Positions 1-64,000 of a stretch of 64,000 nucleotides of DNA are shown in pieces. This DNA is from Gemmatimonas phototrophica (GTDB lineage: Bacteria > Gemmatimonadota > Gemmatimonadetes > Gemmatimonadales > Gemmatimonadaceae). Below the pieces are notes generated by a model that was not told the origin of the DNA, did not search any database, and worked only from the letters and a program-made list of their open reading frames with translations. The stretch is from positions 3,782,001 through 3,846,000 of the forward strand of contig NZ_CP011454.1 of assembly GCF_000695095.2 (NCBI RefSeq). The letters run 5' to 3'. How positions within the stretch are numbered: position 1 is the stretch's first letter; the number at the start of each line of letters is the position of its first letter. The position numbers and the translations under genes are program-made.

Positions 1-1714
1 GTTCGTACGCAAACCGCACGGGTGTGCCCGCCACCGTGCGTTGACCACGCGGCGAAATCACCGCGCCTCCCGTGTATTCGAGGGTCACCCGCCAATCGCC
101 CCGGGCGGCGGCCTCAGGCTCCACCGATAGCGTGTCGCCCACCGTTCCCCGCATGGCCGAGAGACGTGCCACACCGCGACGCTCCACCACGCGCCACCGA
201 CCGGCCGGCCCCAGCACGCGCAGTCGCAGCGGCGTCGCCCGCACACTGTCGAGCGGCCACAACTTTGGTGAACGCCAGTCGTACGGGCCCCACTCGTCCA
301 CCACGATGGCCTGACGATCGCGCGCGGCGTTCGGAGTCGCTGGCCACCGCAGCGGTGCACTGGGGATTTCCGGCGTGCGCCACCACGCGGTGGTGGGCAC
401 AATACGCGCGGGGTCACACGGCTCACCCACACTATCGCGTACCACATTCCGGCCGCTGTCTACCGCGCTGGTGTTGGCGATACGCCATCGCTCCGGAACG
501 CGCACAAAATGATTCTCGACCAGACGCCACCGGGTGCTGCGGGTGTCACGGTGTTTGGGATAGCCCCAGTCACTCGGCTCAATGGAATCAGCCCAGAGGC
601 GGATGGCGAGCGAGTCACCAACGAAGTGATTCCCGCCCACCGTATTGTCCTGTCCGTGCTCGATGGCAACAGCAATGCGGTTGTTGGCGAAACAGTTACC
701 CACCACACGTGAGCCATAGCTGTAGCCACCCCACAGGCCGTGCGTACTGCCTTCACTGCGATTGCCAATGAACTGGTTCCTGCTGAACGTGGCCTCCATC
801 CCATTCGTAGGGGCGAAGCTGAAATCGTTCATGAGGAACAGATTGTCGTTCGAGCCACCCTGACCGGTGTCCATGGTGTGCTGCCCGGCCCAGAGGAAGA
901 GGCCGTCGCCACTGTGCGTCATGCTGTTGTACGCCACCACATTGTTGGAGCACTGTTCAAACATGAGCAACGCGGCCGAATCCTGTCCGCGTTGAAAAAA
1001 CCCGTGCGAGGAACCGCGTACGTTGTAGTCCACGCGGTTGTTCACGATGCGATGCCAACTGGCCCGGTACATGCCAATGCCCAGCCCGGAGTTGTACGAG
1101 AAGTCGTTGTCGCGAATGTCGAGTGAGTCGCTGTGCGACAGCAACAGCCCGTTCATGGACTGACGCACCGTATTGCCGGTGAGGCGCCCTCCGGTGACCC
1201 CACGCAGATAGAGCCCCGCCCCAAAGCGCAGCCATTCGTCCTGCTCGTTCTTGTGGTACGATAGCCAGTCGTTCAGGCTTTCATGCTCCACGAGGCTGAA
1301 GAGCCGCGGCTTCCAGCTGTACGACAGCTCATTGTTCTCCAGCACCAGGGCGCGCACGTTGCGCGCCAGAATCCCCACGCGATATCCACGGGCGGTGAGC
1401 CCATGCACGCGGATGTTGCGTCCGCCGTCAATCCGTACTGCCGTCCCGCGGGCAGCATCGGGAGCGCTGTCGGCGGGCTGCCCCACAAAGGTCACGCCGC
1501 GCAAATCAACCGTGATGTTGTTGCCGCGCACGGTGAGCAGTGCGGAGTCGAGCGACACGCGCCCGGGGAGGCGATAGACACCCGGCACAATGCGCACGGA
1601 TGTCGTGATCACCATGCCGGCGGTGGGCTTCACCATGGGCACGGGCTGCGCCTTCGCGGTGGCCGTCCCGGCAAACAGCGCGGCCGCCAGCAGACAGAGG
1701 CGTCTCACAGCCAT
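1..1714 (-). CDS. Secreted right-handed beta-helix (NosD-like) protein, 3' end outside window
   Basis: The reading frame is open from the ATG at 1714 to the left edge, giving about 571 residues without a stop, so the C-terminus is missing. It begins with a signal peptide (MAVRRLCLLAAALFAGTATA, then KAQ). Residues of about 85 to 380 contain repeated short units with the pattern xxNxVxxN, such as VRGNNITV, LVLENNEL, LTGNTVR and LDIRDNDFSYN, typical of parallel beta-helix proteins of the NosD/pectate-lyase-like class. The remainder is less repetitive and may be a beta-sandwich. The start overlaps the stop of the upstream methyltransferase gene by 10 bp, which indicates translational coupling. 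The fold is well supported; the substrate is unknown, and a surface carbohydrate or a structural role are both possible. Confidence 0.8.
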   Translation of the reverse strand, partial: MAVRRLCLLAAALFAGTATAKAQPVPMVKPTAGMVITTSVRIVPGVYRLPGRVSLDSALLTVRGNNITVDLRGVTFVGQPADSAPDAARGTAVRIDGGRNIRVHGLTARGYRVGILARNVRALVLENNELSYSWKPRLFSLVEHESLNDWLSYHKNEQDEWLRFGAGLYLRGVTGGRLTGNTVRQSMNGLLLSHSDSLDIRDNDFSYNSGLGIGMYRASWHRIVNNRVDYNVRGSSHGFFQRGQDSAALLMFEQCSNNVVAYNSMTHSGDGLFLWAGQHTMDTGQGGSNDNLFLMNDFSFAPTNGMEATFSRNQFIGNRSEGSTHGLWGGYSYGSRVVGNCFANNRIAVAIEHGQDNTVGGNHFVGDSLAIRLWADSIEPSDWGYPKHRDTRSTRWRLVENHFVRVPERWRIANTSAVDSGRNVVRDSVGEPCDPARIVPTTAWWRTPEIPSAPLRWPATPNAARDRQAIVVDEWGPYDWRSPKLWPLDSVRATPLRLRVLGPAGRWRVVERRGVARLSAMRGTVGDTLSVEPEAAARGDWRVTLEYTGGAVISPRGQRTVAGTPVRFAYE

Positions 1715-2175
1715 CGACGGACTCGGGCACAGTAGTCGGCGTACTCCGCCGGAAAGCGTTCGTGCAAATGGCGCTCCTCTCGCACAATGACCTGCGCGTG
1801 CAGCACGAACAACACCACCGGCAGCAGCGCCAGCGCCCCAAGAGAGTGCAGTACAAGGACGCCGCCCAGATAAAACACCGTCATCCCCACATACATCGGA
1901 TTGCGCGTATGCGCATAGACGCCATGGTCGACCACCAGCTTGGCGGGACGATTGGGATAGATGGCGGTTCTGAACTTCCGAAAGGTGAGAATCCCAGTGT
2001 ATACCAGCGCGAGACCGGCCACGGCCAGCGCGACTCCGAAGACTTGCAGGGCGGGATGGTCAGGAATGGGCGATGGCACGCGGCCAAAGCGGTCGAGCAG
2101 CGCGCCAACCCCGAGGCCGCCCACAAACAGTGCGGGCGGCGGAAATTTCACGGCGGGTCCGAGATCCTTTGCCAT
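1705..2175 (-). CDS. Isoprenylcysteine carboxyl methyltransferase-like membrane protein
   Basis: This 156-residue protein has the C-terminal signature of the ICMT/phospholipid methyltransferase family: YAHTRNPMYVGM at about residues 90-101 and an E-E-x-H segment (VREERHLHERFPAEYADYC) near the end, where SAM binds. About four hydrophobic segments precede and include these motifs. Bacterial members methylate unknown small or lipid substrates; no prenylated protein partner is evident. The gene overlaps the beta-helix gene that follows it by 10 bp. It has no Shine-Dalgarno but carries TAATTT six bases before the ATG, so it may have its own leaderless promoter inside the run. Family confidence is high; the specific substrate is not known. 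Confidence 0.8.
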   Translation of the reverse strand: MAKDLGPAVKFPPPALFVGGLGVGALLDRFGRVPSPIPDHPALQVFGVALAVAGLALVYTGILTFRKFRTAIYPNRPAKLVVDHGVYAHTRNPMYVGMTVFYLGGVLVLHSLGALALLPVVLFVLHAQVIVREERHLHERFPAEYADYCARVRRWL

Positions 2176-2181
2176 GGGGCC

Positions 2182-2187
2182 AAATTA
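2182..2187 (-). promoter_or_regulatory. Candidate leaderless -10 for the ICMT-like gene
   Basis: TAATTT on the minus strand ends six bases (GGCCCC) before the ATG at 2175. There is no Shine-Dalgarno, so transcription would start at or next to the start codon. Confidence 0.5.
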
Positions 2188-2217
2188 CCTCGTCGAGCCA
2201 CCGGATGCGGTACCCTG

Positions 2218-3396
2218 TCAGTCGCCCGGCAGCATGGCCCAGAGCGACGTCCGCCCTACGTTGCAGTGCACGACACGGGAGATAGGGGACAGGGTGCCCC
2301 AGCCTAGCCAAAGCGCATGGCGCGCCAGATGGTGCGCGTGGAGCCCCCCCAATCCCACCTGACCCGCCTTGAGTCGGGCGAGGCGGTTGGATCGCCCCGG
2401 AACCGGATGGAAAATGCGCTCCACGTTGACGGATCGCGTGGGCTCATCATCCTGCCATTTGTCGGTCAGTTCAATGCTCTGGACCACGGCCGGCACGCCG
2501 AGAGTGGACGCGACGGTGGCATCGGTGGCATACACGGCCGCGCGCGATGGTGTGGGGAGCACCAGGACGCCCAGAAACGCCCAGAGCGTCATGCCGGCCA
2601 TGAGGGTCACGATGCCCGCCGCCGTGGCCGGCGTTGTGGCCGAGAGCTGCTGCACGACGACAAATCCCACCGTGTTGAAGGCCATGGCCCCCAACACTCC
2701 GCGCTGGTGTGCGCCGCTGACCGCCACGGCCTGACGACGGGCCAACTGCGCCGTAAGCGCGTCCTCCGAAAGCATACCCCAGCGCCGCGGCACCACGAGT
2801 GTGCGGGGAACCAGGCTGCTCCACCCGCCCACAAAACCTTCATCGTGGGTGTCCACCACGAGCAGTTGCGCAGGCTCGAGGCCGGCCCGTTCAGCAGCCT
2901 GCGCAAAGAGCGGTGACACGGGGTGCACACCAAAGCGGGCAATGATCCGCGCCAGGCGCCCGCGCCCGAGCGCGAGCAGGAGCTGGATACCCACGAATAC
3001 CGACAGTGTGGCCACGGCACCTGCGGCCCGCGCTGTCAGCATGAGCGCGGCGGCGGTGATCATCCAGACCACCCACTGGACGGCAACGCCGCGCAACCAC
3101 CCGGCGAGCCAGATTGGCGCGTTGTCCTTGCGGCGCACCACCCACGCGCCGCCCATCAGATCGAACAGGAAGAACAGGCCGGCCACCATCATGAAAAACA
3201 GTCCCACGGAGAACAATGACCGGCCCACGGATTGCTCCACACTGGTGGAAAATCCGACGGCGGGGATCTTGAAATACAGCAGGCAGGAGGCCGCCAGGAC
3301 GGCGGTACCGACGCCGGAGATGCCGAGGTAGAGACGCGACCGCGCATAGGTGAGGGCGCCGATACTGGCGCTCCGGGAAAGCGAAGGAGAGGTCAT
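2218..3396 (-). CDS. Multi-pass membrane protein resembling M48 peptidases but lacking HExxH
   Basis: The 392-residue protein has about four N-terminal hydrophobic segments, a cytosolic stretch of about residues 160-235, and two more membrane segments. The layout resembles Ste24/HtpX-type M48 peptidases: the stretch VPRRWGMLSEDALTAQLARR aligns by eye with the helix that normally carries HExxH. Here the zinc-binding residues are replaced (ARRQAVAVSGAHQRG), so it is probably not a metalloprotease. The C-terminal 60 residues are basic and soluble. It is the first gene of a minus-strand run with the ICMT-like gene 42 bp downstream; eukaryotic Ste24 and ICMT act in the same CAAX pathway, which makes the pairing notable. 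The M48 relationship is an inference from pattern, not from a search. Confidence 0.55.
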   Translation of the reverse strand: MTSPSLSRSASIGALTYARSRLYLGISGVGTAVLAASCLLYFKIPAVGFSTSVEQSVGRSLFSVGLFFMMVAGLFFLFDLMGGAWVVRRKDNAPIWLAGWLRGVAVQWVVWMITAAALMLTARAAGAVATLSVFVGIQLLLALGRGRLARIIARFGVHPVSPLFAQAAERAGLEPAQLLVVDTHDEGFVGGWSSLVPRTLVVPRRWGMLSEDALTAQLARRQAVAVSGAHQRGVLGAMAFNTVGFVVVQQLSATTPATAAGIVTLMAGMTLWAFLGVLVLPTPSRAAVYATDATVASTLGVPAVVQSIELTDKWQDDEPTRSVNVERIFHPVPGRSNRLARLKAGQVGLGGLHAHHLARHALWLGWGTLSPISRVVHCNVGRTSLWAMLPGD

Positions 3397-3467
3397 GGGG
3401 ACGTAACGCGCCGGTACACGTTTTGGTTTTCGGCGATTTCGCGGCTCGCGTTTTGGGTCTTGGCGCG

Positions 3468-3473
3468 TAGGCT
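3468..3473 (+). promoter_or_regulatory. Candidate leaderless -10 for the phoD-like gene
   Basis: TAGGCT ends five bases (ACAGC) before the ATG at 3479. No purine-rich Shine-Dalgarno lies in the gap. Confidence 0.5.
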
Positions 3474-3478
3474 ACAGC

Positions 3479-5017
3479 ATGGACCGTCGCCTCTTCGTCT
3501 CCGATCTCGCGCGCTATGCCGCGCTCTGCGCCGTCGTGCCCAACGTCTGGCGCGTCACGTCACGTCCCCGCTTCGCCGACGACCCGTTTCAGTTGGGCGT
3601 CGCGTCTGGTGATCCCACCCCATCGGGTGGGGTACTGTGGACGCGGTTGGCCCCACGTCCGCTGGAACCCGAAGGGGGGATGAACGGGCTGCGCACGACT
3701 GTCACCTGGGAACTGGCCGACGACGAGGTGTTCACGAAAATCGTGAAGAAAGGCACCGCGACCGCCGCCCCGGAATTGTCGTACAGCGTGCACGTGAATC
3801 TGGAGGGGCTCGCCAGTGACCGGTGGTACTTCTACCGGTTCATGTCGGGGGGGGCCACCAGCAAGATCGGGCGGTTCCGGACCGCGCCCGCCAGCGGGGC
3901 CACCACGCCCCTCGCTTTTGCCGTGGCCTCCTGTCAGCACTGGGAGCAGGGGCACTTCACTGCCCTGGGCCATCTCGCGCGCGAAGAGATCGACCTGGTG
4001 ACGCACCTCGGCGATTACATCTACGAATACGCCGGGAACAGCCGTAACGTGCGCACGCATGTCGGGCTCGAGATACGAACCGTAGACGACTATCGCCGGC
4101 GATATGCGCAGTACAAGTCCGATCCGTTGCTGCAGGCGGCACACGAACGGTGCCCGTGGGTGGTGACCTGGGACGACCACGAAGTGGACAACAACTATGC
4201 CGGACTGATGGGAGAAAACGGCATGGAGAGCGTGGAGCAGATGCGGCAGCGCCGAGCCGCCGGGTATCAGGCATGGTGGGAGCACCAGCCGGTGCGGGTG
4301 CCACGGGTGCAGTCGTGGGCTGATCTGTCCATCACGCGCACGATTGATTGGGGCGCGTTGGCGCGCTTCTGGGTGATGGACACGCGGCAGTTCCGCGACG
4401 ATCAGGCGTGCAATGATGGTACGCAGGCCATTTGCGATACGGCGCGCGATCCCAAGCGGGGCATGCTCGGTGCAGCGCAGGAGCAGTGGCTGGTGAATGG
4501 TCTTGGCGCGTCGCAGGCCAAATGGCAAGTGTTGGCGCAGCAGGTCATGATGGCCCCGTATGATGCGGCGCCTGGCGACGACGTACGCGTGTCGATGGAC
4601 CAGTGGAGCGGATATCCGGTGGCGCGCGACCGTTTGCTGAACGAAGTGGCGCGTCGTGCCGCCAACCGCACGGTGGTGATTACCGGCGACATTCACACCA
4701 ATTGGGTGAACGAAATCCGCAGCGACTTTGCGCGTCCGGACCGTCCAGTGGTGGCGGCTGAGTTTGTGGCCACGAGTATTTCTTCAGGGGGCAATGGGAG
4801 CGATGTTCCGACGGCGCGCCTCGATGCCATGAAGCGGGAGAACCCGCATCTCAAGTGGTTTGAAAACCGGCGCGGATATATCAAGTGCACGGTCGACACC
4901 ACCACCTGGAAGGCGGACTATCGCAGTGTGCCGTTCGTGGACAAACCCGATGCGCCTATCGCTACCGCCAGTTCGTGGCGCGTGGAGCACGGGCGGCCGG
5001 GGATTGTGGCGGGGTAG
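3479..5017 (+). CDS. phoD: Exported alkaline phosphatase D (PhoD) family phosphodiesterase
   Basis: The 512-residue protein starts with a Tat-like leader (MDRRLF followed by a hydrophobic stretch). The PhoD N-terminal beta domain follows (FQLGVASGDPTPSGGVLWTR, about residues 40-59). The metallophosphatase core shows the family metal ligands in order: SCQHWEQG at about 151, HLGDYIYEY at about 177, WDDHEVDNNYAG at about 231 and VITGDIHTNW at about 400. PhoD enzymes hydrolyse phosphomonoesters and phosphodiesters outside the inner membrane and use Fe/Ca. Length and motif order match full-length family members, so it is likely active. The gene stands alone; the antiporter gene converges on it with only 7 bp between the stops. 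No Pho box was recognised. Confidence 0.92.
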   Translation: MDRRLFVSDLARYAALCAVVPNVWRVTSRPRFADDPFQLGVASGDPTPSGGVLWTRLAPRPLEPEGGMNGLRTTVTWELADDEVFTKIVKKGTATAAPELSYSVHVNLEGLASDRWYFYRFMSGGATSKIGRFRTAPASGATTPLAFAVASCQHWEQGHFTALGHLAREEIDLVTHLGDYIYEYAGNSRNVRTHVGLEIRTVDDYRRRYAQYKSDPLLQAAHERCPWVVTWDDHEVDNNYAGLMGENGMESVEQMRQRRAAGYQAWWEHQPVRVPRVQSWADLSITRTIDWGALARFWVMDTRQFRDDQACNDGTQAICDTARDPKRGMLGAAQEQWLVNGLGASQAKWQVLAQQVMMAPYDAAPGDDVRVSMDQWSGYPVARDRLLNEVARRAANRTVVITGDIHTNWVNEIRSDFARPDRPVVAAEFVATSISSGGNGSDVPTARLDAMKRENPHLKWFENRRGYIKCTVDTTTWKADYRSVPFVDKPDAPIATASSWRVEHGRPGIVAG

Positions 5018-5024
5018 CGCCTGA

Positions 5025-6821
5025 TCACGTCCGCGGTGGTGCCTCGTTGGCCAGCATCATGGACGTGAATTCGCGCGTGTGCATGCGTCCACCACCACGT
5101 AGCTGCTGAATCACGTCGTCGGCGCGGTCATCGTCGCACCCCGCGGATCGCAGACTGTGGTACGCCATCCCGAACGCCAGTTCGCGTTCACCCATGAGCG
5201 CCTTCTCGACGCCGAGCTGCTCAAAGAGCTCCTGCTCGGTATCGGCGTGGGTGCGCACAATGATGTCAATGTGCGCGTTTTTGGCGCGCACCAGCTCAAT
5301 GATGTGCCGGGCGTGATACGGGTCAGGGGACGCAATCACCAGCAGCTGCGCCGTTTCGGGGTGCGTATGGTCCAGAATGCCGGGGCGTGTCGCGTCGCCG
5401 TACACGGCATTCACCCCCAGCATCCGCATGGCGTCCACTACTCGGCGATCCTGATCGATGGCGATGAAGGGCAATCCGGCACGCTGGAATGCTTCCCCGA
5501 TGGTGCGCCCGACCCGCCCGTAGCCCACAAGAATGGCATGCCTGGACGGGGTAACCGCCCACAGGTCGGTGGTGATCAGACGAGGTGCTTTTTGCCGCTC
5601 CAGGCGGTCCAGCAGGGCGGGCTTGCTGGAAAGCCATCCATCAATGCGCCCCACCACCCAGAACAGCGCCGGGTTGAGCACAATCGTGCACAGCGCACCG
5701 GCAAGAATGAGACTGCGCCCTTCTTCGGTGAGTACGCCGAGTGACACCCCGAGGGCGGCCAGAATAAAACTGAACTCGCCAATCTGGCCGAGGCTCGCGC
5801 CCAACCGTAGCGAGGCGCCCAACGGGTGGCGCAGCAACACCATGAGGACCGTGGAGACGACGGCATTGCCCACGATGATCACCCCAACCGTGGCCGCCAC
5901 CTTGAGGGGCTGCTGCTGCAGCACCTGCAGATCGATGAGCATGCCCGCCGACACAAAGAAGATGACGGCAAATGCGTCCTGCATGGGGAGCGCGTCGGCC
6001 CCCGCGCGGTAGCTGAGGTCGGACTCACTGATCACCACGCCGGCGACAAACGCCCCCAGGGCAAACGACACCCCGAAGAGTGCCGACGCGCCAACCGCCA
6101 CACCCAGCGACACGGCCAACACGGCGAGCGTGAACAGCTCACGCGATCCCGTGCGTACCACGTGCGTGAGGAGCCACGGCACCGCCCGCCGTCCCACGGC
6201 CCCCATGAGCAGAATGAACGCGGCCACTTTCAGGATGGTGACGACGACCACTTTCACCAGACCGCCACTGCCGGCCGCGCCAGATGTCGTACTTCCCACC
6301 GCCTCGAGCACGGCTGGTAACAGGACCAGCGCAATGACCACGGCCAGGTCTTCCACGACGAGCCAGCCAACAGCCACGCGCCCGTCCACCGAGTCCAGGA
6401 GGCCACGGTCTTCCAGCACGCGCAGCACCACCACGGTGGACGCCACGGAGAGCGACAGCCCAAAGACCACCGCGCCCCCGGGGGCCCAGCCCCACGACAG
6501 CGCGAGCCACGCACCAAGTCCGAACGCGACCGGCATCTGCAGCAGCGCGCCGGGGAGCGCGATGTGCCGCACACGCATCAGGTCACCGGGGGAGAAATGC
6601 AGTCCCACGCCGAACATGAGCAGAATGACGCCGATTTCTGCGAGCTGTCCGGCGAGGGCGACATCGACGACGAAGCCCGGCGAACTGGGGCCCAGGGCAA
6701 TGCCCGCCAGCAGGTATCCTACCAGCGGGGGCATGCGCAGTTTGGCCGCGACGAGACCGAAGACGAACGCCACGCCAAAGGCGCCGGCCAGCGTGACGAG
6801 AAGAGCGGTCTCAGGATGCAT
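5025..6821 (-). CDS. ybaL: KefB/YbaL-type monovalent cation:proton antiporter (CPA2) with TrkA-N domain
   Basis: From the ATG at 6821 the protein has 598 residues. The first 380 or so form about twelve membrane segments of the CPA2 antiporter family, beginning with KLRMPPLVGYLLAGIALGP and GVILLMFGVGLHFSPGDL, which match YbaL/KefB. A cytosolic TrkA-N (RCK) domain follows, with the Rossmann motif ILVGYGRVGRTIGEAFQRAG at about residue 427. It should exchange K+ or Na+ for H+ under nucleotide control. An in-frame ATG at 6854 would add 11 residues, but the 6821 start is preferred because TAGTTT stands 5 nt before it and the YbaL family begins near this point. No KefF/KefG-type ancillary gene is adjacent. 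Confidence 0.88.
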   Translation of the reverse strand: MHPETALLVTLAGAFGVAFVFGLVAAKLRMPPLVGYLLAGIALGPSSPGFVVDVALAGQLAEIGVILLMFGVGLHFSPGDLMRVRHIALPGALLQMPVAFGLGAWLALSWGWAPGGAVVFGLSLSVASTVVVLRVLEDRGLLDSVDGRVAVGWLVVEDLAVVIALVLLPAVLEAVGSTTSGAAGSGGLVKVVVVTILKVAAFILLMGAVGRRAVPWLLTHVVRTGSRELFTLAVLAVSLGVAVGASALFGVSFALGAFVAGVVISESDLSYRAGADALPMQDAFAVIFFVSAGMLIDLQVLQQQPLKVAATVGVIIVGNAVVSTVLMVLLRHPLGASLRLGASLGQIGEFSFILAALGVSLGVLTEEGRSLILAGALCTIVLNPALFWVVGRIDGWLSSKPALLDRLERQKAPRLITTDLWAVTPSRHAILVGYGRVGRTIGEAFQRAGLPFIAIDQDRRVVDAMRMLGVNAVYGDATRPGILDHTHPETAQLLVIASPDPYHARHIIELVRAKNAHIDIIVRTHADTEQELFEQLGVEKALMGERELAFGMAYHSLRSAGCDDDRADDVIQQLRGGGRMHTREFTSMMLANEAPPRT

Positions 6822-6826
6822 GCCCC

Positions 6827-6832
6827 AAACTA
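6827..6832 (-). promoter_or_regulatory. Candidate leaderless -10 for the ybaL-like gene
   Basis: TAGTTT on the minus strand is five bases (GGGGC) before the ATG at 6821. There is no Shine-Dalgarno. It supports choosing 6821 over 6854 as the start. Confidence 0.5.
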
Positions 6833-6849
6833 CAGCGCGGCATGGCTGG

Positions 6850-6872
6850 CCCACACTCCCGCAGCGTGTGGG
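6850..6872 (-). terminator. Hairpin downstream of the DUF2891 operon
   Basis: CCCACAC (6850-6856) pairs with GTGTGGG (6866-6872) around a 9-base loop, directly after the DUF2891 stop at 6881 on the minus strand and just upstream of the ybaL start signal. No U-tract follows. Confidence 0.5.
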
Positions 6873-6880
6873 CGGGCCAG

Positions 6881-7894
6881 TCAGTCGGCCAGCAATGCCA
6901 GCAGGGCAAAGGTGGCCAGCCAGTGTTCACCCATGTAGTCGCCGGCCACATGCGGCAGACTGGCCGCGAGGTGCTGCGTGGCCGCATCGCGCGCTACGGT
7001 CTGCCGTGGGTCGCCCGCCGGCAGCGCGTGCGCCAAGGAACGCCAGCACCACGCCCGCGACAGGTTGAGCCCGTCCAGATGGGCGATTTTGCCATCCGTG
7101 CGGTCACTCACATGCGCCGGTGTGAACAGTGTGCCCGGTTGCTGTTGCGCCACGCGCGGCAGAAAGGCCGCCAGCCACGCAGCAAACGACTCGGCGTCCA
7201 GCACCAGACGCATGCACTCTGCCTCCATCAACGCGGACGAAAGAAAGTCGTCGCCGCCCGGCTCCCACGCCTGGCAATCCGCATCGTTGGCGTACCATCG
7301 CAAAGCGGCCTCACGCAGCGCCGCCGCCAGCGGGCGCAGTCCCGCCCCATCGGCGTACTCCAGCGCCAGGCGCACAGCGAACGCGGTATTGAAGTGCGTG
7401 CCCACCCGAATGGGATAGGTGGCCTTGGGGAGAAATGTCAGGAAACGATCAACGAAGACATCGGTGAGGGGCTGCAGTACCGCCGCCCAGCGACGACCGT
7501 CCTCGTGCTGGTGCCGGTTGAGCTCTGCCTGCAGCATGAGCAACCACGCCCACCCGTACGGCCGCTCAAAGCCGGCGCGCGACGGGTGGGCGGCGTAGGC
7601 CACCTCGGTGGCCATGTTGCCGGTGGTGAACTGCTCGTTGAACAGCGCGGCAATGGGCTGCGACGCCATGCCGGGCTCGCGCCGTAACAACGTGGCCAGC
7701 ACCCAGTACCCGTGCACACAGGAGTGCCAGTCGAAGCTGCCGTAAAACACCGGATGCAGCGCGGCGGGCCCCTGCACGTCGGTGGTGTTCAGCAACACAT
7801 GATCGAGCTTATTGGGATACTCCCGGCGCACGTGCGACAGGGCGAGCTGGGCAAAGTGCGTGGCAACGGGCGGAGTCAGCGAGTACGACGTCAT
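6881..7894 (-). CDS. DUF2891 family protein
   Basis: The 337-residue soluble protein shows the DUF2891 pattern: HPVFYGSFDWHSCVHGYW at about residues 47-64, an alpha-rich body with aromatic and acidic patches (RPYGWAWLLMLQAEL at about 120), and THFNTAFAVRLALEYA at about 175. Family members are all-alpha proteins of unproven activity, looking like alpha/alpha toroids that handle small ligands. It has no signal peptide. It is the last gene of an operon with DUF979 and DUF969 membrane proteins (gap 12 bp). This gene trio is recurrent in bacteria, which suggests a shared role in uptake or processing of a small metabolite. I cannot name the reaction. Confidence 0.85.
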   Translation of the reverse strand: MTSYSLTPPVATHFAQLALSHVRREYPNKLDHVLLNTTDVQGPAALHPVFYGSFDWHSCVHGYWVLATLLRREPGMASQPIAALFNEQFTTGNMATEVAYAAHPSRAGFERPYGWAWLLMLQAELNRHQHEDGRRWAAVLQPLTDVFVDRFLTFLPKATYPIRVGTHFNTAFAVRLALEYADGAGLRPLAAALREAALRWYANDADCQAWEPGGDDFLSSALMEAECMRLVLDAESFAAWLAAFLPRVAQQQPGTLFTPAHVSDRTDGKIAHLDGLNLSRAWCWRSLAHALPAGDPRQTVARDAATQHLAASLPHVAGDYMGEHWLATFALLALLAD

Positions 7895-7906
7895 GACGCA
7901 CGCACC

Positions 7907-8860
7907 TCAGCGGGGAAAGGCGAACAGCGACAGCAACACGATGTTGGCCGCCAGGAGGAGCAAGGCCGTTGGCACCTGCGCCTTGATCACGCCGTACCGG
8001 TCCCGCAACTCCAGCAGCGCTGCGGGCACGATGTTGAAGTTGGCCGCCATGGGCGTCATGAGGGTACCGCAGAATCCCGAGAGCATGCCGATGGCCGTGA
8101 CAACCACCACATCGCCACCATACTGCTGCACCACCAATGGCAATCCGATCCCCGCCGTCATGACGGGAAACGCGGCGAAGGCATTCCCCATGATCATGGT
8201 GAATAACGCCATGCCAATGGCGTAGGCGGCCACCGCCGCCAAGGGTGAGCCCAGCGGCAGATACGTGGTGGCCAACGTACTCACCACCTTGCCCACGCCC
8301 GCCGCTGCAAACACGGCCCCCAGTGCGGCCAGCGACTGGGGCAGCACCGCCGCCCATCCGACGCTGTCCATCAGCCGGCGCGCCTCCACAATGGGCGCGG
8401 TCACCGGTGGGCGCAGCATGATCAATCCGGTGAGCAGTCCCAACACCGTAGCCACACCCAACGCGATTTGCGTGACCTGCTTGGGGTCCACCAGCGGCTG
8501 ACCACCAATGACGATGTCCTTCAGCAGCAGACTGCCCAGGAACGTGGCCAGCGGCACCACCAGCACCGGCACAAACAGCCGGTTGCGATAGCGTAGCGCA
8601 GACGCCACCCGATCGGCTGCCGTGACGGTCTCACGCGTCCCCTGCCCCAATCCAGTTGCCGCCGTCCCCACCATGACCAGCACCAGTACCCCATTGGTCA
8701 GATCGCTGAGGTATGACCCGGTAAAAAACAGCAGCGCATAGACACCCCAAAACAGCGTGTTGCGCCAGCGGCGCGGGTTGCTGTCGTCGCGGGCATTCAC
8801 CATCGCAATACCGCCGGTGAGCAGCCCCATAAGGACATAAATGGCTTCGAGGCGGATCAT
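7907..8860 (-). CDS. DUF979 family membrane protein
   Basis: This 317-residue protein has about nine hydrophobic segments and begins MIRLEAIYVLMGLLTGGIAM, as DUF979 proteins do. The conserved segments GSPLAAVAAYAIGMALFTMI and MTAGIGLPLVVQQYGGD lie in the second half, and a Gly/Ser-rich loop (LSGFCGTLMTPMAANF) resembles helical hairpin loops in ion-coupled carboxylate transporters. Its ATG overlaps the DUF969 stop by 4 bp (ATGA), so the two are translationally coupled and probably form one membrane complex. In other bacteria this pair is, to my knowledge, often next to a pyroglutamyl peptidase gene; that gene is absent here. Transport function is an inference. Confidence 0.85.
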   Translation of the reverse strand: MIRLEAIYVLMGLLTGGIAMVNARDDSNPRRWRNTLFWGVYALLFFTGSYLSDLTNGVLVLVMVGTAATGLGQGTRETVTAADRVASALRYRNRLFVPVLVVPLATFLGSLLLKDIVIGGQPLVDPKQVTQIALGVATVLGLLTGLIMLRPPVTAPIVEARRLMDSVGWAAVLPQSLAALGAVFAAAGVGKVVSTLATTYLPLGSPLAAVAAYAIGMALFTMIMGNAFAAFPVMTAGIGLPLVVQQYGGDVVVVTAIGMLSGFCGTLMTPMAANFNIVPAALLELRDRYGVIKAQVPTALLLLAANIVLLSLFAFPR

Positions 8861-9558
8861 GTGCGTGCCCCCGTGTCACGCTCATCGGCCGCCGCGCTCA
8901 CATCGGCGGCAATGCGTCGGTCGAGCAACAGCAGCCGCGCGCCATGAATGACGAACGCCACGATCGCCGTCGGGATGGCCCACCGGGCCAGCTGCAATGG
9001 CTCCACCGTGATGCCATTCTGCTCCAGAAAGCCGCGAATGAGCAGAATGGAGCCAATGGCCACAAACACATCTTCGCCAAAGAACATGCCCACGTTATCC
9101 GCACCCGCGGCCATGGCCTTGATACGCTCGCGGGTGTGCTCCGGCACCGCGCCGTGCGTGTTCTCGGCCGCTCCTTCGGCCATGGGCGCGACCAGCGGAC
9201 GCACCATCTGCGCGTGCCCACCCAATGAGACGAGTCCCAGTGCCGACGTGGCCTGTCGCAGCGCGAGGTATACCAGCAGCACACGCCCGGCCGTGGCCGC
9301 GCGAATGTGGCTGATGACCTCGCGCGAGCGCTCTTTGAGCCCGGAGCGTTCCGCCAGTCCAATGACCGGCAAGGCGAGCCACACAATGGCGATGTAGCGG
9401 CTCTCCACAAACGCCTTGCCAAAGGCGGCAATGACGTCAGGCAACGATTGGCCACTGGCGAGCCCCGTGGCGAGGCCGGCCAGCGTCACCACGAGCAGCG
9501 CATTCAACCGCAGCGCGAAGCCCACGATGACAATGAGAATTCCTATCAGGGGAAGCAT
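8857..9558 (-). CDS. DUF969 family membrane protein
   Basis: This 233-residue protein has about six hydrophobic segments and starts MLPLIGILIVIVGFALRLN, the usual beginning of DUF969 proteins. A conserved cluster GGHAQMVRPLVAPMAEGAAE lies at about residues 120-139. It is the first gene of the DUF969-DUF979-DUF2891 operon and overlaps DUF979 by 4 bp. DUF969 and DUF979 look like two halves of a secondary transporter. The gene has no Shine-Dalgarno; TAACGT lies six bases before the ATG. It is divergent from chaN with an 80 bp shared intergenic region. The family call is secure and the function is inferred only. Confidence 0.85.
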   Translation of the reverse strand: MLPLIGILIVIVGFALRLNALLVVTLAGLATGLASGQSLPDVIAAFGKAFVESRYIAIVWLALPVIGLAERSGLKERSREVISHIRAATAGRVLLVYLALRQATSALGLVSLGGHAQMVRPLVAPMAEGAAENTHGAVPEHTRERIKAMAAGADNVGMFFGEDVFVAIGSILLIRGFLEQNGITVEPLQLARWAIPTAIVAFVIHGARLLLLDRRIAADVSAAADERDTGART

Positions 9559-9564
9559 GGCGAC

Positions 9565-9570
9565 ACGTTA
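9565..9570 (-). promoter_or_regulatory. Candidate leaderless -10 for the DUF969 operon
   Basis: TAACGT on the minus strand ends six bases (GTCGCC) before the ATG at 9558. No Shine-Dalgarno is present. Confidence 0.5.
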
Positions 9571-9638
9571 CCGCCGATCAGGCTAAATTTCGAGATACTG
9601 CCCAACAGGCCTTTGTCCCGCTCCCCCGGAACACCCGC

Positions 9639-10586
9639 ATGTCGCTTCGTCATTCCAGGACGTTGGTCCTCGCTGCCCTCTCGCTGTTCACCACAGCTTG
9701 TCTGCCGGGTGGCAAGCGGGCGTACACGCCGTCCATGAACGCGACGCCGGCGCTGCGCATCTACGACACGAAGGCCAATCAGTTCATCACCTTCCCGCAG
9801 TTCGCGTCGGCCATTGCGTCGCGTGATCTGGTCTTCTTCGGCGAACAGCACAACGATCCCGCCACGCACTCGGCCGAACATGCCGTGCTGGCGGCGCTGG
9901 GCGAACGACGCAGCAACGTGGTGGTGACGCTGGAAATGTTCGAGCGCGACGTGCAGCCGCTGCTCGATCAGTACCTGGCTGGCACCATCTCCGAAGAGAA
10001 CTTTCTCGCCGGCGCGCGCCCCTGGGACAAGTACGCCACGGATTACCGCCCCATGGTGGAGCTCGCCCGCGTGCGCGGATGGCCGGTCATTGCCGCCAAC
10101 GTGCCGCGCCGTCTGGCCAGTGCGGTAAGCCGCCGTGGACTGGCCGTGCTCGATACCATGAATGCCCGCGACCGCGCATACATGGCCCGCGAGCATTCAT
10201 GCCCCAAGGACAGCTACTACGCGAAGTTCGCGGAAACCATGAAGGGGCACGGCGCGGGCGGTGGACCACCCACGGCTGCGGATCAGGCGGCCATGCTGCA
10301 GATGACCGATCGTTTTTACGAGGCGCAGTGCGCCAAGGACGAAGCCATGGGAGAAGCCATTGCGGACGCCTTCAAGCGTTCTCCCAAGGGCACCGTGATC
10401 TTTCAGGTGGATGGCGCCTTTCACAGCGACAACGGCCTGGGCACGGTGGAGCGCGCCCTGCGGCGCGTGCCAAATGCCACCAGTGTGGTGCTCACGGCCA
10501 TTCCGGTGGCCGACCTCTCGAAGGCCAAGGGCGAAGAACACCGCGACAAGGGTGATTTCGTGCTCTTCACCCGCGCCCCCAAGTAA
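9639..10586 (+). CDS. ChaN-family lipoprotein (haem-regulated TIKI-like fold)
   Basis: The 315-residue protein starts with a lipoprotein signal and lipobox (LSLFTTAC, Cys at about 24). The ChaN motifs are clear: LVFFGEQHNDPATHSAEH at about residues 63-80, VVTLEMFERDVQPLLDQYLA at about 95, ARPWDKYATDYRPMVELAR at about 126 and VIAANVPRRLASAVSRRG. ChaN proteins are lipid-anchored and have been linked to haem binding; the fold is shared with TIKI/TraB-type metalloproteases and EreA. The conserved Glu-His pair in GEQH is intact. The stop codon lies in the loop of a GC hairpin. It stands alone, convergent with a small unknown gene. Confidence 0.85.
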   Translation: MSLRHSRTLVLAALSLFTTACLPGGKRAYTPSMNATPALRIYDTKANQFITFPQFASAIASRDLVFFGEQHNDPATHSAEHAVLAALGERRSNVVVTLEMFERDVQPLLDQYLAGTISEENFLAGARPWDKYATDYRPMVELARVRGWPVIAANVPRRLASAVSRRGLAVLDTMNARDRAYMAREHSCPKDSYYAKFAETMKGHGAGGGPPTAADQAAMLQMTDRFYEAQCAKDEAMGEAIADAFKRSPKGTVIFQVDGAFHSDNGLGTVERALRRVPNATSVVLTAIPVADLSKAKGEEHRDKGDFVLFTRAPK

Positions 10587-10593
10587 GGGGGCG
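10574..10593 (+). terminator. Hairpin whose loop contains the chaN stop codon
   Basis: CGCCCCC (10574-10580) pairs perfectly with GGGGGCG (10587-10593); the 6-base loop AAGTAA includes the TAA stop at 10584-10586. No U-tract follows. It separates convergent genes. Confidence 0.6.
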
Positions 10594-10610
10594 TGGCGGC
10601 CCGGGGATGG

Positions 10611-11153
10611 CTATTCCCCGCTGCTGTCGGTGTAGCCGCGCTCCAGCAGGAACGCACGCACCTTGTCCGGATTGCGCTCCACTTCCAATGACCCAGGGCG
10701 CAGCCCCGTGCGGATGAGCATGCCGCGCCCTACGCTCGACGCCACCACGAAGGCGTCGGTAGTGATGCATACCACCTCGGCGGTTTCCGACAGCTGCCCC
10801 GGGTGCCCGGAAAACACCATCGCCGAGTTCTCGGAGATCCCCTCGGCCTTCATGCTGCCGTGGGGCTCGCTCCAACTCATGCCGGTGAAGAGCACGATAT
10901 CGTTGTTACCGTCAATGAAGTCTTCCACGGGCACGCCGAGGATACCGGGGTTGGGCTCCAGTTCAGCGCGAACACGATACGCGTCGAAGAGTCCCTCTAC
11001 ATCGGCCGTATCCAGCCCCACTCGAACCGCCTGCCCATCGCGCAGAACGACGGTGATTTCATGTTCAGCGATGGCCATGCCTCGCCAGGCACCCCGCAGC
11101 TTGCGGAGTGCTTCAATGCTGTCGTCCGTGGCCTGAAATCGGTATTCGCGCAC
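10611..11153 (-). CDS. Conserved hypothetical protein, 180 aa
   Basis: I do not recognise this family. The protein is cytoplasmic, with no signal or membrane segment, begins at a GTG (MREYRFQATDD), and is acidic overall. The N-terminal 60 residues are alpha/beta (LRDGQAVRVGLDTADVEGLFDAYR) and the middle is beta-rich with many small residues (AEVVCITTDAFVVASSVGRG). It ends with a short charged helix (DKVRAFLLERGYTDSS). Codon use matches its neighbours and it is convergent with chaN, so it is likely a real gene. The acyltransferase gene upstream on the same strand ends 43 bp before it, so the two could be co-transcribed. Confidence 0.6.
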   Translation of the reverse strand: MREYRFQATDDSIEALRKLRGAWRGMAIAEHEITVVLRDGQAVRVGLDTADVEGLFDAYRVRAELEPNPGILGVPVEDFIDGNNDIVLFTGMSWSEPHGSMKAEGISENSAMVFSGHPGQLSETAEVVCITTDAFVVASSVGRGMLIRTGLRPGSLEVERNPDKVRAFLLERGYTDSSGE

Positions 11154-11196
11154 AAGTCGTCCCGGTAAAGTTCAGGACGAAATCTAGTGCGCGCGT

Positions 11197-11910
11197 CTAG
11201 TGCAGCTTGTGCACCGGAACCCCCAGATACGTGGACGCTGCCTCCAGATGCGTATGCTTGGGCACAAACGACAGTGGCCCCACCTGCGCGTGTGGACCGG
11301 AGGTGACCCCGATGCCGAGCACACTGCCCACCCCAATCACCGTCCCTTTGCCCAGCTGGACCCGTTTGGTTTTCAGCCGTCCGTGTTCCACGACGTGCCC
11401 GGAGAGGTGAACGTCGGACCCGATCACCACCTCGTCGTCGAAATCGAGGAGATTGTGGTCCATGAGGGACAGACTGTTCACCCACACCAGCCGACCAAGC
11501 CGGGCGCCATTGAGGCGCATGTAAAGGTTCCAGAAGGTCGTGGAGCGGAAAGCCGGACCCGCAAACACCCGCACGACGTGTATTGTCATGCTGTAGCGGC
11601 CCCAGTTGAGCACGGGCCAGCTGAATTCGTTCAGCGGCAGGTCCAGGTTGTCGGCGGTGCGCCACCCCAGAACCCTGGTGGCCAGCGCCGAGTATAGCAT
11701 GAAGGAGACCGCGAAAAACAGGTAAGCGGGGATGGCCAGCGCGGAGGCCAGCAGGATCCGCGCGGTGTCGGAAGGCACGTGCGCCGCCACCGCATGCCAG
11801 GCCAGCAGCACCGGATAGAATGCTGCCGCGAAAAGCACCGTTTCCAGCAGCACCACTGAAGAGGCGGCCCACGTAAAGCGGACCGAACGTCGCCATGAGG
11901 TCGTTGCCAT
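11197..11910 (-). CDS. Membrane-anchored left-handed beta-helix (hexapeptide) acyltransferase-like protein
   Basis: From ATG 11910 the protein has 237 residues. Two hydrophobic segments (about 10-35 and 48-75) anchor it. The second half shows hexapeptide-like repeats: VIGSDVHLSGHV, VQLGKGTVIGVGSVLGIGV and AQVGPLSFVPKHTHL, ending LGVPVHKLH. This arrangement resembles the C-terminal transferase-like region found in Pls/PosA-type peptide synthetase proteins. No catalytic His of xenobiotic acetyltransferases can be assigned with certainty. The frame stays open to 12012, but that longer start would run over the divergent hydrolase gene; even the 11910 start overlaps it by 16 bp. An acyl-transfer role on a polyamine or envelope substrate is a guess. 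Confidence 0.65.
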   Translation of the reverse strand: MATTSWRRSVRFTWAASSVVLLETVLFAAAFYPVLLAWHAVAAHVPSDTARILLASALAIPAYLFFAVSFMLYSALATRVLGWRTADNLDLPLNEFSWPVLNWGRYSMTIHVVRVFAGPAFRSTTFWNLYMRLNGARLGRLVWVNSLSLMDHNLLDFDDEVVIGSDVHLSGHVVEHGRLKTKRVQLGKGTVIGVGSVLGIGVTSGPHAQVGPLSFVPKHTHLEAASTYLGVPVHKLH

Positions 11911-12761
11911 TGTCAGTCGCATCCTCCACCGCTGCGGAGTCACCGTTCCCGCGTTCCACGCCGGAACTGGCCGATCCTGCCCGACTGCACGTGCAGGGAC
12001 AGGGTCCACCATTAATCTACGTGCCCGGTCTCGACGGCACCGGATTGTTGTTCTATCGGCAGGCGCGTCTGCTGTCGCACCGCTTTCGTGTCATTACCTA
12101 CCGCCTGCGCGATGAGGCGCCTGATATGGACACGCTGGTGCGAGATATTGTATCGCACCTGGCCCGCGCCGTGCCCGACCACGCGCCCGCGGTGGTGGTG
12201 GGCGAGTCCTTTGGTGGCGCGCTGGCCACCAACTTTGCGCTGGCGCATCCCGACAAGGTGGAGCGCCTCGTCATTCTCAATTCGTTCTCGCGGATTACCC
12301 CGGCGTTCAAGCTCCCGGTCGCCGTGGCCGGGCTGTCGATGGTGCCGTGGAGCACCATGCAGTTCGTGCGGCGATACACGGCCGCCCGGCTGCACTCGAA
12401 ACACACGCACGCCGAGGAGATTCAGAAGTTTCTGCTGCTGACCTCCGCGACAACCAAGCACGGGTATCTCAATCGGCTCCGCATTCTGATGCAGCACGAT
12501 CTCCGTCACCGATTACACGCACTGCGAGTGCCCACGCTGTATCTGGCGGCCGACGAAGATCATCTCATTCCCTCGGTCCGCGAGGCACGGCTCATGTCTT
12601 CGCTGGCCCCGTACGCCTCCATGCAGATCCTGGCGGGGCATGGGCATGGCTGTTTCCTGGCGCCGGACCTCGACCTCAATAGCATTCTGCACGCGTGGGA
12701 GGCGAGGCTTCCACTGGGGGGTGCCTCGACTTCCGAACGGCTCGCGTGCGACGAGCACTGA
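11895..12761 (+). CDS. Alpha/beta hydrolase
   Basis: The 288-residue cytoplasmic protein has the full alpha/beta hydrolase triad: nucleophile Ser at about 105 in VVGESFGGA, Asp in LAADEDHLIPS at about 221 and His in GHGHGCFL at about 250. The oxyanion strand is LIYVPGLDGTGLLF at about 39-52. A cap region (residues 150-190) is moderately hydrophobic. The substrate is unknown; the GLDGTG motif is seen in acyltransferase/esterase-like members. Its 5' end overlaps the divergent acyltransferase gene by 16 bp. An alternative GTG at about 11991 would remove the overlap but leave almost no residues before the first strand, so the ATG is kept. Confidence 0.8.
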   Translation: MRSLPLSVASSTAAESPFPRSTPELADPARLHVQGQGPPLIYVPGLDGTGLLFYRQARLLSHRFRVITYRLRDEAPDMDTLVRDIVSHLARAVPDHAPAVVVGESFGGALATNFALAHPDKVERLVILNSFSRITPAFKLPVAVAGLSMVPWSTMQFVRRYTAARLHSKHTHAEEIQKFLLLTSATTKHGYLNRLRILMQHDLRHRLHALRVPTLYLAADEDHLIPSVREARLMSSLAPYASMQILAGHGHGCFLAPDLDLNSILHAWEARLPLGGASTSERLACDEH

Positions 12762-12805
12762 AGCCGCAGCCACGCACGCGAGAGGCCGAGGGTACAAACG
12801 GAGAA

Positions 12806-12839
12806 CGCGGGTGCCGGCGATCGTCTGCTGGCACCCGCG
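12806..12839. terminator. Bidirectional hairpin between convergent genes
   Basis: CGCGGGTGCC (12806-12815) and GGCACCCGCG (12830-12839) form a perfect 10 bp stem with a 14-base loop. It lies between the stops of the alpha/beta hydrolase (12761) and the first BNR gene (12859). Confidence 0.65.
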
Positions 12840-12858
12840 CGCTCATCGGTCGTTCGTG

Positions 12859-15800
12859 TTACTTGCCTTCGTCGTTCTCAAAACCGAACGGGTTGACTCC
12901 GCCCACGCCGCCCATGTTTTCAATGCGCAGCGTCTGCTTCTGAATGGTGTTGCCGATCTGCAGCACGATGCCGTAGTCGCCAGTGGTCGCGACACTGCCA
13001 CCACCACCGAAGCCACCAAAGCCGCGCCCCTGCGCCGGCACCGGGAGGCCGATCAGTTCAAAGACCTTCCGAACGGCCGGATTGCTCGCGGCGCCCTGCA
13101 TTTGGGCCGCCCGCTGCTGTAACTCAGCCACGTTCTGTCCACCGGCGGCAGCTGCCGCCGCCGGACGCGGCGTGGCTTCGGCCGGACGGGCGCAGAACGG
13201 ATCCCACTGCGTAAGCGGACGCTCACAGGGGCCCTGCGCCCCACGTCCACCGCCGCCGCCACGGAAGTTGAAGCCACCGGCGGGCGGATTGAGCAGCTGC
13301 TTGGCGAGGGCCAGTGCAGTGCTGTCGTACTTGGCCTTGGCCAGCGAGTCGAGTACGAGCGGCATGCGCACGGCGCGCAGAATGCTGTCGCGCTTTTCGC
13401 TGGGCGAGAGCGGCGCACGCGGCGCCGGACGGCCCGTCACGGAGAAATTCCACGTGACCGTGTGCACACCCACTGAACCCGGGCCGGCGATGCTGGAGAT
13501 CGTATCGCCCACCGCGTTGAGGATGCTGATGCGCGCCGGGGAACCCGCCTGCGTGATGCGGTAGCTGATGTTCGCACCGTAGGCCGGGTTGGGCGTGGCA
13601 AAGAAGCCCTGCGCATTCCCGTTGCCCGACCCACCACGCAGTGGCTCTTCGCCCCATTGGAACGCGGTCTTGGGCTGGAACAGATGCACTGGCTTGGCGG
13701 CCACCGTCTTGGTGATCTGCTGCAGCGGCGCCACGTCCACAATCCAGAATCCACGGCCGTGCGTGGCGGCAATGAGCTCGCGATCACGCGGATGAATCTG
13801 CAGATCGTACACCGGCACGCTGGGCAGGCCGGCCGCAAACTTCGTCCACGTCGCGCCACGATCCACCGAGGCATACACACTGAGCGACGAGCCCACGTAC
13901 AGCACATCGGCGTTGGTCGGATCTTCGCGCACCACGTGCAGGAAGTCGGCGTTGCCGTCGGCCGGGAGGTTGTTCACGATGCTCGTGAACGACTTGCCAC
14001 CATCCTTCGACATGAACAGGTACGGTTTGAAGTCACCGTTGCGGTGATTTTCGAACGCCACATACACCACGTTCTCGTCGAACTTCGACGCTTCAATCCG
14101 CGTGACATACACTTCGCCGTTGTTGGGCAACCCCGTAATGCGCGGGGCCAGGTTTTCCCACGTGGCGCCATCGTTGCTGCTCTTCCACACGTTGCCATCA
14201 TCAGTGCCGGCGTACAGCAGCCCCGGCTTGGCCGGGCTTTCCTCGAGCGCCACCACCGTGCCGTACGTTTCGGCGCCCGTGGCGTCGAGCGTAATGCCGC
14301 CGGTAAGACGCAGCGCCGTATCCAGCTTGGCGGTAAGCCCCTTCGCAAGATCCGGCGAAATGATCTGGAGCTCTTCGCCGCGCTTGTTGGACTTGAGCAC
14401 GCGGTTGCCGCCGAAGTACACCACCGACGGATTGTGCGGCGACAGGAAGAACGGGGAGTTCCAGTTGAAGCGCAACGCGAGATCGGTCGAGTCCTTGGCC
14501 TGCAGCTTGCGAAGTGCAGTAATGGCCGTCATCTGCGCCTTGGTGGCCGCCTTGAGCGGATCACCACGCACAATGGCAATGGAGTCTTCCCACTGCTTGT
14601 ACTTGGCCTGCCACGACGGCTTCTGGAAGGCGTAGCGCTCACCCGTCTTGAGGTTGAGGCGCGACACGTTTCCGGCCTGCGATTCGCCGTACACGATGTT
14701 CGGATCGGTGGGATCCATGGCGGCGTAGAAGCCGTCACCACCGGAGATGGTGTACCAGTAGCCGAGGCTCGTCTGGTTCACCCGGCGCTTGGAGGGGCCA
14801 CACCAGGTGCCGTTGTCTTGCGCGCCTCCGCAGATGTTGTACGGCACGGCCATGTCGAAGGCCACTTCGTAGAACTGCGCGATGGGCAGGTTCTGCGCTT
14901 GATTGAAATTGCCGCCCGCGTCGAACGTGATGGCAATACCACCGTCGTTGGCAAGGAACCAGCGCTGCGGATCGTTGGGATCAATCCAGATGCCGTGGTC
15001 GTCCACGTGCACGTTCTGCGCCGCGTTGCGCGACGTCTTGCCGCCGTCTTCCGACAGCTGCAGTTCGGTGCTCGAGAAGTACACGCGGTCCGGGTTCTTC
15101 GGATCGCTGCGCACCTGCGAGTAGTAGAACGGACGCACGTTGATGTTGTTCATCTGCGTCCAGGTGGCACCGCCGTCGGTGCTCTTCCAGAGTCCGTTGT
15201 TCTTCGGGCTCCGCTCGCCGACAATCGGGCCGGTGCTGTTCGCCGCGGCTTCGATCATCATGTACATCACATCGGGGTTGGCGAGGTTGATGTCGAGGCT
15301 CATGCGCCCCTTGTACCCGGCCGGAAAGCCACCGCCCTTCACCTCGGTCCACGTTTCACCGGCGTCGGTGCTCTTGAAAAGCCCCGAACCCGGGCCACCG
15401 CTGAACAGCGAATACGGCGTACGACGACGCTCCCAGCTGGTGGCGAAGAGCACATTGGGATTCTTGGGATGAATGGCGACATCCACGAAGCCCGCCTTGT
15501 CGCTGATGAACTTCACCAACTTCCAGCTCTGTCCGCCGTCGGTGGTCTTGTAGAGGCCACGATCGGGGTTGGAGCGCCACGCGGCGCCCAGCGCGGCCAC
15601 AAACACCACGTCGGGATTGGTGGGGTGTACCACAATGCGCCCAATGTGCTCGGTCTTTTCGAGCCCCATAGGCTTCCAGCTGAGCCCGCCATCGGTGCTC
15701 TTGAAAATGCCACCGCCGGGCTCGATGGAATTGCGGGAGTTCGGCTCACCGGTCCCCGCCCACACCTGCTGCGTATCGCTCGGGGCAATGGCCAGCATGC

Positions 15801-16098
15801 CCATGGAGATGATGCGCTTGTCGTCGAAGGTGGGGCGCCAGGTGATGCCGTTGTTGGTGCTCTTCCAGATACCGCCGCCGGCGGCCGCCACAAAGACCGT
15901 CTTGGACGGACTCGGGATGCCGACCACGTCGGACAGGCGGCCCATGAAATTGGCCGGGCCAACCGTGCGCCAGCGCATGCCGGCCACCGTGGCGGAGTCG
16001 AGCGCCTGGGCACTGAGCGATGAGGTCAGCAGCGTACTCTGCAGCACGAGCCCGCCGGTCACCGCGGCCAGGCGCGGGATGATACGAGAAAGGGACAT
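12859..16098 (-). CDS. Large secreted sortilin/VPS10-type BNR-repeat protein
   Basis: From ATG 16098 the protein has 1079 residues with a signal peptide ending at LSAQA. The frame to 16194 is open but lacks a start signal. Residues of about 30-830 contain many BNR/Asp-box repeats with the pattern S-x-D-G-G-x-T-W (KSTDGGLSWKP, KTTDGGQSWKL, KSTDAGETWTE, KSTDGGATWTQ, LSEDGGKTS, KSSNDGATWEN, MSKDGGKSFTS, SVDRGATWTK), forming two beta-propellers as in sortilin. The C-terminal part has a linker, a beta-sandwich-like stretch (THTVTWNFSVTGRP-like) and a Gly/Pro/Ala-rich region with paired Cys. Such proteins are expanded in Gemmatimonadota and related soil phyla; they may bind peptides or glycans. It is a paralogue of the gene at 40004-43036. 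Confidence 0.88.
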   Translation of the reverse strand: MSLSRIIPRLAAVTGGLVLQSTLLTSSLSAQALDSATVAGMRWRTVGPANFMGRLSDVVGIPSPSKTVFVAAAGGGIWKSTNNGITWRPTFDDKRIISMGMLAIAPSDTQQVWAGTGEPNSRNSIEPGGGIFKSTDGGLSWKPMGLEKTEHIGRIVVHPTNPDVVFVAALGAAWRSNPDRGLYKTTDGGQSWKLVKFISDKAGFVDVAIHPKNPNVLFATSWERRRTPYSLFSGGPGSGLFKSTDAGETWTEVKGGGFPAGYKGRMSLDINLANPDVMYMMIEAAANSTGPIVGERSPKNNGLWKSTDGGATWTQMNNINVRPFYYSQVRSDPKNPDRVYFSSTELQLSEDGGKTSRNAAQNVHVDDHGIWIDPNDPQRWFLANDGGIAITFDAGGNFNQAQNLPIAQFYEVAFDMAVPYNICGGAQDNGTWCGPSKRRVNQTSLGYWYTISGGDGFYAAMDPTDPNIVYGESQAGNVSRLNLKTGERYAFQKPSWQAKYKQWEDSIAIVRGDPLKAATKAQMTAITALRKLQAKDSTDLALRFNWNSPFFLSPHNPSVVYFGGNRVLKSNKRGEELQIISPDLAKGLTAKLDTALRLTGGITLDATGAETYGTVVALEESPAKPGLLYAGTDDGNVWKSSNDGATWENLAPRITGLPNNGEVYVTRIEASKFDENVVYVAFENHRNGDFKPYLFMSKDGGKSFTSIVNNLPADGNADFLHVVREDPTNADVLYVGSSLSVYASVDRGATWTKFAAGLPSVPVYDLQIHPRDRELIAATHGRGFWIVDVAPLQQITKTVAAKPVHLFQPKTAFQWGEEPLRGGSGNGNAQGFFATPNPAYGANISYRITQAGSPARISILNAVGDTISSIAGPGSVGVHTVTWNFSVTGRPAPRAPLSPSEKRDSILRAVRMPLVLDSLAKAKYDSTALALAKQLLNPPAGGFNFRGGGGGRGAQGPCERPLTQWDPFCARPAEATPRPAAAAAAGGQNVAELQQRAAQMQGAASNPAVRKVFELIGLPVPAQGRGFGGFGGGGSVATTGDYGIVLQIGNTIQKQTLRIENMGGVGGVNPFGFENDEGK

Positions 16099-16184
16099 GG
16101 AGGGGATGAAAGGGAAACGTGTGGTAAACGTTACGCTGTCTACGTATGGAAAACGTGCGACACTGCCTCCACGTTTAGAAGACC

Positions 16185-17243
16185 ATGATTTCAACTTTCG
16201 GAATTGCCGCGCATGACGCGGCCAGCCCGCTCGCCCCGTGGCGCTTTGAGCGCCGCGACGTAGGCGCGCACGACGTACACATTCAGATTCTCTTCTGTGG
16301 AATCTGCCACTCCGACCTTCACACGGTGCGCGGCGAGTGGGGACCGTGCCCGTATCCGCAGGTGCCGGGCCACGAAATTGTGGGCCGCGTGGTGTCCGTG
16401 GGCGCCGACGTGACGTCCTGGAAAGCTGGGGACCTTGTTGGCGTAGGGTGCATGGTGGACAGCTGCCAGCACTGCCAGCCCTGCGCCGACGGCCTTGAGC
16501 AGTACTGCGACAACGGCATGACCGGCACCTACGGCGGGACGGAAAAGGAAACCGGCCGCCCCACGCAAGGCGGCTATTCCACCGGCATCGTGGTGAACGA
16601 GAAGTTCGTCCTGCGGGTCCCGGCGAACCTCGATCTGGCCGGTGTGGCCCCCCTGCTCTGCGCCGGCATCACCACCTGGTCGCCGCTCCGGCAGTGGAAG
16701 GCCGGTCCGGGCTCACGGGTGGGCGTGGTAGGCATTGGTGGCCTTGGCCACATGGCGGTGAAGCTCGCAGCCGCCCTTGGTGCACACGTGGTTGTCCTCA
16801 CCACCTCGCCTTCCAAGGCCGAGGACGCCCGCCGGCTGGGGGCGCACGAGGTCGTGGTGTCCCGCGATGCCGCCGCAATGAAAGCGCTGCGCAATTCGCT
16901 CGACCTGATCATCGATACCGTGGGTACGCCCCACGACATCGACGCCGAGATGCAGTTGCTGCGTCTGGACGGCACGCTGGTGTTGCTCGGCGGCTCTCCC
17001 CAGCCTCACCCGGCCCCGGGGGCCTTCACGTTCATCATGAAGCGTCGGCGGCTGGCCGGCTCACTCATTGGCGGCATTGCCGAAACGCAGGAAATGCTGG
17101 ACTTCTGCGGACAGCATGGCATCACCGCCGACATTGAGCTCATCAAGGCCGACGCCGTAAACGAGGCGTATGAGCGCATGCTCAAATCGGATGTGAAGTA
17201 CCGGTTTGTCATCGACCTGGCCACTCTGGCTGAGCCGGTTTAG
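16185..17243 (+). CDS. Zinc-dependent alcohol/aldehyde dehydrogenase (YahK/cinnamyl-alcohol type)
   Basis: The 352-residue medium-chain dehydrogenase has catalytic zinc ligands Cys41 (GICHSDLHT) and His63-Glu64 (PGHEIVG), and the structural zinc cysteines CQHCQPCADGLEQYC at about 92-106. The nucleotide-binding motif GVVGIGGLGHMAVKLAAALG lies at about residues 180-199. The following strand ends LTTSPSKAEDA, where Ser-x-Ser-x-Lys suggests NADP(H) preference, as in YahK and cinnamyl alcohol dehydrogenases. It probably reduces aldehydes broadly. It is divergent from the BNR gene across 86 bp. A strong hairpin follows the stop. I see no operon partner. Confidence 0.92.
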   Translation: MISTFGIAAHDAASPLAPWRFERRDVGAHDVHIQILFCGICHSDLHTVRGEWGPCPYPQVPGHEIVGRVVSVGADVTSWKAGDLVGVGCMVDSCQHCQPCADGLEQYCDNGMTGTYGGTEKETGRPTQGGYSTGIVVNEKFVLRVPANLDLAGVAPLLCAGITTWSPLRQWKAGPGSRVGVVGIGGLGHMAVKLAAALGAHVVVLTTSPSKAEDARRLGAHEVVVSRDAAAMKALRNSLDLIIDTVGTPHDIDAEMQLLRLDGTLVLLGGSPQPHPAPGAFTFIMKRRRLAGSLIGGIAETQEMLDFCGQHGITADIELIKADAVNEAYERMLKSDVKYRFVIDLATLAEPV

Positions 17244-17273
17244 GGCTCCTCAGGGTCGGTCCCACACGGTGAG

Positions 17274-17305
17274 CGCGGCCGGTTCCTCATGGGGAGCCGG
17301 CCGCG
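17274..17305 (+). terminator. Hairpin after the alcohol dehydrogenase
   Basis: CGCGGCCGGTTCC (17274-17286) pairs with GGAGCCGGCCGCG (17293-17305), 13 bp including one G-U, around a 6-base loop; 31 bp after the stop codon. No long U-tract follows. Confidence 0.65.
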
Positions 17306-17404
17306 TTGGACTTTGGTCCCTGTGCCAATCGCTACGGTTTGCCCCCTGATTTGCCGATATCCTTCCCAGACAGGATTTCCGCCGACGGAGACGGGCAGAC
17401 GTTC

Positions 17405-17989
17405 ATGGATGATATCGAGCTGATGGACTTGTTCCCCCAATTTGCGGCCGAGGAAACCCGGACGGGCCCGAACGACGCCCAGGTGACCGAGGTATTGCAG
17501 GATCGGGAACGGTTGCGGGAAATTGCTGCCCTGCGGCTCACCGAGCCGGATGTGCAGCACATATTGCGCGATGTCTGCGCGGAGGCGTCCAAGGCCTTGG
17601 GCGTGCCCATGGGGATGGTCACCGTGGTCCTTGATGACGCGCAGTTGTTTGCGGGCCAGCACGGATTGAGCGGGTGGCTACAGGAGGCGGGCGGAACACC
17701 GGCCGAGTGGGCCTTCTGCCGGTACACCGTGGCTTCCAAGGCGCCGTTCATCGTGAACGATGCCGCGACGCATCCGCTCGTACAGGATAGCCCGCTGTTC
17801 ACCCAGGATGGACTGCGCTGCTATGCGGGGATCCCGCTGGTGACCTCGCGAGGCCATGCCATCGGCTCCTTCTGCGTTGCCGGGACAACACCCCGGGAGT
17901 TTTCCGAAATGGAGATCCAGAAACTGCAGCGCTATGCATCAGAGACGATGCGGCGCCTGGAAACCCGTCGCGTGGAGCTCCAGCCGTGA
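17405..17989 (+). CDS. GAF-domain protein
   Basis: From ATG 17405 the protein has 194 residues and is almost entirely one GAF domain (about residues 40-185), preceded by an acidic N-terminus. Typical features are VPMGMVTVVLDDAQLFAGQ, a central FCRYTVASKAPFIVNDA and GLRCYAGIPLVTSRGHAIGS, close to GAF domains attached to histidine kinases and diguanylate cyclases. No output domain is present. The frame extends to a TTG at 17306, but that stretch is not domain-like and lies against the hairpin. It overlaps the next small gene by 4 bp (GTGA), and the two-component pair follows 139 bp later, so it may be a stand-alone sensor input. Ligand unknown. Confidence 0.8.
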   Translation: MDDIELMDLFPQFAAEETRTGPNDAQVTEVLQDRERLREIAALRLTEPDVQHILRDVCAEASKALGVPMGMVTVVLDDAQLFAGQHGLSGWLQEAGGTPAEWAFCRYTVASKAPFIVNDAATHPLVQDSPLFTQDGLRCYAGIPLVTSRGHAIGSFCVAGTTPREFSEMEIQKLQRYASETMRRLETRRVELQP

Positions 17990-18294
17990 CGCCGAGCCTC
18001 CCGGGTTACCACTTCGAAGCCCCCTCGGCGAACATGATTCTCCGGTCGCTGACACGCTATGTGGACGATGATGAGGTGGACGCTTTGTGGCGTCAGGCCT
18101 GCCATCAGGCCGGATTTGACGTGCATCGGCTGCCGCATTCGACCGACGAACTGCTCCCGGTCGTGGACGCGCTGGAACAACTGAGTGATCTCGCGGCCGT
18201 GTGTGCCAAGGGGCTCCGGATCCGCATCATGTCCTATGCCGTGCTGGCCCGGGCGGGCAAAGGGATCACCGCTACCCCCACCGTTGGTGTCTGA
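17986..18294 (+). CDS. Small hypothetical protein coupled to the GAF gene
   Basis: The 102-residue protein starts at a GTG that overlaps the GAF gene stop by 4 bp, so it is translationally coupled. It is rich in acidic residues and leucine, mainly helical (SANMILRSLTRYVDDDEVDALWRQA region), with two cysteines (ACHQAG, AAVCAKG), and ends with a basic stretch. I recognise no family. The coupling implies that it acts with the GAF protein, perhaps as partner or antagonist. The reading is supported by overlap and by codon use with high third-position GC. Confidence 0.6.
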   Translation: MTPSLPGYHFEAPSANMILRSLTRYVDDDEVDALWRQACHQAGFDVHRLPHSTDELLPVVDALEQLSDLAAVCAKGLRIRIMSYAVLARAGKGITATPTVGV

Positions 18295-18322
18295 AGGGTC
18301 CCCCCGAGCCGCCGTCACCGAT

Positions 18323-18352
18323 TTGTTATCGGGCGCCCTGTGGAATTAGGAT
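18323..18352 (+). promoter_or_regulatory. Candidate sigma-70-type promoter before the response regulator
   Basis: TTGTTA (18323-18328) and TAGGAT (18347-18352) are separated by 18 bases and lie 82 bp upstream of the regulator ATG. It is the only AT-rich patch in this intergenic stretch. Assignment by eye only. Confidence 0.35.
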
Positions 18353-18433
18353 TGTCAAGGGTTGCGAGCGCTTGATCGTTCGCGACCGGGGGCCCAGAGC
18401 CCGCCCATCCCTTGTCACGATCCACGCAGCGAC

Positions 18434-19153
18434 ATGGCGCTCCAACTCGGTGAGTGGGTCGATCCGGAACGCATCCTCATCGTGGAGGATGACGACGCGT
18501 TGCGTGAAACGCTGGCGCACACGCTCGCGAGTGTGTGCCGTGAAGTTCGTACAGCGGCAACACTCGCCGACGCGTTTCACGAGGCCATCCACTCCCCTCC
18601 GGAACTCATCGTCCTTGATCTCGGGCTTCCCGATGGAGATGGAACAGAGCTCGTCACGCGACTGCGTGAAGCGACGGATGTGCCCATCATCGTGTTGAGC
18701 GGGCGGGATACCGAAGAGGCCAAAGTGGCGCTGCTGGATGCCGGCGCCGATGATTTCCTCATCAAACCGTGCGGCGGCGCGGAACTGCTGGCGCGTGTGC
18801 GCGGACAGTTGCGCCGCTCGGTCACGTCGCAGGCCGCGCGCTCCTGGTCCCACATCGAGGTGGATGGCGTGGAGATTGATCTGGTCGCGCAGCGCGTAGT
18901 GCGCGACGGACAGCCACAGCGCCTGACACCCACCGAATGGGCTCTGCTGCGGGCGTTGGTGCTGCAGGCGGGGCGCGCCATCTCGCCCAAGCAATTGTGG
19001 GACATCGTCTGGGATCGGGAATTTGGCGACTACTCGACCCATGTGCGGGTGCACATCACGCACCTACGTCGGAAGATTGAACCCAACCCACAGGTGCCGC
19101 GCCTCATCATCACCGAACCGGGTGTGGGCTACCGCTTCAACGGGCCGCAGTGA
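18434..19153 (+). CDS. KdpE-like OmpR-family response regulator
   Basis: From ATG 18434 the protein has 239 residues. The receiver domain (about 14-125) has the acidic pocket VEDDD, phospho-acceptor Asp at about 60 in LIVLDLGLPDGDG, switch Ser in VLSGRD and Lys in LIKPCGG. The C-terminal winged helix (about 140-238) has LTPTEWALLRALV and the recognition region YSTHVRVHITHLRRKI, then EPGVGYRF. These features match KdpE-type regulators. It overlaps the sensor gene by 4 bp. An upstream start at 18362 is possible but adds a Pro/Arg-rich non-domain stretch. No kdpFABC genes are in the window, so the targets are elsewhere or different. Confidence 0.88.
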   Translation: MALQLGEWVDPERILIVEDDDALRETLAHTLASVCREVRTAATLADAFHEAIHSPPELIVLDLGLPDGDGTELVTRLREATDVPIIVLSGRDTEEAKVALLDAGADDFLIKPCGGAELLARVRGQLRRSVTSQAARSWSHIEVDGVEIDLVAQRVVRDGQPQRLTPTEWALLRALVLQAGRAISPKQLWDIVWDREFGDYSTHVRVHITHLRRKIEPNPQVPRLIITEPGVGYRFNGPQ

Positions 19154-20265
19154 CGCTGCGCACGGCAGGGGTCTGGCTCATGTGGCTGGGGCTCTACGGG
19201 CTCACCACGCTATTGCTCTATTCCATTTCGGCGCTGCCCGACATTCGCGTCTCCCACGGGGTGCTCGGCTATCTGGTCTTGATCATTGCGGCCAGCCGGC
19301 ACGGCGGGCGAGCCCTGTCGCTGGCCATGGTCGCGCTGGGCTATCTGTCGGTGGATTGGTTGTTCGTACCGCCACGTTTCAGTTTTGGCCACGCCAGAGA
19401 GATGGACTGGATTGTCCTGATTGCCTTTCTGGCCACCGGATGGCTGGTGTCGGAGCTGTTCGCCAAACAGCGTGAAAGCACCCGCATTGCCGAAGAGCGC
19501 ACCGCGGAAGTGGAGCGACTGAGTCGCGAACGACTGGCGCTGGAGCGGGAAGCCTCCATGGCGCAGGTGCTGGGGGAAGCCAATCGCCTCAAGAACGCCC
19601 TGCTCAACTCCATCGCGCATGACCTGCGCTCCCCGGTGTCCACGCTGTCGCTGCTGGCCGATCCCGCGTCCGGATTTACCAGTCAGTTGGCGTTGCAGCG
19701 GATCGGTGAGGAAGCGGGGCGGCTGGGGGAATTCATTGGCATGCTGCAGCGATTCGCCAACGAGGGTGGCGCCGTGCTCGCGGCCGATGCGTACGCGGTG
19801 GATCGATTGGTGCAGACGGCTGTGCGCTCCTCGGAGGCCATGCTGGTCGGCCGCACGGTGCGTCTTCCCGGCGGTGAGGCCGGCGCGACCGTCACCTGCG
19901 ACTTTACCCTCTCTCTGCAGGTCATCGGCAATCTGCTGCAGAATGCCGCACGGTATTCCCCAACGACGGAAGCCATTGACCTCTTCGTGCAGGCCTCAGC
20001 CGACGTGGTGGATGTGGTGGTAGCCGACCGTGGCCCCGGTCTGTCGACCGAAGAGTTGCAACGCCTGTTCACGCCCATGCGCCGTCGTCAGCGCGACGGC
20101 CACGGCGTGTTGGCGGATTCGCGTATGGGCATGGGGCTCACCATTGCGCGCACGTTTGCGCGCGCGCAAGGCGGTGAGGTGTTGCATCGCCCGCGTGACG
20201 GCGGGGGCTCGGAGTTTGTGTTGCGGCTGCCCCGCACGCTGCCGGGTGCCGCTGTCTCTATTTGA
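19150..20265 (+). CDS. KdpD-like sensor histidine kinase with DUF4118 membrane domain, lacking the KdpD N-terminus
   Basis: The 371-residue protein begins at a GTG overlapping the regulator stop. Four membrane segments (about 5-110) form a DUF4118 domain, including FVPPRFSFGHAREMDW, as in KdpD. A coiled coil (about 112-145) leads to the HisKA box NSIAHDLRSPVSTL with His at about 157. The ATPase has NLLQNAARYSP, DRGPGLST and GMGLTIARTFARAQGG. The cytosolic KdpD and universal-stress domains that precede DUF4118 in full KdpD (about 370 residues) are missing, so this is the short form. It presumably signals to the adjacent regulator; the stimulus may not be K+. Its 3' end overlaps the convergent CotH-like gene by 8 bp. 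Confidence 0.88.
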   Translation: MTLRTAGVWLMWLGLYGLTTLLLYSISALPDIRVSHGVLGYLVLIIAASRHGGRALSLAMVALGYLSVDWLFVPPRFSFGHAREMDWIVLIAFLATGWLVSELFAKQRESTRIAEERTAEVERLSRERLALEREASMAQVLGEANRLKNALLNSIAHDLRSPVSTLSLLADPASGFTSQLALQRIGEEAGRLGEFIGMLQRFANEGGAVLAADAYAVDRLVQTAVRSSEAMLVGRTVRLPGGEAGATVTCDFTLSLQVIGNLLQNAARYSPTTEAIDLFVQASADVVDVVVADRGPGLSTEELQRLFTPMRRRQRDGHGVLADSRMGMGLTIARTFARAQGGEVLHRPRDGGGSEFVLRLPRTLPGAAVSI

Positions 20266-21412
20266 GGCAATCGTTCAGGAGCGCCTTCTTGGCCGACTCG
20301 GGAGTTCTGATGTCCTTGTAGAACTCCTCGAAGTACGACAGCGTCCCCTTGACCGTGCCGGGCGCGATGAGCTTGCCAATGGTGTCCGCATACAGCGCTT
20401 CAATGGCCGGTCGCTTGGCCTTGAAGATCTCGTACACGGCCGGATAGGCTGCTTCATGCGCGCACCAGCCGCGAAAAAGCCGCGTGCGCACACTGCGAAT
20501 GGGGAGCGACGGATCAGTGCCGGCGTAGTGCGCGTTGATGACACCGGAAAAATCGAAGTCGTAGCCCACCGGCGCGTACGTCCCGTTGGCCAGCATGACG
20601 ATCTCCCCGTTGTGCAGGCCGTTGAACGAGACGTCGGTATTGGCGATGAAGTACAGAAACGTGTAGGCCATGGCGGTGTGCGCCGGGTCCACATCGTCGG
20701 CTGTCGCTCCTTTGCGGTCGAGGATTTTGCCACCCACGCGTTCGGCCATCTGGGCCGGATCTTCAATGAGGAAGCCGTAGCGGGTGGTTTCCACGGTGCC
20801 GGTGGCACTGTCGGCGTAGGCGATCCGCAGGATACGCACTTTGTGCGACAGTTCCGTGAGTTGGCGATAGACGCGATACAGCTGCGCTTCCTGCAGGTTG
20901 TACTGCTCGTACTGCGCCGTGTTGCGGCAGTAGCCGACCAGCTTGGGTTCCTCGAGGTTGGCAAACTCGGTACCATCGGCGGTCTTGCCGCCGAACTTGA
21001 GTCGCAGCGGCGGAAAGTCGCAGTGCTTGAGCCGCCAGACGCCGCGGGTCTTGGCGCGAATGGGGACGGAGACCTTCTTGCCCGATGAATCGGTGTAGCT
21101 GATGGATGCCGTGCGCCATGGGGCATCCTGCTGCTTGTCCCGCTTGATCTGCTTCATGTTCAGCGTGAGCGTCACATCGAAGGGAAGCTCACTGCGAAAC
21201 AGGCGGGGATTCGGCGCTTTCTTGGCCACCGCGTCCCCGGCCGAATCCAGCTTGGGCGTTTTGGGCGTCTTGGGAGCTTTCTCCGCCTTGTCCTTCTTTT
21301 CTTTGGCGGCTTGCGCCGGCAGCATGGTGGGCGTGGCGACCGGGAGCAACACAGCCGACAGTGTCGCCCACAACAGGGGCATCAGGACGCGACGAGCAGA
21401 CACGACAGACAT
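20258..21412 (-). CDS. Secreted CotH-like (spore-coat-H kinase fold) protein
   Basis: From ATG 21412 the protein has 384 residues and a signal peptide (MSVVSARRVLMPLLWATLSA..., cleavage near MLPAQA), followed by a Lys/Pro-rich linker (KEKKDKAEKAPKTPKTPK). The body resembles atypical CotH kinases: AKTRGVWRLKHCDFPPLRLK for the KxxRxK region, a conserved YGFLIEDPAQMAERVG and a putative metal-binding YDFDFSGVIN near residue 262 after FIANTDVSFNG. CotH proteins phosphorylate surface proteins in spore formers; in Gram-negative bacteria the role is unknown. The DUF4956 gene lies 25 bp upstream, and DUF4956, VTC and CotH genes are known to cluster, which supports the assignment. The VTC polyphosphate polymerase member is missing here. 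Confidence 0.7.
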   Translation of the reverse strand: MSVVSARRVLMPLLWATLSAVLLPVATPTMLPAQAAKEKKDKAEKAPKTPKTPKLDSAGDAVAKKAPNPRLFRSELPFDVTLTLNMKQIKRDKQQDAPWRTASISYTDSSGKKVSVPIRAKTRGVWRLKHCDFPPLRLKFGGKTADGTEFANLEEPKLVGYCRNTAQYEQYNLQEAQLYRVYRQLTELSHKVRILRIAYADSATGTVETTRYGFLIEDPAQMAERVGGKILDRKGATADDVDPAHTAMAYTFLYFIANTDVSFNGLHNGEIVMLANGTYAPVGYDFDFSGVINAHYAGTDPSLPIRSVRTRLFRGWCAHEAAYPAVYEIFKAKRPAIEALYADTIGKLIAPGTVKGTLSYFEEFYKDIRTPESAKKALLNDCLK

Positions 21413-21437
21413 GGGCAGAGGCCTCGTTCCGGCAGAA

Positions 21438-22547
21438 TCAGTCAATTTCGGCAGACGTAAGCTGTGACGCACCAGCGGCACGGACCAGCGACAGCAGTTC
21501 ATCCGGTCCGGATTTCTTGCGCAACTGTACACGATACTCGAGGACGGTCAGTTCATCACCCACCTGCATCCCCCCAAAGCGCCAGGTCTTGGTGAACTCC
21601 GAAAGGCGAGGCTCGAGGACCCGCCGGAGACCGTTGGCATTGGAGGTGGTCAATCGCAGCGTACGCTCTTCCACCACCACCGGCATTTCGGTGGTCATGT
21701 TGTTGGCTTTCGCACGGCGCCAGGCCCGATCGGCCAGCCCCTCCAGCTGCTCCGTGGTCATGTTCTTGAGCACCTCATCATCCATGCGCGCCACAAAGGT
21801 GCCGGTGCGCGACATCTGCTTGGCGCGGGCCAACTTGCGCTCCGCCAGACGCCCATCGAGCTCCATGGGTGCGCTGCCAAAGTCGGTGTACCACAGCGCG
21901 AGCGCGAGCACGTTGAATCCCATCGACAATACGGCCGCCACCGGCAGGTTCACTGCCGACGACAGCCCAATGGCGGTGGCGAGAAACACATAGACGGCGT
22001 CCTTGGAATCATCGAGCGAATTGCGGAATCGCACCGCCGCTACAATGCCAGCCAGTGAGAAGGCCAGTGCCAGCGAGTATTTCACCAGCAACACGATGCC
22101 CGCAACGACGGTGGGGAGCACCACCAGCAGCTGCACGACCGACTGCTGATACCCGCGCTTGGCGCGCGTGAGCAGATAGATCCAGGCCACCGGCAGCGAC
22201 AGCAGGGCCGCCGCCGCCATGGCGACCCCCACGGTGAGCGCCAGCGTGGCTTCGTCGAGTCCCGAAGTGGGCGCCGCGTTCGCGAGGTCTCGGAACGAGG
22301 TCGCCGTGGGTGCCGTCTCGGCGCCCAGCCCCATGAGCGCCTCCAGCGACGGTGGCAGCCAGCGAGCCCCGCGCAGCACCAGCAGCGCCGTGCCACCCAC
22401 CAGTACGGTGTAGTAGACCAGACAACGCAGGATGACGCGGGTAGCCGGTGTATTGCGCCAGCTGCCCACGCTCATGACCACACGCTCCACGAGTGACGCA
22501 TCAGTTCCATGTTCGAGAAGGCGGCGTGAGCCATTCGACCGGCTCAC
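21438..22547 (-). CDS. DUF4956 family membrane protein
   Basis: The 369-residue protein has a basic N-terminus, one early hydrophobic segment (about 40-62), then four membrane segments (about 105-225) with VKYSLALAFSLAGIVAAVRFRNSLDDSKDAVYVFLATAIGL, the hallmark of DUF4956 (quoted in part: LAGIVAAVRFRNSL). A cytosolic alpha/beta domain of about 140 residues follows. DUF4956 proteins accompany VTC-type polyphosphate polymerases and CotH kinases and may be their membrane partner. It is the first gene of the two-gene operon with the CotH-like gene. The start is uncertain: the GTG at 22547 is taken, but an ATG at about 22475 is also possible. Confidence 0.8.
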   Translation of the reverse strand: MSRSNGSRRLLEHGTDASLVERVVMSVGSWRNTPATRVILRCLVYYTVLVGGTALLVLRGARWLPPSLEALMGLGAETAPTATSFRDLANAAPTSGLDEATLALTVGVAMAAAALLSLPVAWIYLLTRAKRGYQQSVVQLLVVLPTVVAGIVLLVKYSLALAFSLAGIVAAVRFRNSLDDSKDAVYVFLATAIGLSSAVNLPVAAVLSMGFNVLALALWYTDFGSAPMELDGRLAERKLARAKQMSRTGTFVARMDDEVLKNMTTEQLEGLADRAWRRAKANNMTTEMPVVVEERTLRLTTSNANGLRRVLEPRLSEFTKTWRFGGMQVGDELTVLEYRVQLRKKSGPDELLSLVRAAGASQLTSAEID

Positions 22548-22652
22548 GGGTACGACGGGGAAGGAAGCGCTGGCGCCCCTTCCCCGGCTCCTCGCCGACG
22601 GGCGGCAAGGGGGAATCGCGTCCAGTATCGTGCGTCACAGGCGTTCGCGCCA

Positions 22653-22658
22653 TACATT
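22653..22658 (+). promoter_or_regulatory. Candidate leaderless -10 for the exported phosphatase gene
   Basis: TACATT ends six bases (CGGCCC) before the ATG at 22665. No Shine-Dalgarno is present. Confidence 0.5.
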
Positions 22659-22664
22659 CGGCCC

Positions 22665-24278
22665 ATGAAGCGTTCCATACCTTGGGTGCCCGTGGCACTC
22701 ACACTGGCCTGCATGGCGGGCGCCGCAGCTCCTTCCGAGGCTTCCACTGCGACGCGGGCCCGTCCCGCCGTGGCGCCTCGGCCGCAACCGCCACAGCGTC
22801 CGTCGCTGGTGGTCCTGATCACGATCGATCAGTTCCGGGCCGATTACGTGGACCGCTACGGGGCACAGCTGACCGGCGGCATTGCCCGTTTGGCGCGCGG
22901 TGGAGCCCGCTTCTCGGCCGCGCACCACGATCACGCCATAACGGAAACGGCCCCCGGCCACGCCACGCTACTCTCCGGGCGCTTTCCGCGCAGTACCGGC
23001 ATCATGATGAACGCCATTGGCGTGGACGATGAGGCCGCCCCGCTGGTCGCGGGTGGGTATGGCTCCGGCGCGTCTCCCACCCGCTTTCGTGGGACCACGC
23101 TGGTGGACTGGATGACCGCGGCCGACAAGCGCGCGAAGACGCTCTCCGTGTCCATGAAGGATCGCGGCGCCATTTTGCCCGTGGGGCGCGCGAAAACTGA
23201 CGTGTACTGGTACTCCATCGACGGCCGATTTCTCACCAGTACGTATTACCGCAAGGATCTCCCGTCGTGGGTCGCCCAGTTCAACGACCGCCAGATGGTG
23301 GCAGGGTTCGCGGGCAAGGCGTGGAATCTGCTGCTCCCCGACAGTGCGTACACCGAAAAGGACAGTGTCCCCATTGAAATGGCTGGACGCAACGTCACCT
23401 TCCCGCACGTCCTCACTGAGGACGTGATGGACGCGGGGGCCAATATCCGCATCACGCCGTTCATGGACGACATGGTGCTGGCCTTCGCGCTGCACGGACT
23501 CCAATCCCTCAAGCTCGGTACGGGTCCGCAGACGGATCTGCTCGCGGTATCGCTGTCGGCCACCGATGTCATTGGCCACAACTACGGCCCCGATTCGCGC
23601 GAAATGCACGATCAGGTGCTGCGCGTGGATCGCGCCGTGGGCACGTTCCTCGATTCTCTCTACAAGCTGCGCGATTCGTCGGCGATCACCGTGGTGCTCA
23701 CCTCCGACCACGGCGTGGGCACCATTCCCGAATTGGCGCCGCCCGGCATGCAGCCCCCCCCGCGTCGGGTGTCTTTGGCCTCCATCGTGCCGGCGCTGCG
23801 CGACAAGCTACGCGCCCTCAAGGTGGATACCTTCGCCATTGAGACCGATGTGAACATCGTGCTCGCGGATCGGCGGGCGTTCCGCAAGCAAGCCGATCTC
23901 GACAGCGCCATGGCGTTTCTGCTGGACCAGATCCGTGCGGTCCCCGGCGTGGCTCGGGTAGACCGCTTTCAGGCGTTGCTGGCCGATACGGCCACCGACG
24001 TGATTGCACGTCGGTGGGCGCATCAGTTCCCCGCCACCGTCAATGTGGAAGCGGTCATTACGCTCGACCCGCTCTCCACCTGGGGCGGCAACATCGCGTC
24101 GCACGGGTCCCCCCGTGACTACGACTCCCACGTACCGTTGCTCTTTGCGGGCTTCGGGGTCACCCCCGGCGTGCGCTCCCAGTTTGTGCGCACGGTGGAC
24201 ATTGCCCCCACCCTGGCGCAGCTGCTGGGAGTCAAAGTGCTCGAACCCGTGGACGGCGTCGCGCTCCCCATCCGCTAA
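22665..24278 (+). CDS. Exported alkaline phosphatase / phosphodiesterase (PafA-like, NPP superfamily)
   Basis: The 537-residue protein has a signal peptide (cleavage near ACMAGAAA) and the alkaline-phosphatase-superfamily core: LVVLITIDQFRADYVDRY with metal Asp at about 52, nucleophile Thr at about 95 in ITETAPGHATLLSGRFP, ATDVIGHNYGPDS at about 301-313 and VLTSDHGVG at about 344. A late His lies in ASHGSPRDYDSHVPLLFAG at about 477. The nucleophile being Thr within TAPGHA fits PafA-type phosphate-irrepressible phosphatases and nucleotide pyrophosphatases. It should hydrolyse phosphomonoesters in the periplasm. It is monocistronic, divergent from DUF4956, and has no recognisable Pho box. Together with PhoD it makes two phosphatases in the window. 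Confidence 0.88.
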   Translation: MKRSIPWVPVALTLACMAGAAAPSEASTATRARPAVAPRPQPPQRPSLVVLITIDQFRADYVDRYGAQLTGGIARLARGGARFSAAHHDHAITETAPGHATLLSGRFPRSTGIMMNAIGVDDEAAPLVAGGYGSGASPTRFRGTTLVDWMTAADKRAKTLSVSMKDRGAILPVGRAKTDVYWYSIDGRFLTSTYYRKDLPSWVAQFNDRQMVAGFAGKAWNLLLPDSAYTEKDSVPIEMAGRNVTFPHVLTEDVMDAGANIRITPFMDDMVLAFALHGLQSLKLGTGPQTDLLAVSLSATDVIGHNYGPDSREMHDQVLRVDRAVGTFLDSLYKLRDSSAITVVLTSDHGVGTIPELAPPGMQPPPRRVSLASIVPALRDKLRALKVDTFAIETDVNIVLADRRAFRKQADLDSAMAFLLDQIRAVPGVARVDRFQALLADTATDVIARRWAHQFPATVNVEAVITLDPLSTWGGNIASHGSPRDYDSHVPLLFAGFGVTPGVRSQFVRTVDIAPTLAQLLGVKVLEPVDGVALPIR

Positions 24279-24304
24279 CGCCGCCCCGTCGCGGGCGCCG
24301 CGTC

Positions 24305-24664
24305 TCAGGCGCCGCCCGTGACCTCGATTTCCCGCACCGCAATGTGCCCACTGGAGTCGGCATGTGGGCACGACCGGGCAATGGCCACGGCTTCGTCATA
24401 GTCGGCGGCGTCGATCAGGAAGTAGCCGGACACGATTTCGCGCAGTTCGGCGTACGGGCCATCGCGCACCACCAGCGCGCCGCCTTCTCGGCGCACGATT
24501 TTCCCGCCTTCGTCGCGCAATTTCTCCCCGCCACGCAGCTTCCCCTGCGCGCCCAGCTCTTGCGCCCAAGCCGAATAGCGGGCCACGATTGCCTGCAGCT
24601 CGGCGGGCGACAGTTCGGCGTAGTCGCTGGGATTGTCAGACAACAGCAGCATGAACATGGACAT
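24305..24664 (-). CDS. YCII-related (DGPF) domain protein
   Basis: The 119-residue protein is a single YCII/DGPF domain: MSMFMLLLSDNPSDYAELSP at the start, a charged middle (LRGGEKLRDEGGKIV) and DGPYAELREIVSGYFLIDAADYDEAVAIARSCPHA at the end (only partly quoted here: DGPYAELREIVSGYFLIDA). The DGP-F motif and the His/Asp pair typical of the fold are present. Such proteins are usually adjacent to an ECF sigma factor of the ECF42 group, as here: the sigma gene is divergent and begins 120 bp away. A GGAGAG Shine-Dalgarno lies 5 nt before the ATG. The biochemical function of these DGPF proteins is unresolved. Confidence 0.88.
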   Translation of the reverse strand: MSMFMLLLSDNPSDYAELSPAELQAIVARYSAWAQELGAQGKLRGGEKLRDEGGKIVRREGGALVVRDGPYAELREIVSGYFLIDAADYDEAVAIARSCPHADSSGHIAVREIEVTGGA

Positions 24665-24784
24665 GAAAACTCTCCGGTTGTGACCGTGGATTCGGAAGCA
24701 CCGCGTACCGGCGCGTCCTGGTATCCAGGTGACGCAGGGTTGGCCACGGAATCGACATCCGCCGTGGCCGAGGCGTCCAGCGTG

Positions 24785-26029
24785 ATGACATTGCTGACCG
24801 ATCCGCAGGGATTCCGGAGTGCGGCGGCGGCGCTGACCGCCGTGCTGCTGCGAAAGTACGGCACCGGACAGTGGGACACCGTAGAAGATGCGGTGCAGGA
24901 CGCCTTTGTGGCGGCGGCCCGTACGTGGCCGGTCTCCGGGGCCCCAACCGTACCACTGGCCTGGCTAACCCGGGTAGCTCACCGCCGCTACCTCGATCGC
25001 CTCCGGGCAGGGCGACGGCTGGTGGCAGACGATGGGCAGGCCGACCAGGTCGCGTCTCCGGAACCGGATGACACCGCGAACGAGACCCCGCTGGGGGACG
25101 ACCAGCTCCGGCTCCTGTTTATGTGCTGCCATCCCGCACTCTCGGCGGACTCACGCGTCGCGCTGACCCTCAAGTGCGTGGCGCAGTTGAGCGTTCCGGA
25201 AATTGCGCGCTTGCTGCGTGCGGAGGAGTCGGCCGTGGCCCAACGGCTCGTGCGCGCCAAGCGCACCCTACGCGACGCGCGGGCGTCGTTCGTGGTCCCC
25301 AGCGCTGCCGAGGTCCCGATCCGTTTGGACGATGTGCTGACGGTGTGCTACGCGCTCTTTGCCGAGGGGCACCTGGCCACCGGTGGAGATCTGCTGGTGC
25401 GTGGGGACCTGTGTCAGGAAGCGCTGCGACTGGTGACGATCCTGACCCAGTGGCCGGAGACGGCGCAGCCGCACACGCACGCGCTGCTCGCGCTGCTCTG
25501 TTTTACCGCCGCGCGACTGCCGGCCCGCGCCGATGGTGACGACGTGGTATCGTTGCGGGAGCAAGATCGGTCGCGCTGGGACGCACGGCTCATTGCTCGT
25601 GGCGTGCGGGCGCTCGATGCCTCGGCCAGCGGCGCGCAATTCACGCGCTATCATGCGGAGGCGGAAATCGCCGCCGCGCACTCGCTGTCGCGTTCGTGGA
25701 CCGACACCCCGTGGGCCGTCATTGTGGCGGCGTACGACAGACTGCTTACTATCGCCCCCTCTCCAATGGCCCGTCTGTCCCGACTCGTGGCGCTCGCCGA
25801 ATGTGGTGAGGTGGCGCAGGCGCTGGACGCGCTGGAGGCCGACGCCACGATGTTTGCCCACTGGCCGGAGTGGCATGCCGTGCATGGGACGCTGCGCGCG
25901 CGAGCGGGGGAGTACCACCGAGCCGTAGACGCATTCAATGCCGCACTGGCCTTGCCCGCATCGGTTCCGGTGCGGCGCTACTGGACACGCCAGCGTGAGG
26001 CGGCATTGGCCGCGGGGGCGCGCGGATGA
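24785..26029 (+). CDS. ECF42-type RNA polymerase sigma factor with C-terminal TPR-like extension
   Basis: From ATG 24785 the protein has 414 residues. Sigma region 2 covers about 10-75 (DTVEDAVQDAFVAAARTWP, then PLAWLTRVAHRRYLDRLRA) and region 4 about 100-165 (LSADSRVALTLKCVAQLSVP, AQRLVRAKRTLRDA). A 240-residue helical, TPR-like C-terminal domain follows, including DVLTVCYALFAEGH and the closing repeat REYHRAVDAFNAAL-type helix. This domain layout and the adjacent DGPF gene identify ECF42 proteins, which have no classical anti-sigma factor and are thought to be controlled through the extension. The frame is open to GTG 24678, so a slightly earlier start cannot be ruled out. The GXWXG gene overlaps its 3' end by 4 bp. 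Confidence 0.85.
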   Translation: MTLLTDPQGFRSAAAALTAVLLRKYGTGQWDTVEDAVQDAFVAAARTWPVSGAPTVPLAWLTRVAHRRYLDRLRAGRRLVADDGQADQVASPEPDDTANETPLGDDQLRLLFMCCHPALSADSRVALTLKCVAQLSVPEIARLLRAEESAVAQRLVRAKRTLRDARASFVVPSAAEVPIRLDDVLTVCYALFAEGHLATGGDLLVRGDLCQEALRLVTILTQWPETAQPHTHALLALLCFTAARLPARADGDDVVSLREQDRSRWDARLIARGVRALDASASGAQFTRYHAEAEIAAAHSLSRSWTDTPWAVIVAAYDRLLTIAPSPMARLSRLVALAECGEVAQALDALEADATMFAHWPEWHAVHGTLRARAGEYHRAVDAFNAALALPASVPVRRYWTRQREAALAAGARG

Positions 26030-26589
26030 ATCCACGGGAGGAATGGCTGATGCAGGCCACGACGCGTGGCACGTCCACTGCCGACGCGCTGGCGCGTTTT
26101 GACGAACTGCCGCCTGTTGCCTGTGCGGAGCTGTACGGGCATTGGCGCGGACGCGGTCTGCCAACCGGTCATTTCATGGATGGCCTGCTCGAGTCGTATG
26201 CGTGGCACGGCAAGAGTTTTGTTTCCGACGAAGAGGTGCATCCGCTGGTGTTTCTCCGCGGTGGTGCGCGAGTGTCGGTGGATCCGTGGCGTATCCCCCT
26301 CGGCCTTGCCCGCTGGCCCTGGCTGTCGCAGAGCACGGTGGCCGGCTGGCTATTCCGCCTTGGACTGCCGCTGCTGACCACACGAGCGCCGCGCGCCCGC
26401 CTGCGGGCCATGATTGTGCGCGGTGTGGTTACCGCAACCATGGTGTACGATCACTTGCCCATCATGGACAGCTTTCGGCGCGTAGACGATCGCACGTTGC
26501 TGGGGCTCATGGATATGCGTGACGCGCCGCCGTTCTTTTTTGTGCTGGAGTTCGAGGGCGTGGTCGACGCCGCTGCGGGGGCGGCATAG
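26026..26589 (+). CDS. GXWXG/DUF4334 domain protein
   Basis: The 187-residue protein has the two parts of the family: the N-terminal GXWXG motif in ELYGHWRGRGLPTGH (about residues 33-47) and the C-terminal DUF4334 part with MVYDHLPIMDSFRRVDD and LLGLMDMRDAPPFFFVLEF near the end. Family members are small predicted ligand-binding beta proteins of unknown role. The ATG overlaps the sigma factor stop by 4 bp (ATGA), so expression is coupled to the ECF gene and it is probably part of the same response. No signal peptide. Confidence 0.82.
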   Translation: MNPREEWLMQATTRGTSTADALARFDELPPVACAELYGHWRGRGLPTGHFMDGLLESYAWHGKSFVSDEEVHPLVFLRGGARVSVDPWRIPLGLARWPWLSQSTVAGWLFRLGLPLLTTRAPRARLRAMIVRGVVTATMVYDHLPIMDSFRRVDDRTLLGLMDMRDAPPFFFVLEFEGVVDAAAGAA

Positions 26590-26654
26590 CCACTCATCGG
26601 TATAAGCAACCTGTTCGCGCTTGAACGCGCAGCACCCACGTGGCACATTGCCGC

Positions 26655-27599
26655 ATGCGCCTCGCGAAATGGTTGACCGTTGGCTTCATGCTGACCGTGC
26701 TGTTGCTGCTCGGCTACTCGGCCGTTGCGGCCCCCGACAGGACGGTGGCCGAATTGGCCCCCCGCTGGGCACCGCCGCCGTCGGTGTTCCGCCCGGTTGA
26801 CGGGCTGCAGGTGCACCTGCGCGACGAAGGCCTCCAGGCCGATAGCGTGCCCGTTCTGCTGCTGCATGGCACGTCGTCGAGTCTGCATACGTGGGAGGGA
26901 TGGTCGGGCACGCTGCGAGGAACCCGAAGGGTCATTTCGGTAGACCTCCCCGGATTCGGGCTGACCGGCCCCGACCCGCGCGATGACTATCGTATGGTGC
27001 GCTACACCCGCTTCGTGACGGCGCTGCTCGATTCCCTGCAGGTCGCGCGGGTAGATATCGCGGGCAATTCGCTGGGGGGAGAGATTGCCTGGAACGTGGC
27101 GGCGCGACACCCGGAGCGAGTGCGGAAGCTGGTGCTGGTGGATCCTGCCGGCTTTGCCTTCACGTCCGCCTCGGTACCGATTGGCTTTCGGCTGGCCCGC
27201 ACACCGTCGCTCTCGTGGCTGTTCACCCGCATTCTCCCGCGCAGCGTGGTGGAGTCGAGCGTGAAGGATGTGTACGGCAATCCGGCGCTGGTCTCCGACG
27301 CGATGGTGACGCGGTACTACGAACTCGCGCTGCGTGCCGGCAACCGGGCCGCCGTGCAGGCGCGCTTTGCCCAATCCGCGCCGGGCGCTGATACCGCCCT
27401 GATTGCCCGCATTACGGCGCCCACGCTCATGTTGTGGGGGGGGCGAGACAAGCTCATTCCACCATCGGAGGCCGCACGCTTTCAGCGGCTGTTGCCCATG
27501 GCTCAACTGGTCATGTATCCCGAACTTGGCCACGTACCACAGGAAGAAGACCCGCGGCGCACCGTGACCGATGTGCTGGGGTTTCTGGCGGAGCGCTGA
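26655..27599 (+). CDS. Membrane-anchored alpha/beta hydrolase
   Basis: From ATG 26655 the protein has 314 residues. An N-terminal hydrophobic segment (about 6-28) acts as anchor or signal. The hydrolase fold is complete: oxyanion HGTSSSLHTW at about 76, nucleophile Ser in IAGNSLGGEIAW at about 138, Asp in MLWGGRDKLIPP at about 264 and His in PELGHVPQEEDP at about 293. The sequence is close to haloalkane-dehalogenase/epoxide-hydrolase-like and MhpC-like esterases, but substrate cannot be told. A GTG 15 nt upstream is possible. The stop codon overlaps a 7 bp hairpin. The neighbouring aminotransferase is convergent. Confidence 0.82.
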   Translation: MRLAKWLTVGFMLTVLLLLGYSAVAAPDRTVAELAPRWAPPPSVFRPVDGLQVHLRDEGLQADSVPVLLLHGTSSSLHTWEGWSGTLRGTRRVISVDLPGFGLTGPDPRDDYRMVRYTRFVTALLDSLQVARVDIAGNSLGGEIAWNVAARHPERVRKLVLVDPAGFAFTSASVPIGFRLARTPSLSWLFTRILPRSVVESSVKDVYGNPALVSDAMVTRYYELALRAGNRAAVQARFAQSAPGADTALIARITAPTLMLWGGRDKLIPPSEAARFQRLLPMAQLVMYPELGHVPQEEDPRRTVTDVLGFLAER

Positions 27600-27610
27600 G
27601 CGTTCAGCGC
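27593..27610 (+). terminator. Hairpin including the hydrolase stop codon
   Basis: GCGCTGA (27593-27599) pairs with TCAGCGC (27604-27610) around GCGT; the TGA stop is the last three bases of the left arm. It lies between convergent genes. No U-tract. Confidence 0.45.
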
Positions 27611-27631
27611 CCCGCCCTCTCCGTGCAGCAG

Positions 27632-28801
27632 TTAGCGCCCGGCGTTCGCCCGAACGGTGAGTAAGCCCAACCGCTCTCCAGCGGCGCGCAGTGTTTCTTC
27701 ACGCTTGGCGAAGTGGAAGCGAATGAGATGCTTGACCGGTTCACGGAAGAAGCTGGAGCCGGGGACGCCAGCCACGCCCACCTCCTTGATGAGCCATTCA
27801 CTGGCCTTGGTGTCGTCGGCAAAGCCCAGCGCGCTGATATCCACCATCACGTAGTACGCGCCCTGCGGCTCGGTAAATGGCAACCTGGTTGAGCGCAGAA
27901 TATCCAGAAAGAGTTCGCGCTTGGCGGTGTAGAGCTGCGTCAGTCCTTCGTAGTACGAGGACGGGAGCTCCAGCGCGCCTACCGCCGCTTCCATGAGCGG
28001 GGCAGCGGCACCCACGGTAAGAAAATCATGAACCTTCTTGGCCTGGTTGATCACTCCGGCCGGCGCGTGCACGTAGCCCAGGCGCCATCCCGTAATGGAG
28101 TATGTTTTGGACAGCGAGTTGCAGGTGATCGTGCGCTCAAAGGCGCCGGGGAGCGTATTGAAGTACACATGCTCGTGCGGCGCGTAAATGATATGCTCGT
28201 AGGGCTCATCGGTAATCACCCACGTGTCGTACTGCTCGGCGTACTTGAGAATGGTGAGCAGTTCGTCGCGCGTGAAGACCTTCCCGCTGGGATTGGACGG
28301 ATTGCAGATGACGATCGCTTTGGGCTGCTGCGCGAAGGCCTTGGCCAGATCGTCTTCGTCAAAGCCGAAGCCCGGCGGATGCAGCGGCACATAAATGGGC
28401 TCGGCGCCGGACAGGATGGCATCGGCCGCATAGTTCTCGTAGAACGGTGAGAAGACGATGACCTTGTCGCCTGGATTGCAGGCCGTCATCATGGCCACCA
28501 TCATCGCTTCGGTGCTGCCGCACGTCACGACGAGGTGCTGGTCGGGATCGACATCCAGCTTCGTGAAGTGGCTGATCTTTTTGGCCAGCGCCTGACGGAA
28601 GCGTGGTGCTCCCCAGGTGACGGCGTACTGATGAAACGGTCCGCGAGTCGCTCGCTCCAGCCCTTCCAGCAGGACCTCCGGCGGGTCGAAGTCGGGGAAG
28701 CCCTGCGAGAGATTGATGGCACCATGCTGATTCGCGAGCCGAGTGGTGCCGCGAATGACGGATTCCGTAAAGACGGACAGGCGTGTGGCTGTGGATGGCA
28801 T
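27632..28801 (-). CDS. PLP-dependent aminotransferase (class I/II, methionine/kynurenine aminotransferase-like)
   Basis: From ATG 28801 the protein has 389 residues and the fold-type I layout: INLSQGFPDFDPPEVLLEGL at about residues 26-45, TCGSTEAMMVAMM for the PLP phosphate loop, ICNPSNPSGKVFTRDEL with the conserved Asn-Pro, VITDEPYEHI with the Asp that contacts the pyridine N, Schiff-base Lys in CNSLSKTYSITGWRLGY (about 236) and the C-terminal carboxylate-binding Arg in HLIRFHFAKREET. The set is typical of YbdL/kynurenine aminotransferase-like enzymes that use Met, Phe or Gln. It is divergent from the DUF3429 gene and shows TAGTCT seven bases before the ATG, with no Shine-Dalgarno. Confidence 0.9.
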   Translation of the reverse strand: MPSTATRLSVFTESVIRGTTRLANQHGAINLSQGFPDFDPPEVLLEGLERATRGPFHQYAVTWGAPRFRQALAKKISHFTKLDVDPDQHLVVTCGSTEAMMVAMMTACNPGDKVIVFSPFYENYAADAILSGAEPIYVPLHPPGFGFDEDDLAKAFAQQPKAIVICNPSNPSGKVFTRDELLTILKYAEQYDTWVITDEPYEHIIYAPHEHVYFNTLPGAFERTITCNSLSKTYSITGWRLGYVHAPAGVINQAKKVHDFLTVGAAAPLMEAAVGALELPSSYYEGLTQLYTAKRELFLDILRSTRLPFTEPQGAYYVMVDISALGFADDTKASEWLIKEVGVAGVPGSSFFREPVKHLIRFHFAKREETLRAAGERLGLLTVRANAGR

Positions 28802-28808
28802 GGGCGAG

Positions 28809-28814
28809 AGACTA
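28809..28814 (-). promoter_or_regulatory. Candidate leaderless -10 for the aminotransferase gene
   Basis: TAGTCT on the minus strand ends seven bases (CTCGCCC) before the ATG at 28801. No Shine-Dalgarno is present. Confidence 0.45.
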
Positions 28815-28857
28815 CCGCCCGATTCCGACTCGCGCCATATCGTGGCACTATTTCCGT

Positions 28858-29313
28858 ATGCCCAATTCTCCGTCCCCGATGCCCTCCCGTGCGCTCTGGC
28901 TGATCTGCCTCTCCGGGCTGATCCCGTTTCTCGTCTGCCTCGCACTGGTATACGGCAGGGGTGAGTACGCCGAAGCGGCCAAGGTGGTGTTCCTCATGTA
29001 CACCGGGCTCACCCTCAGCTTTCTGGGTGGCGCGCGGTGGGGAGCGGAACTCGTGCGAGCGCCGGACACCCCCAGCTTGCCACGGCTCATCCTTTCGGCC
29101 ATGCCATCCATCGTCGGCCTGATGGCCATGGTGCCACAGGTCCCTCTGCTGGCCGGCTACGGCATGGTGGTCGCGTCGAGCGTGCTGCAGCTCGCCTGGG
29201 ACCGGTCGGCCTCGCAGAGCGGGCTCCTGCCGTCGTGGAACGGGCGCATACGCACGGTCATGAGCGTTCTGGGATTACTGTGCACGATGGCAATGATCCC
29301 GGCACTGCTTTGA
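28858..29313 (+). CDS. DUF3429 family membrane protein
   Basis: From ATG 28858 the protein has 151 residues and four hydrophobic segments. GAELVRAPDTP-like loops and the conserved stretch YTGLTLSFLGGARWGAELV (about residues 43-61) identify DUF3429, a family of small inner-membrane proteins found widely in proteobacteria and relatives. Function is unknown. Only 56 bp separate its start from that of the divergent aminotransferase. The frame runs back to 28783, but that start would lie inside the aminotransferase gene. It ends just before the large inverted repeat at 29332. Confidence 0.82.
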   Translation: MPNSPSPMPSRALWLICLSGLIPFLVCLALVYGRGEYAEAAKVVFLMYTGLTLSFLGGARWGAELVRAPDTPSLPRLILSAMPSIVGLMAMVPQVPLLAGYGMVVASSVLQLAWDRSASQSGLLPSWNGRIRTVMSVLGLLCTMAMIPALL

Positions 29314-29331
29314 ACTGCAGTGAACTGCTGG

Positions 29332-29434
29332 AAAAGCGTCATGGGTTATGGGTTATCGGGTCACCGAGTAACTGCGGAACTGCGGTTACCGCGTTAACCC
29401 GGTGACCCGATAACCCATAACCCATGACGCTTTT
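29332..29434. terminator. Very long bidirectional terminator: perfect 34 bp inverted repeat
   Basis: The arm 29332-29365 is the exact reverse complement of 29401-29434 (34 of 34 bases). The arms begin AAAAGCGTC and end GACGCTTTT, so either strand ends in a short U-run, and each arm carries a tandem ATGGGTT repeat. The 35-base loop contains a smaller hairpin (GTAAC ... GTTAC). It lies between the convergent DUF3429 and DUF4184 genes; the TAA of the latter (29433-29435) overlaps the arm. The stem is far longer than is usual for intrinsic terminators, so a mobile palindromic repeat is an alternative. Confidence 0.75.
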
Positions 29435-30218
29435 ACACTGCCTTTCTCTGCCTTAGCCACAGGCTGATCAGCAACGCTCCCAGTGCGGCGACGTCTATGG
29501 CCCCAAACGCCAGCGCCGCCGCGGTGGCTTTGGGTGCGTGGGCCGGCTGGCTGGCCCCCAGGAGGACGCCGACGCCGGCACATACGGTGAGCACCCGCAG
29601 AACCTGGATGCCGTGGGTCCGGGGGCGTTTGGGGAGCTGCTGGGGCGCCACGTTTTTCCAGCGCCACAGGAGCCGTTGAGCGGCAATGCGGCGCCACATC
29701 AGCGCACAGGCGATCCCGAAGCCGATGGTGAGCCAGAGTTGCAGGGCGTCGTGCAACGGTGCGGTGCTGCCTAGGTGGGGAACCGGGGTGCGCAGAAAGG
29801 GAAACCACGGCACCAGCCACCCGGAATGATTGCCGTGGGTAATGCCATCGAGGACCACGTGCGACATTCCCCCGATCCAGGCAGACACGGCCACGCGCCC
29901 CCAATCAGCCAGGCCTCGTGCGGGCTCAAGGGCGGCGAGATCATGGAGCCGCAACCATGAGACGTCTCGGACGTAGGGGAGCAGCACCGGGAACACGATC
30001 CGGGTCAGGAGCCGATGCAGCACCAGAACCAACGGTACCGTAAACCAGAGCTGGGCCGATACCGTGTGACTGAAGATCCAGTCGTCGGCCAGTCGGAAGA
30101 TGAACTCCAGATCTGGCGCCATACTCCCCAGGCAAAGCGCCAGCCCGGAGAAATGGCGTGGCCACTTCATCTTGAGCGGCAAGACGAGGGTCTGGTGCGC
30201 AAGCAGGGTAGCGGGCAC
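29433..30218 (-). CDS. DUF4184 family membrane protein
   Basis: The 261-residue protein has about seven hydrophobic segments. The DUF4184 motifs are present: MPATLLAHQTLVLPLKMKWP at the start, LCLGSMAPDLEFIFRL at about residues 29-44 and an internal SHVVLDGITHGNHSG at about 128-142, whose His/Asp residues resemble those of membrane-bound hydrolases such as YdjM and the phospholipase-C-like zinc fold. The start is GTG 30218. No partner gene is adjacent: PilT-like ATPase is divergent. Family confidence is high; activity is unknown. Confidence 0.82.
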   Translation of the reverse strand: MPATLLAHQTLVLPLKMKWPRHFSGLALCLGSMAPDLEFIFRLADDWIFSHTVSAQLWFTVPLVLVLHRLLTRIVFPVLLPYVRDVSWLRLHDLAALEPARGLADWGRVAVSAWIGGMSHVVLDGITHGNHSGWLVPWFPFLRTPVPHLGSTAPLHDALQLWLTIGFGIACALMWRRIAAQRLLWRWKNVAPQQLPKRPRTHGIQVLRVLTVCAGVGVLLGASQPAHAPKATAAALAFGAIDVAALGALLISLWLRQRKAV

Positions 30219-30475
30219 GTATCACGGGCGAGAGGGACCCTCGGGCCATCGCGGACGTCAGGAATCATCGGCGGGCCACGCCACGATTTCCGGACGACTT
30301 CGTCCCGAAGACACCACGGTTGCGCCACGGGCGTGTGACGGGCGGCCACGCCCCCCGGCGTGCGAAACGTTTCCGAATGGCCGGTGAACTCGTCCTGTCA
30401 TTGCCCGGTGGCGTTCCGAAGCCGTAACGCCTTCCGTGGCAGGTTGTCCGCCCCCTTCGCCACTGCCGTAACAGC
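30219..30475. other. Intergenic region between divergent DUF4184 and pilT-like genes
   Basis: I find no open frame with convincing coding character in these 257 bp. It must hold promoters for both genes, but it is GC-rich throughout and no convincing -35/-10 pair stands out by eye. Confidence 0.4.
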
Positions 30476-31969
30476 GTGCCCCAACTCGACAAGGTCCTGC
30501 CGCGCCTGGAATCAGGCGCCGCCACACAGATTCTCCTCGAGACCAACGCGCCTATTCGCTGCATGACCCCCAATGGGTTGCAGCAGGTGAGCACGCAGGT
30601 TTTGTCGCAATCTCAGGTGCTCGCGTTGGTCGGCGAACTGGCAGGGCCGGAGGACCGCGCGGCCATTGTTGCCGCCGAGGGGATCAAGTTCACGTACACG
30701 TGGAACGAGAAGCAATGGCTGGTGCAACAGGAGCCAGACGCCTCGACGACCCGCATTCATATTCGTCCGTGGGTGGAACGCGAGAGCACGGGTGAGCCGA
30801 GCACCGATCAGAGCACTGTCCGCAAACGCGAAGGGGACGCGCCGTTTGGTCCGTTCCATTCCAATGACGCGGCCAAGGCGGCGCTCGAGAAGCTGTTGCG
30901 CATCCAGTGCTCACGCGGCGCTGCCGACCTGCACCTGCGGGTCGGAGAGCCGCCCATCTTCCGCATGGGTGGCGATCTGCTGCGTCTTGAAGACGAAGCG
31001 GCACTGGATGATCAAACCGTGACCGCCATGATGCGCTCCATCATGCCGGACAAGAACAAGAAGGAATTCGACACCCAGTGGGATACCGACTTCGCCCATG
31101 AAATCGAGGGCGTGTCGCGCTTCCGTGTGAATGTGCTGCGTGATCGGCACGGAGTGGCGTCCGTCATTCGGACGATTGCCAGCAACACGGTGACGGTGGA
31201 ACAGATGGGGATCTCCCCCGAAGTGCAGGCCCTGTGCCATCTCACCAAGGGACTCGTGTTGGTGACCGGGCCCACTGGCTCCGGCAAGTCCACGACACTG
31301 TGCGCGCTGGTGGACCTCGTGAATCGGACCCGCTCCGATCACATCATCACGATCGAAGACCCCATCGAGTTCGTCCACCAGAGCAAGAAGTGCCTCATCA
31401 CGCAACGGCAGGTGGGGGTGCACACGCAGTCGTTCAAGAGTGCGTTGCGGGCCGCATTGCGCGAAGATCCCGACATCATTCTCGTGGGTGAGCTGCGCGA
31501 CCTGGAAACGATTGCCATTGCGCTGGAGACGGCGGAAACCGGCCACCTCGTGTTCGGGACGCTGCACACCAGCACGGCCGCCAGCACCATCAACCGTATT
31601 GTGGACCAGTTCCCCGCCGACCGGCAGGATCAGATCCGCATCATGCTGGCCGAATCGCTCAAGGGTGTCATTTCGCAGACGCTGTGCAAGAAGATTGGCG
31701 GCGGCCGCGTGGCCGCCCGCGAAATCCTGCTGGTGAACAAGGCCGTGAGCGCCCTCATTCGTGAGGGCAAGACGGTACAGATTCCCAACATCATTCAGAC
31801 CCAGAAGAAGCTGGGCATGGAAACGCTCAACGACGCGCTGCTCAATCTGGTGAAGAGCAAAACGATTGAGGCCGAAGAGGCGTATGTGAAGGCCGTGGAA
31901 AAGAAGGAAATGAGCGCCAAGCTGCGCGCCCTCGGCCACAACATCGACAACGTGGCGGGCGAGGAGTAA
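30476..31969 (+). CDS. pilT: PilT-like type IV pilus retraction ATPase with N-terminal extension
   Basis: The 497-residue protein starts at a GTG. The first 130 residues are a small domain unlike the usual PilT N-terminus, rich in Gln/Glu. The PilT/PilU core follows: AADLHLRVGEPPIFRMGGDL at about residues 148-167, Walker A GPTGSGKSTT at about 264, Asp box ITIEDPIEFVH, Walker B EDPDIILVGELRDLETI and the His box GHLVFGTLHTSTAASTINRI. The AIRNLIRE motif of PilT is replaced by VSALIREGK. It should power pilus retraction at the inner membrane. No other pil gene is in the window, though a Tad-type protein gene lies 32 kb away. Its stop codon sits in a hairpin loop. Confidence 0.88.
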   Translation: MPQLDKVLPRLESGAATQILLETNAPIRCMTPNGLQQVSTQVLSQSQVLALVGELAGPEDRAAIVAAEGIKFTYTWNEKQWLVQQEPDASTTRIHIRPWVERESTGEPSTDQSTVRKREGDAPFGPFHSNDAAKAALEKLLRIQCSRGAADLHLRVGEPPIFRMGGDLLRLEDEAALDDQTVTAMMRSIMPDKNKKEFDTQWDTDFAHEIEGVSRFRVNVLRDRHGVASVIRTIASNTVTVEQMGISPEVQALCHLTKGLVLVTGPTGSGKSTTLCALVDLVNRTRSDHIITIEDPIEFVHQSKKCLITQRQVGVHTQSFKSALRAALREDPDIILVGELRDLETIAIALETAETGHLVFGTLHTSTAASTINRIVDQFPADRQDQIRIMLAESLKGVISQTLCKKIGGGRVAAREILLVNKAVSALIREGKTVQIPNIIQTQKKLGMETLNDALLNLVKSKTIEAEEAYVKAVEKKEMSAKLRALGHNIDNVAGEE

Positions 31970-31978
31970 GCCTCGCCC
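31957..31978 (+). terminator. Hairpin whose loop contains the pilT-like stop codon
   Basis: GGGCGAGG (31957-31964) pairs with CCTCGCCC (31971-31978) around AGTAAG; the TAA stop lies in the loop. It also faces the convergent RidA gene. No U-tract. Confidence 0.55.
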
Positions 31979-31993
31979 CTGTCCTCGGCGTGC

Positions 31994-32473
31994 CTATTTG
32001 GCCGCCGCGGTGCACTCCAGTTCCACCCGCGCCCCGGACAGCAGCGTGGCCTGTACCGCGGCCCGCGCCGGATACTTGCCGTTGCTGAAATACGAGCGGT
32101 AGACCTCGTTCATGGCCGGCCATTCCTTGAGGTCGGCCAGAAAGGCGGTGCACTTCACCAGCCGGTCCATTCCCAGCCCCGCCGCCGCCAGCGTGCGCTT
32201 GATGTTTTCCATCACCTGCTTCGTTTCCGCAGAGATGCCGCCCGGCACCAGCGTCAAACCGGTCCCGACGGTGCCCAGCGTACCGGAGACGAAGACCAGA
32301 TTCCCGACCCGCACAGCAGGGGAGAACGGATTGGCCGGCGGACCATCGGGATGGATGTACTCCGGCTCCGCGACCGGCGTGGGGCGACGGGCACTGCATG
32401 CGGTGCCAAGGGCGGCAACGGCGAGGACGAGCGCCAGGGTGCGCACGACGCGAAACGGCGATGAGGTAGGCAT
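31994..32473 (-). CDS. RidA/YjgF-family lipoprotein
   Basis: The 159-residue protein has a lipoprotein signal with lipobox LGTAC (Cys at about 26), then a RidA domain of about 115 residues. Family features are FSPAVRVGNLVFVSGTLGT, the helix KQVMENIKRTLAAAGLGMDR, and the substrate carboxylate-binding Arg in YPARAAVQ (about 136). The usual C-terminal VEIEAIA appears as VELECTAAAK. Cytosolic RidA deaminates reactive enamine/imine intermediates from PLP enzymes; this copy should sit in the periplasm on a membrane. That location is unusual for the best-studied RidA members, though extracytoplasmic relatives exist. Convergent with pilT, divergent from the GMC operon. Confidence 0.85.
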   Translation of the reverse strand: MPTSSPFRVVRTLALVLAVAALGTACSARRPTPVAEPEYIHPDGPPANPFSPAVRVGNLVFVSGTLGTVGTGLTLVPGGISAETKQVMENIKRTLAAAGLGMDRLVKCTAFLADLKEWPAMNEVYRSYFSNGKYPARAAVQATLLSGARVELECTAAAK

Positions 32474-32662
32474 GCCCCGAAGCTGATGCCACCACGGGCC
32501 ACGTCAAGGCTGGGACGGTTGTTTCGGAAACACCCCTCGCGCCAGCGAGGACCACCGTACAGCTTTTGGGGAACGCTGTTTAGCGACACCGGCGCTCCCA
32601 CCCCACCCCGCCGGTGAAGGACCGATCGGCCCATCCTTCCCGGGCCGCGAACAGGAGGAGCA

Positions 32663-34351
32663 GTGCAGGCTGCACAAACCACGGAGTTCGACGCGATTGT
32701 CGTAGGCTCCGGTATCTCCGGCGGCTGGGCCGCAAAAGAGCTCACCGAAAAGGGGCTCAAGGTGCTCATGCTCGAGCGTGGCCACAACATTGACCACATC
32801 ACGGGCTACACCAACGCCACCAAGGGGCCGTGGGAATATCCCCACCGCGGCGGCCGCACCCAGAAAATGATCGCGGAGTATCCGGTGCTGAGCCGTGATT
32901 ATCCGCTCAACGAAAAGAATCTCGACTACTGGGCGAACGACAAGGATTCGCCGTACACCGAGACCAAGCGCTTCGACTGGTACCGTGGCTACCACCTGGG
33001 CGGCCGCTCCCTCATGTGGGGGCGCCAGAGCTACCGCTGGAGCGACTTCGACTTCGACGCGAATGCCAAGGAAGGCATCGCGGTCGACTGGCCCATTCGC
33101 TACAAGGATATCGCGCCGTGGTACTCCTATGTGGAGAAGCACGCCGGCATCCAGGGGACGCGCGAGAATCTGCCGCAGCTCCCCGATAGTGAATTTCTTC
33201 CCGGCTTTGCGCTGAATTGCGGCGAAGAGCACGTGGCGGCGCAGATGAAGAAGAACTACGGCGGCAAGCGGCATCTCATCATCGGCCGCAGTGCGAACCT
33301 CACGCAGCCCCTGCCCGGTCGTGGCCAGTGTCAGACGCGTGATGCCTGCTGGCTGGGGTGCATCTTTGGTGCGTACTTCAGCACGCAGTCGTCCACACTG
33401 CCGGCGGCCGTAAAGACCGGCAATCTCACGCTCAAGGTCAACTCCATCGTGCACGAACTCGTGTACGACAAGGACAGCAAGAAGGTGAGCGGTGTGCGCG
33501 TGGTGGATGCCATTACCAAGGAAGCCACCGAGTACAAGGCCAAGATCTTCTTCCTCTGCGCCTCCACGCTCAACTCCACGTGGCTGCTCATGCGTTCAGC
33601 GCGTGACCTGTGGCCCGGCGGGTTGGGGAGCGCGAGCGGTGAACTCGGGCACAACCTCATGGACCACCACTTCCGCCTCGGCGCGAGTGGCCGACTGGAA
33701 GGATTCGACGACAAGTATTACCACGGTCGTCGGCCCACGGGCTTCTACATTCCGCGCTGGCAGAACCTGTTTGGCGACAAGCAGCAGTACCTGCGTGGCT
33801 ATGGCTATCAGGGCAGCGCCAGCCGCGAAGGGTGGGGACGCGCGGTGGCCGAGTTGGGCATTGGCGGCGACTTCAAGGATCAGATGGCGCAGCCCGGGCA
33901 GTGGACGATTGGCGGCACGGCCTTCGGCGAGATGCTTCCCGACCACAGCAACAAGATCTCCATTGACGAGACCAAGACGGACAAGTGGGGCCTGCCCGTG
34001 CTGAAAATCGACTGCGAGATCAAGGAAAACGAAAAGCTGATGCGCAAGGACATGACCGTGCAGATGGCGGAAATGCTCGAGAGCAGCGGCGTGAAGGATG
34101 TGAAGACCTTTGACAGCGGCTACGCGCCGGGCATGGGTATTCACGAGATGGGCACGGCGCGCATGGGGCGCGACGCCAAGACATCAGTACTCAACGCCAA
34201 CAACCAGGTGTGGGACGCGCTCAATGTGTTCGTCACCGACGGGTCGGCCATGACCTCGGCCGCGGCGGTGAACCCGTCACTCACCTACATGGCGCTGACC
34301 GCGCGCGCGGCGGATTTCGCCGTGAATGCGCTCAAGCGTCGCGAGCTGTAA
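32663..34351 (+). CDS. GMC-type FAD oxidoreductase (gluconate/sugar dehydrogenase large subunit-like)
   Basis: The 562-residue flavoprotein starts at a GTG seven bases after AGGAGG. The FAD-binding Rossmann motif is at the N-terminus (AIVVGSGISGGWAAKELTEK at about residues 10-30), and the GMC C-terminal signature lies near the end (GMGIHEMGTARMG at about 494 and NVFVTDGSAMTSAAAVNPSLTYMALTARAADF, of which only VTDGSAMTSAAAVNP is quoted as core). The active-site His lies in HEMGTARM and Asn in AAVNPS. It lacks a signal peptide and probably travels with the Tat-exported small subunit encoded next. Together they would oxidise a sugar or sugar acid and pass electrons to the respiratory chain; no cytochrome subunit is adjacent. 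Confidence 0.9.
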   Translation: MQAAQTTEFDAIVVGSGISGGWAAKELTEKGLKVLMLERGHNIDHITGYTNATKGPWEYPHRGGRTQKMIAEYPVLSRDYPLNEKNLDYWANDKDSPYTETKRFDWYRGYHLGGRSLMWGRQSYRWSDFDFDANAKEGIAVDWPIRYKDIAPWYSYVEKHAGIQGTRENLPQLPDSEFLPGFALNCGEEHVAAQMKKNYGGKRHLIIGRSANLTQPLPGRGQCQTRDACWLGCIFGAYFSTQSSTLPAAVKTGNLTLKVNSIVHELVYDKDSKKVSGVRVVDAITKEATEYKAKIFFLCASTLNSTWLLMRSARDLWPGGLGSASGELGHNLMDHHFRLGASGRLEGFDDKYYHGRRPTGFYIPRWQNLFGDKQQYLRGYGYQGSASREGWGRAVAELGIGGDFKDQMAQPGQWTIGGTAFGEMLPDHSNKISIDETKTDKWGLPVLKIDCEIKENEKLMRKDMTVQMAEMLESSGVKDVKTFDSGYAPGMGIHEMGTARMGRDAKTSVLNANNQVWDALNVFVTDGSAMTSAAAVNPSLTYMALTARAADFAVNALKRREL

Positions 34352-34365
34352 GGAGATCGCATCCG

Positions 34366-35007
34366 ATGACTGACTTCGAAAAGCTGTCCGGAATCGATCG
34401 CCGCGAAGCGATCAAGCGGGTGAGTGTGTTGTTGGGTGGCGTGGCGTTCGTGGGCGGCAGCTCGCTCATGACGGCGTGTGCCGGTGATCGTCCGCCGGCG
34501 GCCGACACGACCAAGGCGGCGGTAGCACCAGCGCCCATTGGCGAGTTCTCGGTGGCCGACCAGCAGTTCCTCGACGAGGTGGCCGACACGATTCTCCCCA
34601 CGACCGCCAAGTCGCCAGGCGCCAAAGCGGCAGCGACGGGGCCGTTCATGGCCGTGATGGTGACGGACACGTACACGCCGGAAGACCAGAAGGTCTTCCG
34701 GGCCGGCATGACGGCGCTGGACGAGGCGTGTAAGGCCAAGCACGGCGCCAGCTTCATGCAGGCCACGGCTGAACAGCGCACGGCGCTACTCACGGAGTTG
34801 GATGCCGAACAGCACGCGTTCATGAAGACCAAGAAGCCGGAAGAGCCCACGCATTACTTCCGGATGATGAAGGAGCTGTCGTTGCTGGGTTTCTTTACGA
34901 GCGAGATTGGCTACAACAAGGCCATGCGCTACAAGGAAACGCCGGGCAAGTACGAGCCGTGCCTTCCGTACGTGAAGGGCGAGACGAGCTGGGCGTCGCA
35001 CGCCTGA
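34366..35007 (+). CDS. Gluconate 2-dehydrogenase subunit 3 family lipoprotein (Tat-exported)
   Basis: From ATG 34366, preceded by AAGGAGA, the protein has 213 residues. The leader has a twin-arginine motif (IDRREAIKRVSVLLGG) and a lipobox (SLMTAC, Cys at about 41), so it is a Tat-dependent lipoprotein. A disordered Ala/Pro linker follows, then the PF13618-type helical domain: SVADQQFLDEVADTILPTTA at about residues 62-81, PGAKAA and a C-terminal GFFTSEIGYNKAMRYKETPG. It begins 15 bp after the GMC gene and forms its export and assembly partner. The two genes recur together in Bacteroidota and Gemmatimonadota. Confidence 0.88.
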   Translation: MTDFEKLSGIDRREAIKRVSVLLGGVAFVGGSSLMTACAGDRPPAADTTKAAVAPAPIGEFSVADQQFLDEVADTILPTTAKSPGAKAAATGPFMAVMVTDTYTPEDQKVFRAGMTALDEACKAKHGASFMQATAEQRTALLTELDAEQHAFMKTKKPEEPTHYFRMMKELSLLGFFTSEIGYNKAMRYKETPGKYEPCLPYVKGETSWASHA

Positions 35008-35031
35008 TTTCCGCCATCATTCCCTACGCTC

Positions 35032-35535
35032 ATGTACCACACCGTCGAAGAATTCCTGAATCACTGGGACTACGAGTCGTCAGAAACGCTGAAGCTGCTG
35101 GAGGGTCTGACCGACGCCTCGTTGCCGCAGCCGATGTATCCGGGTGGGCGCACGCTGGGGCGACTGGCCTGGCACATTGCGCAGACGGTGCCGGAGATGA
35201 TGAACCAGACCGGGTTGGCGGTGGTCGGGGTCGATGAGCACGCGCCAGCGCCCTCAACGGCTGCGGCCATTGCGCAGGGCTACGCCGTGGCCGCGGCGTC
35301 GCTGGCGTCAGAAGTTCAGAGCAAGTGGACTGATGCCTCGCTCGTCTCGACCGACCCGATGTATGGCTTCACCTGGACCAAAGCGGAGTCGATGACGGCG
35401 TTGATCAGCCACCAGATTCATCACCGTGGGCAGCTGACGGTGCTCATGCGGCAGGCCGGGTTGCGGGTGCCAGGCATTTACGGGCCGGCCCAGGAAGAAT
35501 GGGCCGAATTCGGGATGGAGCCGCCGGCGGTGTAG
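35032..35535 (+). CDS. DinB-family putative metal-dependent enzyme
   Basis: The 167-residue protein is a four-helix DinB domain with the three metal-binding histidines in order: LAWHIAQTVPEM (about residue 45), then HQIHHRGQLTVLMRQAG (about 128 and 132). Residues GIYGPAQEEW near the C-terminus are typical. DinB proteins include bacillithiol- or mycothiol-dependent transferases as well as many of unknown role. It lies 24 bp after the dehydrogenase small subunit, on the same strand, and could be co-transcribed, but there is no recognised functional link. No signal peptide. Confidence 0.85.
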   Translation: MYHTVEEFLNHWDYESSETLKLLEGLTDASLPQPMYPGGRTLGRLAWHIAQTVPEMMNQTGLAVVGVDEHAPAPSTAAAIAQGYAVAAASLASEVQSKWTDASLVSTDPMYGFTWTKAESMTALISHQIHHRGQLTVLMRQAGLRVPGIYGPAQEEWAEFGMEPPAV

Positions 35536-35627
35536 TTTTCAGGGGCAGCAACGTACAGGAAAGCGACGCCGAGTCATTCCGTGATCGGCGTCGCGATACG
35601 ATTATCGCCAACAGTCAATCATATCGA

Positions 35628-36134
35628 ATGCGCCGTATTTCTCGGCATTCATCGCTGGCCGCGCTGCTGTGCCTCGTGGCAACGCAGCGTGTGCACGCGC
35701 AAAGCGACACCCTTGCCCTCGTCGACGATCAGTCGGTGGACGCGCCGGCAATACCAACGTCATTCATGCGGTATCCCATAGCCAGCCGCAACGCGGGCCA
35801 GATGGGGTCCGTTTACGCGGTGGTCACTCTCGACGAGAATGGTCGCATCGAACCGGGATCGTCGCGCATCATTTCGAGCTCGCAGCCCGACTTCCGACGC
35901 ACCGTTCGGGGGTGGCTCGACAGCGTGAGTTTCCGACCGCCGCGTAGGAAGGGAGAACCGGTGAGACACCGGGTGTGTCTGCCGATCCATTTCATTATTT
36001 CGCGCGACGCGCGGCAACTACCCAAAGTGAACTTGCCGAAGCCCGGTCCCGCCGACTATCGGGACATCGGCGAGCAGCAGCTGTGCGAACGGGCGGCTGT
36101 CATGTCGGTGGTGGCGGAGCGGCTACCGTTTTGA
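35628..36134 (+). CDS. Secreted stand-alone TonB C-terminal-like domain protein
   Basis: From ATG 35628 the protein has 168 residues with a signal peptide (cleavage near RVHAQS). The rest matches a TonB C-terminal domain: QMGSVYAVVTLDENGRIEPG (about 62-81), then RRTVRGWLDSVSFRPPRRKG and RVCLPIHFII. There is no membrane anchor and no Pro-rich spacer, so it is not a classical energy transducer. Such free TonB-C domains are frequent in Gemmatimonadota and may bind TonB-box proteins or peptidoglycan. The function is inferred. The gene follows DinB after 92 bp. Confidence 0.78.
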   Translation: MRRISRHSSLAALLCLVATQRVHAQSDTLALVDDQSVDAPAIPTSFMRYPIASRNAGQMGSVYAVVTLDENGRIEPGSSRIISSSQPDFRRTVRGWLDSVSFRPPRRKGEPVRHRVCLPIHFIISRDARQLPKVNLPKPGPADYRDIGEQQLCERAAVMSVVAERLPF

Positions 36135-36153
36135 GGCACCCGTGAAATCCTGA

Positions 36154-36198
36154 CTGACGGACGGCGTATTCAGGAATGAGCACGTCGTCCGCCGTCAG
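36154..36198. terminator. Weak hairpin between convergent TonB-C and GH16 genes
   Basis: CTGACGG (36154-36160) pairs with CCGTCAG (36192-36198), which overlaps the GH16 stop. The loop is long (31 bases) and has partial extra pairing (ACG/CGT). Low confidence as a terminator. Confidence 0.35.
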
Positions 36199-37181
36199 GG
36201 CTCCCTCGCCCTCTGATATACCCGCACCCAGTCCACCTCCAGCCTTCCCGGAAACGTCGTTCGCGAATCCGGCGGCCCAAGAAAGCGCCCCCCTACCGCG
36301 AGGTTCATCACGAGGTAGAACGGCTGGTCGAACGGCGCGGCGCCCTTGGCTTTCTGCGTGCTGTCAATGCCGCTGTACCATTGCGTCTGCGTTTGGTACG
36401 TGGAGTCGTCGACGCTCCACGTGATGCGGCCCGGCGTCCACTCCACCGCGTATTCATGCCAGTCGCTGATGCGACCGCTGTCAGGGAGCACGTAGTCCAT
36501 GCCGGTGTGCACGTTGCCGGGCCACTGGCCGCCGTAGTGCAGCGTGCCAAGCACGACGTGCGGGTTCTGGCCGCGTGCTTCCAGGATATCGATTTCGCCA
36601 CTCGCGGCCCACGTGCCGTACGTGTCGCGCAGCGGCAGCATCCAGAGTGCGGGCCAGAGCCCCTGTCCTTCGGGGAGACGCGCGCGAAACACCACGCGAC
36701 CGTACTGTTGCGCGAACAGCGCGCGGCCATCCTGCGCGCGCGTCTTGAGGCGCGCGCTCGTGAAGTGGCACGTGGCGTTGGGATCGCGTGACGATGCATC
36801 GCGCACCGTTTCACGTAGCGCGGTGATCTGCAACGCACCATCACGCAGTTGCACGTTGGCCGCATTGGCGGTGTAGCACTGCAGTTCCTCGTTGCCCCAA
36901 CCGCCCACGTACGCGCTGCTGTCGGCGTTCCAGAAGCCGTTCCCCTGCTCGGCTACCCACTTGCTGCTGTCGAGCGACGTGCCGTCGAATTCATCGCGCC
37001 ACGTGAGCCGCCACCCCCCGGAAAGCGTGTCGGCGAGCGCCGTTGTTGCCGTGCTGCTGTCGGCCGTGCGCGATGCTGTCTCGCTGCATGCACTGATGAG
37101 CGTGCCCACCCAAAAACACGCCGCGATGAGCCGAAGCTCACCGCGGCGGTTGTCACGTCGAGAGCGACGTTGCGCGCGCAT
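36195..37181 (-). CDS. Glycoside hydrolase family 16 lipoprotein (beta-glucanase/laminarinase-like)
   Basis: From ATG 37181 the protein has 328 residues and a lipoprotein signal with lipobox LISAC (Cys at about 31). The GH16 jelly roll has the catalytic signature GEIDILEARG (about 198-207) with nucleophile and acid/base Glu, plus GWRLTWRDEFDGTSLDSSKW near the start and HEYAVEWTPGRITWSVDD before the last strands. The order and length match bacterial laminarinases (endo-beta-1,3-glucanases). It probably sits on the outer membrane facing outward. The start codon shares one base with the stop of the sugar dehydrogenase gene (TGATG), so the two are translationally coupled. Confidence 0.9.
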   Translation of the reverse strand: MRAQRRSRRDNRRGELRLIAACFWVGTLISACSETASRTADSSTATTALADTLSGGWRLTWRDEFDGTSLDSSKWVAEQGNGFWNADSSAYVGGWGNEELQCYTANAANVQLRDGALQITALRETVRDASSRDPNATCHFTSARLKTRAQDGRALFAQQYGRVVFRARLPEGQGLWPALWMLPLRDTYGTWAASGEIDILEARGQNPHVVLGTLHYGGQWPGNVHTGMDYVLPDSGRISDWHEYAVEWTPGRITWSVDDSTYQTQTQWYSGIDSTQKAKGAAPFDQPFYLVMNLAVGGRFLGPPDSRTTFPGRLEVDWVRVYQRAREP

Positions 37182-38350
37182 CAGCGCCGCGCGACGGGCT
37201 CGAGGCGCACTACCGACGTCGGCTTGCCCTGCGAGTCGTCGATCGCGAGGTAGATGAAACCGTCCGGCCCCTGACGCACATCTCGCACGCGCCCCTGGTT
37301 CTTCACCAGGTTGTCGGCCACTTCGGCCTTCTGTCCATCGAGCGTGAGGCGCACGAGACGCTGTCCAGCGAGCCCGCCCACGAATACGCTCCCCTTCCAT
37401 TCCGGGAACTTGGTGCCGGTGTACACCAGCAATCCCGACGTGGCGATGGACGGCACCCACACGTTCTTGGCGTTCTCCATGCCCGGCAGCATCGTGCTGG
37501 CGTGAATGGCCTTGCCGGGGCCGTAGTTCACACCAAAGCCCACCACCGGCCAGCCATAGTTCTTGCCGGCTTCAATGAGATTGAGTTCGTCGCCACCCTG
37601 CGGCCCGTGCTCAATTTCCCACAGGTCACCGGTGACGGGGTGAATGGTGAGCCCCTGCGGATTGCGGTGGCCATAGCTCCAGATCTCGGGCTTGGCACCG
37701 GCCTTGTTCACGAACGGGTTGTCAGCGGGCACACGGCCGTCGTCCATGAGGCGGATGATCTTGCCATGGTGGTTCGACAGCTGCTGCGCCGGGTGCGCCG
37801 TGAGGTCGCCTTCGGGGCCAATCTGCCGGTCGCCCACGCTGATGTACACGTGGCCGGCCTTGTCGAAGGTGATGCGCGAGCCAAAGTGCCCCGGGCGTCC
37901 CTTGGTGTCGGCGACAAAGATGTCCTTGCCGTCTACCAGCGCATCGTTCTCAAAGCGGGCCCGGTACAGCGCCGTGGTGGAGCCGCCGGTGATCTGCTTG
38001 GAGTACGTGAGGTAGATGACCTTGTTCTGGGCAAAGGCCGGGTGCAGCGCCACGTCCAGCAGGCCGCCCTGACCGGCCGCCACCACCACCGGCACGCCAG
38101 CCACCGGGTTGGGGAGCAGCTTGCCGCCGCGCACGATGCGCAAGCGTCCCGCGCGCTCGGTCACCAGCAGGTCACCGCCGGGCAGGAAGGCAACCGACCA
38201 CGGATTCACGAACCCGCTGGCCACCGTGACAATGCGGTAGTCGTGGGCCGACGACTTGTAGACCTGACCCTGCGCCTGGGCCGTTCCGCCCATCAGCGCC
38301 ACCGGAAGTAGAACCGCGGCTGCAAGCCGCAGGGACGAACGACGCATCAC
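37181..38350 (-). CDS. PQQ-dependent aldose sugar dehydrogenase (YliI/Asd-like)
   Basis: The 389-residue protein has a signal peptide (cleavage near GTAQAQG) and the six-bladed propeller pattern of soluble PQQ glucose/aldose dehydrogenases: FVNPWSVAFLPGGDLLVTER at about residues 47-66, GGLLDVALHPAFAQNKVIYL, ISVGDRQIGPEG, YGHRNPQGLTIHP and EIEHGPQGGDELN, with the catalytic His in the first blades. It should oxidise aldoses in the periplasm. The gene precedes GH16 in one operon, so glucan breakdown products could be its substrates. A GAGGAG Shine-Dalgarno lies 8 nt before the GTG/ATG start pair at 38350/38347. No PQQ biosynthesis genes are nearby. Confidence 0.9.
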   Translation of the reverse strand: MMRRSSLRLAAAVLLPVALMGGTAQAQGQVYKSSAHDYRIVTVASGFVNPWSVAFLPGGDLLVTERAGRLRIVRGGKLLPNPVAGVPVVVAAGQGGLLDVALHPAFAQNKVIYLTYSKQITGGSTTALYRARFENDALVDGKDIFVADTKGRPGHFGSRITFDKAGHVYISVGDRQIGPEGDLTAHPAQQLSNHHGKIIRLMDDGRVPADNPFVNKAGAKPEIWSYGHRNPQGLTIHPVTGDLWEIEHGPQGGDELNLIEAGKNYGWPVVGFGVNYGPGKAIHASTMLPGMENAKNVWVPSIATSGLLVYTGTKFPEWKGSVFVGGLAGQRLVRLTLDGQKAEVADNLVKNQGRVRDVRQGPDGFIYLAIDDSQGKPTSVVRLEPVARR

Positions 38351-38395
38351 AAACTCCTCTGAGGTGAGACAACCGGTGAAAAGTAGCGCCTATTG

Positions 38396-39301
38396 CTATC
38401 CCCGGGCAAAGGCGCGCAGCACCCGTACCGTGTTGAGGTGCACGGCCACGGTGTCGTGTACGTCCCGCCCGTAGCCGCCGCTCATGGTGGTGCACACCGG
38501 TATGCCCACCTCGCGGCAGGTGCCAATCACGTACCGGTCGCGCGCCAGCAGCCCGTCAAAGGTGAGCTTGAGGCGCCCCAGCCGGTCTCCCTCGTGCGGG
38601 TCGGCGCCACTCAAATACACCACCAGGTCGGGGCGCGCCTCGCGAATAACCTCAGGCAGATGCTGCTGCAGCAGCGCCAGATATTCGTCGTCGCCCGTAC
38701 CGTCGTTGAGCTCTACATCGCGGGTGCCGGGCACTTTGTGAAACGGAAAGTTCTTGGCGCCGTGCATGCTGAAGGTGTACACGTGCGGGTCGCCGGCGAA
38801 ACAGCCGTGCGTGCCGTTGCCTTGATGTACATCGAGATCCACCACGGCTACACGGCGCACCTTGCCCAATGCCTGTAATCGCCGAATGGCCACGGCCACA
38901 TCGTTGAAGGTGCAGAACCCTTCGCCACGGTCGGGGAAGGCGTGGTGGGTACCGCCGGCCAGATTCATGGCCACACCGTGCTCCAGCGCCGACTCGCTCG
39001 CTTCAATGGTGCCCTGCACCACCCGAAACGCGCGCTCCACGAACGCCTCGCTCCACGGCAACCCAATGCGCCGCTGCTCGGCGTACGGCAGCGTCCCGTG
39101 CAGAATGTGCGCCACGTAGGCCGGCGTATGCACGCGCAGCAGGTCGTGCACATCGACCCGCTGAGGGTCGTGCAACCGTTCGGGAGACACGAGCCCCTCA
39201 CGCAGAACTCCCTCGCGGAGCAGCGCGTACTTCGCCATGGGAAAGCGATGCCCCTCAGGGAGCTCGATGGCGTATTGGGAGGACGACCAGAGATGCAGCA
39301 C
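38396..39301 (-). CDS. Histone-deacetylase-family (arginase fold) zinc amidohydrolase
   Basis: The 301-residue protein begins at a GTG. HDAC hallmarks are present: LAGGTHHAFPDRGEGFCTFN (about 114-133) with the paired His, VVDLDVHQGNGTH (about 152-164) with zinc-binding Asp and His, the third zinc Asp in SGADPHEGDRLGRLKLT (about 237) and the late Gly-Gly-Tyr in MSGGYGRDV, where the Tyr stabilises the transition state. The protein is compact and matches class II/IV-like bacterial acetylpolyamine amidohydrolases and AcuC-like enzymes. It is cytoplasmic. Substrates could be acetylated polyamines or lysines. It is not clearly in an operon with the sugar dehydrogenase (45 bp gap, same strand). Confidence 0.9.
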   Translation of the reverse strand: MLHLWSSSQYAIELPEGHRFPMAKYALLREGVLREGLVSPERLHDPQRVDVHDLLRVHTPAYVAHILHGTLPYAEQRRIGLPWSEAFVERAFRVVQGTIEASESALEHGVAMNLAGGTHHAFPDRGEGFCTFNDVAVAIRRLQALGKVRRVAVVDLDVHQGNGTHGCFAGDPHVYTFSMHGAKNFPFHKVPGTRDVELNDGTGDDEYLALLQQHLPEVIREARPDLVVYLSGADPHEGDRLGRLKLTFDGLLARDRYVIGTCREVGIPVCTTMSGGYGRDVHDTVAVHLNTVRVLRAFARG

Positions 39302-39357
39302 GCTGGCAATGTGCCATGCGGACCGGCAAATAGGCAGCGTCCGCTACGTCGCGTCCG

Positions 39358-39810
39358 CTATGTGGCGTCTACAGGCGGCGTGCGTATCTCAGCGGTAATC
39401 CGACGCCAGTCTTCCTGATGGGTTTCGCTGCGCTCGTCGGCGGGTATGATGCCAAGGTCGTTCATCATGAGCCCTACGGAGTCGGGCACCATGGCGGGCC
39501 AGAGCACGAGCCCCTCCAGACGAACAAGGCGGCGAGACTTACGGCCACTGCCGGCGTATTTGCGACGGGCCCACAGCTCGTACACCATGGTGAGCGCGCC
39601 ACCAAAGGTGGCAAAGATGCCCCACGTCACCAGCGCCTCACGCAACGGTAACTCTACCAGCATCCAAATAAGTACCCCGTAGCTGAGCACAAGCCCCATG
39701 ATGCACATGCCGCGTCGGAGCGCCGCGTTCAGCAACACGCACGCGGTGGTCCACAACAGGACGCCGAAAAGCACGATGGCCCACATCAGATTTACCGAGT
39801 AGAACGTCAT
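39358..39810 (-). CDS. Small membrane protein of unknown function
   Basis: From ATG 39810 the protein has 150 residues. Three hydrophobic segments (about 5-25, 34-54 and 62-82) are followed by a basic stretch (RRKYAGSGRKSRRLVRLEG) and a soluble C-terminus (PDSVGLMMNDLGIIPADE). I do not recognise the family. Codon use and a clean hydrophobic pattern support a real gene. It lies 56 bp upstream of the deacetylase-like gene on the same strand and could be in its transcript. The frame runs on to 39888 without a better start. Confidence 0.55.
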   Translation of the reverse strand: MTFYSVNLMWAIVLFGVLLWTTACVLLNAALRRGMCIMGLVLSYGVLIWMLVELPLREALVTWGIFATFGGALTMVYELWARRKYAGSGRKSRRLVRLEGLVLWPAMVPDSVGLMMNDLGIIPADERSETHQEDWRRITAEIRTPPVDAT

Positions 39811-39905
39811 GCGCGAGTTTGCACCGGTCCACGGGAAATCGCCAGCACATCGCGCAACGCCATATCGCACACACGGATGGCATATCACACGCGGATAAGG
39901 CAGAA

Positions 39906-39946
39906 CGCCACGGATGCTGATCAGTTACCGATCAGTATCCGTGGCG
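39906..39946 (-). terminator. Strong hairpin downstream of the second BNR gene
   Basis: CGCCACGGAT (39906-39915) pairs with ATCCGTGGCG (39937-39946), and CTGATC (39917-39922) with GATCAG (39930-39935), giving a 17-position stem with one G-U and a 7-base loop. On the minus strand it is followed by TTCTGCCTT. The motif ATCCGTGGC recurs once just upstream. Confidence 0.7.
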
Positions 39947-40003
39947 ATCTGTTCCATCCGTACAATCCGTGGCCCGGCTAGGCCGGCCAGTCTGTTGTCT
40001 CGC

Positions 40004-43000
40004 TTACTTGCTCGCCTTGTCCAGCTCCGCCGCCATGCGCTTGTAGTAGCGCAGCTGCGAGCGCTGATCCGCCGTGGGCGAGCCGGTCCAACGACCAACG
40101 GCCGAGTAGAGCGTTGAAAGTCGCGCCGACAATTCCTGCGCCTGGCGCTTGAGGTCGCGCGTTGACGCATCAGTACCACTCATTCCACGCACGCGCGTGG
40201 CCACCTCGGCGAAGCTGGTCACCACGCCCGCCACATCGCGGTGGAATGCAGTCCATGCCGCACGCTCAGCCACGGTGACCGTGACGCGCGGGTCTTCCTT
40301 CACCACCACCGTGCGGCTCATGGTGCGCCCGTCGTGCACCAGACGCACCGTGTACGTACCGGGCAGCACCAGCGGCCCCGGTGTGGTGGCACGCGGTCCT
40401 TCGTCGTCGTCTTCACCGCCACCACTGCGAATGGGCAGATCGGCGTGGCGCAGGTTCCACACCACCCGGTTCACTCCACGCTTGGCACTTGGCGTAAGCG
40501 TCTGCACCAGCTGCCCGCGCGCGTCATGCACCGTAAGCGCCACCTTGGCGCCTTCGTCACGCACCCAGTAGTCCAGCAGCGCCCCGTTGGCCGGGTTCTC
40601 ACCACGGAAAATCATGTCGCCGGTGTGGGGCCGCAGATTGGTGGTGCGAATCTGATGCGCCGGCTGCACGGTAAACAGATGTGCCGCACTCGACGCCACC
40701 GCCGGCGTAAGCTCCTGCAACGCGTTGAGCTGGTCGAGAATCCATACACCACGCGCGTGCGACGCCAGCACCAACGCATTGTCGCGCGGATGCACGGCAA
40801 TATCGTTGAACGGCATGAGCGGCATGTTGGCGCGCAACGACAGCCAGTTCAGGCCTCCGTTGGGCGAGTAGAACACGCCAAACTCGGTGGCCAGGTACAG
40901 CAGGTTGGCGTTGCGGGGATCTTCGCGGATGGTGCGCGCCACCCGATTGGGGGGCAGATCGCCCTCGATGCGCGTGAACGTGGCACCAAAGTCGGTGCTC
41001 TTGTACACGTAGTTGCTCATGTAGTTGCTGCGGTGATTGTCAGCCACCACGTACACTGTGCCCGCTGCATGGCGCGAGGGCTCCACACCGGCAAACCACG
41101 AATCCTTGGGGAGTCCCGGAAACTTGGTCTGCGCGTCGGCCCATGACAGGCCGGCGTTGCGCGACACCCGGAAGCGACCGTCGTCAGTACCCGAGTACAA
41201 CAGTCCCTTGGCCAGCGGCGACTCGGCCAACGCCGTAACGCCAGGGAAATACGGCACCCCGTCGTCCAGCGACAGTGTGGCTTCACTGGGCTTGCGTCCC
41301 ATGAGCGGCAACGTGCTGCGATCAACGCCCGTGGTCATATCGCCAAGGCTCTTCCACGTGCGGCCGCCGTCACGTGAGGTGAAGAGATGCTGCATGCCCA
41401 CGTACAGCGTGTTGGTATCGTGCGGCGACACCACAATGGGGGAATCCCAGTTGGCCGGATGCATGGCATTGCCCAGCACCTGCGTGGCGCCCGGCTTGCC
41501 CCACGTTTCCCAATTGCGGCGGCCGGCAATGCGTCCCGTGCTGTCGCCCGGGCGCAGGTCCTGTACCTGCCACGTCTTGGTGTCGTTTTTTTGCAGGCCA
41601 AGGAACTGCGACGCCGAGTAGACCGTGCGCGAGTTCTTGGGGTTGGGGACCACAAAGAACCCGTCGCCACCACAGAGGCGCGACCAGTGGTCATTGAGGA
41701 TGCCGCTGGTGGTCCAGCTGGCACTCGGGCCCATCCAGCAGCCGTTATCCTGCAGACCGCCGTACACGTTGAAGGGCACCGCGTTGTCGAGCGCCACCCG
41801 ATACCACTGCGACAGCGGTAGCGAGCTCACGAACAGAAACGAGTTGCCGCGATCGTAGCTGATGCCAATGCCACCATCATCGAGCTTGATGACGTGACGG
41901 CTGTCCTTGGGATTCACCCACACGAAGCGATCGTCGCCGTGCGTGGTAGTACGCGGCGCCGTAAACGTTTTGCCGCCATCATCGCTGAACGAATACGCGT
42001 TCAGCATGTAGATGCGTTTGTCGTCGTTGGGGTCGATGGTGGGCTGACTGGCGTACATGGGGCGCGGGTTCCAGTCGCTCATGAACGTCCAGTTCGCGCC
42101 AGCATCTTCGCTGCGATACAGCCCCGCCTTACGCTGGATGTACGCCGTGCTGGCGTTGTAGCGAGCGCCCTGCTCGATGCTCACCACCACCGTACGTGGG
42201 TTCTTGCGATACACCGCAATACCAATGCGGCCGTACTCTCCGGTGGGCAGCCCGCCGCCCACGATCTTGCCCCACGTATTGCCGCCGTCAGTGCTCTTCC
42301 AGAGGGCGCTGCCGGGCCCGCCGCCATCAAAGCCGTACGCACTGCGACGGCGCTGATAGGTGGCCGCGTACAGCACGTTGGGGTCGTTCCAATCAATGGC
42401 CACATCGGTGGCACCGGTGTTTTCGTCGGTCTTGAGTACCTGCGTCCAGGTGCGGCCACCGTCGGTGGTTTTGAAGAGACCACGTTCACCACCCGCGCCC
42501 CAGACACTGCCCTGCGCGGCCACCCAGGCCGTGTTGGGATCGGTGGGGTGCAGCTGAATGCGCCCGATGTGCATGCTCGTGCGCAGCCCCATGTTCACCC
42601 ACGTTTTGCCGGCGTCGGTGCTTTTGTACACGCCGTCGCCCCACCCCACACTCTGACGGCTGGCGCGTTCGCCGGTACCCACCCAGATGATTTGCGGGTT
42701 GGGCTGGAACACGGCCACATCGCCAATGGAGTGCACCGGCGCGTCGAAGATGGACGTCCAATTGATGCCGTTGTCGGTGGTGCGCCAGAGGCCGCCCGTG
42801 GCTCCGGCCACGTACATGGTGTACGGGTTGGACTCCACGACGTCCATATCCACTACTCGGCCACTCATGGACGCGGGACCAATGGAACGCAGCCGCAGAC
42901 CGTTCAGATCATCGGCACGAAAGGGGGCCTGCGCGGAAACTATCGGCGCGGCACAAGTCAGCCACAGGGCAGCCGTGGCGACGGATCGGGAAAGCGGGTG

Positions 43001-43036
43001 GGTCAGCATGAGCCGAATATGCTGCGTAAGTTTCAT
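40004..43036 (-). CDS. Large secreted sortilin/VPS10-type BNR-repeat protein, paralogue of the 12.9 kb gene
   Basis: From ATG 43036 the protein has 1010 residues with a signal peptide (cleavage near APIVSAQ). The open frame continues to 44908, but that part is antisense to the M28 gene and is not coding. BNR repeats fill about residues 25-740: RTTDNGINWTS, KSTDAGKTWVN, KTTDGGRTWTQ, KSTDGGNTWGK, RSEDAGANWTF, FSDDGGKTFT, TSRDGGRTWKS and KSTDFGATFTR. A C-terminal beta-sandwich with VHDARGQLVQTLTPSAKRG and a helical end (LKRQAQELSARLSTLY) follows, as in the other copy. The recurring sequence GPASMSGRVVDMDVVESNP at the N-terminus matches GPANFMGRLSDVVGIPSP in the paralogue. Such proteins are secreted; binding peptides or glycans is likely. 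Confidence 0.88.
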   Translation of the reverse strand: MKLTQHIRLMLTHPLSRSVATAALWLTCAAPIVSAQAPFRADDLNGLRLRSIGPASMSGRVVDMDVVESNPYTMYVAGATGGLWRTTDNGINWTSIFDAPVHSIGDVAVFQPNPQIIWVGTGERASRQSVGWGDGVYKSTDAGKTWVNMGLRTSMHIGRIQLHPTDPNTAWVAAQGSVWGAGGERGLFKTTDGGRTWTQVLKTDENTGATDVAIDWNDPNVLYAATYQRRRSAYGFDGGGPGSALWKSTDGGNTWGKIVGGGLPTGEYGRIGIAVYRKNPRTVVVSIEQGARYNASTAYIQRKAGLYRSEDAGANWTFMSDWNPRPMYASQPTIDPNDDKRIYMLNAYSFSDDGGKTFTAPRTTTHGDDRFVWVNPKDSRHVIKLDDGGIGISYDRGNSFLFVSSLPLSQWYRVALDNAVPFNVYGGLQDNGCWMGPSASWTTSGILNDHWSRLCGGDGFFVVPNPKNSRTVYSASQFLGLQKNDTKTWQVQDLRPGDSTGRIAGRRNWETWGKPGATQVLGNAMHPANWDSPIVVSPHDTNTLYVGMQHLFTSRDGGRTWKSLGDMTTGVDRSTLPLMGRKPSEATLSLDDGVPYFPGVTALAESPLAKGLLYSGTDDGRFRVSRNAGLSWADAQTKFPGLPKDSWFAGVEPSRHAAGTVYVVADNHRSNYMSNYVYKSTDFGATFTRIEGDLPPNRVARTIREDPRNANLLYLATEFGVFYSPNGGLNWLSLRANMPLMPFNDIAVHPRDNALVLASHARGVWILDQLNALQELTPAVASSAAHLFTVQPAHQIRTTNLRPHTGDMIFRGENPANGALLDYWVRDEGAKVALTVHDARGQLVQTLTPSAKRGVNRVVWNLRHADLPIRSGGGEDDDEGPRATTPGPLVLPGTYTVRLVHDGRTMSRTVVVKEDPRVTVTVAERAAWTAFHRDVAGVVTSFAEVATRVRGMSGTDASTRDLKRQAQELSARLSTLYSAVGRWTGSPTADQRSQLRYYKRMAAELDKASK

Positions 43037-43072
43037 GGTTGCTGGTTGTTTCCCACCTCGTCTCTGCCTGCC

Positions 43073-44992
43073 GTGACTTTTTCTTTCCGCTTTGGCCAAT
43101 CTGGGGCCGCGCTCCCGAGCGCCCTGCTCGCGCTGGCCACCTTGTCCGGCCCGCTGGCGCCGCCCGCCGCCGCCCAGAACCGCCCGCCAGGGGCCAAGTC
43201 GGTCCCGTCCCGCCCGGCGCCACGCACCGTGTGGCAGGACGAAGGGCCCCGCACCTGGGCGCCCCGTCCCACCAGCGACGCAATCACGGCGAACGACCTG
43301 CGCACCCGTCTCTATGGGTTCGCCGACGATTCCATGATGGGGCGTCGCATTGGCGAGCCGGGCAATTACAAGGGCACCGAATACATCGCCCGCGAATTCA
43401 AGCGGCTGGGGCTCAAGCCGGCCGGCGACAGCGGGTCGTTCTTTCAGACCCTGCCCTTCGGTCCCATTGGCTTTGACAGCAGTGCTGCCACCCTGTCGGT
43501 GGGCGGACGCGCACTGGCTTCCCGGAAGGACTGGGTGCCCACGGTGCCCAGCGTCCTCAACGGGGTAGGAGGCACTGTCGAGCTCAACGGCGTGCCCGCC
43601 GTTTACGCCGGCCAGTGGGGCGACTCCACCGTCATGCTCGACCCCAACGCCTTCCGGGGCAAGGTGCTGGTGTTTTCGGCGGCGCCGTCGGCCGGCCGAG
43701 TGGCCGCCAGCACCGGGGCGCCGGTGAGTTTCGTGAGCTGCACCGATGTGCCCGACAAGTTTGGCGCCAACGCGGCCATTGCCGAGGAAGCGCGCCAGCG
43801 GGCCAACCCCACGGCGCCTCCGGCACGCCGCCCGGTGCTCACGTCGCAGCGCGACCCGCGGGTGGCCGCCACCGGTGCCGCCGCGGTGCTGGTGATTGGC
43901 CTTGATGACATGTCGTCGCAGCAGGTGAACGCCTCGTTTGCGCAGCCCATGGGCATGCGCCCCGCCCAGCCGCTCAACGCCAACGCGCCGGGTGCTGCCA
44001 CCATTTCGCGTGCTGCCGCTGAGCAGATCTTTGGCAAGGCGGCCGCCGCGCTGCGCGTGGGAGATACCGGCGCGCCCATTTCCGCCTCCTTCCGTCACCA
44101 GTGGCGCATGTCGTCTTCGCCAGCACGCAATGTGGTCGCGATGCTGCCGGGCAGTGACCCTACGCTGGCCAGCGAATATGTGCTGGTGGGTGCTCACAAC
44201 GACCACGTGGGCGTAAACCCGGTGGTGGTGGATCACGACTCGGTGCGCGCCTACAACATGGTGGTACGTCGGCAGGGCTCCAACGATCCGGTGTGCACCC
44301 CCACCGCCGAGCAGCAGCGCAAGATTGACTCGCTCATTGCGGTGGCACGCAAAGTTCGCGCGCCGCGCCGCGACAGCATCATGAACGGCGCCGACGACGA
44401 CGGCTCGGGCACGGTGGTGATGCTCGAAATTGCCGAACGCTTTGCCAAGCAGAAGCCGGCCCGCTCCATTCTGTTCATCTCGCACCAGGGCGAAGAAGGC
44501 GGGCTGCTGGGCTCCCGCTGGTTCACCGACCATCCCACGGTGCCGCTCACGCAGATTGTCGCGGCGCACAACATGGACATGGTGGGCAAGGGGCGCGACT
44601 GGCAGGTGAAGTACGGCGGCCCCAACTCCGTACAGATGCTGGGCGCGCGGCGCCTGTCGCGCGAGTTTGGCGACATCATTGACTCGGTGAACGCCAACAG
44701 CGCCGAGCCCATGGCGATTGACAAGAGCTGGGATGTGCCGGCCAATCCGCTCAATCGCTTCTGCCGCAGCGATCAGGTGAACTACGTGCGCAAGGATATC
44801 CCGGTGGTGTACATGTCGCTGGGCTACGCGGTGGACTATCACCAGCAGACCGATGAACCGCAGTACATCGACTACGATCACGCGGCGCGTCTGGGGCGGT
44901 TTGTGCATTCAGTCATGACGGCGGTGGCCAACCGGCCCACGAAACCAGCCATTGCCGGTCCGGACCCCACCATGCCGACCTGCAACCGGTAG
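43073..44992 (+). CDS. Secreted M28-family zinc metallopeptidase
   Basis: From GTG 43073 the protein has 639 residues. A signal-like segment ends near PAAAQ. Residues of about 130-330 include a PA-domain-like insertion. The M28 zinc site is complete: AHNDHVGV (about 378), NGADDDGSGTVVMLE (about 439), HQGEEGGLLGSRWF with catalytic Glu (about 469), AHNMDMVGKG (about 500) and DYHQQTDEPQYIDY (about 609). It should release amino acids or cleave dipeptides in the periplasm. The frame extends far upstream to 41894, but that part is antisense to the BNR gene. An ATG at 43019 would overlap the divergent BNR start, so GTG 43073 is preferred. The BNR and M28 starts are only 36 bp apart. Confidence 0.87.
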   Translation: MTFSFRFGQSGAALPSALLALATLSGPLAPPAAAQNRPPGAKSVPSRPAPRTVWQDEGPRTWAPRPTSDAITANDLRTRLYGFADDSMMGRRIGEPGNYKGTEYIAREFKRLGLKPAGDSGSFFQTLPFGPIGFDSSAATLSVGGRALASRKDWVPTVPSVLNGVGGTVELNGVPAVYAGQWGDSTVMLDPNAFRGKVLVFSAAPSAGRVAASTGAPVSFVSCTDVPDKFGANAAIAEEARQRANPTAPPARRPVLTSQRDPRVAATGAAAVLVIGLDDMSSQQVNASFAQPMGMRPAQPLNANAPGAATISRAAAEQIFGKAAAALRVGDTGAPISASFRHQWRMSSSPARNVVAMLPGSDPTLASEYVLVGAHNDHVGVNPVVVDHDSVRAYNMVVRRQGSNDPVCTPTAEQQRKIDSLIAVARKVRAPRRDSIMNGADDDGSGTVVMLEIAERFAKQKPARSILFISHQGEEGGLLGSRWFTDHPTVPLTQIVAAHNMDMVGKGRDWQVKYGGPNSVQMLGARRLSREFGDIIDSVNANSAEPMAIDKSWDVPANPLNRFCRSDQVNYVRKDIPVVYMSLGYAVDYHQQTDEPQYIDYDHAARLGRFVHSVMTAVANRPTKPAIAGPDPTMPTCNR

Positions 44993-45050
44993 TTCTCCGA
45001 GGCGTACGCTCGCCGGCACGACGGGCTGGCTGTCCCCCCCCCCGACACTG

Positions 45051-45086
45051 AACCCCCGACCCGGCCAACGCGCGGGGTCGGGGGTT
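45051..45086 (+). terminator. Hairpin after the M28 peptidase gene
   Basis: AACCCCCGACCC (45051-45062) pairs perfectly with GGGTCGGGGGTT (45075-45086), 12 bp, around a 12-base loop, 58 bp after the stop. It lies immediately upstream of the TACGTT start signal of the histidine kinase gene. Confidence 0.7.
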
Positions 45087-45092
45087 TGGCAT

Positions 45093-45098
45093 TACGTT
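45093..45098 (+). promoter_or_regulatory. Candidate leaderless -10 for the hybrid histidine kinase
   Basis: TACGTT ends six bases (TTGCGG) before the GTG at 45105. No Shine-Dalgarno. It is placed directly after the upstream terminator. Confidence 0.5.
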
Positions 45099-45104
45099 TT
45101 GCGG

Positions 45105-47336
45105 GTGACGACGCCTCCTTTCACGCCCCCCCCTGTTGCGCGGCATGGTGTAGGCACACGCCTGCGCCGGGTGGCGATGGCCGTTGCGCTCGTGTTTCTC
45201 GCAATCGCGGTCGCCCGCGCCCGCGAACGCATGCTCGCCGAACAGAAACGCCTTGGGGAACGGGCGCAGGACAACGCGGCCACCGCGGCCCGATCGCTGG
45301 ATGCGGTTGCGCTGCAGGCGCATATCCTGCTGGAGTCGGTGACGTCGCTCGTCGATCCGTCGGCCGCTCCTGAGCGCAACGACGACGTGCTGCAGTCAGT
45401 ATTTCGTCGGGTGCCCACCAGATTCTCCAACTTGTATCTGGTAGATACCCTCGGGAGCAACATCGGCGCGGGGCTGCTCCCGGCCGGTGGGCGTGGTGCG
45501 ATCAATCTGTGGAAACGGCAATACTTCCAGTCGGCGCTCCGGAGTGGCGCGTTCACTGTCGGTATGCCCGTGAAATCCATGACCATTGCCGGAGCACCGT
45601 GGGTGCTTCCCTTCATTCTTCCCATGAAGGATGCCCGGAGTGGACGCACGATCGCCCTCGCCGGCGCGTCCGTGGTCCTGGATTCACTGGATGCCGTGCG
45701 TGCCACCCGCCGGTTGCCCACGGGCTCGGTGTTGACCGTGCTCGACTCGACGGGCGACGTGGTCATTCGTACGCTCGACGCTGATCAGTGGATTGGACGT
45801 CAGTTTCCGAATTACCCGGCTCGCTCCGGTCGTGTGGAACCGCTGGGCAGCGATACGATCGTGCCCAGCGACATCGATCGCATCGATCGGTTATTCGGCA
45901 CCGAACGGATGCGTGTGGCGAACTGGCAAGTGTATGTCGGGATTCCCGTCACCGAAGTCTTTGGCCCGTCGCGGCGGCAATTCACGCAAGACCTCCTGCT
46001 CGGCCTGATCATCGCCGTCGGAATTGTGGGCATTGGCTACTGGCTGACGGAGCGCTTTGTGGCACCCATTGCCTCGCTCACGCTGGATGCCCGCGCCATT
46101 TCCGATGGTGACATGACTCGTCGTTCGCTCATCGCCACGAGCGATGAAGTGGGTACCCTGGCGGGAGCCTTCAACCAGATGGCGGACGCCATCGTGGAGC
46201 GCAACGCGCAGCTGGCCGACTCGCAGGAACAGTTGCGTCAGGTGCAAAAGCTGGAGGCGCTGGGTGCGTTTGCCGGCGGCATTGCCCACGACTTCAACAA
46301 TTACCTGTCGTCCATCATGGGACACGGGGAGCTGGCGCTTGAACAACTTGAGGCCAATGATCCCGCTCGACTGGAGGTCGCCAGTGTGCTGACGTCGGCC
46401 CAGCGGGCCGCCGATCTCACCAAACAGATTCTGATTTTCAGTCGCCGGCAAGTCGTGACCCCTGCACACCTGGATGTCAACGCCACACTGCGCACCATGC
46501 AGCGGCTGCTCGTCCGATTGCTGGGTGAGTCGATCACGCTGCGTTCTGAACTGGCCGCATCGCTTGGCAGCGTGTACATGGACCAGGGACAGCTGGAACA
46601 GGTCCTGGTGAATCTGGCCGTGAATGCGCGTGATGCGATGCACCACGGGGGACGGCTCACCATCCGCACGTCGCGCCGTGTGCTGCCGAATGGTCCTTTT
46701 GTGTGCATCGAGGTGGAAGATTCCGGCAGTGGCATCGCAGCGGAACTGCAACCGCGCATCTTCGAGCCCTTCTTCACCACGAAAGATCGGGCGCATGGGA
46801 CCGGGCTCGGGCTCTCGATTGCGTACAGCATTGTGGGTAACGCGGGCGGTACGATAGCGGTGGACCCCGCCTGCACGACGGGCGCGCGTTTCATCATTCT
46901 GTTGCCAGAAGGAGAGCCCGTCGTCGCCCCCGCACTGACCGGCGCGCTCGACGTTCCCCAAGGCAACGCCGAGCGGATCCTGTTGGTGGACGATGACCCC
47001 GGGGTCTCGCTGGTCGCAGAGCGTCTGTTGCGACGCGGTGGATATCTGGTGGAAAGTGCGTCCGATGCATCACGCGCCTTGCAGCAGCTTGAGCAGGCCT
47101 CGTTTGATCTGCTCATCACCGATGTGGTAATGCCAGGCATGACGGGACCACAACTGGCCCGCGAAGCGGTGTCGCGTCATGGCGCGATGCGGGTGCTGTT
47201 CATCAGTGGCTATCCTGACGATGACCTCCTCGCGTACGAGATTGCCACCAGTCAGGCCGAGTTTCTGCCCAAGCCATTCTCCCGCGACAGCCTGTTGCGC
47301 AAGGTGCGCGAGATGCTTGACGTCCGTGATGGTTGA
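45105..47336 (+). CDS. Hybrid sensor histidine kinase (dCache-like, HAMP, HisKA, HATPase, receiver)
   Basis: From GTG 45105 the protein has 743 residues. A membrane segment at about 20-40 and another at about 300-322 flank a periplasmic Cache-like sensor. Then come HAMP (RFVAPIASLTLDARAISDGD and IATSDEVGTLAGAFNQMADAI), the HisKA box GGIAHDFNNYLSSIMGHGEL with His at about 401, the ATPase N box NLAVNARDAM and G boxes DSGSGIA and GTGLGLSIAYSIV, and a C-terminal receiver (about 622-740) with VDDDPG, phospho-Asp in LLITDVVMPGMTG and Lys in LPKPFS. The HDFNN phospho-acceptor box is typical of NtrB/two-component hybrid kinases. No separate regulator gene is adjacent, so output may go through a His-phosphotransfer protein elsewhere. 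Confidence 0.9.
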   Translation: MTTPPFTPPPVARHGVGTRLRRVAMAVALVFLAIAVARARERMLAEQKRLGERAQDNAATAARSLDAVALQAHILLESVTSLVDPSAAPERNDDVLQSVFRRVPTRFSNLYLVDTLGSNIGAGLLPAGGRGAINLWKRQYFQSALRSGAFTVGMPVKSMTIAGAPWVLPFILPMKDARSGRTIALAGASVVLDSLDAVRATRRLPTGSVLTVLDSTGDVVIRTLDADQWIGRQFPNYPARSGRVEPLGSDTIVPSDIDRIDRLFGTERMRVANWQVYVGIPVTEVFGPSRRQFTQDLLLGLIIAVGIVGIGYWLTERFVAPIASLTLDARAISDGDMTRRSLIATSDEVGTLAGAFNQMADAIVERNAQLADSQEQLRQVQKLEALGAFAGGIAHDFNNYLSSIMGHGELALEQLEANDPARLEVASVLTSAQRAADLTKQILIFSRRQVVTPAHLDVNATLRTMQRLLVRLLGESITLRSELAASLGSVYMDQGQLEQVLVNLAVNARDAMHHGGRLTIRTSRRVLPNGPFVCIEVEDSGSGIAAELQPRIFEPFFTTKDRAHGTGLGLSIAYSIVGNAGGTIAVDPACTTGARFIILLPEGEPVVAPALTGALDVPQGNAERILLVDDDPGVSLVAERLLRRGGYLVESASDASRALQQLEQASFDLLITDVVMPGMTGPQLAREAVSRHGAMRVLFISGYPDDDLLAYEIATSQAEFLPKPFSRDSLLRKVREMLDVRDG

Positions 47337-47382
47337 CGAGCGGTTCGCATAAGGGGACAGCGCTCCCCCGTGCTGCCCAAAC

Positions 47383-48085
47383 TGTGTGCGCCTCACGTCG
47401 TCGTCCGAGCTGCTGGGTATGCCGGCCAGCCGGCACTGGGCCCTGCTGGCCGACAATGCCGACGAAACGCTGTTGCGCACAGATCTGATTTTTGATCCGG
47501 GACACCAAATCAGTTGGCAGTATGTGCCGCGCTCGCAGTGTGCGCAGCTGTGACTCAATGGGCAGTACGATGGCGTGTACCAGCTCACCGAACACATTTG
47601 GGTGGAACGCAACCGGGTGAACATCCCCGAAACTCAAGGTGTGGGATACCACGGCCGTGATGGTCTCTGGCGGATACCTGCTGGAGGTGGATCAGCTTTT
47701 CGACGAAGACTTCTGCTGGGACACCCACCGCGCCGCCATGCCCGTGTGCGCCAAGAACCCCGAAACGTTGCGGCAGCCGGGGTGGGAGACACATCAGGCG
47801 CATATCACCGGGGACTTCCGGCAATTCGAAGACGCGCTGTAAGGCGCCGACGCCACGCCCGGGTGGCAGATCCGCGGTGCGCCGTGGTTTGCCCGACTGA
47901 AACAGGACCCCAACTTTGTGCAGCGCGAGAAATTGCGGTGGCAGCTGATCCGCAACGACGGCACGCTCAGCAGCTGGGTGTGGCCCAATCGCGTCGTGAC
48001 CGGCTCAGACGACGGCGAAATGGCGGCTTTGCAGCAGTGGCTCACCCAGCGCACGGCGTGGCTGGATGACGCGCTCAAACCGTAG
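47383..48085 (+). pseudogene. Decayed cotH-type kinase gene
   Basis: The translated pieces form a CotH-like protein across broken frames. Frame 1 (from about 47383) reads VRLTSSSELLGMPASRHWAL and ADNADETLLRTDLIFD, and after an in-frame TGA at 47551-47553 continues LNGQYDGVYQLTEHIWVERN, the CotH motif that usually reads LNGEYxGxYxLTE. A shift to another frame near 47622-47640 is needed to read VSGGYLLEVDQLFDEDF. That frame then stops at TAA 47840-47842, and the same frame continues PWFARLKQDPNFVQREKLRW and WLTQRTAWLDDALKP to a TAG at 48085. The central ATP-binding part appears deleted. At least three lesions make it non-functional; the first half without a stop is only short. Sequencing error is less likely given their number. 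Confidence 0.8.
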
Positions 48086-48088
48086 CGG

Positions 48089-48619
48089 CTAGCGGGTCCA
48101 CTGTTCGCACCCGGTGGTGCGACGCGTATCGGAGAGCTCCAGAATCTGCCAGGCGCCACTGTCATTGCGTACCAGCAAAAAGTGATCGATGCCGCAATGG
48201 GAGAACTTTGGCCCGGCAAAGAACGCATAGTCCACCCATACGGAGGCCAGGTCACCGTCCACGCTGACGCGTTCGTTGCGGATCCGCTCGTCCCACACGT
48301 CGGCGTGCGGCGTGCCCACGGCCTTGGCAAAATTGTCGGCTCCCATCTCCACCGTGGTTCGGCGGGCGCCATTGCGCATGGTCACTGTGATCATGCGGAC
48401 GCGGGGATCGAAGACCGACCGTACCATGCTGGAGTCGCCCTTGCGCATACCGTCAAACAGCGTCGTGACGACGGACATGATTGCCGCCGATTCCTCCGCC
48501 GCGCCGGAAGCCGCCTGCGCGCGGACCGTGACGGCGGGGAGCGCCGTGAGCAGGGCACTGGCGAGAAGCACTGGTGCGACACGCGCCAAACGGCGTGGAG
48601 ACTGGCTGAACAGTGACAT
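48089..48619 (-). CDS. Secreted NTF2-like (SnoaL-type) protein
   Basis: From ATG 48619 the protein has 176 residues with a signal peptide (cleavage near VRAQAAS). The rest is an NTF2-like cone: SVVTTLFDGMRKGDSSMVRS (helix 1), VFDPRVRMITVTMRNG, then strands with VSVDGDLASVWVDYAFFAG and KFSHCGIDHFLLVRNDSGAW. No catalytic residues could be assigned. Similar DUF4440-type proteins occur as small periplasmic ligand-binding or processing proteins. The gene is divergent from a small surface-protein-like gene (40 bp). It is one of three NTF2-like proteins in this window. The open frame reaches 48907 but has no better start. Confidence 0.72.
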   Translation of the reverse strand: MSLFSQSPRRLARVAPVLLASALLTALPAVTVRAQAASGAAEESAAIMSVVTTLFDGMRKGDSSMVRSVFDPRVRMITVTMRNGARRTTVEMGADNFAKAVGTPHADVWDERIRNERVSVDGDLASVWVDYAFFAGPKFSHCGIDHFLLVRNDSGAWQILELSDTRRTTGCEQWTR

Positions 48620-48647
48620 ATCGATCCCGATAAGTGAGGTGAACGTG

Positions 48648-48653
48648 TATTTT
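48648..48653 (+). promoter_or_regulatory. Candidate leaderless -10 for the small secreted protein gene
   Basis: TATTTT ends six bases (GCGATC) before the ATG at 48660. No Shine-Dalgarno is present. Confidence 0.5.
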
Positions 48654-48659
48654 GCGATC

Positions 48660-49055
48660 ATGCGCTCTTTCTTGCCGATCCTGCCCCTGCTGATCGCCGC
48701 TCCGTGTGTCCTTGGCGCCCAATCGCTGAAGCCGGTGGGCACCATATCCGGGGGCAATGCCGTCGCACTGGAAACCCGCACCGTGAAGCGCGGTGCTACG
48801 GAAATTACGGCCACGCTGCGCACCACGTTTCTCAAGCCCGCCAAGGCGCCGGGCGGTGAGTGGTTCGGTTCGCGCACACTGGTCGCCGCCCGTTGTGCCA
48901 ACGGCACCGTAGCGGTGCTGGAGAATCGCTACTATGGCGACGCGAAATTCCGCACGGTGGTAAACGAGCGCATCGTGAAAATCCCGGGGTATGCCGCGCC
49001 CGTCCCGGGCTCCGTGCCGGCGCTGGCGCTCAAGGAGCTGTGTCCCGCCAAGTAG
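48660..49055 (+). CDS. Small secreted protein resembling surface-adhesin E-like domains
   Basis: From ATG 48660 the protein has 131 residues with a signal peptide (cleavage near CVLGAQS). The mature part is beta-rich: KPVGTISGGNAVALETRTVK, VAARCANGTVAVLENRYYGD and a C-terminal ALALKELCP, with two Cys that could pair. The spacing of the C-terminal cysteine motif and the RTVKRG-like repeated strands resemble the surface-adhesin E-like family, but this is recognised only by eye. It is divergent from the NTF2-like gene and shows a TATTTT six bases before its ATG. Function unknown. Confidence 0.6.
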   Translation: MRSFLPILPLLIAAPCVLGAQSLKPVGTISGGNAVALETRTVKRGATEITATLRTTFLKPAKAPGGEWFGSRTLVAARCANGTVAVLENRYYGDAKFRTVVNERIVKIPGYAAPVPGSVPALALKELCPAK

Positions 49056-49082
49056 TGTGGCGTCGGGCAGGACAGGCGCTCG

Positions 49083-49736
49083 CTAGGCCGTCACGGCCTG
49101 CATGAACGTCGTGAGTTTTCCGGCATCGAGCTGACCGTTGGTTCGTACGCCGCTGCAAAGATCCAGCCCGTAGGGGTGCACAGTGTCGATGGCGTGCCGG
49201 ACGTTGAGCGCTGTGAGGCCGCCGGCGAGATACACCGGCGCAGCCACGGTGTCGCGAATACGTCGGCTCAACTGCCAGTCGTGCGTACGGCCGGTTCCGC
49301 CCAACTCCTTGACCGCCAACGCCGGATTGCCGGAATCGAGCAGCAGCGCGTCCACCGCCGGCGCACACTCCTGCGCGTACCCGACGGAGTCGTCGTCAAC
49401 GACGTGAACCACCTGGACCAGGCGAACGCCAGGCAGCAGCCGACGCAGGTGGTGGTGGACCTCAACCGACACGTGATCCACCAGCTGCAGCGTAGTGGTG
49501 CTACAGCGGGCATGCTGCGCCGCAATTTCCGCGGGGGTCTGCAGGCTGGTCAGCAGGAAGGTTTCAATCCCTGCCGGGACCGCGCGAACAATGCGGCCAA
49601 TCAACGCCTCGTCAATGACACCGGGGCCGCTCGGCATGTGCGAGACCAGTCCAAGGGCCGACGCGCCATGCATGATGGCCAACGCCGCTTCCGCCTCGGA
49701 CATAATGCAGCAGATCTTGACCACCGGAACGGGCAT
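49083..49736 (-). CDS. trpF: Phosphoribosylanthranilate isomerase (TrpF-like)
   Basis: The 217-residue protein matches the single-domain TIM-barrel isomerase of tryptophan synthesis: start VKICCIMSEAEAALAIMHGA with the catalytic Cys (about residue 9; most TrpF proteins have KICG), ALGLVSHMPSGPGVID, LVDHVSVEVHHHLRRLLPG, catalytic Asp in DALLLDSGN (about 129), phosphate-binding GGLTALNVRHAI and LDLCSGVRTNGQLDAGKL. The catalytic Cys and Asp are intact, but the substitution of Gly by Cys after the catalytic Cys and the long Gly-Thr-Gly stretch in the middle are unusual. It is the last gene of the trHb-rsmD-acylase-coaW operon, away from other trp genes. Isomerase activity is likely but a paralogous role is possible. 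Confidence 0.8.
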   Translation of the reverse strand: MPVPVVKICCIMSEAEAALAIMHGASALGLVSHMPSGPGVIDEALIGRIVRAVPAGIETFLLTSLQTPAEIAAQHARCSTTTLQLVDHVSVEVHHHLRRLLPGVRLVQVVHVVDDDSVGYAQECAPAVDALLLDSGNPALAVKELGGTGRTHDWQLSRRIRDTVAAPVYLAGGLTALNVRHAIDTVHPYGLDLCSGVRTNGQLDAGKLTTFMQAVTA

Positions 49737-49760
49737 GACGTGTTCGCCGAGAGACGTTGA

Positions 49761-50600
49761 CTACTCGCCCACCTGATCACCCACCACCAGCAACGCCCCG
49801 AGCGCCGTAGCGGATCCGCCACGCTCCGGAATGATGATGCTGGCGTGATAGTACTGTCCCACCAGCTCAAAGGTGCGTCGAATGCTGGGCAGGTCCGTGA
49901 GGTGGCCAACAATGACCGTATCGGCGAGCTGCCGCGCGCGTGCGGCGTTGATGGCAATGACGGCGATAACCTGCCCCACCATGTTCACCAGTGCCGCCGC
50001 GGTGTCCTCACGCGACGCCTCCACAGCGTGACGTGCCACACGGCCGAAGTTCACCGCGGTGGTCTCCGGCGGCAGGCCGCCAATGGCCTGCCCGAGAATT
50101 TCCCCGATCGTCAGGTTGAGCGTGGTATCGCTGCCGTTGAGCGCCAACGCGTCAATCTCCCGGGGATCCACCGTTCCCACCAGGAGCCGAGCGAGGCCAA
50201 CGAGGGTGCCACCGCCAACGCCGGTGCCGCTTACATGCTGTGATCCGCTGGGGCCTGCGGCCACCACCGCAGTGCCCGATCCGGCACTGGCCACCGCCGC
50301 CTGCTCCAGCCCGGCCAGGGCCAACCCACCACGTCCAATGGCCTGTACCTCCGGCACGTGAACAATGCGCCGGCCATCGAGGCTGGGCGACAGCTCCGTG
50401 CGATTGCCACCGGTAACCGCAATCCAGGCGAGATCCGCCGGGGAACAGCCACCATGCGCCAGCGCGGAGCGGATTCGCGCATCGCTGGGCTGTCCTTCGC
50501 TGGCCAATCGCCAATGACGGGTACCAGTCCCATCCTGAACAACGACGTCGGTGTTGCTGGCGCCAAAGTCAACGGCGGCGGCGGGGCGTGTGGTGGTCAC
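49761..50600 (-). CDS. coaW: Type II pantothenate kinase (CoaW/Fumble-like)
   Basis: The 279-residue protein has the actin-like ATPase fold of the type II pantothenate kinases: N-terminal VDFGASNTDVVVQDG (phosphate 1), ASAGSGTAVVAAG, then the family motif GTGVGGGTLVGLARLLVG (about 125-142), LNLTIGEILGQAIGGLP, TAVNFGRVARHAVE and ALVNMVGQVIAVIAIN. These match CoaW of staphylococci and the eukaryotic PanK. It phosphorylates pantothenate in the first step of CoA biosynthesis and is usually not feedback-inhibited. It starts at a GTG 7 bp after the acylase stop and is inside the operon. The position after rsmD is notable because the coaD gene is the usual neighbour of rsmD. Confidence 0.87.
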   Translation of the reverse strand: MTTTRPAAAVDFGASNTDVVVQDGTGTRHWRLASEGQPSDARIRSALAHGGCSPADLAWIAVTGGNRTELSPSLDGRRIVHVPEVQAIGRGGLALAGLEQAAVASAGSGTAVVAAGPSGSQHVSGTGVGGGTLVGLARLLVGTVDPREIDALALNGSDTTLNLTIGEILGQAIGGLPPETTAVNFGRVARHAVEASREDTAAALVNMVGQVIAVIAINAARARQLADTVIVGHLTDLPSIRRTFELVGQYYHASIIIPERGGSATALGALLVVGDQVGE

Positions 50601-50607
50601 CCGATGC

Positions 50608-52794
50608 TCACTGACCAGGCTGATAGGTGCGGACGGCGTGCTTCTCCACGTCGTCGCGATAGAAGAGCACGTCCTTGAAATTTCCGGTGGCGTACCGCTC
50701 GCCCTGATTGAAGAAGTACGGCGAATTGGGGTCGGCGTTCACCCCACCGGCCAGCACACTCTTCGCGCGCACCTTGGGGCCGAACTCCACCGCCGCCACA
50801 AAGCTGTTGCCGCGATTGCCGTAATACTTCTTGGTAGTGCGCTGGCCCGTCTGGCCGTAGGCGGCGAGCGAGCCCCAGTTGGCCGACGCAAAGGCCACCG
50901 GCAAGCTGGGCTTGCTGTCGTCGAAGGTGCCGTTGATTTCGCCGTTGAGACGCTGAAACCGATTCACGTCACCCCACGGCGTCTGCCACGAACCGAAATC
51001 GCGCGTGAGGCGATCGGAGGCGCGCGCCAAGGCACCGAGCAGGGACATCGGTGTGGCCGTGGTGGCGATGTAATCGAAGACCGGGATGCCGGCTGCCCGC
51101 GCGGCGAGCGCGCTGGCCTGCACGGCCTCGGTCCCGTAGGCGTCGGCGAGCGTCATGGCCACACTGGCCACGCCGAAGCGGTAGTCCCACGCGCGCAACG
51201 TGCGAATCTGCACCGCAAGTCTCGTGCGCAACGTGTCCTGCGCCGGCAATGCATCGTATGCGGCAATCAGCGGCGGAATGAGCTGCTCCATGGCCGGGAG
51301 ATAGCTGTCGTAGGCGGCGCCAATCAGCCCGTCCAGCGTAAAGTCCTTCCGATTCTGCAAGACGCGCACGGCGTGCACACCGCGCGCATTGTCTTCGCGC
51401 TGCGCCGACATGTACACGGGCCAGTCGCCGATCTTCGGGCTATTGGAGCCGGCAGCGGTAAACGGCCAGTTGTTCGTATTCATGAGCCAGCCGTTGGCGG
51501 GACTCTTGAGCAGAATCATTTCGTCGAGCCCGTGCAGCCCCTGCCACTCCGTGCGCGGGTCGCTGCCGTCTACCGGTTTGGTGAAATCAATCCCGGCGTT
51601 GCGCTTCGGAATGAAGTTGCCATGGAAGTACGCAATCACGCCGTCGGCATCGGCATACACCGTGTTGTTCGACGAATTGGTGCGCAGCGCCATGACCTGC
51701 TTGAACGATTCGAAGTTCGTCGCCTTGGTACGGCCGTAACTCTGCTGAATGGCATCGAGCGGATTGTTCATCATCTTTACCGCCACCCACTGCGTTCCGT
51801 CCATTCGAATGACCGGGCCGTGGTGTGTGAAGTACGCCGTCACCACCTTCTCCGCCATTCCGCTGGCCGTCTTGTACGGCACGCGAATGACCTTCGACGT
51901 CACGGCACGCGTGCCGGTGCCGTACTTGTACGTCCACTGCTTGCCCTTCGGTGCGACGGTCTCAAGGTACTCGTCGATCACATCGCCACCACCGGAGGTG
52001 TGCATCCACCCCAACCGGCTGTTGAATCCCTGGTAGATGAAAAACTGCCCCCACGTCACCGCGCCGTAGGCGTTGAGTCCGTCTTCGCTCACCATGTGGA
52101 TCTCGGGGCGGAAGTAGAAGGACGTGTGCGGATTGATCATGAGCAGCGCACGGCCGTTCACGGTGTTCTGCGGCGCGACGGCAAAGCCGTTGGACCCGCC
52201 GGGCTCCTGGCCGAACGGCGTCGGGGCCGCGTCGTCGTTGCGCGAAGGCGCCGGCGTGGCACTGCGCGGGCCATAGAACTGTTCGAGGCTCCGCAGATTC
52301 ACGCTCTCGATGTCACCGCCGATGGAACCTTCGCTGAACGCGAGCGCCATCCACGGTTCGAATGTCGTGAGCACGCGCGGCTTCACCTGTGGATGCGTGC
52401 TGAGATAGTAGTTGAGTCCATCGGACCACCCCACCATCAACGCCTTGAGCCACGCCGGGCTGCTCACGTACAGTTTCTTGAGCTCCAGCGTATCGATGAA
52501 AAGCTTCATGCGCAGGTCGCGCCAGACCTCGCGCTCCCCTTCCACTTCGGCCAGTCGACCCAGCGCGTTGATGTAGTTCGTCTCCACGCGATTGAAGTCG
52601 TCTTCCGCCTGCGCGTAGATCATGCCGAACACGGCATCGGCATCGGACTTTCCGTACACATGGGCGACGCCCCACTGGTCGCGCATGATCGTCACGCGCT
52701 TGGCCTGCTCGGCCCACTTGGCCGGCTGGGCATGGAGGACGGTGCTCGCCAGCAGAACAGTTGCAGCGGCAACAGCGCGAAGCCGGAGGGTCAT
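50608..52794 (-). CDS. Secreted penicillin acylase / AHL acylase family Ntn hydrolase
   Basis: From ATG 52794 the protein has 728 residues with a signal peptide (cleavage near VLHAQP). It is a precursor of the penicillin G/AHL acylase family: alpha-chain features TIMRDQWGVAHVYGKSDADA and DDFNRVETNYINALGRLAEV, then the cleavage-site and nucleophile motif PGGSNGFAVAP with Ser at about 200, and NPHTSFYFRPEIHMVSEDGL with the conserved Asn-Pro-His of the beta chain. The Ser at the new N-terminus is the catalytic nucleophile after autocleavage. Substrates may be beta-lactams, acyl-homoserine lactones or lipopeptides. Its ATG overlaps the rsmD stop by 4 bp. It is the third gene of the operon. Confidence 0.88.
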   Translation of the reverse strand: MTLRLRAVAAATVLLASTVLHAQPAKWAEQAKRVTIMRDQWGVAHVYGKSDADAVFGMIYAQAEDDFNRVETNYINALGRLAEVEGEREVWRDLRMKLFIDTLELKKLYVSSPAWLKALMVGWSDGLNYYLSTHPQVKPRVLTTFEPWMALAFSEGSIGGDIESVNLRSLEQFYGPRSATPAPSRNDDAAPTPFGQEPGGSNGFAVAPQNTVNGRALLMINPHTSFYFRPEIHMVSEDGLNAYGAVTWGQFFIYQGFNSRLGWMHTSGGGDVIDEYLETVAPKGKQWTYKYGTGTRAVTSKVIRVPYKTASGMAEKVVTAYFTHHGPVIRMDGTQWVAVKMMNNPLDAIQQSYGRTKATNFESFKQVMALRTNSSNNTVYADADGVIAYFHGNFIPKRNAGIDFTKPVDGSDPRTEWQGLHGLDEMILLKSPANGWLMNTNNWPFTAAGSNSPKIGDWPVYMSAQREDNARGVHAVRVLQNRKDFTLDGLIGAAYDSYLPAMEQLIPPLIAAYDALPAQDTLRTRLAVQIRTLRAWDYRFGVASVAMTLADAYGTEAVQASALAARAAGIPVFDYIATTATPMSLLGALARASDRLTRDFGSWQTPWGDVNRFQRLNGEINGTFDDSKPSLPVAFASANWGSLAAYGQTGQRTTKKYYGNRGNSFVAAVEFGPKVRAKSVLAGGVNADPNSPYFFNQGERYATGNFKDVLFYRDDVEKHAVRTYQPGQ

Positions 52795-53390
52795 GGCTCG
52801 GTGGGTGAGTCGGTCGGCGGGAGAATCGGCGAAACCAGCGTATCGGACACGGGCGCGACCTCTGGGACAATGATCGGCGCGCGATACACCGAGATCGAGG
52901 TGTCTTCGAGGACGTGAATCTTGGCGCCCTTCGGGAGCACGTGCGTCTTGAGATGCTCGGCCACGAGCACGCGCGACCACGGGGCACGCTGCCACCGCTC
53001 GATGAGCCGATCAAGCATCCGTGATTCATACGGCGGATCAACGAACGCGATGTCGTAGCGGTCGGGAGTCAGCATGTCGGCAAAGGGCAGCGCGTCTTTC
53101 TTGTAGACGCGGCACTTCGTCGATACACGAAGCGCGGCAATGTTGGCCTTGAGCGCGTGCAGACTGGAGGGACGGAACTCCACGAAGTCCACGTACTTGG
53201 CGCCGCGCGAAACGGCTTCGAGCCCCAGCGCCCCTGTCCCGGCAAAGAGATCGGCCACACGGGCCCCCTCGAGATCTGCCGCCAGCAACTTCATCATCTG
53301 TACTCGCACCGCCTCGGCGGTGGGACGCACTCGAAAATCCTTGGGTGACGTGAGGTTCCGGCCACCAAACTTCCCACCGACAATTCGCAC
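52791..53390 (-). CDS. rsmD: 16S rRNA m2G966 methyltransferase RsmD
   Basis: The 199-residue protein begins at GTG 53390 with RIVGGKFGGRNLTSPKDFRV, the RsmD N-terminus. SAM-binding GTGALGLEAVSRGA is at about 51-64 and the catalytic motif VDPPYESRMLDRL at about 124-136, with the DPPY tetrapeptide of this family. It methylates the exocyclic amine of G966 in 16S rRNA. A C-terminal extension of about 25 residues, rich in Pro and Thr (PEVAPVSDTLVSPILPPTDSP), is not part of the usual fold. It starts 3 bp after the hemoglobin stop and overlaps the acylase start. coaD, often the next gene in other genomes, is absent; coaW is two genes further on. Confidence 0.9.
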   Translation of the reverse strand: MRIVGGKFGGRNLTSPKDFRVRPTAEAVRVQMMKLLAADLEGARVADLFAGTGALGLEAVSRGAKYVDFVEFRPSSLHALKANIAALRVSTKCRVYKKDALPFADMLTPDRYDIAFVDPPYESRMLDRLIERWQRAPWSRVLVAEHLKTHVLPKGAKIHVLEDTSISVYRAPIIVPEVAPVSDTLVSPILPPTDSPTEP

Positions 53391-53393
53391 CGC

Positions 53394-53774
53394 TTACTCC
53401 GGCTGGTTGCGCATGTGATCCGCCAGCTGTTGCAGCTTCTGGCGGAGAAAGGTTTTGAGCTCGTCGGGCGCGTCGTGCCCGGCCAGCGCATGATCCATGC
53501 ACCACAACCATTCGTCGCGCTCCTGCGCGCCGATGGCAAACGGAAAGTGGCGCATGCGCAGCCGCGGGTGCCCGTATTTCTCCACGTAATGCTGGGGGCC
53601 ACCGGTCCACCCGCACAAAAAGAGAAACAGCTTCTCGCGCGACACCTTGAGGTTCGCCGCATGCAGGGCGCGAATGGTCGCGGCCTCAGGAGCGGTATCC
53701 ATGAGGTCGTAGAAGCGGTCCACCAGCGCGCGAATGCCGGACTCACCGCCAAGCTGTTCGAAGTGCGTGTTCAC
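53394..53774 (-). CDS. Group II truncated hemoglobin
   Basis: The 126-residue protein starts at GTG 53774. It has the globin 2-on-2 fold features of group II: FEQLGGESGIRALVDRFYDL (helices A-B), LFLFLCGWTGGPQHYVEKYG with Trp and Tyr near the haem, and the proximal His in GHPRLRMRHFPFAIGAQERD (His near residue 77), followed by EWLWCMDHALAGHD. These match trHbO-like proteins, which bind O2, NO or sulfide. It is the first gene of the operon and has TAGCCT six bases before its GTG and no Shine-Dalgarno. A TTGCCC lies 18 bases upstream of the TAGCCT. The unusual inverted repeat is just upstream. Confidence 0.88.
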   Translation of the reverse strand: MNTHFEQLGGESGIRALVDRFYDLMDTAPEAATIRALHAANLKVSREKLFLFLCGWTGGPQHYVEKYGHPRLRMRHFPFAIGAQERDEWLWCMDHALAGHDAPDELKTFLRQKLQQLADHMRNQPE

Positions 53775-53780
53775 TCGGGA

Positions 53781-53786
53781 AGGCTA
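53781..53786 (-). promoter_or_regulatory. Candidate leaderless promoter of the hemoglobin operon
   Basis: TAGCCT on the minus strand ends six bases (TCCCGA) before the GTG at 53774. A TTGCCC -35-like hexamer stands 18 bases further upstream, making it the best-formed promoter of its class in this window. Confidence 0.55.
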
Positions 53787-53872
53787 GCGAACCCGAGGAG
53801 CCAAGGGCAAGCGGTATGGCCGAGCTCGCTTCGGGAGAGAGCTCAGAGACGAGAGGCCTGAGGCCGAGGTGG

Positions 53873-54132
53873 GAGCGTTGCGAGTTGAGCGGTGCGATGG
53901 ATATCGACGGTGAGAGGGTCGAGATCACCACGACAATGAGAGGTGCGGGTGCTGGCGTCCGCATGGGAAGTGCCCCCCACGGACGCCGCTGGAACAGCGG
54001 TCGTCCCCGCTGTTACCCCAAGCGCGTGGGGGGCACATACGTGCAGAGGCAACTACTCGCACCTCTCATCGTCGTGGTGATCTCGACCCTCTCACCGTCG
54101 ATATCCATCGCACGTCTGAACTCGCAACGCTC
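53873..54132. repeat. Nested inverted-repeat element, 260 bp, in the 413 bp gene-free gap
   Basis: The region 53775-54187 has no gene. The arms 53873-53950 and 54055-54132 are inverted copies of 78 bp with five mismatches (73 of 78), including a 43 bp perfect core. Inside, the 12 bp arms GTGCCCCCCACG (53970-53981) and CGTGGGGGGCAC (54025-54036) pair perfectly, and CCGCTG-GAA-CAGCGG forms a third stem at 53986-54000. Outside, weaker similarity reaches about 53852 and 54153. This looks like a MITE or a structured RNA. It lies between the 3' end of a lipoprotein gene and the hemoglobin promoter. No transposase or target-site duplication was found. Confidence 0.8.
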
Positions 54133-54160
54133 CGACCTCTAAGTCCGGCCTCGGCGGTCT

Positions 54161-54181
54161 CAGATCTCAGATCTCAGATCT
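54161..54181 (+). repeat. Three tandem CAGATCT heptamers
   Basis: CAGATCT occurs three times in a row (54161-54167, 54168-54174, 54175-54181), just outside the right arm of the inverted repeat and before the stop of the glycine-rich lipoprotein gene. Each unit contains an AGATCT palindrome. Confidence 0.8.
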
Positions 54182-54187
54182 CGTCGC

Positions 54188-54913
54188 TCAATAGCGCGGG
54201 AAGGTGGGCCTGACGCCTCCGCCGTTGGCGATGACGCCGCCAATGGCTCCGCCCAGCACGCCGCCGCGGGCGCCGCCCATGACTTCGCCCACCGTGATGA
54301 CGCCACCGCGCCGCCCATTGCGGCCAGCCCGACGGCGATCATGCTCCTCGCAGTTGTCAACGCCGGCACTGCCACCGCGGATGATCACGCCAATCAGCGT
54401 GCCCCAGCCCCCGCCGCGTCGTCCGGTGCCAGCGCCCGCTTCGCCCTGTCCTTCGCCATCGCCGTGTCCCGCGGATGGCCCACGGGCGGTGCTGATCCCC
54501 ACCTCGGGGTCGGGCGATGGGGCGTGAATCGCCGGCTCCGGAATGGGCGCCGGGGTGGGCTCCAACACGTCCGACACCGCAACGGCAGGAGCGGCCGCCT
54601 CCTCGAGCTGCGGCGTAGCAGCAACCTCCTGCACCTCCGCCTGCGGGGTAGGCCGAGGCATACGGCGGGGCGTAGGCACCGCGTCGCGGCGTCCACGGTT
54701 GGTACCGCTGGGCGCATTGGTGGGGCCGCCCTCCAGCGCCGAGACCACCGCCGTCTGCGGTGGACGCGCCTGGACCGCCAGCTGCAGATCGCGCTCCAGA
54801 TCGGCCGTCATGACACCCTGATCGCGCTCGCCGCCACAGGCCAGCATTCCCAGCGCGGTCACGACGCCAACGGCAACGACTGCGGTTCGCCTGCTCCTGT
54901 TGTTCTGACGCAC
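54188..54913 (-). CDS. Glycine-zipper-like lipoprotein
   Basis: The GTG at 54913 is preceded by GGAGCGGAGGA, a good Shine-Dalgarno, and gives 241 residues. A lipobox LGMLAC (Cys at about 23) follows the signal. Residues of about 30-150 are low-complexity and Pro/Ala/Glu-rich. The C-terminal third is glycine-rich, with VGEVMGGARGGVLGGAIGGV (about 207-226) resembling a glycine-zipper membrane motif, and ends VRPTFPRY. It may be an outer-membrane lipoprotein with a membrane-inserting C-terminus. The frame is open to 55102 but the GTG has the only Shine-Dalgarno. Function is unknown. Confidence 0.72.
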   Translation of the reverse strand: MRQNNRSRRTAVVAVGVVTALGMLACGGERDQGVMTADLERDLQLAVQARPPQTAVVSALEGGPTNAPSGTNRGRRDAVPTPRRMPRPTPQAEVQEVAATPQLEEAAAPAVAVSDVLEPTPAPIPEPAIHAPSPDPEVGISTARGPSAGHGDGEGQGEAGAGTGRRGGGWGTLIGVIIRGGSAGVDNCEEHDRRRAGRNGRRGGVITVGEVMGGARGGVLGGAIGGVIANGGGVRPTFPRY

Positions 54914-55119
54914 TGGTCCTCCGCTCCCTGCGGTGCACCCCTCCGGCCCTCGCCGGAGTGCCACCGACACCCCGTGGCAGGGCAATTGCCGGGCCAACTT
55001 CGTACGTTGCATCACCAAGAGGGGGAACGCTGGCACTAATGGCGACCGCTGTCCCCTTCCGGGGACGACACTCCCGTGAATGTGTCCACCACGTGAGATC
55101 ACTGCCGGGGCTTTCCTTC

Positions 55120-55710
55120 ATGCGTTTCCATACACCGACGCGGCGCAGTGGCGCCTGGCTCGTCCTCGCGCTGGGCACCTCCGCCTGTCAGAATGCGGAG
55201 CAAATTGCTCCCGCCGAACGCCGGGCGATCGCGGACTCGCTGAGCGCCCTGGTGGTCCAGGCCTACGATTTCTCCCGCCCCGACGCGCCGGAGCGACTGC
55301 TCGCCCTGTATCCCGACACAGGACGGGTCATTTCGGCGGTCGCGGGACATGTGACCACCACCCGGGATACCCTGGCCAGCGAAATCCGCGGCTTCTGGCA
55401 ACGCGTGGGGCAGAACATGCGGACCCCCACTTTCGTGCTTGGCTCCACCTACGTGGACCTCATCACACGGAACGCCGCCGTGGTGACGCTGACGTACAGC
55501 ATTCCGCATCGCACCCCTCGTGACACCCCGCATGTGGTCAGCGGCGCCTGGACGATGCTCTGGCGACGCCAGGGCGGGCAGTGGCGGATTGTGCAGGAGC
55601 ATCTGTCCGACACCCCCGAAAGCTCGGCGCCCGGGCCGGCGGTGACCGACCCCATTGCACCACCGGGCGATTCGGCGGCGGGAGCTGGCAGTACGCACCA
55701 GCATCGTTGA
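55120..55710 (+). CDS. NTF2-like lipoprotein
   Basis: From ATG 55120 the protein has 196 residues with lipobox LGTSAC (Cys at about 23). The body is an NTF2/DUF4440-like cone: RAIADSLSALVVQAYDFSRP (helix), ALYPDTGRVISAVAGHVTTT, EIRGFWQRVGQN, TFVLGSTYVDLITRNAAVV and TMLWRRQGGQWRIVQEHLSD. The C-terminal tail is Pro/Gly/Ala-rich. The conserved WR-x(n)-W-x-IVxEH pattern at the last strands is typical of SnoaL-like DUF4440. No catalytic residue is evident. It is divergent from the glycine-rich lipoprotein. It is a candidate small-ligand or calcium-binding-type periplasmic protein. Confidence 0.7.
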   Translation: MRFHTPTRRSGAWLVLALGTSACQNAEQIAPAERRAIADSLSALVVQAYDFSRPDAPERLLALYPDTGRVISAVAGHVTTTRDTLASEIRGFWQRVGQNMRTPTFVLGSTYVDLITRNAAVVTLTYSIPHRTPRDTPHVVSGAWTMLWRRQGGQWRIVQEHLSDTPESSAPGPAVTDPIAPPGDSAAGAGSTHQHR

Positions 55711-55865
55711 CCGGGTCGGCTGTCCGGCTCGCCAGCGGCCGTTCGTGAGCCAATGCACATGCGGTTTTCGAAAACTGGTTAGTGCGCTTCGGGCCGCCGT
55801 GTCGTAACGTATTTCGTCCCGTCCACCCCGGGATCGATGACTGACCCCAGCCCGAGGAGCACGCC

Positions 55866-57092
55866 ATGACCCTTCGTCCGTCCAGCCCGCTTTCCCGTCG
55901 TCAGTGGCTCAAGTCCTCCGGCCTCGTGGCTGGCGGCGCCATTGCCACGCAGTCGCTGTCACCCGCGCTGCTGCCGGCCCTTGAGGCGCCCATGGGTGCG
56001 CCCGCCGTGGTGAACGGGCAAACCACCCTCGACGGCTTTCTGGCGCTCGAACGGGAAATCGAAGCCATGCGCCGTGCGGAGGGGCCCATTCGTCTGGCGT
56101 CGAACGAAAATCCGTATGGCATGGCCCCGTCGGCCAAACAGGCCATCATGGACATGTGGAAGGAGCACGCCTGGTACGGCGCGGCCGCGGTCCCGGCGCT
56201 CCGCAAGATTTTTGCGCAGCAGGTTGGCGTGCCGGAAGACTATGTGCTGGTCACCGCCGGCTCGGGCGACGTACTCTCCATCGTATCGCTGGCGTACGCC
56301 ATGCAGGGCGGCGAAGTGCTGACCCCGTGGCCCACCTACGAAGGACTGCCGCGCTACGCCGAGTCGCTGGGCGCGCGCGTACACAAGGTCGCGCTGGACG
56401 GGAATCTGGCCCACGATCTGGAGGCAATGGACCGCCGGCACGTGCAGAACGTGGATCTCGTGTTCGTGTGCAACCCCAACAACCCCACGGGGACGCTGAC
56501 CGATGCGACGAAGCTGCGCTCGTTCGTGAGCAATGCCTCGCGCAAGTCGGTGGTGCTGGTGGATGAAGCGTACCACGACTTCGTGACCGACCCGGGGTAC
56601 ACGAGCATGATCGATCTGGTGAAGGCGGGCGAGAATGTCATTATCTCGCGCACCGCGTCCAAGATTCACGGGCTCGCCGGGCTGCGTACCGGTTTTGCGA
56701 TTGCACGCCCGGACATCATTGCGCGCCTGCAGCCCTGCGTGACGAGCTTTCCGGGTGTGTTTGGTGCCCGCGCAGCGGCAGCGTCACTGCAGGATACGGC
56801 CTACCAGACCATGTGTCGCGATCGCAATGCCGAAGGGCGCACCATCATGCACACGGCCGTCAAGGCACTGGGCCGTCGCATGACCACGTCGCACACCAAT
56901 TTCGTCTTCTTCGACACCGGGATGCCGGTGGAGAAGGTGCAGGCGGCCATGTTGTCGAAGGGCTTCATGATCGGGCGCGCCTTCCCGCCGTACAACACCT
57001 GGGCGCGCATCAGCATTGGCACTCCCGACGAAATGAAGCGCGTGGCCGCCGTGCTGCCGGAGATCATCAAGCCGGCAACAACCGGCCAGTAA
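55866..57092 (+). CDS. Tat-exported HisC-like PLP aminotransferase
   Basis: The 408-residue protein begins with a twin-arginine leader (PLSRRQWLKSSGLVAGGA). The HisC-type fold-I motifs follow: IRLASNENPYGMAPSAKQAI at about 75-94, TAGSGDVLSIVSLAY, FVCNPNNPTGT at about 202-212, VLVDEAYHDFV at about 232, Schiff-base Lys266 in SRTASKIHGLAGLRTGFAI and ARISIGTPDEMKR with the substrate-binding Arg. Histidinol-phosphate aminotransferase catalyses one step of histidine synthesis in the cytosol; an exported copy with a signal cannot serve that pathway. The role may be amino-acid degradation or synthesis of an exported compound. A GAGGAG lies 7 nt upstream. Confidence 0.88.
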   Translation: MTLRPSSPLSRRQWLKSSGLVAGGAIATQSLSPALLPALEAPMGAPAVVNGQTTLDGFLALEREIEAMRRAEGPIRLASNENPYGMAPSAKQAIMDMWKEHAWYGAAAVPALRKIFAQQVGVPEDYVLVTAGSGDVLSIVSLAYAMQGGEVLTPWPTYEGLPRYAESLGARVHKVALDGNLAHDLEAMDRRHVQNVDLVFVCNPNNPTGTLTDATKLRSFVSNASRKSVVLVDEAYHDFVTDPGYTSMIDLVKAGENVIISRTASKIHGLAGLRTGFAIARPDIIARLQPCVTSFPGVFGARAAAASLQDTAYQTMCRDRNAEGRTIMHTAVKALGRRMTTSHTNFVFFDTGMPVEKVQAAMLSKGFMIGRAFPPYNTWARISIGTPDEMKRVAAVLPEIIKPATTGQ

Positions 57093-57117
57093 GCGCGGGC
57101 AGCGCCGCTGGCATATG

Positions 57118-57147
57118 CGGGGCAATCGGCAGCGGCCGGTTGCCCCG
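57118..57147. terminator. Hairpin between the HisC-like gene and a convergent NTF2 gene
   Basis: CGGGGCAA (57118-57125) pairs perfectly with TTGCCCCG (57140-57147) around a 14-base loop, 26 bp after the HisC-like stop. A competing stem CGGCAGC (57127-57133) / GCTGCCG (57152-57158) is also possible. Confidence 0.6.
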
Positions 57148-57169
57148 TTGTGCTGCCGACAGGGGCAGG

Positions 57170-57502
57170 CTACTCGAGCACGCGCACGTGGTTGATGATC
57201 CCCTGCTTCACGTGATACACCACAGCCTTGTGTGACGTGGCATCATAGCCGTGCAGATTGAAGCCGTAGACATGTTCGTCGTTGATCACGTACTCCCCCA
57301 CGCGGATGCTGTTCGTCACCGAGAGCCGCAGCTCCGGACTATTGTCGAACACCGTGGCGTAGAGCCCCCGCAGGGCCGCCTTGCCGTCAATGAGCTTGTG
57401 GTCAGTGGCATCCTCCACCACGACCTCCTGGGAAAAGCAGGCCAGAAAGGCTTCAAGATTGCGCGCGTTGTACGCGTCGATTTGTGCGGTGACCGGATCC
57501 AT
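57170..57502 (-). CDS. SnoaL/steroid-isomerase-like NTF2 protein
   Basis: From ATG 57502, preceded by AAGGA, the protein has 110 residues: MDPVTAQIDAYNARNLEAFL (helix 1), CFSQEVVVEDATDHKLIDGK, ELRLSVTNSIRVGEYVINDE, HVYGFNLHGYDATSHKAVVYHVKQGIINHVRVLE. This is a compact SnoaL-like NTF2 domain with Asp/His residues in the cavity (VEDATDHK). No signal peptide. An earlier ATG at 57535 adds 11 residues but lacks a Shine-Dalgarno. The activity is unknown; the family includes ketosteroid isomerases and polyketide cyclases. It is convergent with the exported aminotransferase gene. Confidence 0.8.
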   Translation of the reverse strand: MDPVTAQIDAYNARNLEAFLACFSQEVVVEDATDHKLIDGKAALRGLYATVFDNSPELRLSVTNSIRVGEYVINDEHVYGFNLHGYDATSHKAVVYHVKQGIINHVRVLE

Positions 57503-57656
57503 ACGTTCCTTGGAGAGGAGTCTCACGTTTTCCATATGGTGGACGGCTTGAACACGCACGTGGTCACGACCAACACACGCGAGGAATACCCACCATGAAC
57601 TCCGAAATTGCCGCGCAGTGTAGCTCTCGCCGCCCCACCTGCCACAGATTGTGGAT

Positions 57657-58589
57657 ATGCCTCTGTCCTTCCTGCCTCGCGTCGTGATTGCGCTGCTCAC
57701 CGTGGCCGCAACGCCTCTGCACCCCACGTTGGTGCAGCCGCCCATCATCGCGCATGCCCGCTGGCAGGCGACTGCGCCCTTGGGGCACGGTGCCGACGCC
57801 GTACGGCGAAACGTGCGTGCCGGCGATACCCTGACTTTCAAATCGCTGCAGCTCGTGGTGTTGGGCACCAGTCGCAATGCAACGGATGGCCCCCTCGCCG
57901 ACAGTGTGCGCCTGGCTCTTGCCCAAGGTTCCTCGCGCGAGACGCGCAGCATGCATGAGGGCGGCGCCTTCAACTGGGCAGGCTTTCACGTGGCCGTCGT
58001 GGCCGTCTACGGTCCTGGTGAACTGGGCGCCGGACTGGTGGCGCTGGAGATCGCCACGCAGTCGTCGCTGCCCCCCTCCGTGGCCACCAGCGATTCCGCG
58101 GGCGGTGCGAGCATGCGTCTTCGCATTCCGCACACGATTACGCACGTCACGCTGCACCACACGGGCGACGCGCGCCCCTTGCAGCCCACCGAAGACCCGG
58201 CGCAGCGCTTACGCAACCTGCAGGCGTGGGGCGCGCGCGAACGCAACTGGTGGGATGTGCCGTATCATTTTCTGCTCGACCTCGAAGGCGATGTGTACGA
58301 GGGACGCGACTGGCATTTCATGGGCGAAACCAATACGGCCTACAATCCCAGTGGTCATTTTCTGATCAGCATGATCGGCAACTATGATCAGCAGGAGCCC
58401 AGCAGCGCACAGCTGGCGGCCATTGCCGATCTCATGGCGTGGGCCATCCGTGAGAACGGATTGACGGTAGACGCCATTGGTGGCCACTACCACTATGCCA
58501 GCACTGGCTGTCCCGGCAAGTATCTGCGGCCGTACCTCGAGGATGGGACCATCAAGCGCATGGTGCAGGAGCGACTCACTCGCCGGTGA
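57657..58589 (+). CDS. Secreted N-acetylmuramoyl-L-alanine amidase (Amidase_2/PGRP)
   Basis: From ATG 57657 the protein has 310 residues with a signal peptide (cleavage near HARW or PLHP). The C-terminal 190 residues are an amidase_2 zinc domain: zinc His in ITHVTLHHTGDARPL (about 164), NWWDVPYHFLLDLEGDVYEG, AYNPSGHFLISMIGNY and a late HYHYASTGCPGKYLRPYLED with the second His and the Cys ligand. It cleaves the bond between muramic acid and the peptide in peptidoglycan. The N-terminal 120 residues are not recognised. A GTG two codons upstream (57651) is also possible. It is divergent from an NTF2-like gene and convergent with a methyltransferase. Confidence 0.85.
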   Translation: MPLSFLPRVVIALLTVAATPLHPTLVQPPIIAHARWQATAPLGHGADAVRRNVRAGDTLTFKSLQLVVLGTSRNATDGPLADSVRLALAQGSSRETRSMHEGGAFNWAGFHVAVVAVYGPGELGAGLVALEIATQSSLPPSVATSDSAGGASMRLRIPHTITHVTLHHTGDARPLQPTEDPAQRLRNLQAWGARERNWWDVPYHFLLDLEGDVYEGRDWHFMGETNTAYNPSGHFLISMIGNYDQQEPSSAQLAAIADLMAWAIRENGLTVDAIGGHYHYASTGCPGKYLRPYLEDGTIKRMVQERLTRR

Positions 58590-58627
58590 GTTCCCGCGAC
58601 ATGCACGGAAACCCACCGGCAACTGCC

Positions 58628-59458
58628 TCAATCCACGTGCACAACCACGCGCAGAAACGTGGCGGGAATGTGCGTGTGATCATCTCGGCCGCTGGCGTTC
58701 TGGGCGTCGAACAACGTGTCGAGTTCCTCCTGTAGCTGATCCCGCTTGCCTGATCCCTCTGCGGCAGCGAATGCATTCATGGTCGGCCCGTAATAGTCGC
58801 GGAACCGGGCCAGCATCTGCTTGGGCCCTTCGGGCAGCGTGAAGCTCCAGCGCTCGCGAGTGAAGGTCAGCTGTGACGATGCGACACCTGCTCGTGCGAA
58901 GCGCTCAGTGACCTGCTCCTCCACCCCCCACATCATCGGGCTGATGAAGCCTTCCGGTGGCGGCGGCGTGTAGGCAGCGCTGATTCGGAGAATCTGGGCA
59001 ACGAGCGTGGGATCGCCGGGAATCCAGTTCCCCATCACGATGCGTCCACCGGGGCTGGTCACGCGGACCAACTCCGACGCGACATCGTGCGGACGCGGCG
59101 CAAACATGGCGCCGAAGACACTCACGCTCAGATCGAAGGCGTTGTCACCCAACGCGTCGAGCCGCGAGGCATCGCCGTGCTCGAAGCGCAGATTGTCGAG
59201 GCCATGCTCCCGGGCGCGGGCATTGCCGGCCTCCACGAGATTGCGGGCGATGTCTACCCCCAACACCCGAGCGGCGCGGCGGGCGAGCGGTATAGCGGTG
59301 GTCCCGTCACCACAGCCTACATCAAGCACCGCCATATCGGGGCGTACGCCCAGGGAGTCCACAAACTGCTCCCCGCTCTGCCGCATGCTTTCGGCAATGC
59401 GTGTGAAGTCTCCCTTCTCCCACAATTGCTGATTGGGATTCTGTGATGCTGTTTCCAT
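58628..59458 (-). CDS. SAM-dependent methyltransferase
   Basis: From ATG 59458 the protein has 276 residues. Motif I is VLDVGCGDGTTAIPLARRAA (about 43-62), followed by ARVLGVDIARNLVE, the acidic motif II and a typical post-motif TSPGGRIVMGNW (about 139). Class I methyltransferases of this size with an all-alpha C-terminal lid methylate small molecules such as quinones or natural products. It follows the LuxR regulator by 113 bp on the same strand and could be controlled by it. Substrate cannot be predicted. The frame extends to 59551 without a better start. Confidence 0.82.
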   Translation of the reverse strand: METASQNPNQQLWEKGDFTRIAESMRQSGEQFVDSLGVRPDMAVLDVGCGDGTTAIPLARRAARVLGVDIARNLVEAGNARAREHGLDNLRFEHGDASRLDALGDNAFDLSVSVFGAMFAPRPHDVASELVRVTSPGGRIVMGNWIPGDPTLVAQILRISAAYTPPPPEGFISPMMWGVEEQVTERFARAGVASSQLTFTRERWSFTLPEGPKQMLARFRDYYGPTMNAFAAAEGSGKRDQLQEELDTLFDAQNASGRDDHTHIPATFLRVVVHVD

Positions 59459-59522
59459 GGCCGACTCCAGTAAGAGGTTCGACCGTAGGCTACCGGTGAC
59501 GCGCCGGGCGCACATCCCACAA

Positions 59523-59558
59523 ACGGGCCATGTCGTCAGCACAATTCGCATGGCCCGT
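59523..59558 (-). terminator. Hairpin between luxR-type gene and methyltransferase gene
   Basis: ACGGGCCATG (59523-59532) pairs perfectly with CATGGCCCGT (59549-59558) around a 16-base loop, starting 14 bp after the LuxR stop on the minus strand. It may terminate or attenuate read-through into the methyltransferase gene. Confidence 0.55.
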
Positions 59559-59571
59559 CCGGGCCGCGAGG

Positions 59572-61236
59572 CTATGGCACAGGGATCCCCAATTGCAGCG
59601 TCGCCGCCACGGCTGCCGCACGCGACGAGACACCAAGTTTGCTGAAGGCATTGGCGACATGACGGTGCACCGTATGCTGACTGACGGCGAGACGCTCCGC
59701 GATCTGCCGGTTGGTCATCCCTGTTACCAGAAGCGCAAGCACGTCGCGTTCACGCGCCGTGATCGTCACCCCGAAGGCGGTGGTGAGTGGCTTGGACGGT
59801 GGCGGCAACCGCTCACGACGCTCCCGCGCCTGCTCCACCAGCGACGCGGCTCCCAGAACAGCGCCTATCTGGATGACCGCGTCACGCTCTGCCCTGGCGG
59901 CTTCGTCCTGGCCACAAGAGTCAAGCGCAACAGCCAGCGCCAGTTGCGTTCGCAGGGCGTCATAGCCCACTCCGGCTTGTTCGAAGGCGGCAATGGCCTG
60001 CTCCAGCACGGCGACGGCCGCGGTTGGCGATCCCGTGAGCATCAAGGCCACACCGCGGGCCAGGCCGGCGCTCCCCAGCAGCGCCGGAGCACCGACCTCG
60101 GCGGCCAAGGTCTCCAGTTCCTGCAATTCCTGCTCTGCAACTCTGGGAGAGGTACCAGTGGCCACCGCCAACGTCACCAGCTCCAACGCCGCAGCGCGCG
60201 CCGTATGGTCGCCACGGCTTACCCGACGCAGGAAGCGGCGCCCATGGCGCTCCGCCTCGGCGTTCTGCCCTCGCTCCAGCGCGATAGCCCCAAGCCCCAA
60301 CCAGGCGGTGGGAGAGGCCGCCACGCGCTCGAAGAGCATCGTCGCCTCATCCAGCCTCCCCTGCCGACGCCGCAGCTCGGCGAGCTGCAGAATGCCCAAC
60401 CCAATCCATCCGGGGCGCATCGTCTCGAGTTCGGTAATCGCCGACGACACCTCCTGCTCCGCATCGTGCCAACGGCCACTGGCAATAAGCACTCCCGCAT
60501 ACTGCGTACGGCACACCGCAAACAGCGGTGGATGGTCCCACGCCCGACAGTACTCTCGCACACGATGGCACCACTGCTCCGCGCGTTCGAAATCGCGCAC
60601 GAGCTCACACGCTGAAATGAGATGACAACAGGTCACCCCGGCCTGACTGCGATCGTCGAAATCACCGGAGACCACCGCTGCGGTTGCCTCATCGAGCAGC
60701 TGCATCCCCAACGCAACACGTCCCGCGGCGACGAGGGCCAACCCCTCGAGCGACAGCGCTGTGTATTCGAGATCGACATCCCCGTGCCGTCGGCCCAACG
60801 CGGCGGCCGCGCTGGCGCCCGCAGCGGCGGCCAGAGCGTCACGCGCCAGCAACGCATCGGCCTCACGCATTTGCAACCATCCGAACTCGGCACAATCAGG
60901 ATGGGATTCGAGAAGCCGCCGGGCACGCCGCAGCCAACCAGAGGCGACGGCCGGCTCTCCGCGAAATGCCCGGTAGTCCCAGTCGAGCCACACCGCCACA
61001 CGCGCCGCGCGCTGCAGAGCGCCCGCATCGACATACAACCGAAAGGCGCGCTCGCGCGACGCGAAGAGGGTATCGATGTCACTGAGCCACCAGCACGCCA
61101 ATCCGAGCAGTTCCAGTGCCTCGGCGGTTTCGCCCTGCGCCAGCGACCGCTGCGCGGCGGTTTGTGCACGCGCCCACTCGCCGCGCTGGATAGCCTCCTG
61201 GGCCTCGCGAAGCGCAGCGGCTCCGATCTCATCCAT
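59572..61236 (-). CDS. LuxR-family transcriptional regulator with TPR-like N-terminus
   Basis: The 554-residue protein has an N-terminal solenoid of about 450 residues made of helical repeats (for example LGLACWWLSDIDTLFASRERA, ARAAALELVTLAVATGTSP and GYDALRTQLALAVALDSCG), and a C-terminal LuxR HTH (about 487-552) with ITARERDVLALLVTGMTNRQ, IAERLAVSQHTVHRHVANAF and KLGVSSRAAAVA. This MalT/LAL-like layout without the NTPase domain is frequent in actinobacteria. The effector ligand is unknown. A SAM methyltransferase gene lies downstream and an unlinked lgt-like gene 167 bp upstream (same strand, ends at 61404). The regulator probably controls its neighbour. Confidence 0.85.
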   Translation of the reverse strand: MDEIGAAALREAQEAIQRGEWARAQTAAQRSLAQGETAEALELLGLACWWLSDIDTLFASRERAFRLYVDAGALQRAARVAVWLDWDYRAFRGEPAVASGWLRRARRLLESHPDCAEFGWLQMREADALLARDALAAAAGASAAAALGRRHGDVDLEYTALSLEGLALVAAGRVALGMQLLDEATAAVVSGDFDDRSQAGVTCCHLISACELVRDFERAEQWCHRVREYCRAWDHPPLFAVCRTQYAGVLIASGRWHDAEQEVSSAITELETMRPGWIGLGILQLAELRRRQGRLDEATMLFERVAASPTAWLGLGAIALERGQNAEAERHGRRFLRRVSRGDHTARAAALELVTLAVATGTSPRVAEQELQELETLAAEVGAPALLGSAGLARGVALMLTGSPTAAVAVLEQAIAAFEQAGVGYDALRTQLALAVALDSCGQDEAARAERDAVIQIGAVLGAASLVEQARERRERLPPPSKPLTTAFGVTITARERDVLALLVTGMTNRQIAERLAVSQHTVHRHVANAFSKLGVSSRAAAVAATLQLGIPVP

Positions 61237-61403
61237 CGATCACGTTCGTTTGCGGGCTCATGCTGGAATGTCGGCCCGGGCCCGCCTCGCGACAAGCGCC
61301 GCGTGGAGATCCAGAGGCCAACCGCTCAACGGAATCGCCTCCACGCTCCGTGTGATGGATGATGTTTGATCAAGACGGATGGCGACGTTTGCCGCGCGCT
61401 GGT

Positions 61404-63035
61404 TCAGCGAATGGGGAAGCGATACGCCACTCCCGCCCGGAGCGACGTCCCTCCGATTGTCTGACCGGAGATCCTGTTGGTCACGCGCACGGCGACATCA
61501 ATGTCCACCCGTTCCCGGGGAACACGGAGCGAGGCTACTACGCCGTTGCCAGCGCCAAGCATCACGCGGGTGGCGTACACTCCGGGGGTGTAGCCGAGAC
61601 CGAAATACGAGAAGTCTCCGGTCGTTCCGTACCAGCGACCATCGGTGGCGTGGGCCTCGGCGAACAGGCCGCCACGAGTGCCGTAGCGTAGCGTGCCGGT
61701 GGGAATCACCCCCGAACGACGCTCGCCGTTCCGTGAGAAATTCCCGCTCAACACACTGAGTTCCAGCTCCGCCTCGGGGGAGGCCACCAACCCCATGAGA
61801 CCACCTCCCGTCATCGAGATCTTTTCTTCCGGGGGCGTTGTGACGACGCCCGAACCCAGGTAGTCCAGCCGGTCACGGCCAGTGAGCACCACCCCCTGCA
61901 CCTCCACACGATTGTTGCTCGGTGTCGTGCGACGGAAGCCAAGACTTCCCCACCCGGCGACGGTGCTTCGCTCGGCACGCGTGTAGCGCGTGGCCGGAGC
62001 ACACATGTCCGGGGATTCGTTGGGCTGACTGCCTACCACGACCGACATGGGTACGCCCCAGATGGCACCACCGGCGAGGATCTCGGTCCGCCGCTCGCGC
62101 TGCTTTATGCTGTCACTGGGTTGCATCAGTAGAAACGCGCCGAGCGACGGCAGCGTGGCACCCGGCCACCACAAGCGGGAGCGATGCCGTTGCTGTAGCA
62201 GCAGTGAGGTGCCCAGCACCACAACAAGAGCCAGCAGGATGGCGCGCTCCAGCAGGGTGAATTGCGTTGGGGCCAGTCCTATCGCCGCCACGACCGCAGT
62301 CCCAATGCCCAGCGCAGTCCATTCAGTGCCGGTCAAACGAACGCGCCATAGGGTGAACCGAATGCCGCTGGCGTATCGGTGCCAGAGCACCACGGCGATT
62401 GCGATGGCGCCTAGAGACCATTGGACCGGATTGAGTCCGGCCACGGTGCTGCGTCCATCACGCCAAAACTCTGTGGCTATGCGCAGGCTGGCGTAGCCCA
62501 GTACTCCCAGTCGGAACGTGCTGCCATCGCGAGCGGCTGAACCACGACGCACGAGCCACGTCATGAGCAGCACATCGCCCAGCATTTCGTAAAGCTGGAC
62601 GGGGTGCACCGCGTGCTCTTCGCCGTCATAGTGCACACCCCACGGGAGCGAGGTGGCAACGCCTTTGCAGCATCCGGCGAGAAAGCAGCCCACCCGTCCA
62701 ACGGCCATCCCGGCGAGTGTTGGCACCGTCAGTGTGTCCAGCGTGCGCGTCACGCCAAATCCGTAGGCACGTGCCAACACCACGACCATGAGCACGCCGG
62801 CGACGATGCCGCCGAGGTTGCTCTTCTTGCCTGGCTCCGGTGTGGACAGGTCGAGAAAGATGTACTTGGAACCGATGAGGCTCGCTATTGCGGCGGCAAT
62901 GATGAGCAGGCGCCAGGAATCCGTAGCGAAGTGCTCACGGTCGCCAGCCCGAAGCGCCAGCACGACACCCGTAACCACGGCTGCAACCAGCGCCACATTG
63001 TACGGGCCAGCGAAGACCGCATTGAGAAGGGACAT
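61404..63035 (-). CDS. Prolipoprotein diacylglyceryl transferase-like protein fused to a beta-rich domain
   Basis: The 543-residue protein starts at ATG 63035, with GAGG before it. Residues of about 1-240 resemble Lgt: GSKYIFLDLSTPEPGKKSN, GMAVGRVGCFLAGCCKGVAT (about 108-127; canonical Lgt has GRxGNFxN) and DGEEHAVHPVQLYEMLGD (about 137-154; canonical HPxQLYE), then LRIATEFWRDGR. Four more hydrophobic segments run to about 310. The rest (about 320-543) is beta-rich and polar, ending RAGVAYRFPIR with alternating hydrophobic residues like an outer-membrane barrel. The Asn of the GNF motif is replaced by Cys, and the fusion is unusual for an inner-membrane enzyme. It may be an active variant with a periplasmic domain. 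No frameshift was seen. Confidence 0.72.
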   Translation of the reverse strand: MSLLNAVFAGPYNVALVAAVVTGVVLALRAGDREHFATDSWRLLIIAAAIASLIGSKYIFLDLSTPEPGKKSNLGGIVAGVLMVVVLARAYGFGVTRTLDTLTVPTLAGMAVGRVGCFLAGCCKGVATSLPWGVHYDGEEHAVHPVQLYEMLGDVLLMTWLVRRGSAARDGSTFRLGVLGYASLRIATEFWRDGRSTVAGLNPVQWSLGAIAIAVVLWHRYASGIRFTLWRVRLTGTEWTALGIGTAVVAAIGLAPTQFTLLERAILLALVVVLGTSLLLQQRHRSRLWWPGATLPSLGAFLLMQPSDSIKQRERRTEILAGGAIWGVPMSVVVGSQPNESPDMCAPATRYTRAERSTVAGWGSLGFRRTTPSNNRVEVQGVVLTGRDRLDYLGSGVVTTPPEEKISMTGGGLMGLVASPEAELELSVLSGNFSRNGERRSGVIPTGTLRYGTRGGLFAEAHATDGRWYGTTGDFSYFGLGYTPGVYATRVMLGAGNGVVASLRVPRERVDIDVAVRVTNRISGQTIGGTSLRAGVAYRFPIR

Positions 63036-63156
63036 GGTGTGCCTCGGCTGAAGGGGGCGCGGCGCCCAGTCGGCGCCACGCCTCTCTACAGTGCGAAACG
63101 CACGCGATCACGACCATACGTCGTGCGACGTAATCGCATCAGCACATCAGGATGTG

Positions 63157-63549
63157 CTACTCGGGTACTCGACGTCGCAAGAATATCAGCCAGTCAATCG
63201 TGAAGGCCGCCGCGATCCCGGCGGCGTAGGCGAGCAGGTCACGCGCATCGAAGTCGCTCCCCAGGACCAGATGGCCCAGCGGGTGCGAGCGCACCGCCAG
63301 CAGCCAATCCCATCGCCACCGCTGTGAGAACTCCACCAGCCAACAGATCGCGACGGCCGAGCCTGCGCGGTGTGTACGGGCCGCGCGAGGGGCCACCACG
63401 CTGAGCAGCCACATGATCATGGTGGCCCAGAGCACGTCACCTACGACATCGCGCCAGAGCGGAGGCAGTGGCAGCACGCCGCGGTGGACCAGCAGGCCGA
63501 CCACCACGGTGGCGAGGGCCGCGACGACATAGCCAGCCCGGCGGGTCAT
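63157..63549 (-). CDS. DUF2809 family membrane protein
   Basis: From ATG 63549 the protein has 130 residues with about four hydrophobic segments. The sequence VAICWLVEFSQRWRWDWLLA and the C-terminal DARDLLAYAAGIAAAFTIDWLI match DUF2809, a VanZ-like family of small inner-membrane proteins. An Asp/Glu in the middle of the segments (WLVEFSQ) may be functional. It precedes the lgt-like gene by 121 bp on the same strand and could be in the same transcript. Function is unknown. The frame back to 63639 lacks a start signal. Confidence 0.78.
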   Translation of the reverse strand: MTRRAGYVVAALATVVVGLLVHRGVLPLPPLWRDVVGDVLWATMIMWLLSVVAPRAARTHRAGSAVAICWLVEFSQRWRWDWLLAVRSHPLGHLVLGSDFDARDLLAYAAGIAAAFTIDWLIFLRRRVPE

Positions 63550-63687
63550 TGGGGCGAGAGATCGCCTGAGGAACGCCACATTCCATGGAGTATAGGGGTC
63601 CGGCGGCCCGGCGAGGTTGCAGCATGAAGCAATTGTCATACATTACGCCAGCCTCATTAGGATTGCTTCACCATTCTGGAGTTTGGC

Positions 63688-64000
63688 ATGAATACGTTTT
63701 TTCGCGCCCCGCGACGCCGTGGTCTGGCGCGCCGGAACCGGCGGGGGGCCACCCTGGTTCTCGTCGCCCTCTTTTCCGTGGTTATTGTCGGGCTGGCGGC
63801 CTTCGCGATCGACGTCAGTCGCCTGTACGTGGGAGTGAACGAGCTGCAGACCGGGGCCGACGCCACGGCGCTGAACGGCGCCATGCAATTGCAGCGCGAT
63901 CCAGCAGCCGATGGGCGGAGCACCACGGCGACATTTGGCGGCAACAATCAGGTCATGGGGATGCCGCTGTCGCTGACCACCAGCCATGTCGAGAGCGGCG
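63688..64000 (+). CDS. Tad pilus assembly protein TadG-like, truncated by window end
   Basis: The reading frame is open from the ATG at 63688 to the end, 104 residues. It has the N-terminal region of TadE/TadG-type proteins: basic RRNRRGATLVLVALFSVVIV (about 17-36), a hydrophobic segment, then AFAIDVSRLYVGVNELQTGA and DATALNGAMQLQRD. This is the Flp/Tad pilus assembly N-terminal pattern with the DVS/D motif and A-D-A-T-A-L. TGGAG lies 7 nt before the ATG. Tad pili act in surface attachment. It probably heads a tad gene cluster to the right of the window. It is divergent from the DUF2809 gene with 138 bp between them. Confidence 0.85.
   Translation, partial: MNTFFRAPRRRGLARRNRRGATLVLVALFSVVIVGLAAFAIDVSRLYVGVNELQTGADATALNGAMQLQRDPAADGRSTTATFGGNNQVMGMPLSLTTSHVESG

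Follow-up and report, generated by a model that had tools for sequence, protein, structure and literature searches.

REP and BIME elements are found downstream of coding regions, where the neighboring genes converge or run in the same direction, and their families are partly species specific; genomes that carry REPs may also be without a RAYT gene (PMC3733652). According to its abstract, a survey of 40 genomes described repeated, mostly intergenic families whose members take a stem-loop fold and could function as RNA (Cozzuto et al. 2008, PMC2267715). In Gemmatimonas phototrophica, Tomasch et al. (2024) counted repeats with repseek, found 86 outside and 4 inside the terminus-side region of high strand bias, and reported that repeats generally avoid the terminus region (PMC11237797). 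The terms "hairpin," "palindrom" and "intergenic" do not occur in the main text of that study, which therefore does not describe structure, gene-end placement or clade-specific families, and no prior description of gene-end hairpins in Gemmatimonas was found in the open-licence literature searched.

The hairpin described here belongs to family A, whose long intergenic hairpins are dispersed over about 52 gene ends of the G. phototrophica chromosome. Like REP/BIME, family A consists of dispersed intergenic palindromes with inverse pairs of units and a mosaic build, and it shares their placement between convergent or co-directional genes (51/52 loci). It differs from them in having an arm of ~115 nt compared with the 20- to 40-bp palindromic unit of REP and in residing in a genome without a RAYT/Y1 transposase gene, and gene-end hairpins differ further in that, at some of these gene ends, relatives have hairpins of unrelated sequence. 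Because unit size and the RAYT gene are two usual features of REPs, we treat the A hairpins as a variant of repeated intergenic hairpins and not as a demonstrated REP. The ends of the A unit are not sharply defined, and a GTAG/CGTC tag could not be placed. A search for PF01797 (Y1) gave no match in the G. phototrophica genome and single copies in 8 of 30 genomes of the genus, which rules out a REP system driven by a RAYT of the host genome itself. In one of the sister genomes discussed below (G009:C31, locus L185), the single-copy Y1 transposase gene is flanked by inverted repeats of the GGGGTCAGAGTC type, resembling the TIR-flanked Y1 genes of PMC3733652; this repeat is at most weakly like the family-R hairpin described below (E 0.07).

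The stem-loop families of Cozzuto et al. are alike in being repeated, mostly intergenic and possibly active as RNA; turnover at orthologous sites is absent from the abstract of that survey. Like the repeats of Tomasch et al. (PMC11237797), the A hairpins keep away from one side of the chromosome, and the two are probably in part the same sequences. Intrinsic terminators likewise place a hairpin near the stop codon and can be used on both strands between convergent genes, but A hairpins lack a U-tract, have a stem several times longer and form a multicopy sequence family.

A 330-bp hairpin upstream of a globin gene

The window analyzed is a 64-kb stretch of the G. phototrophica chromosome (4.72 Mb in one contig; the organism is phototrophic and carries two PF00124 genes). 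Gene calls confirmed that a 413-bp gene-free gap, between a stop at 54188 and a globin start at 53774, surrounds the hairpin. The architecture given in the original prediction was reproduced: 78-nt arms (53866-53943 and 54062-54139) that match in inverse orientation at 73/78 positions, a 43-nt perfect core, an inner 12-bp stem, a third small stem and, outside the right arm, three CAGATCT units. The symmetry nevertheless reaches beyond that description, with 127-nt arms that are 82% complementary and a full extent of 330 bp. Folded as RNA, the hairpin has a predicted energy of -263 kcal/mol compared with -143 +/- 6 for shuffled sequences, far beyond chance. The features are as follows.

53839..54168, no strand: whole family-A hairpin (self inverted-repeat alignment, E about 1e-70; fold z -19.5)
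53852..53962, + strand: left family-A arm, the purine-rich 5' arm (arm model R1, 91.5 bits)
54043..54157, - strand: right family-A arm, inverse copy of the left-arm unit (arm model R1, 97.1 bits)
53892..53934, + strand: left copy of the 43-nt perfect core, holding the most conserved segment of family A, GCGATGGATATCGA (longest perfect inverted repeat; arm column conservation)
54071..54113, - strand: right copy of the 43-nt perfect core (longest perfect inverted repeat)
53970..53981, + strand: left side of the inner 12-bp perfect stem (inverted-repeat check)
54025..54036, + strand: right side of the inner 12-bp perfect stem (inverted-repeat check)
53981..54006, no strand: small third stem, CCGCTG GAA CAGCGG with flanks (module recurs in loops of other copies)
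54161..54181, no strand: three CAGATCT heptads, starting at 54161, 54168 and 54175 (stop-codon side of the hairpin)
54188..54913, - strand: upstream co-directional protein gene, no Pfam family (stop ~20 bp from the hairpin)
53394..53774, - strand: downstream gene for a bacterial-like globin, PF01152 (hairpin 65 bp before the gene)

The CAGATCT heptad also flanks hairpins in sister species. A 108-aa open reading frame runs through the arms and, as already proposed for the peptide-like frame noticed there, is a by-product of their symmetry. An Rfam search with the hairpin gave only subthreshold long-hairpin miRNA models and chance-level matches; with no score above the gathering threshold, membership in a known RNA family is ruled out.

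Family A and family B in the G. phototrophica chromosome

A DNA search of the chromosome with the window element gave ~40 places. An arm model of 116 positions then found 87 arm matches, which manual grouping assigned to about 52 loci. These further copies, which the original prediction had proposed to look for, rule out its concern that the element is a one-off palindrome. The family-A unit is the arm, present as two inverted copies in hairpins of about 210 to 400 bp; it carries a near-invariant 14-nt core (GCGATGGATATCGA) and near-invariant GA dinucleotides at a spacing of seven or so bases. The copies are mosaic, with alternative mid-modules, and a second module, family B, is marked by GTTATGG heptads and forms hairpins of its own as well as A/B hybrids. 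One family-B hairpin also lies in the window.

29317..29451, no strand: family-B hairpin with GTTATGG heptads, second of the hairpin class in the window (fills a convergent gap)

The convergent genes on either side of it encode DUF3429 and DUF4184 domains.

Arms of different A copies are only about 70% identical, which speaks against the recent origin first suggested. The exact core pattern was absent from all 84,980 other species genomes searched, and in other Gemmatimonas the arm model found only weak matches (best E 1e-4, in G013 and G004). No A locus lies at 1.85 to 3.17 Mb (p 5e-5), in line with the published scarcity of repeats on the terminus side (PMC11237797). At G000:C1:1231111-1231980 (L103), two inverse A arms, separated by ~650 bp, flank a small gene; the matching gaps in sister genomes hold an R hairpin (see below) and a solo R arm.

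A hairpins are placed behind stop codons

The 52 A loci comprise 20 convergent, 31 co-directional and 1 divergent gap. Divergent gaps thus account for 1/52 loci compared with 9/20 in the baseline, the 20 gaps of 100 bp or more in the 64-kb window (p 2e-5). In 26 of the 31 co-directional gaps, the upstream stop is nearer to the hairpin than the downstream start (p 2e-4; median distances, 24 and 91 bp, with genes called by a simple codon-based caller), and many convergent gaps are occupied to within 0 to 20 bp of both stop codons. The arms also have a polarity, the 5' half being purine rich in 38/38 hairpins of this genome and in 82/82 R hairpins; in the hairpins of other genomes this is a rule with exceptions. 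No U-tract follows the stem, and no terminator-like site was found in 53300-55200. Because canonical U-tract terminators are rare at the gene ends of this genome, both where the element is present (7/71) and where it is absent (6/77), replacement of such terminators by A hairpins is not distinguishable from these counts.

Hairpin families of the same build and the maintenance of pairing

Weak matches to family A were all that relatives showed of its sequence; families of the same build are nevertheless present, each found by searching with one hairpin. Family R, a different hairpin whose loci were reached through CAGATCT heptads, occurs in three sister genomes, the MAGs UKL202c, RE-15aug16-119 and C8_MAG_00034. 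Family C (query from G041) is present in high number in some ten other genomes and weakly matched in a few more, and family D (query from G004) also matches in G001 and G023. Of the 82 R hairpins, none was assigned to a divergent gap; six at the edges of their loci could not be oriented. A profile of R arms matches the window copy with an E value of 2e-5, partly through the heptads, and an A-arm profile scored against R loci scarcely better than the reversed control; these comparisons of sequence are at most suggestive of common ancestry of the A and R arms. The 14-nt A core is not common to the other hairpin families of the genus. In G004, a hairpin at L264:9940-10127 has a core like that of family A (GTGATGGAAATAGACATTGAGAGGGTC) and is possibly a distant relative. 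Gene-end hairpins form a class present in several Gemmatimonas clades, of which family A is a "dialect" specific to one clade.

R hairpins form 23 orthologous groups, each with its gap in common between two or all three of the sister species, and the copies are about 75 to 99% alike, mostly near 90%. When orthologous stems were compared, the three species pairs, which are not independent, showed 13, 15 and 13 double changes that keep Watson-Crick pairing, far above the 0 to 3 in slid-register controls (partners moved by 1 to 4 positions). In one pair, 76 of 101 single changes at mismatches restored pairing. These changes show that pairing of the R stem is kept, by selection or by templated palindrome repair.

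Some gene ends carry hairpins across species

Among the orthologs of A gaps in five further genomes, 16/45 held a long hairpin of unrelated sequence, counted by hand with the criteria used for random gaps; of the random gaps in these genomes, co-directional or convergent, 13/265 held one (p 5e-8; p 4e-5 without the best site). These p values are too small, because sites were pooled across species and the species share history. The excess held when convergent sites were taken by themselves (9/24 versus 4/41, p 0.01) and was not significant at co-directional sites without the best one (2/16 versus 9/224, p 0.16). At that best site (767629 in G. phototrophica), where the G. phototrophica genome has an A arm, a long hairpin is present in 5/5 further genomes and in both sister genomes with data. 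Nine A loci have an R hairpin in the same gap of a sister genome; at other A sites relatives have an empty gap of 0 to 30 bp. It is conceivable, though doubtful, that certain Gemmatimonas gene ends stay occupied by a long hairpin over evolutionary time even as each clade substitutes a sequence of its own, so that position and structure are conserved and sequence is not; this would be a fast-turning 3'-end system unlike U-tract terminators.

The hemoglobin promoter had been proposed as the target of a silencer or switch. At the orthologous globin gap, a long hairpin was found in only one of five relatives (present in G041; not in G006, G016, G004 or G021), and ~51 copies adjoin other genes, which argues against both a silencer and a globin-specific switch. 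The proposal of a cis-acting RNA that extends the upstream transcript at its 3' end fares better, since the copies hug stop codons.

Proposed function and alternative explanations

We favor, at a probability of about one-half, the reading that these are vertically kept, REP/BIME-like 3'-end hairpins that act on transcripts and are renewed by clade-specific bursts. The hairpin would form the 3' end of transcripts from the gene before it, in this case the minus-strand gene ending at 54188, and its very stable stem may stop or release the polymerase, shield the mRNA from 3' exonucleases, or both. Because its sequence is equivalent on either strand, one hairpin between convergent genes could serve the transcripts of both. 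Within a lineage the hairpins would spread in bursts, and the copies would afterwards be passed on at fixed sites, their stems remaining paired. The reading draws directly on copy number, placement behind stops, arm polarity, site sharing across species and the pair-keeping changes of family R. A transcript-end structure is the simplest reading of elements that are strand symmetric, lie behind stops, are nearly absent from divergent (promoter) gaps and are kept paired; termination or 3' protection by the A hairpins is what we infer from these sequence features. Two of the observations are open to another interpretation: avoidance of divergent gaps is also expected from selection against harmful insertions, and the R changes could stem from templated repair rather than selection. 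The missing U-tract also counts against the reading, as does the finding that, in family A itself, paired arms clearly exceed arms of different copies in likeness only in their outer part.

The serious rival, which we consider a real possibility though we would bet against it, is a selfish, nonautonomous mobile hairpin, MITE- or REP-like, that inserts by preference directly behind genes or survives only there, has no host function and colonized each clade with its own family. It accounts for dispersal and promoter avoidance as well as the transcript-end reading does; the families are multicopy, dispersed and clade specific, some orthologous gaps are empty, and the same placement and species-specific families are reported for REPs (PMC3733652). 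Unrelated families at some of the same sites count against it, unless gene ends differ strongly as targets, in which case they are covered too. Also against it are the lack of a Y1/RAYT gene in the genome, the maintained pairing of R stems and the finding of no empty R site among both-flank comparisons of the three sister species, a sample chosen for having R. Nor could the marks of a MITE be made out. The original suggestion of a MITE was right about a dispersed element, but the outer ends of A copies vary in length and sequence, the empty orthologous sites are too diverged for a target duplication to be read, and a search covering the Y1 family found no partner transposase.

The mosaic modules, the A/B hybrid hairpins and the GAGATCT and GTTATGG heptad arrays would also fit an origin and upkeep by replication slippage and template switching. 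Inverse arms would then be copied from arrays of heptads that follow genes, the palindromes would be corrected again and again, and gene conversion would shuffle modules among sites. A relative at L030 has a heptad array and no long hairpin there, and outer arm parts are more alike within a copy than between copies (0.59 versus 0.51, p 2e-4), the core slightly so (0.84 versus 0.81). The mid and inner arm parts show no such excess, however, and orthologous R copies, at ~75 to 99% likeness, stay put, which argues against rapid homogenization between sites; we judge this origin unlikely. Least probable, and by our estimate very improbable, is a DNA-level site for a chromosomal protein acting in the nucleoid, segregation or DNA uptake, with the hairpin a mere consequence of paired sites. 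The near-invariant core and the void at 1.85 to 3.17 Mb would suit such a site, and DNA uptake sequences have been reported to be linked with terminators in other bacteria (PMC1852404). The void, however, is shared with G. phototrophica repeats in general (PMC11237797), and the core is not shared by the genus's other hairpin families. DNA uptake sequences have copy numbers far above that of family A, which also weighs against a site of this kind.

If the transcript-end reading is true, many Gemmatimonas transcripts end in very long hairpins that are strand symmetric and lack a U-tract, and the hairpin sequences used for this differ from clade to clade, at some of the same genes. The long-standing question whether REP-like repeats are selfish litter or parts of gene ends could then be tested on orthologous gene ends that have or lack a hairpin. 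In the draft sister genomes G009 and G018, several contigs begin or end inside R hairpins (e.g., G009:C309 and G009:C291); hairpin counts in these drafts are therefore probably lower bounds, and gene-end hairpins may explain contig breaks in Gemmatimonas draft genomes.
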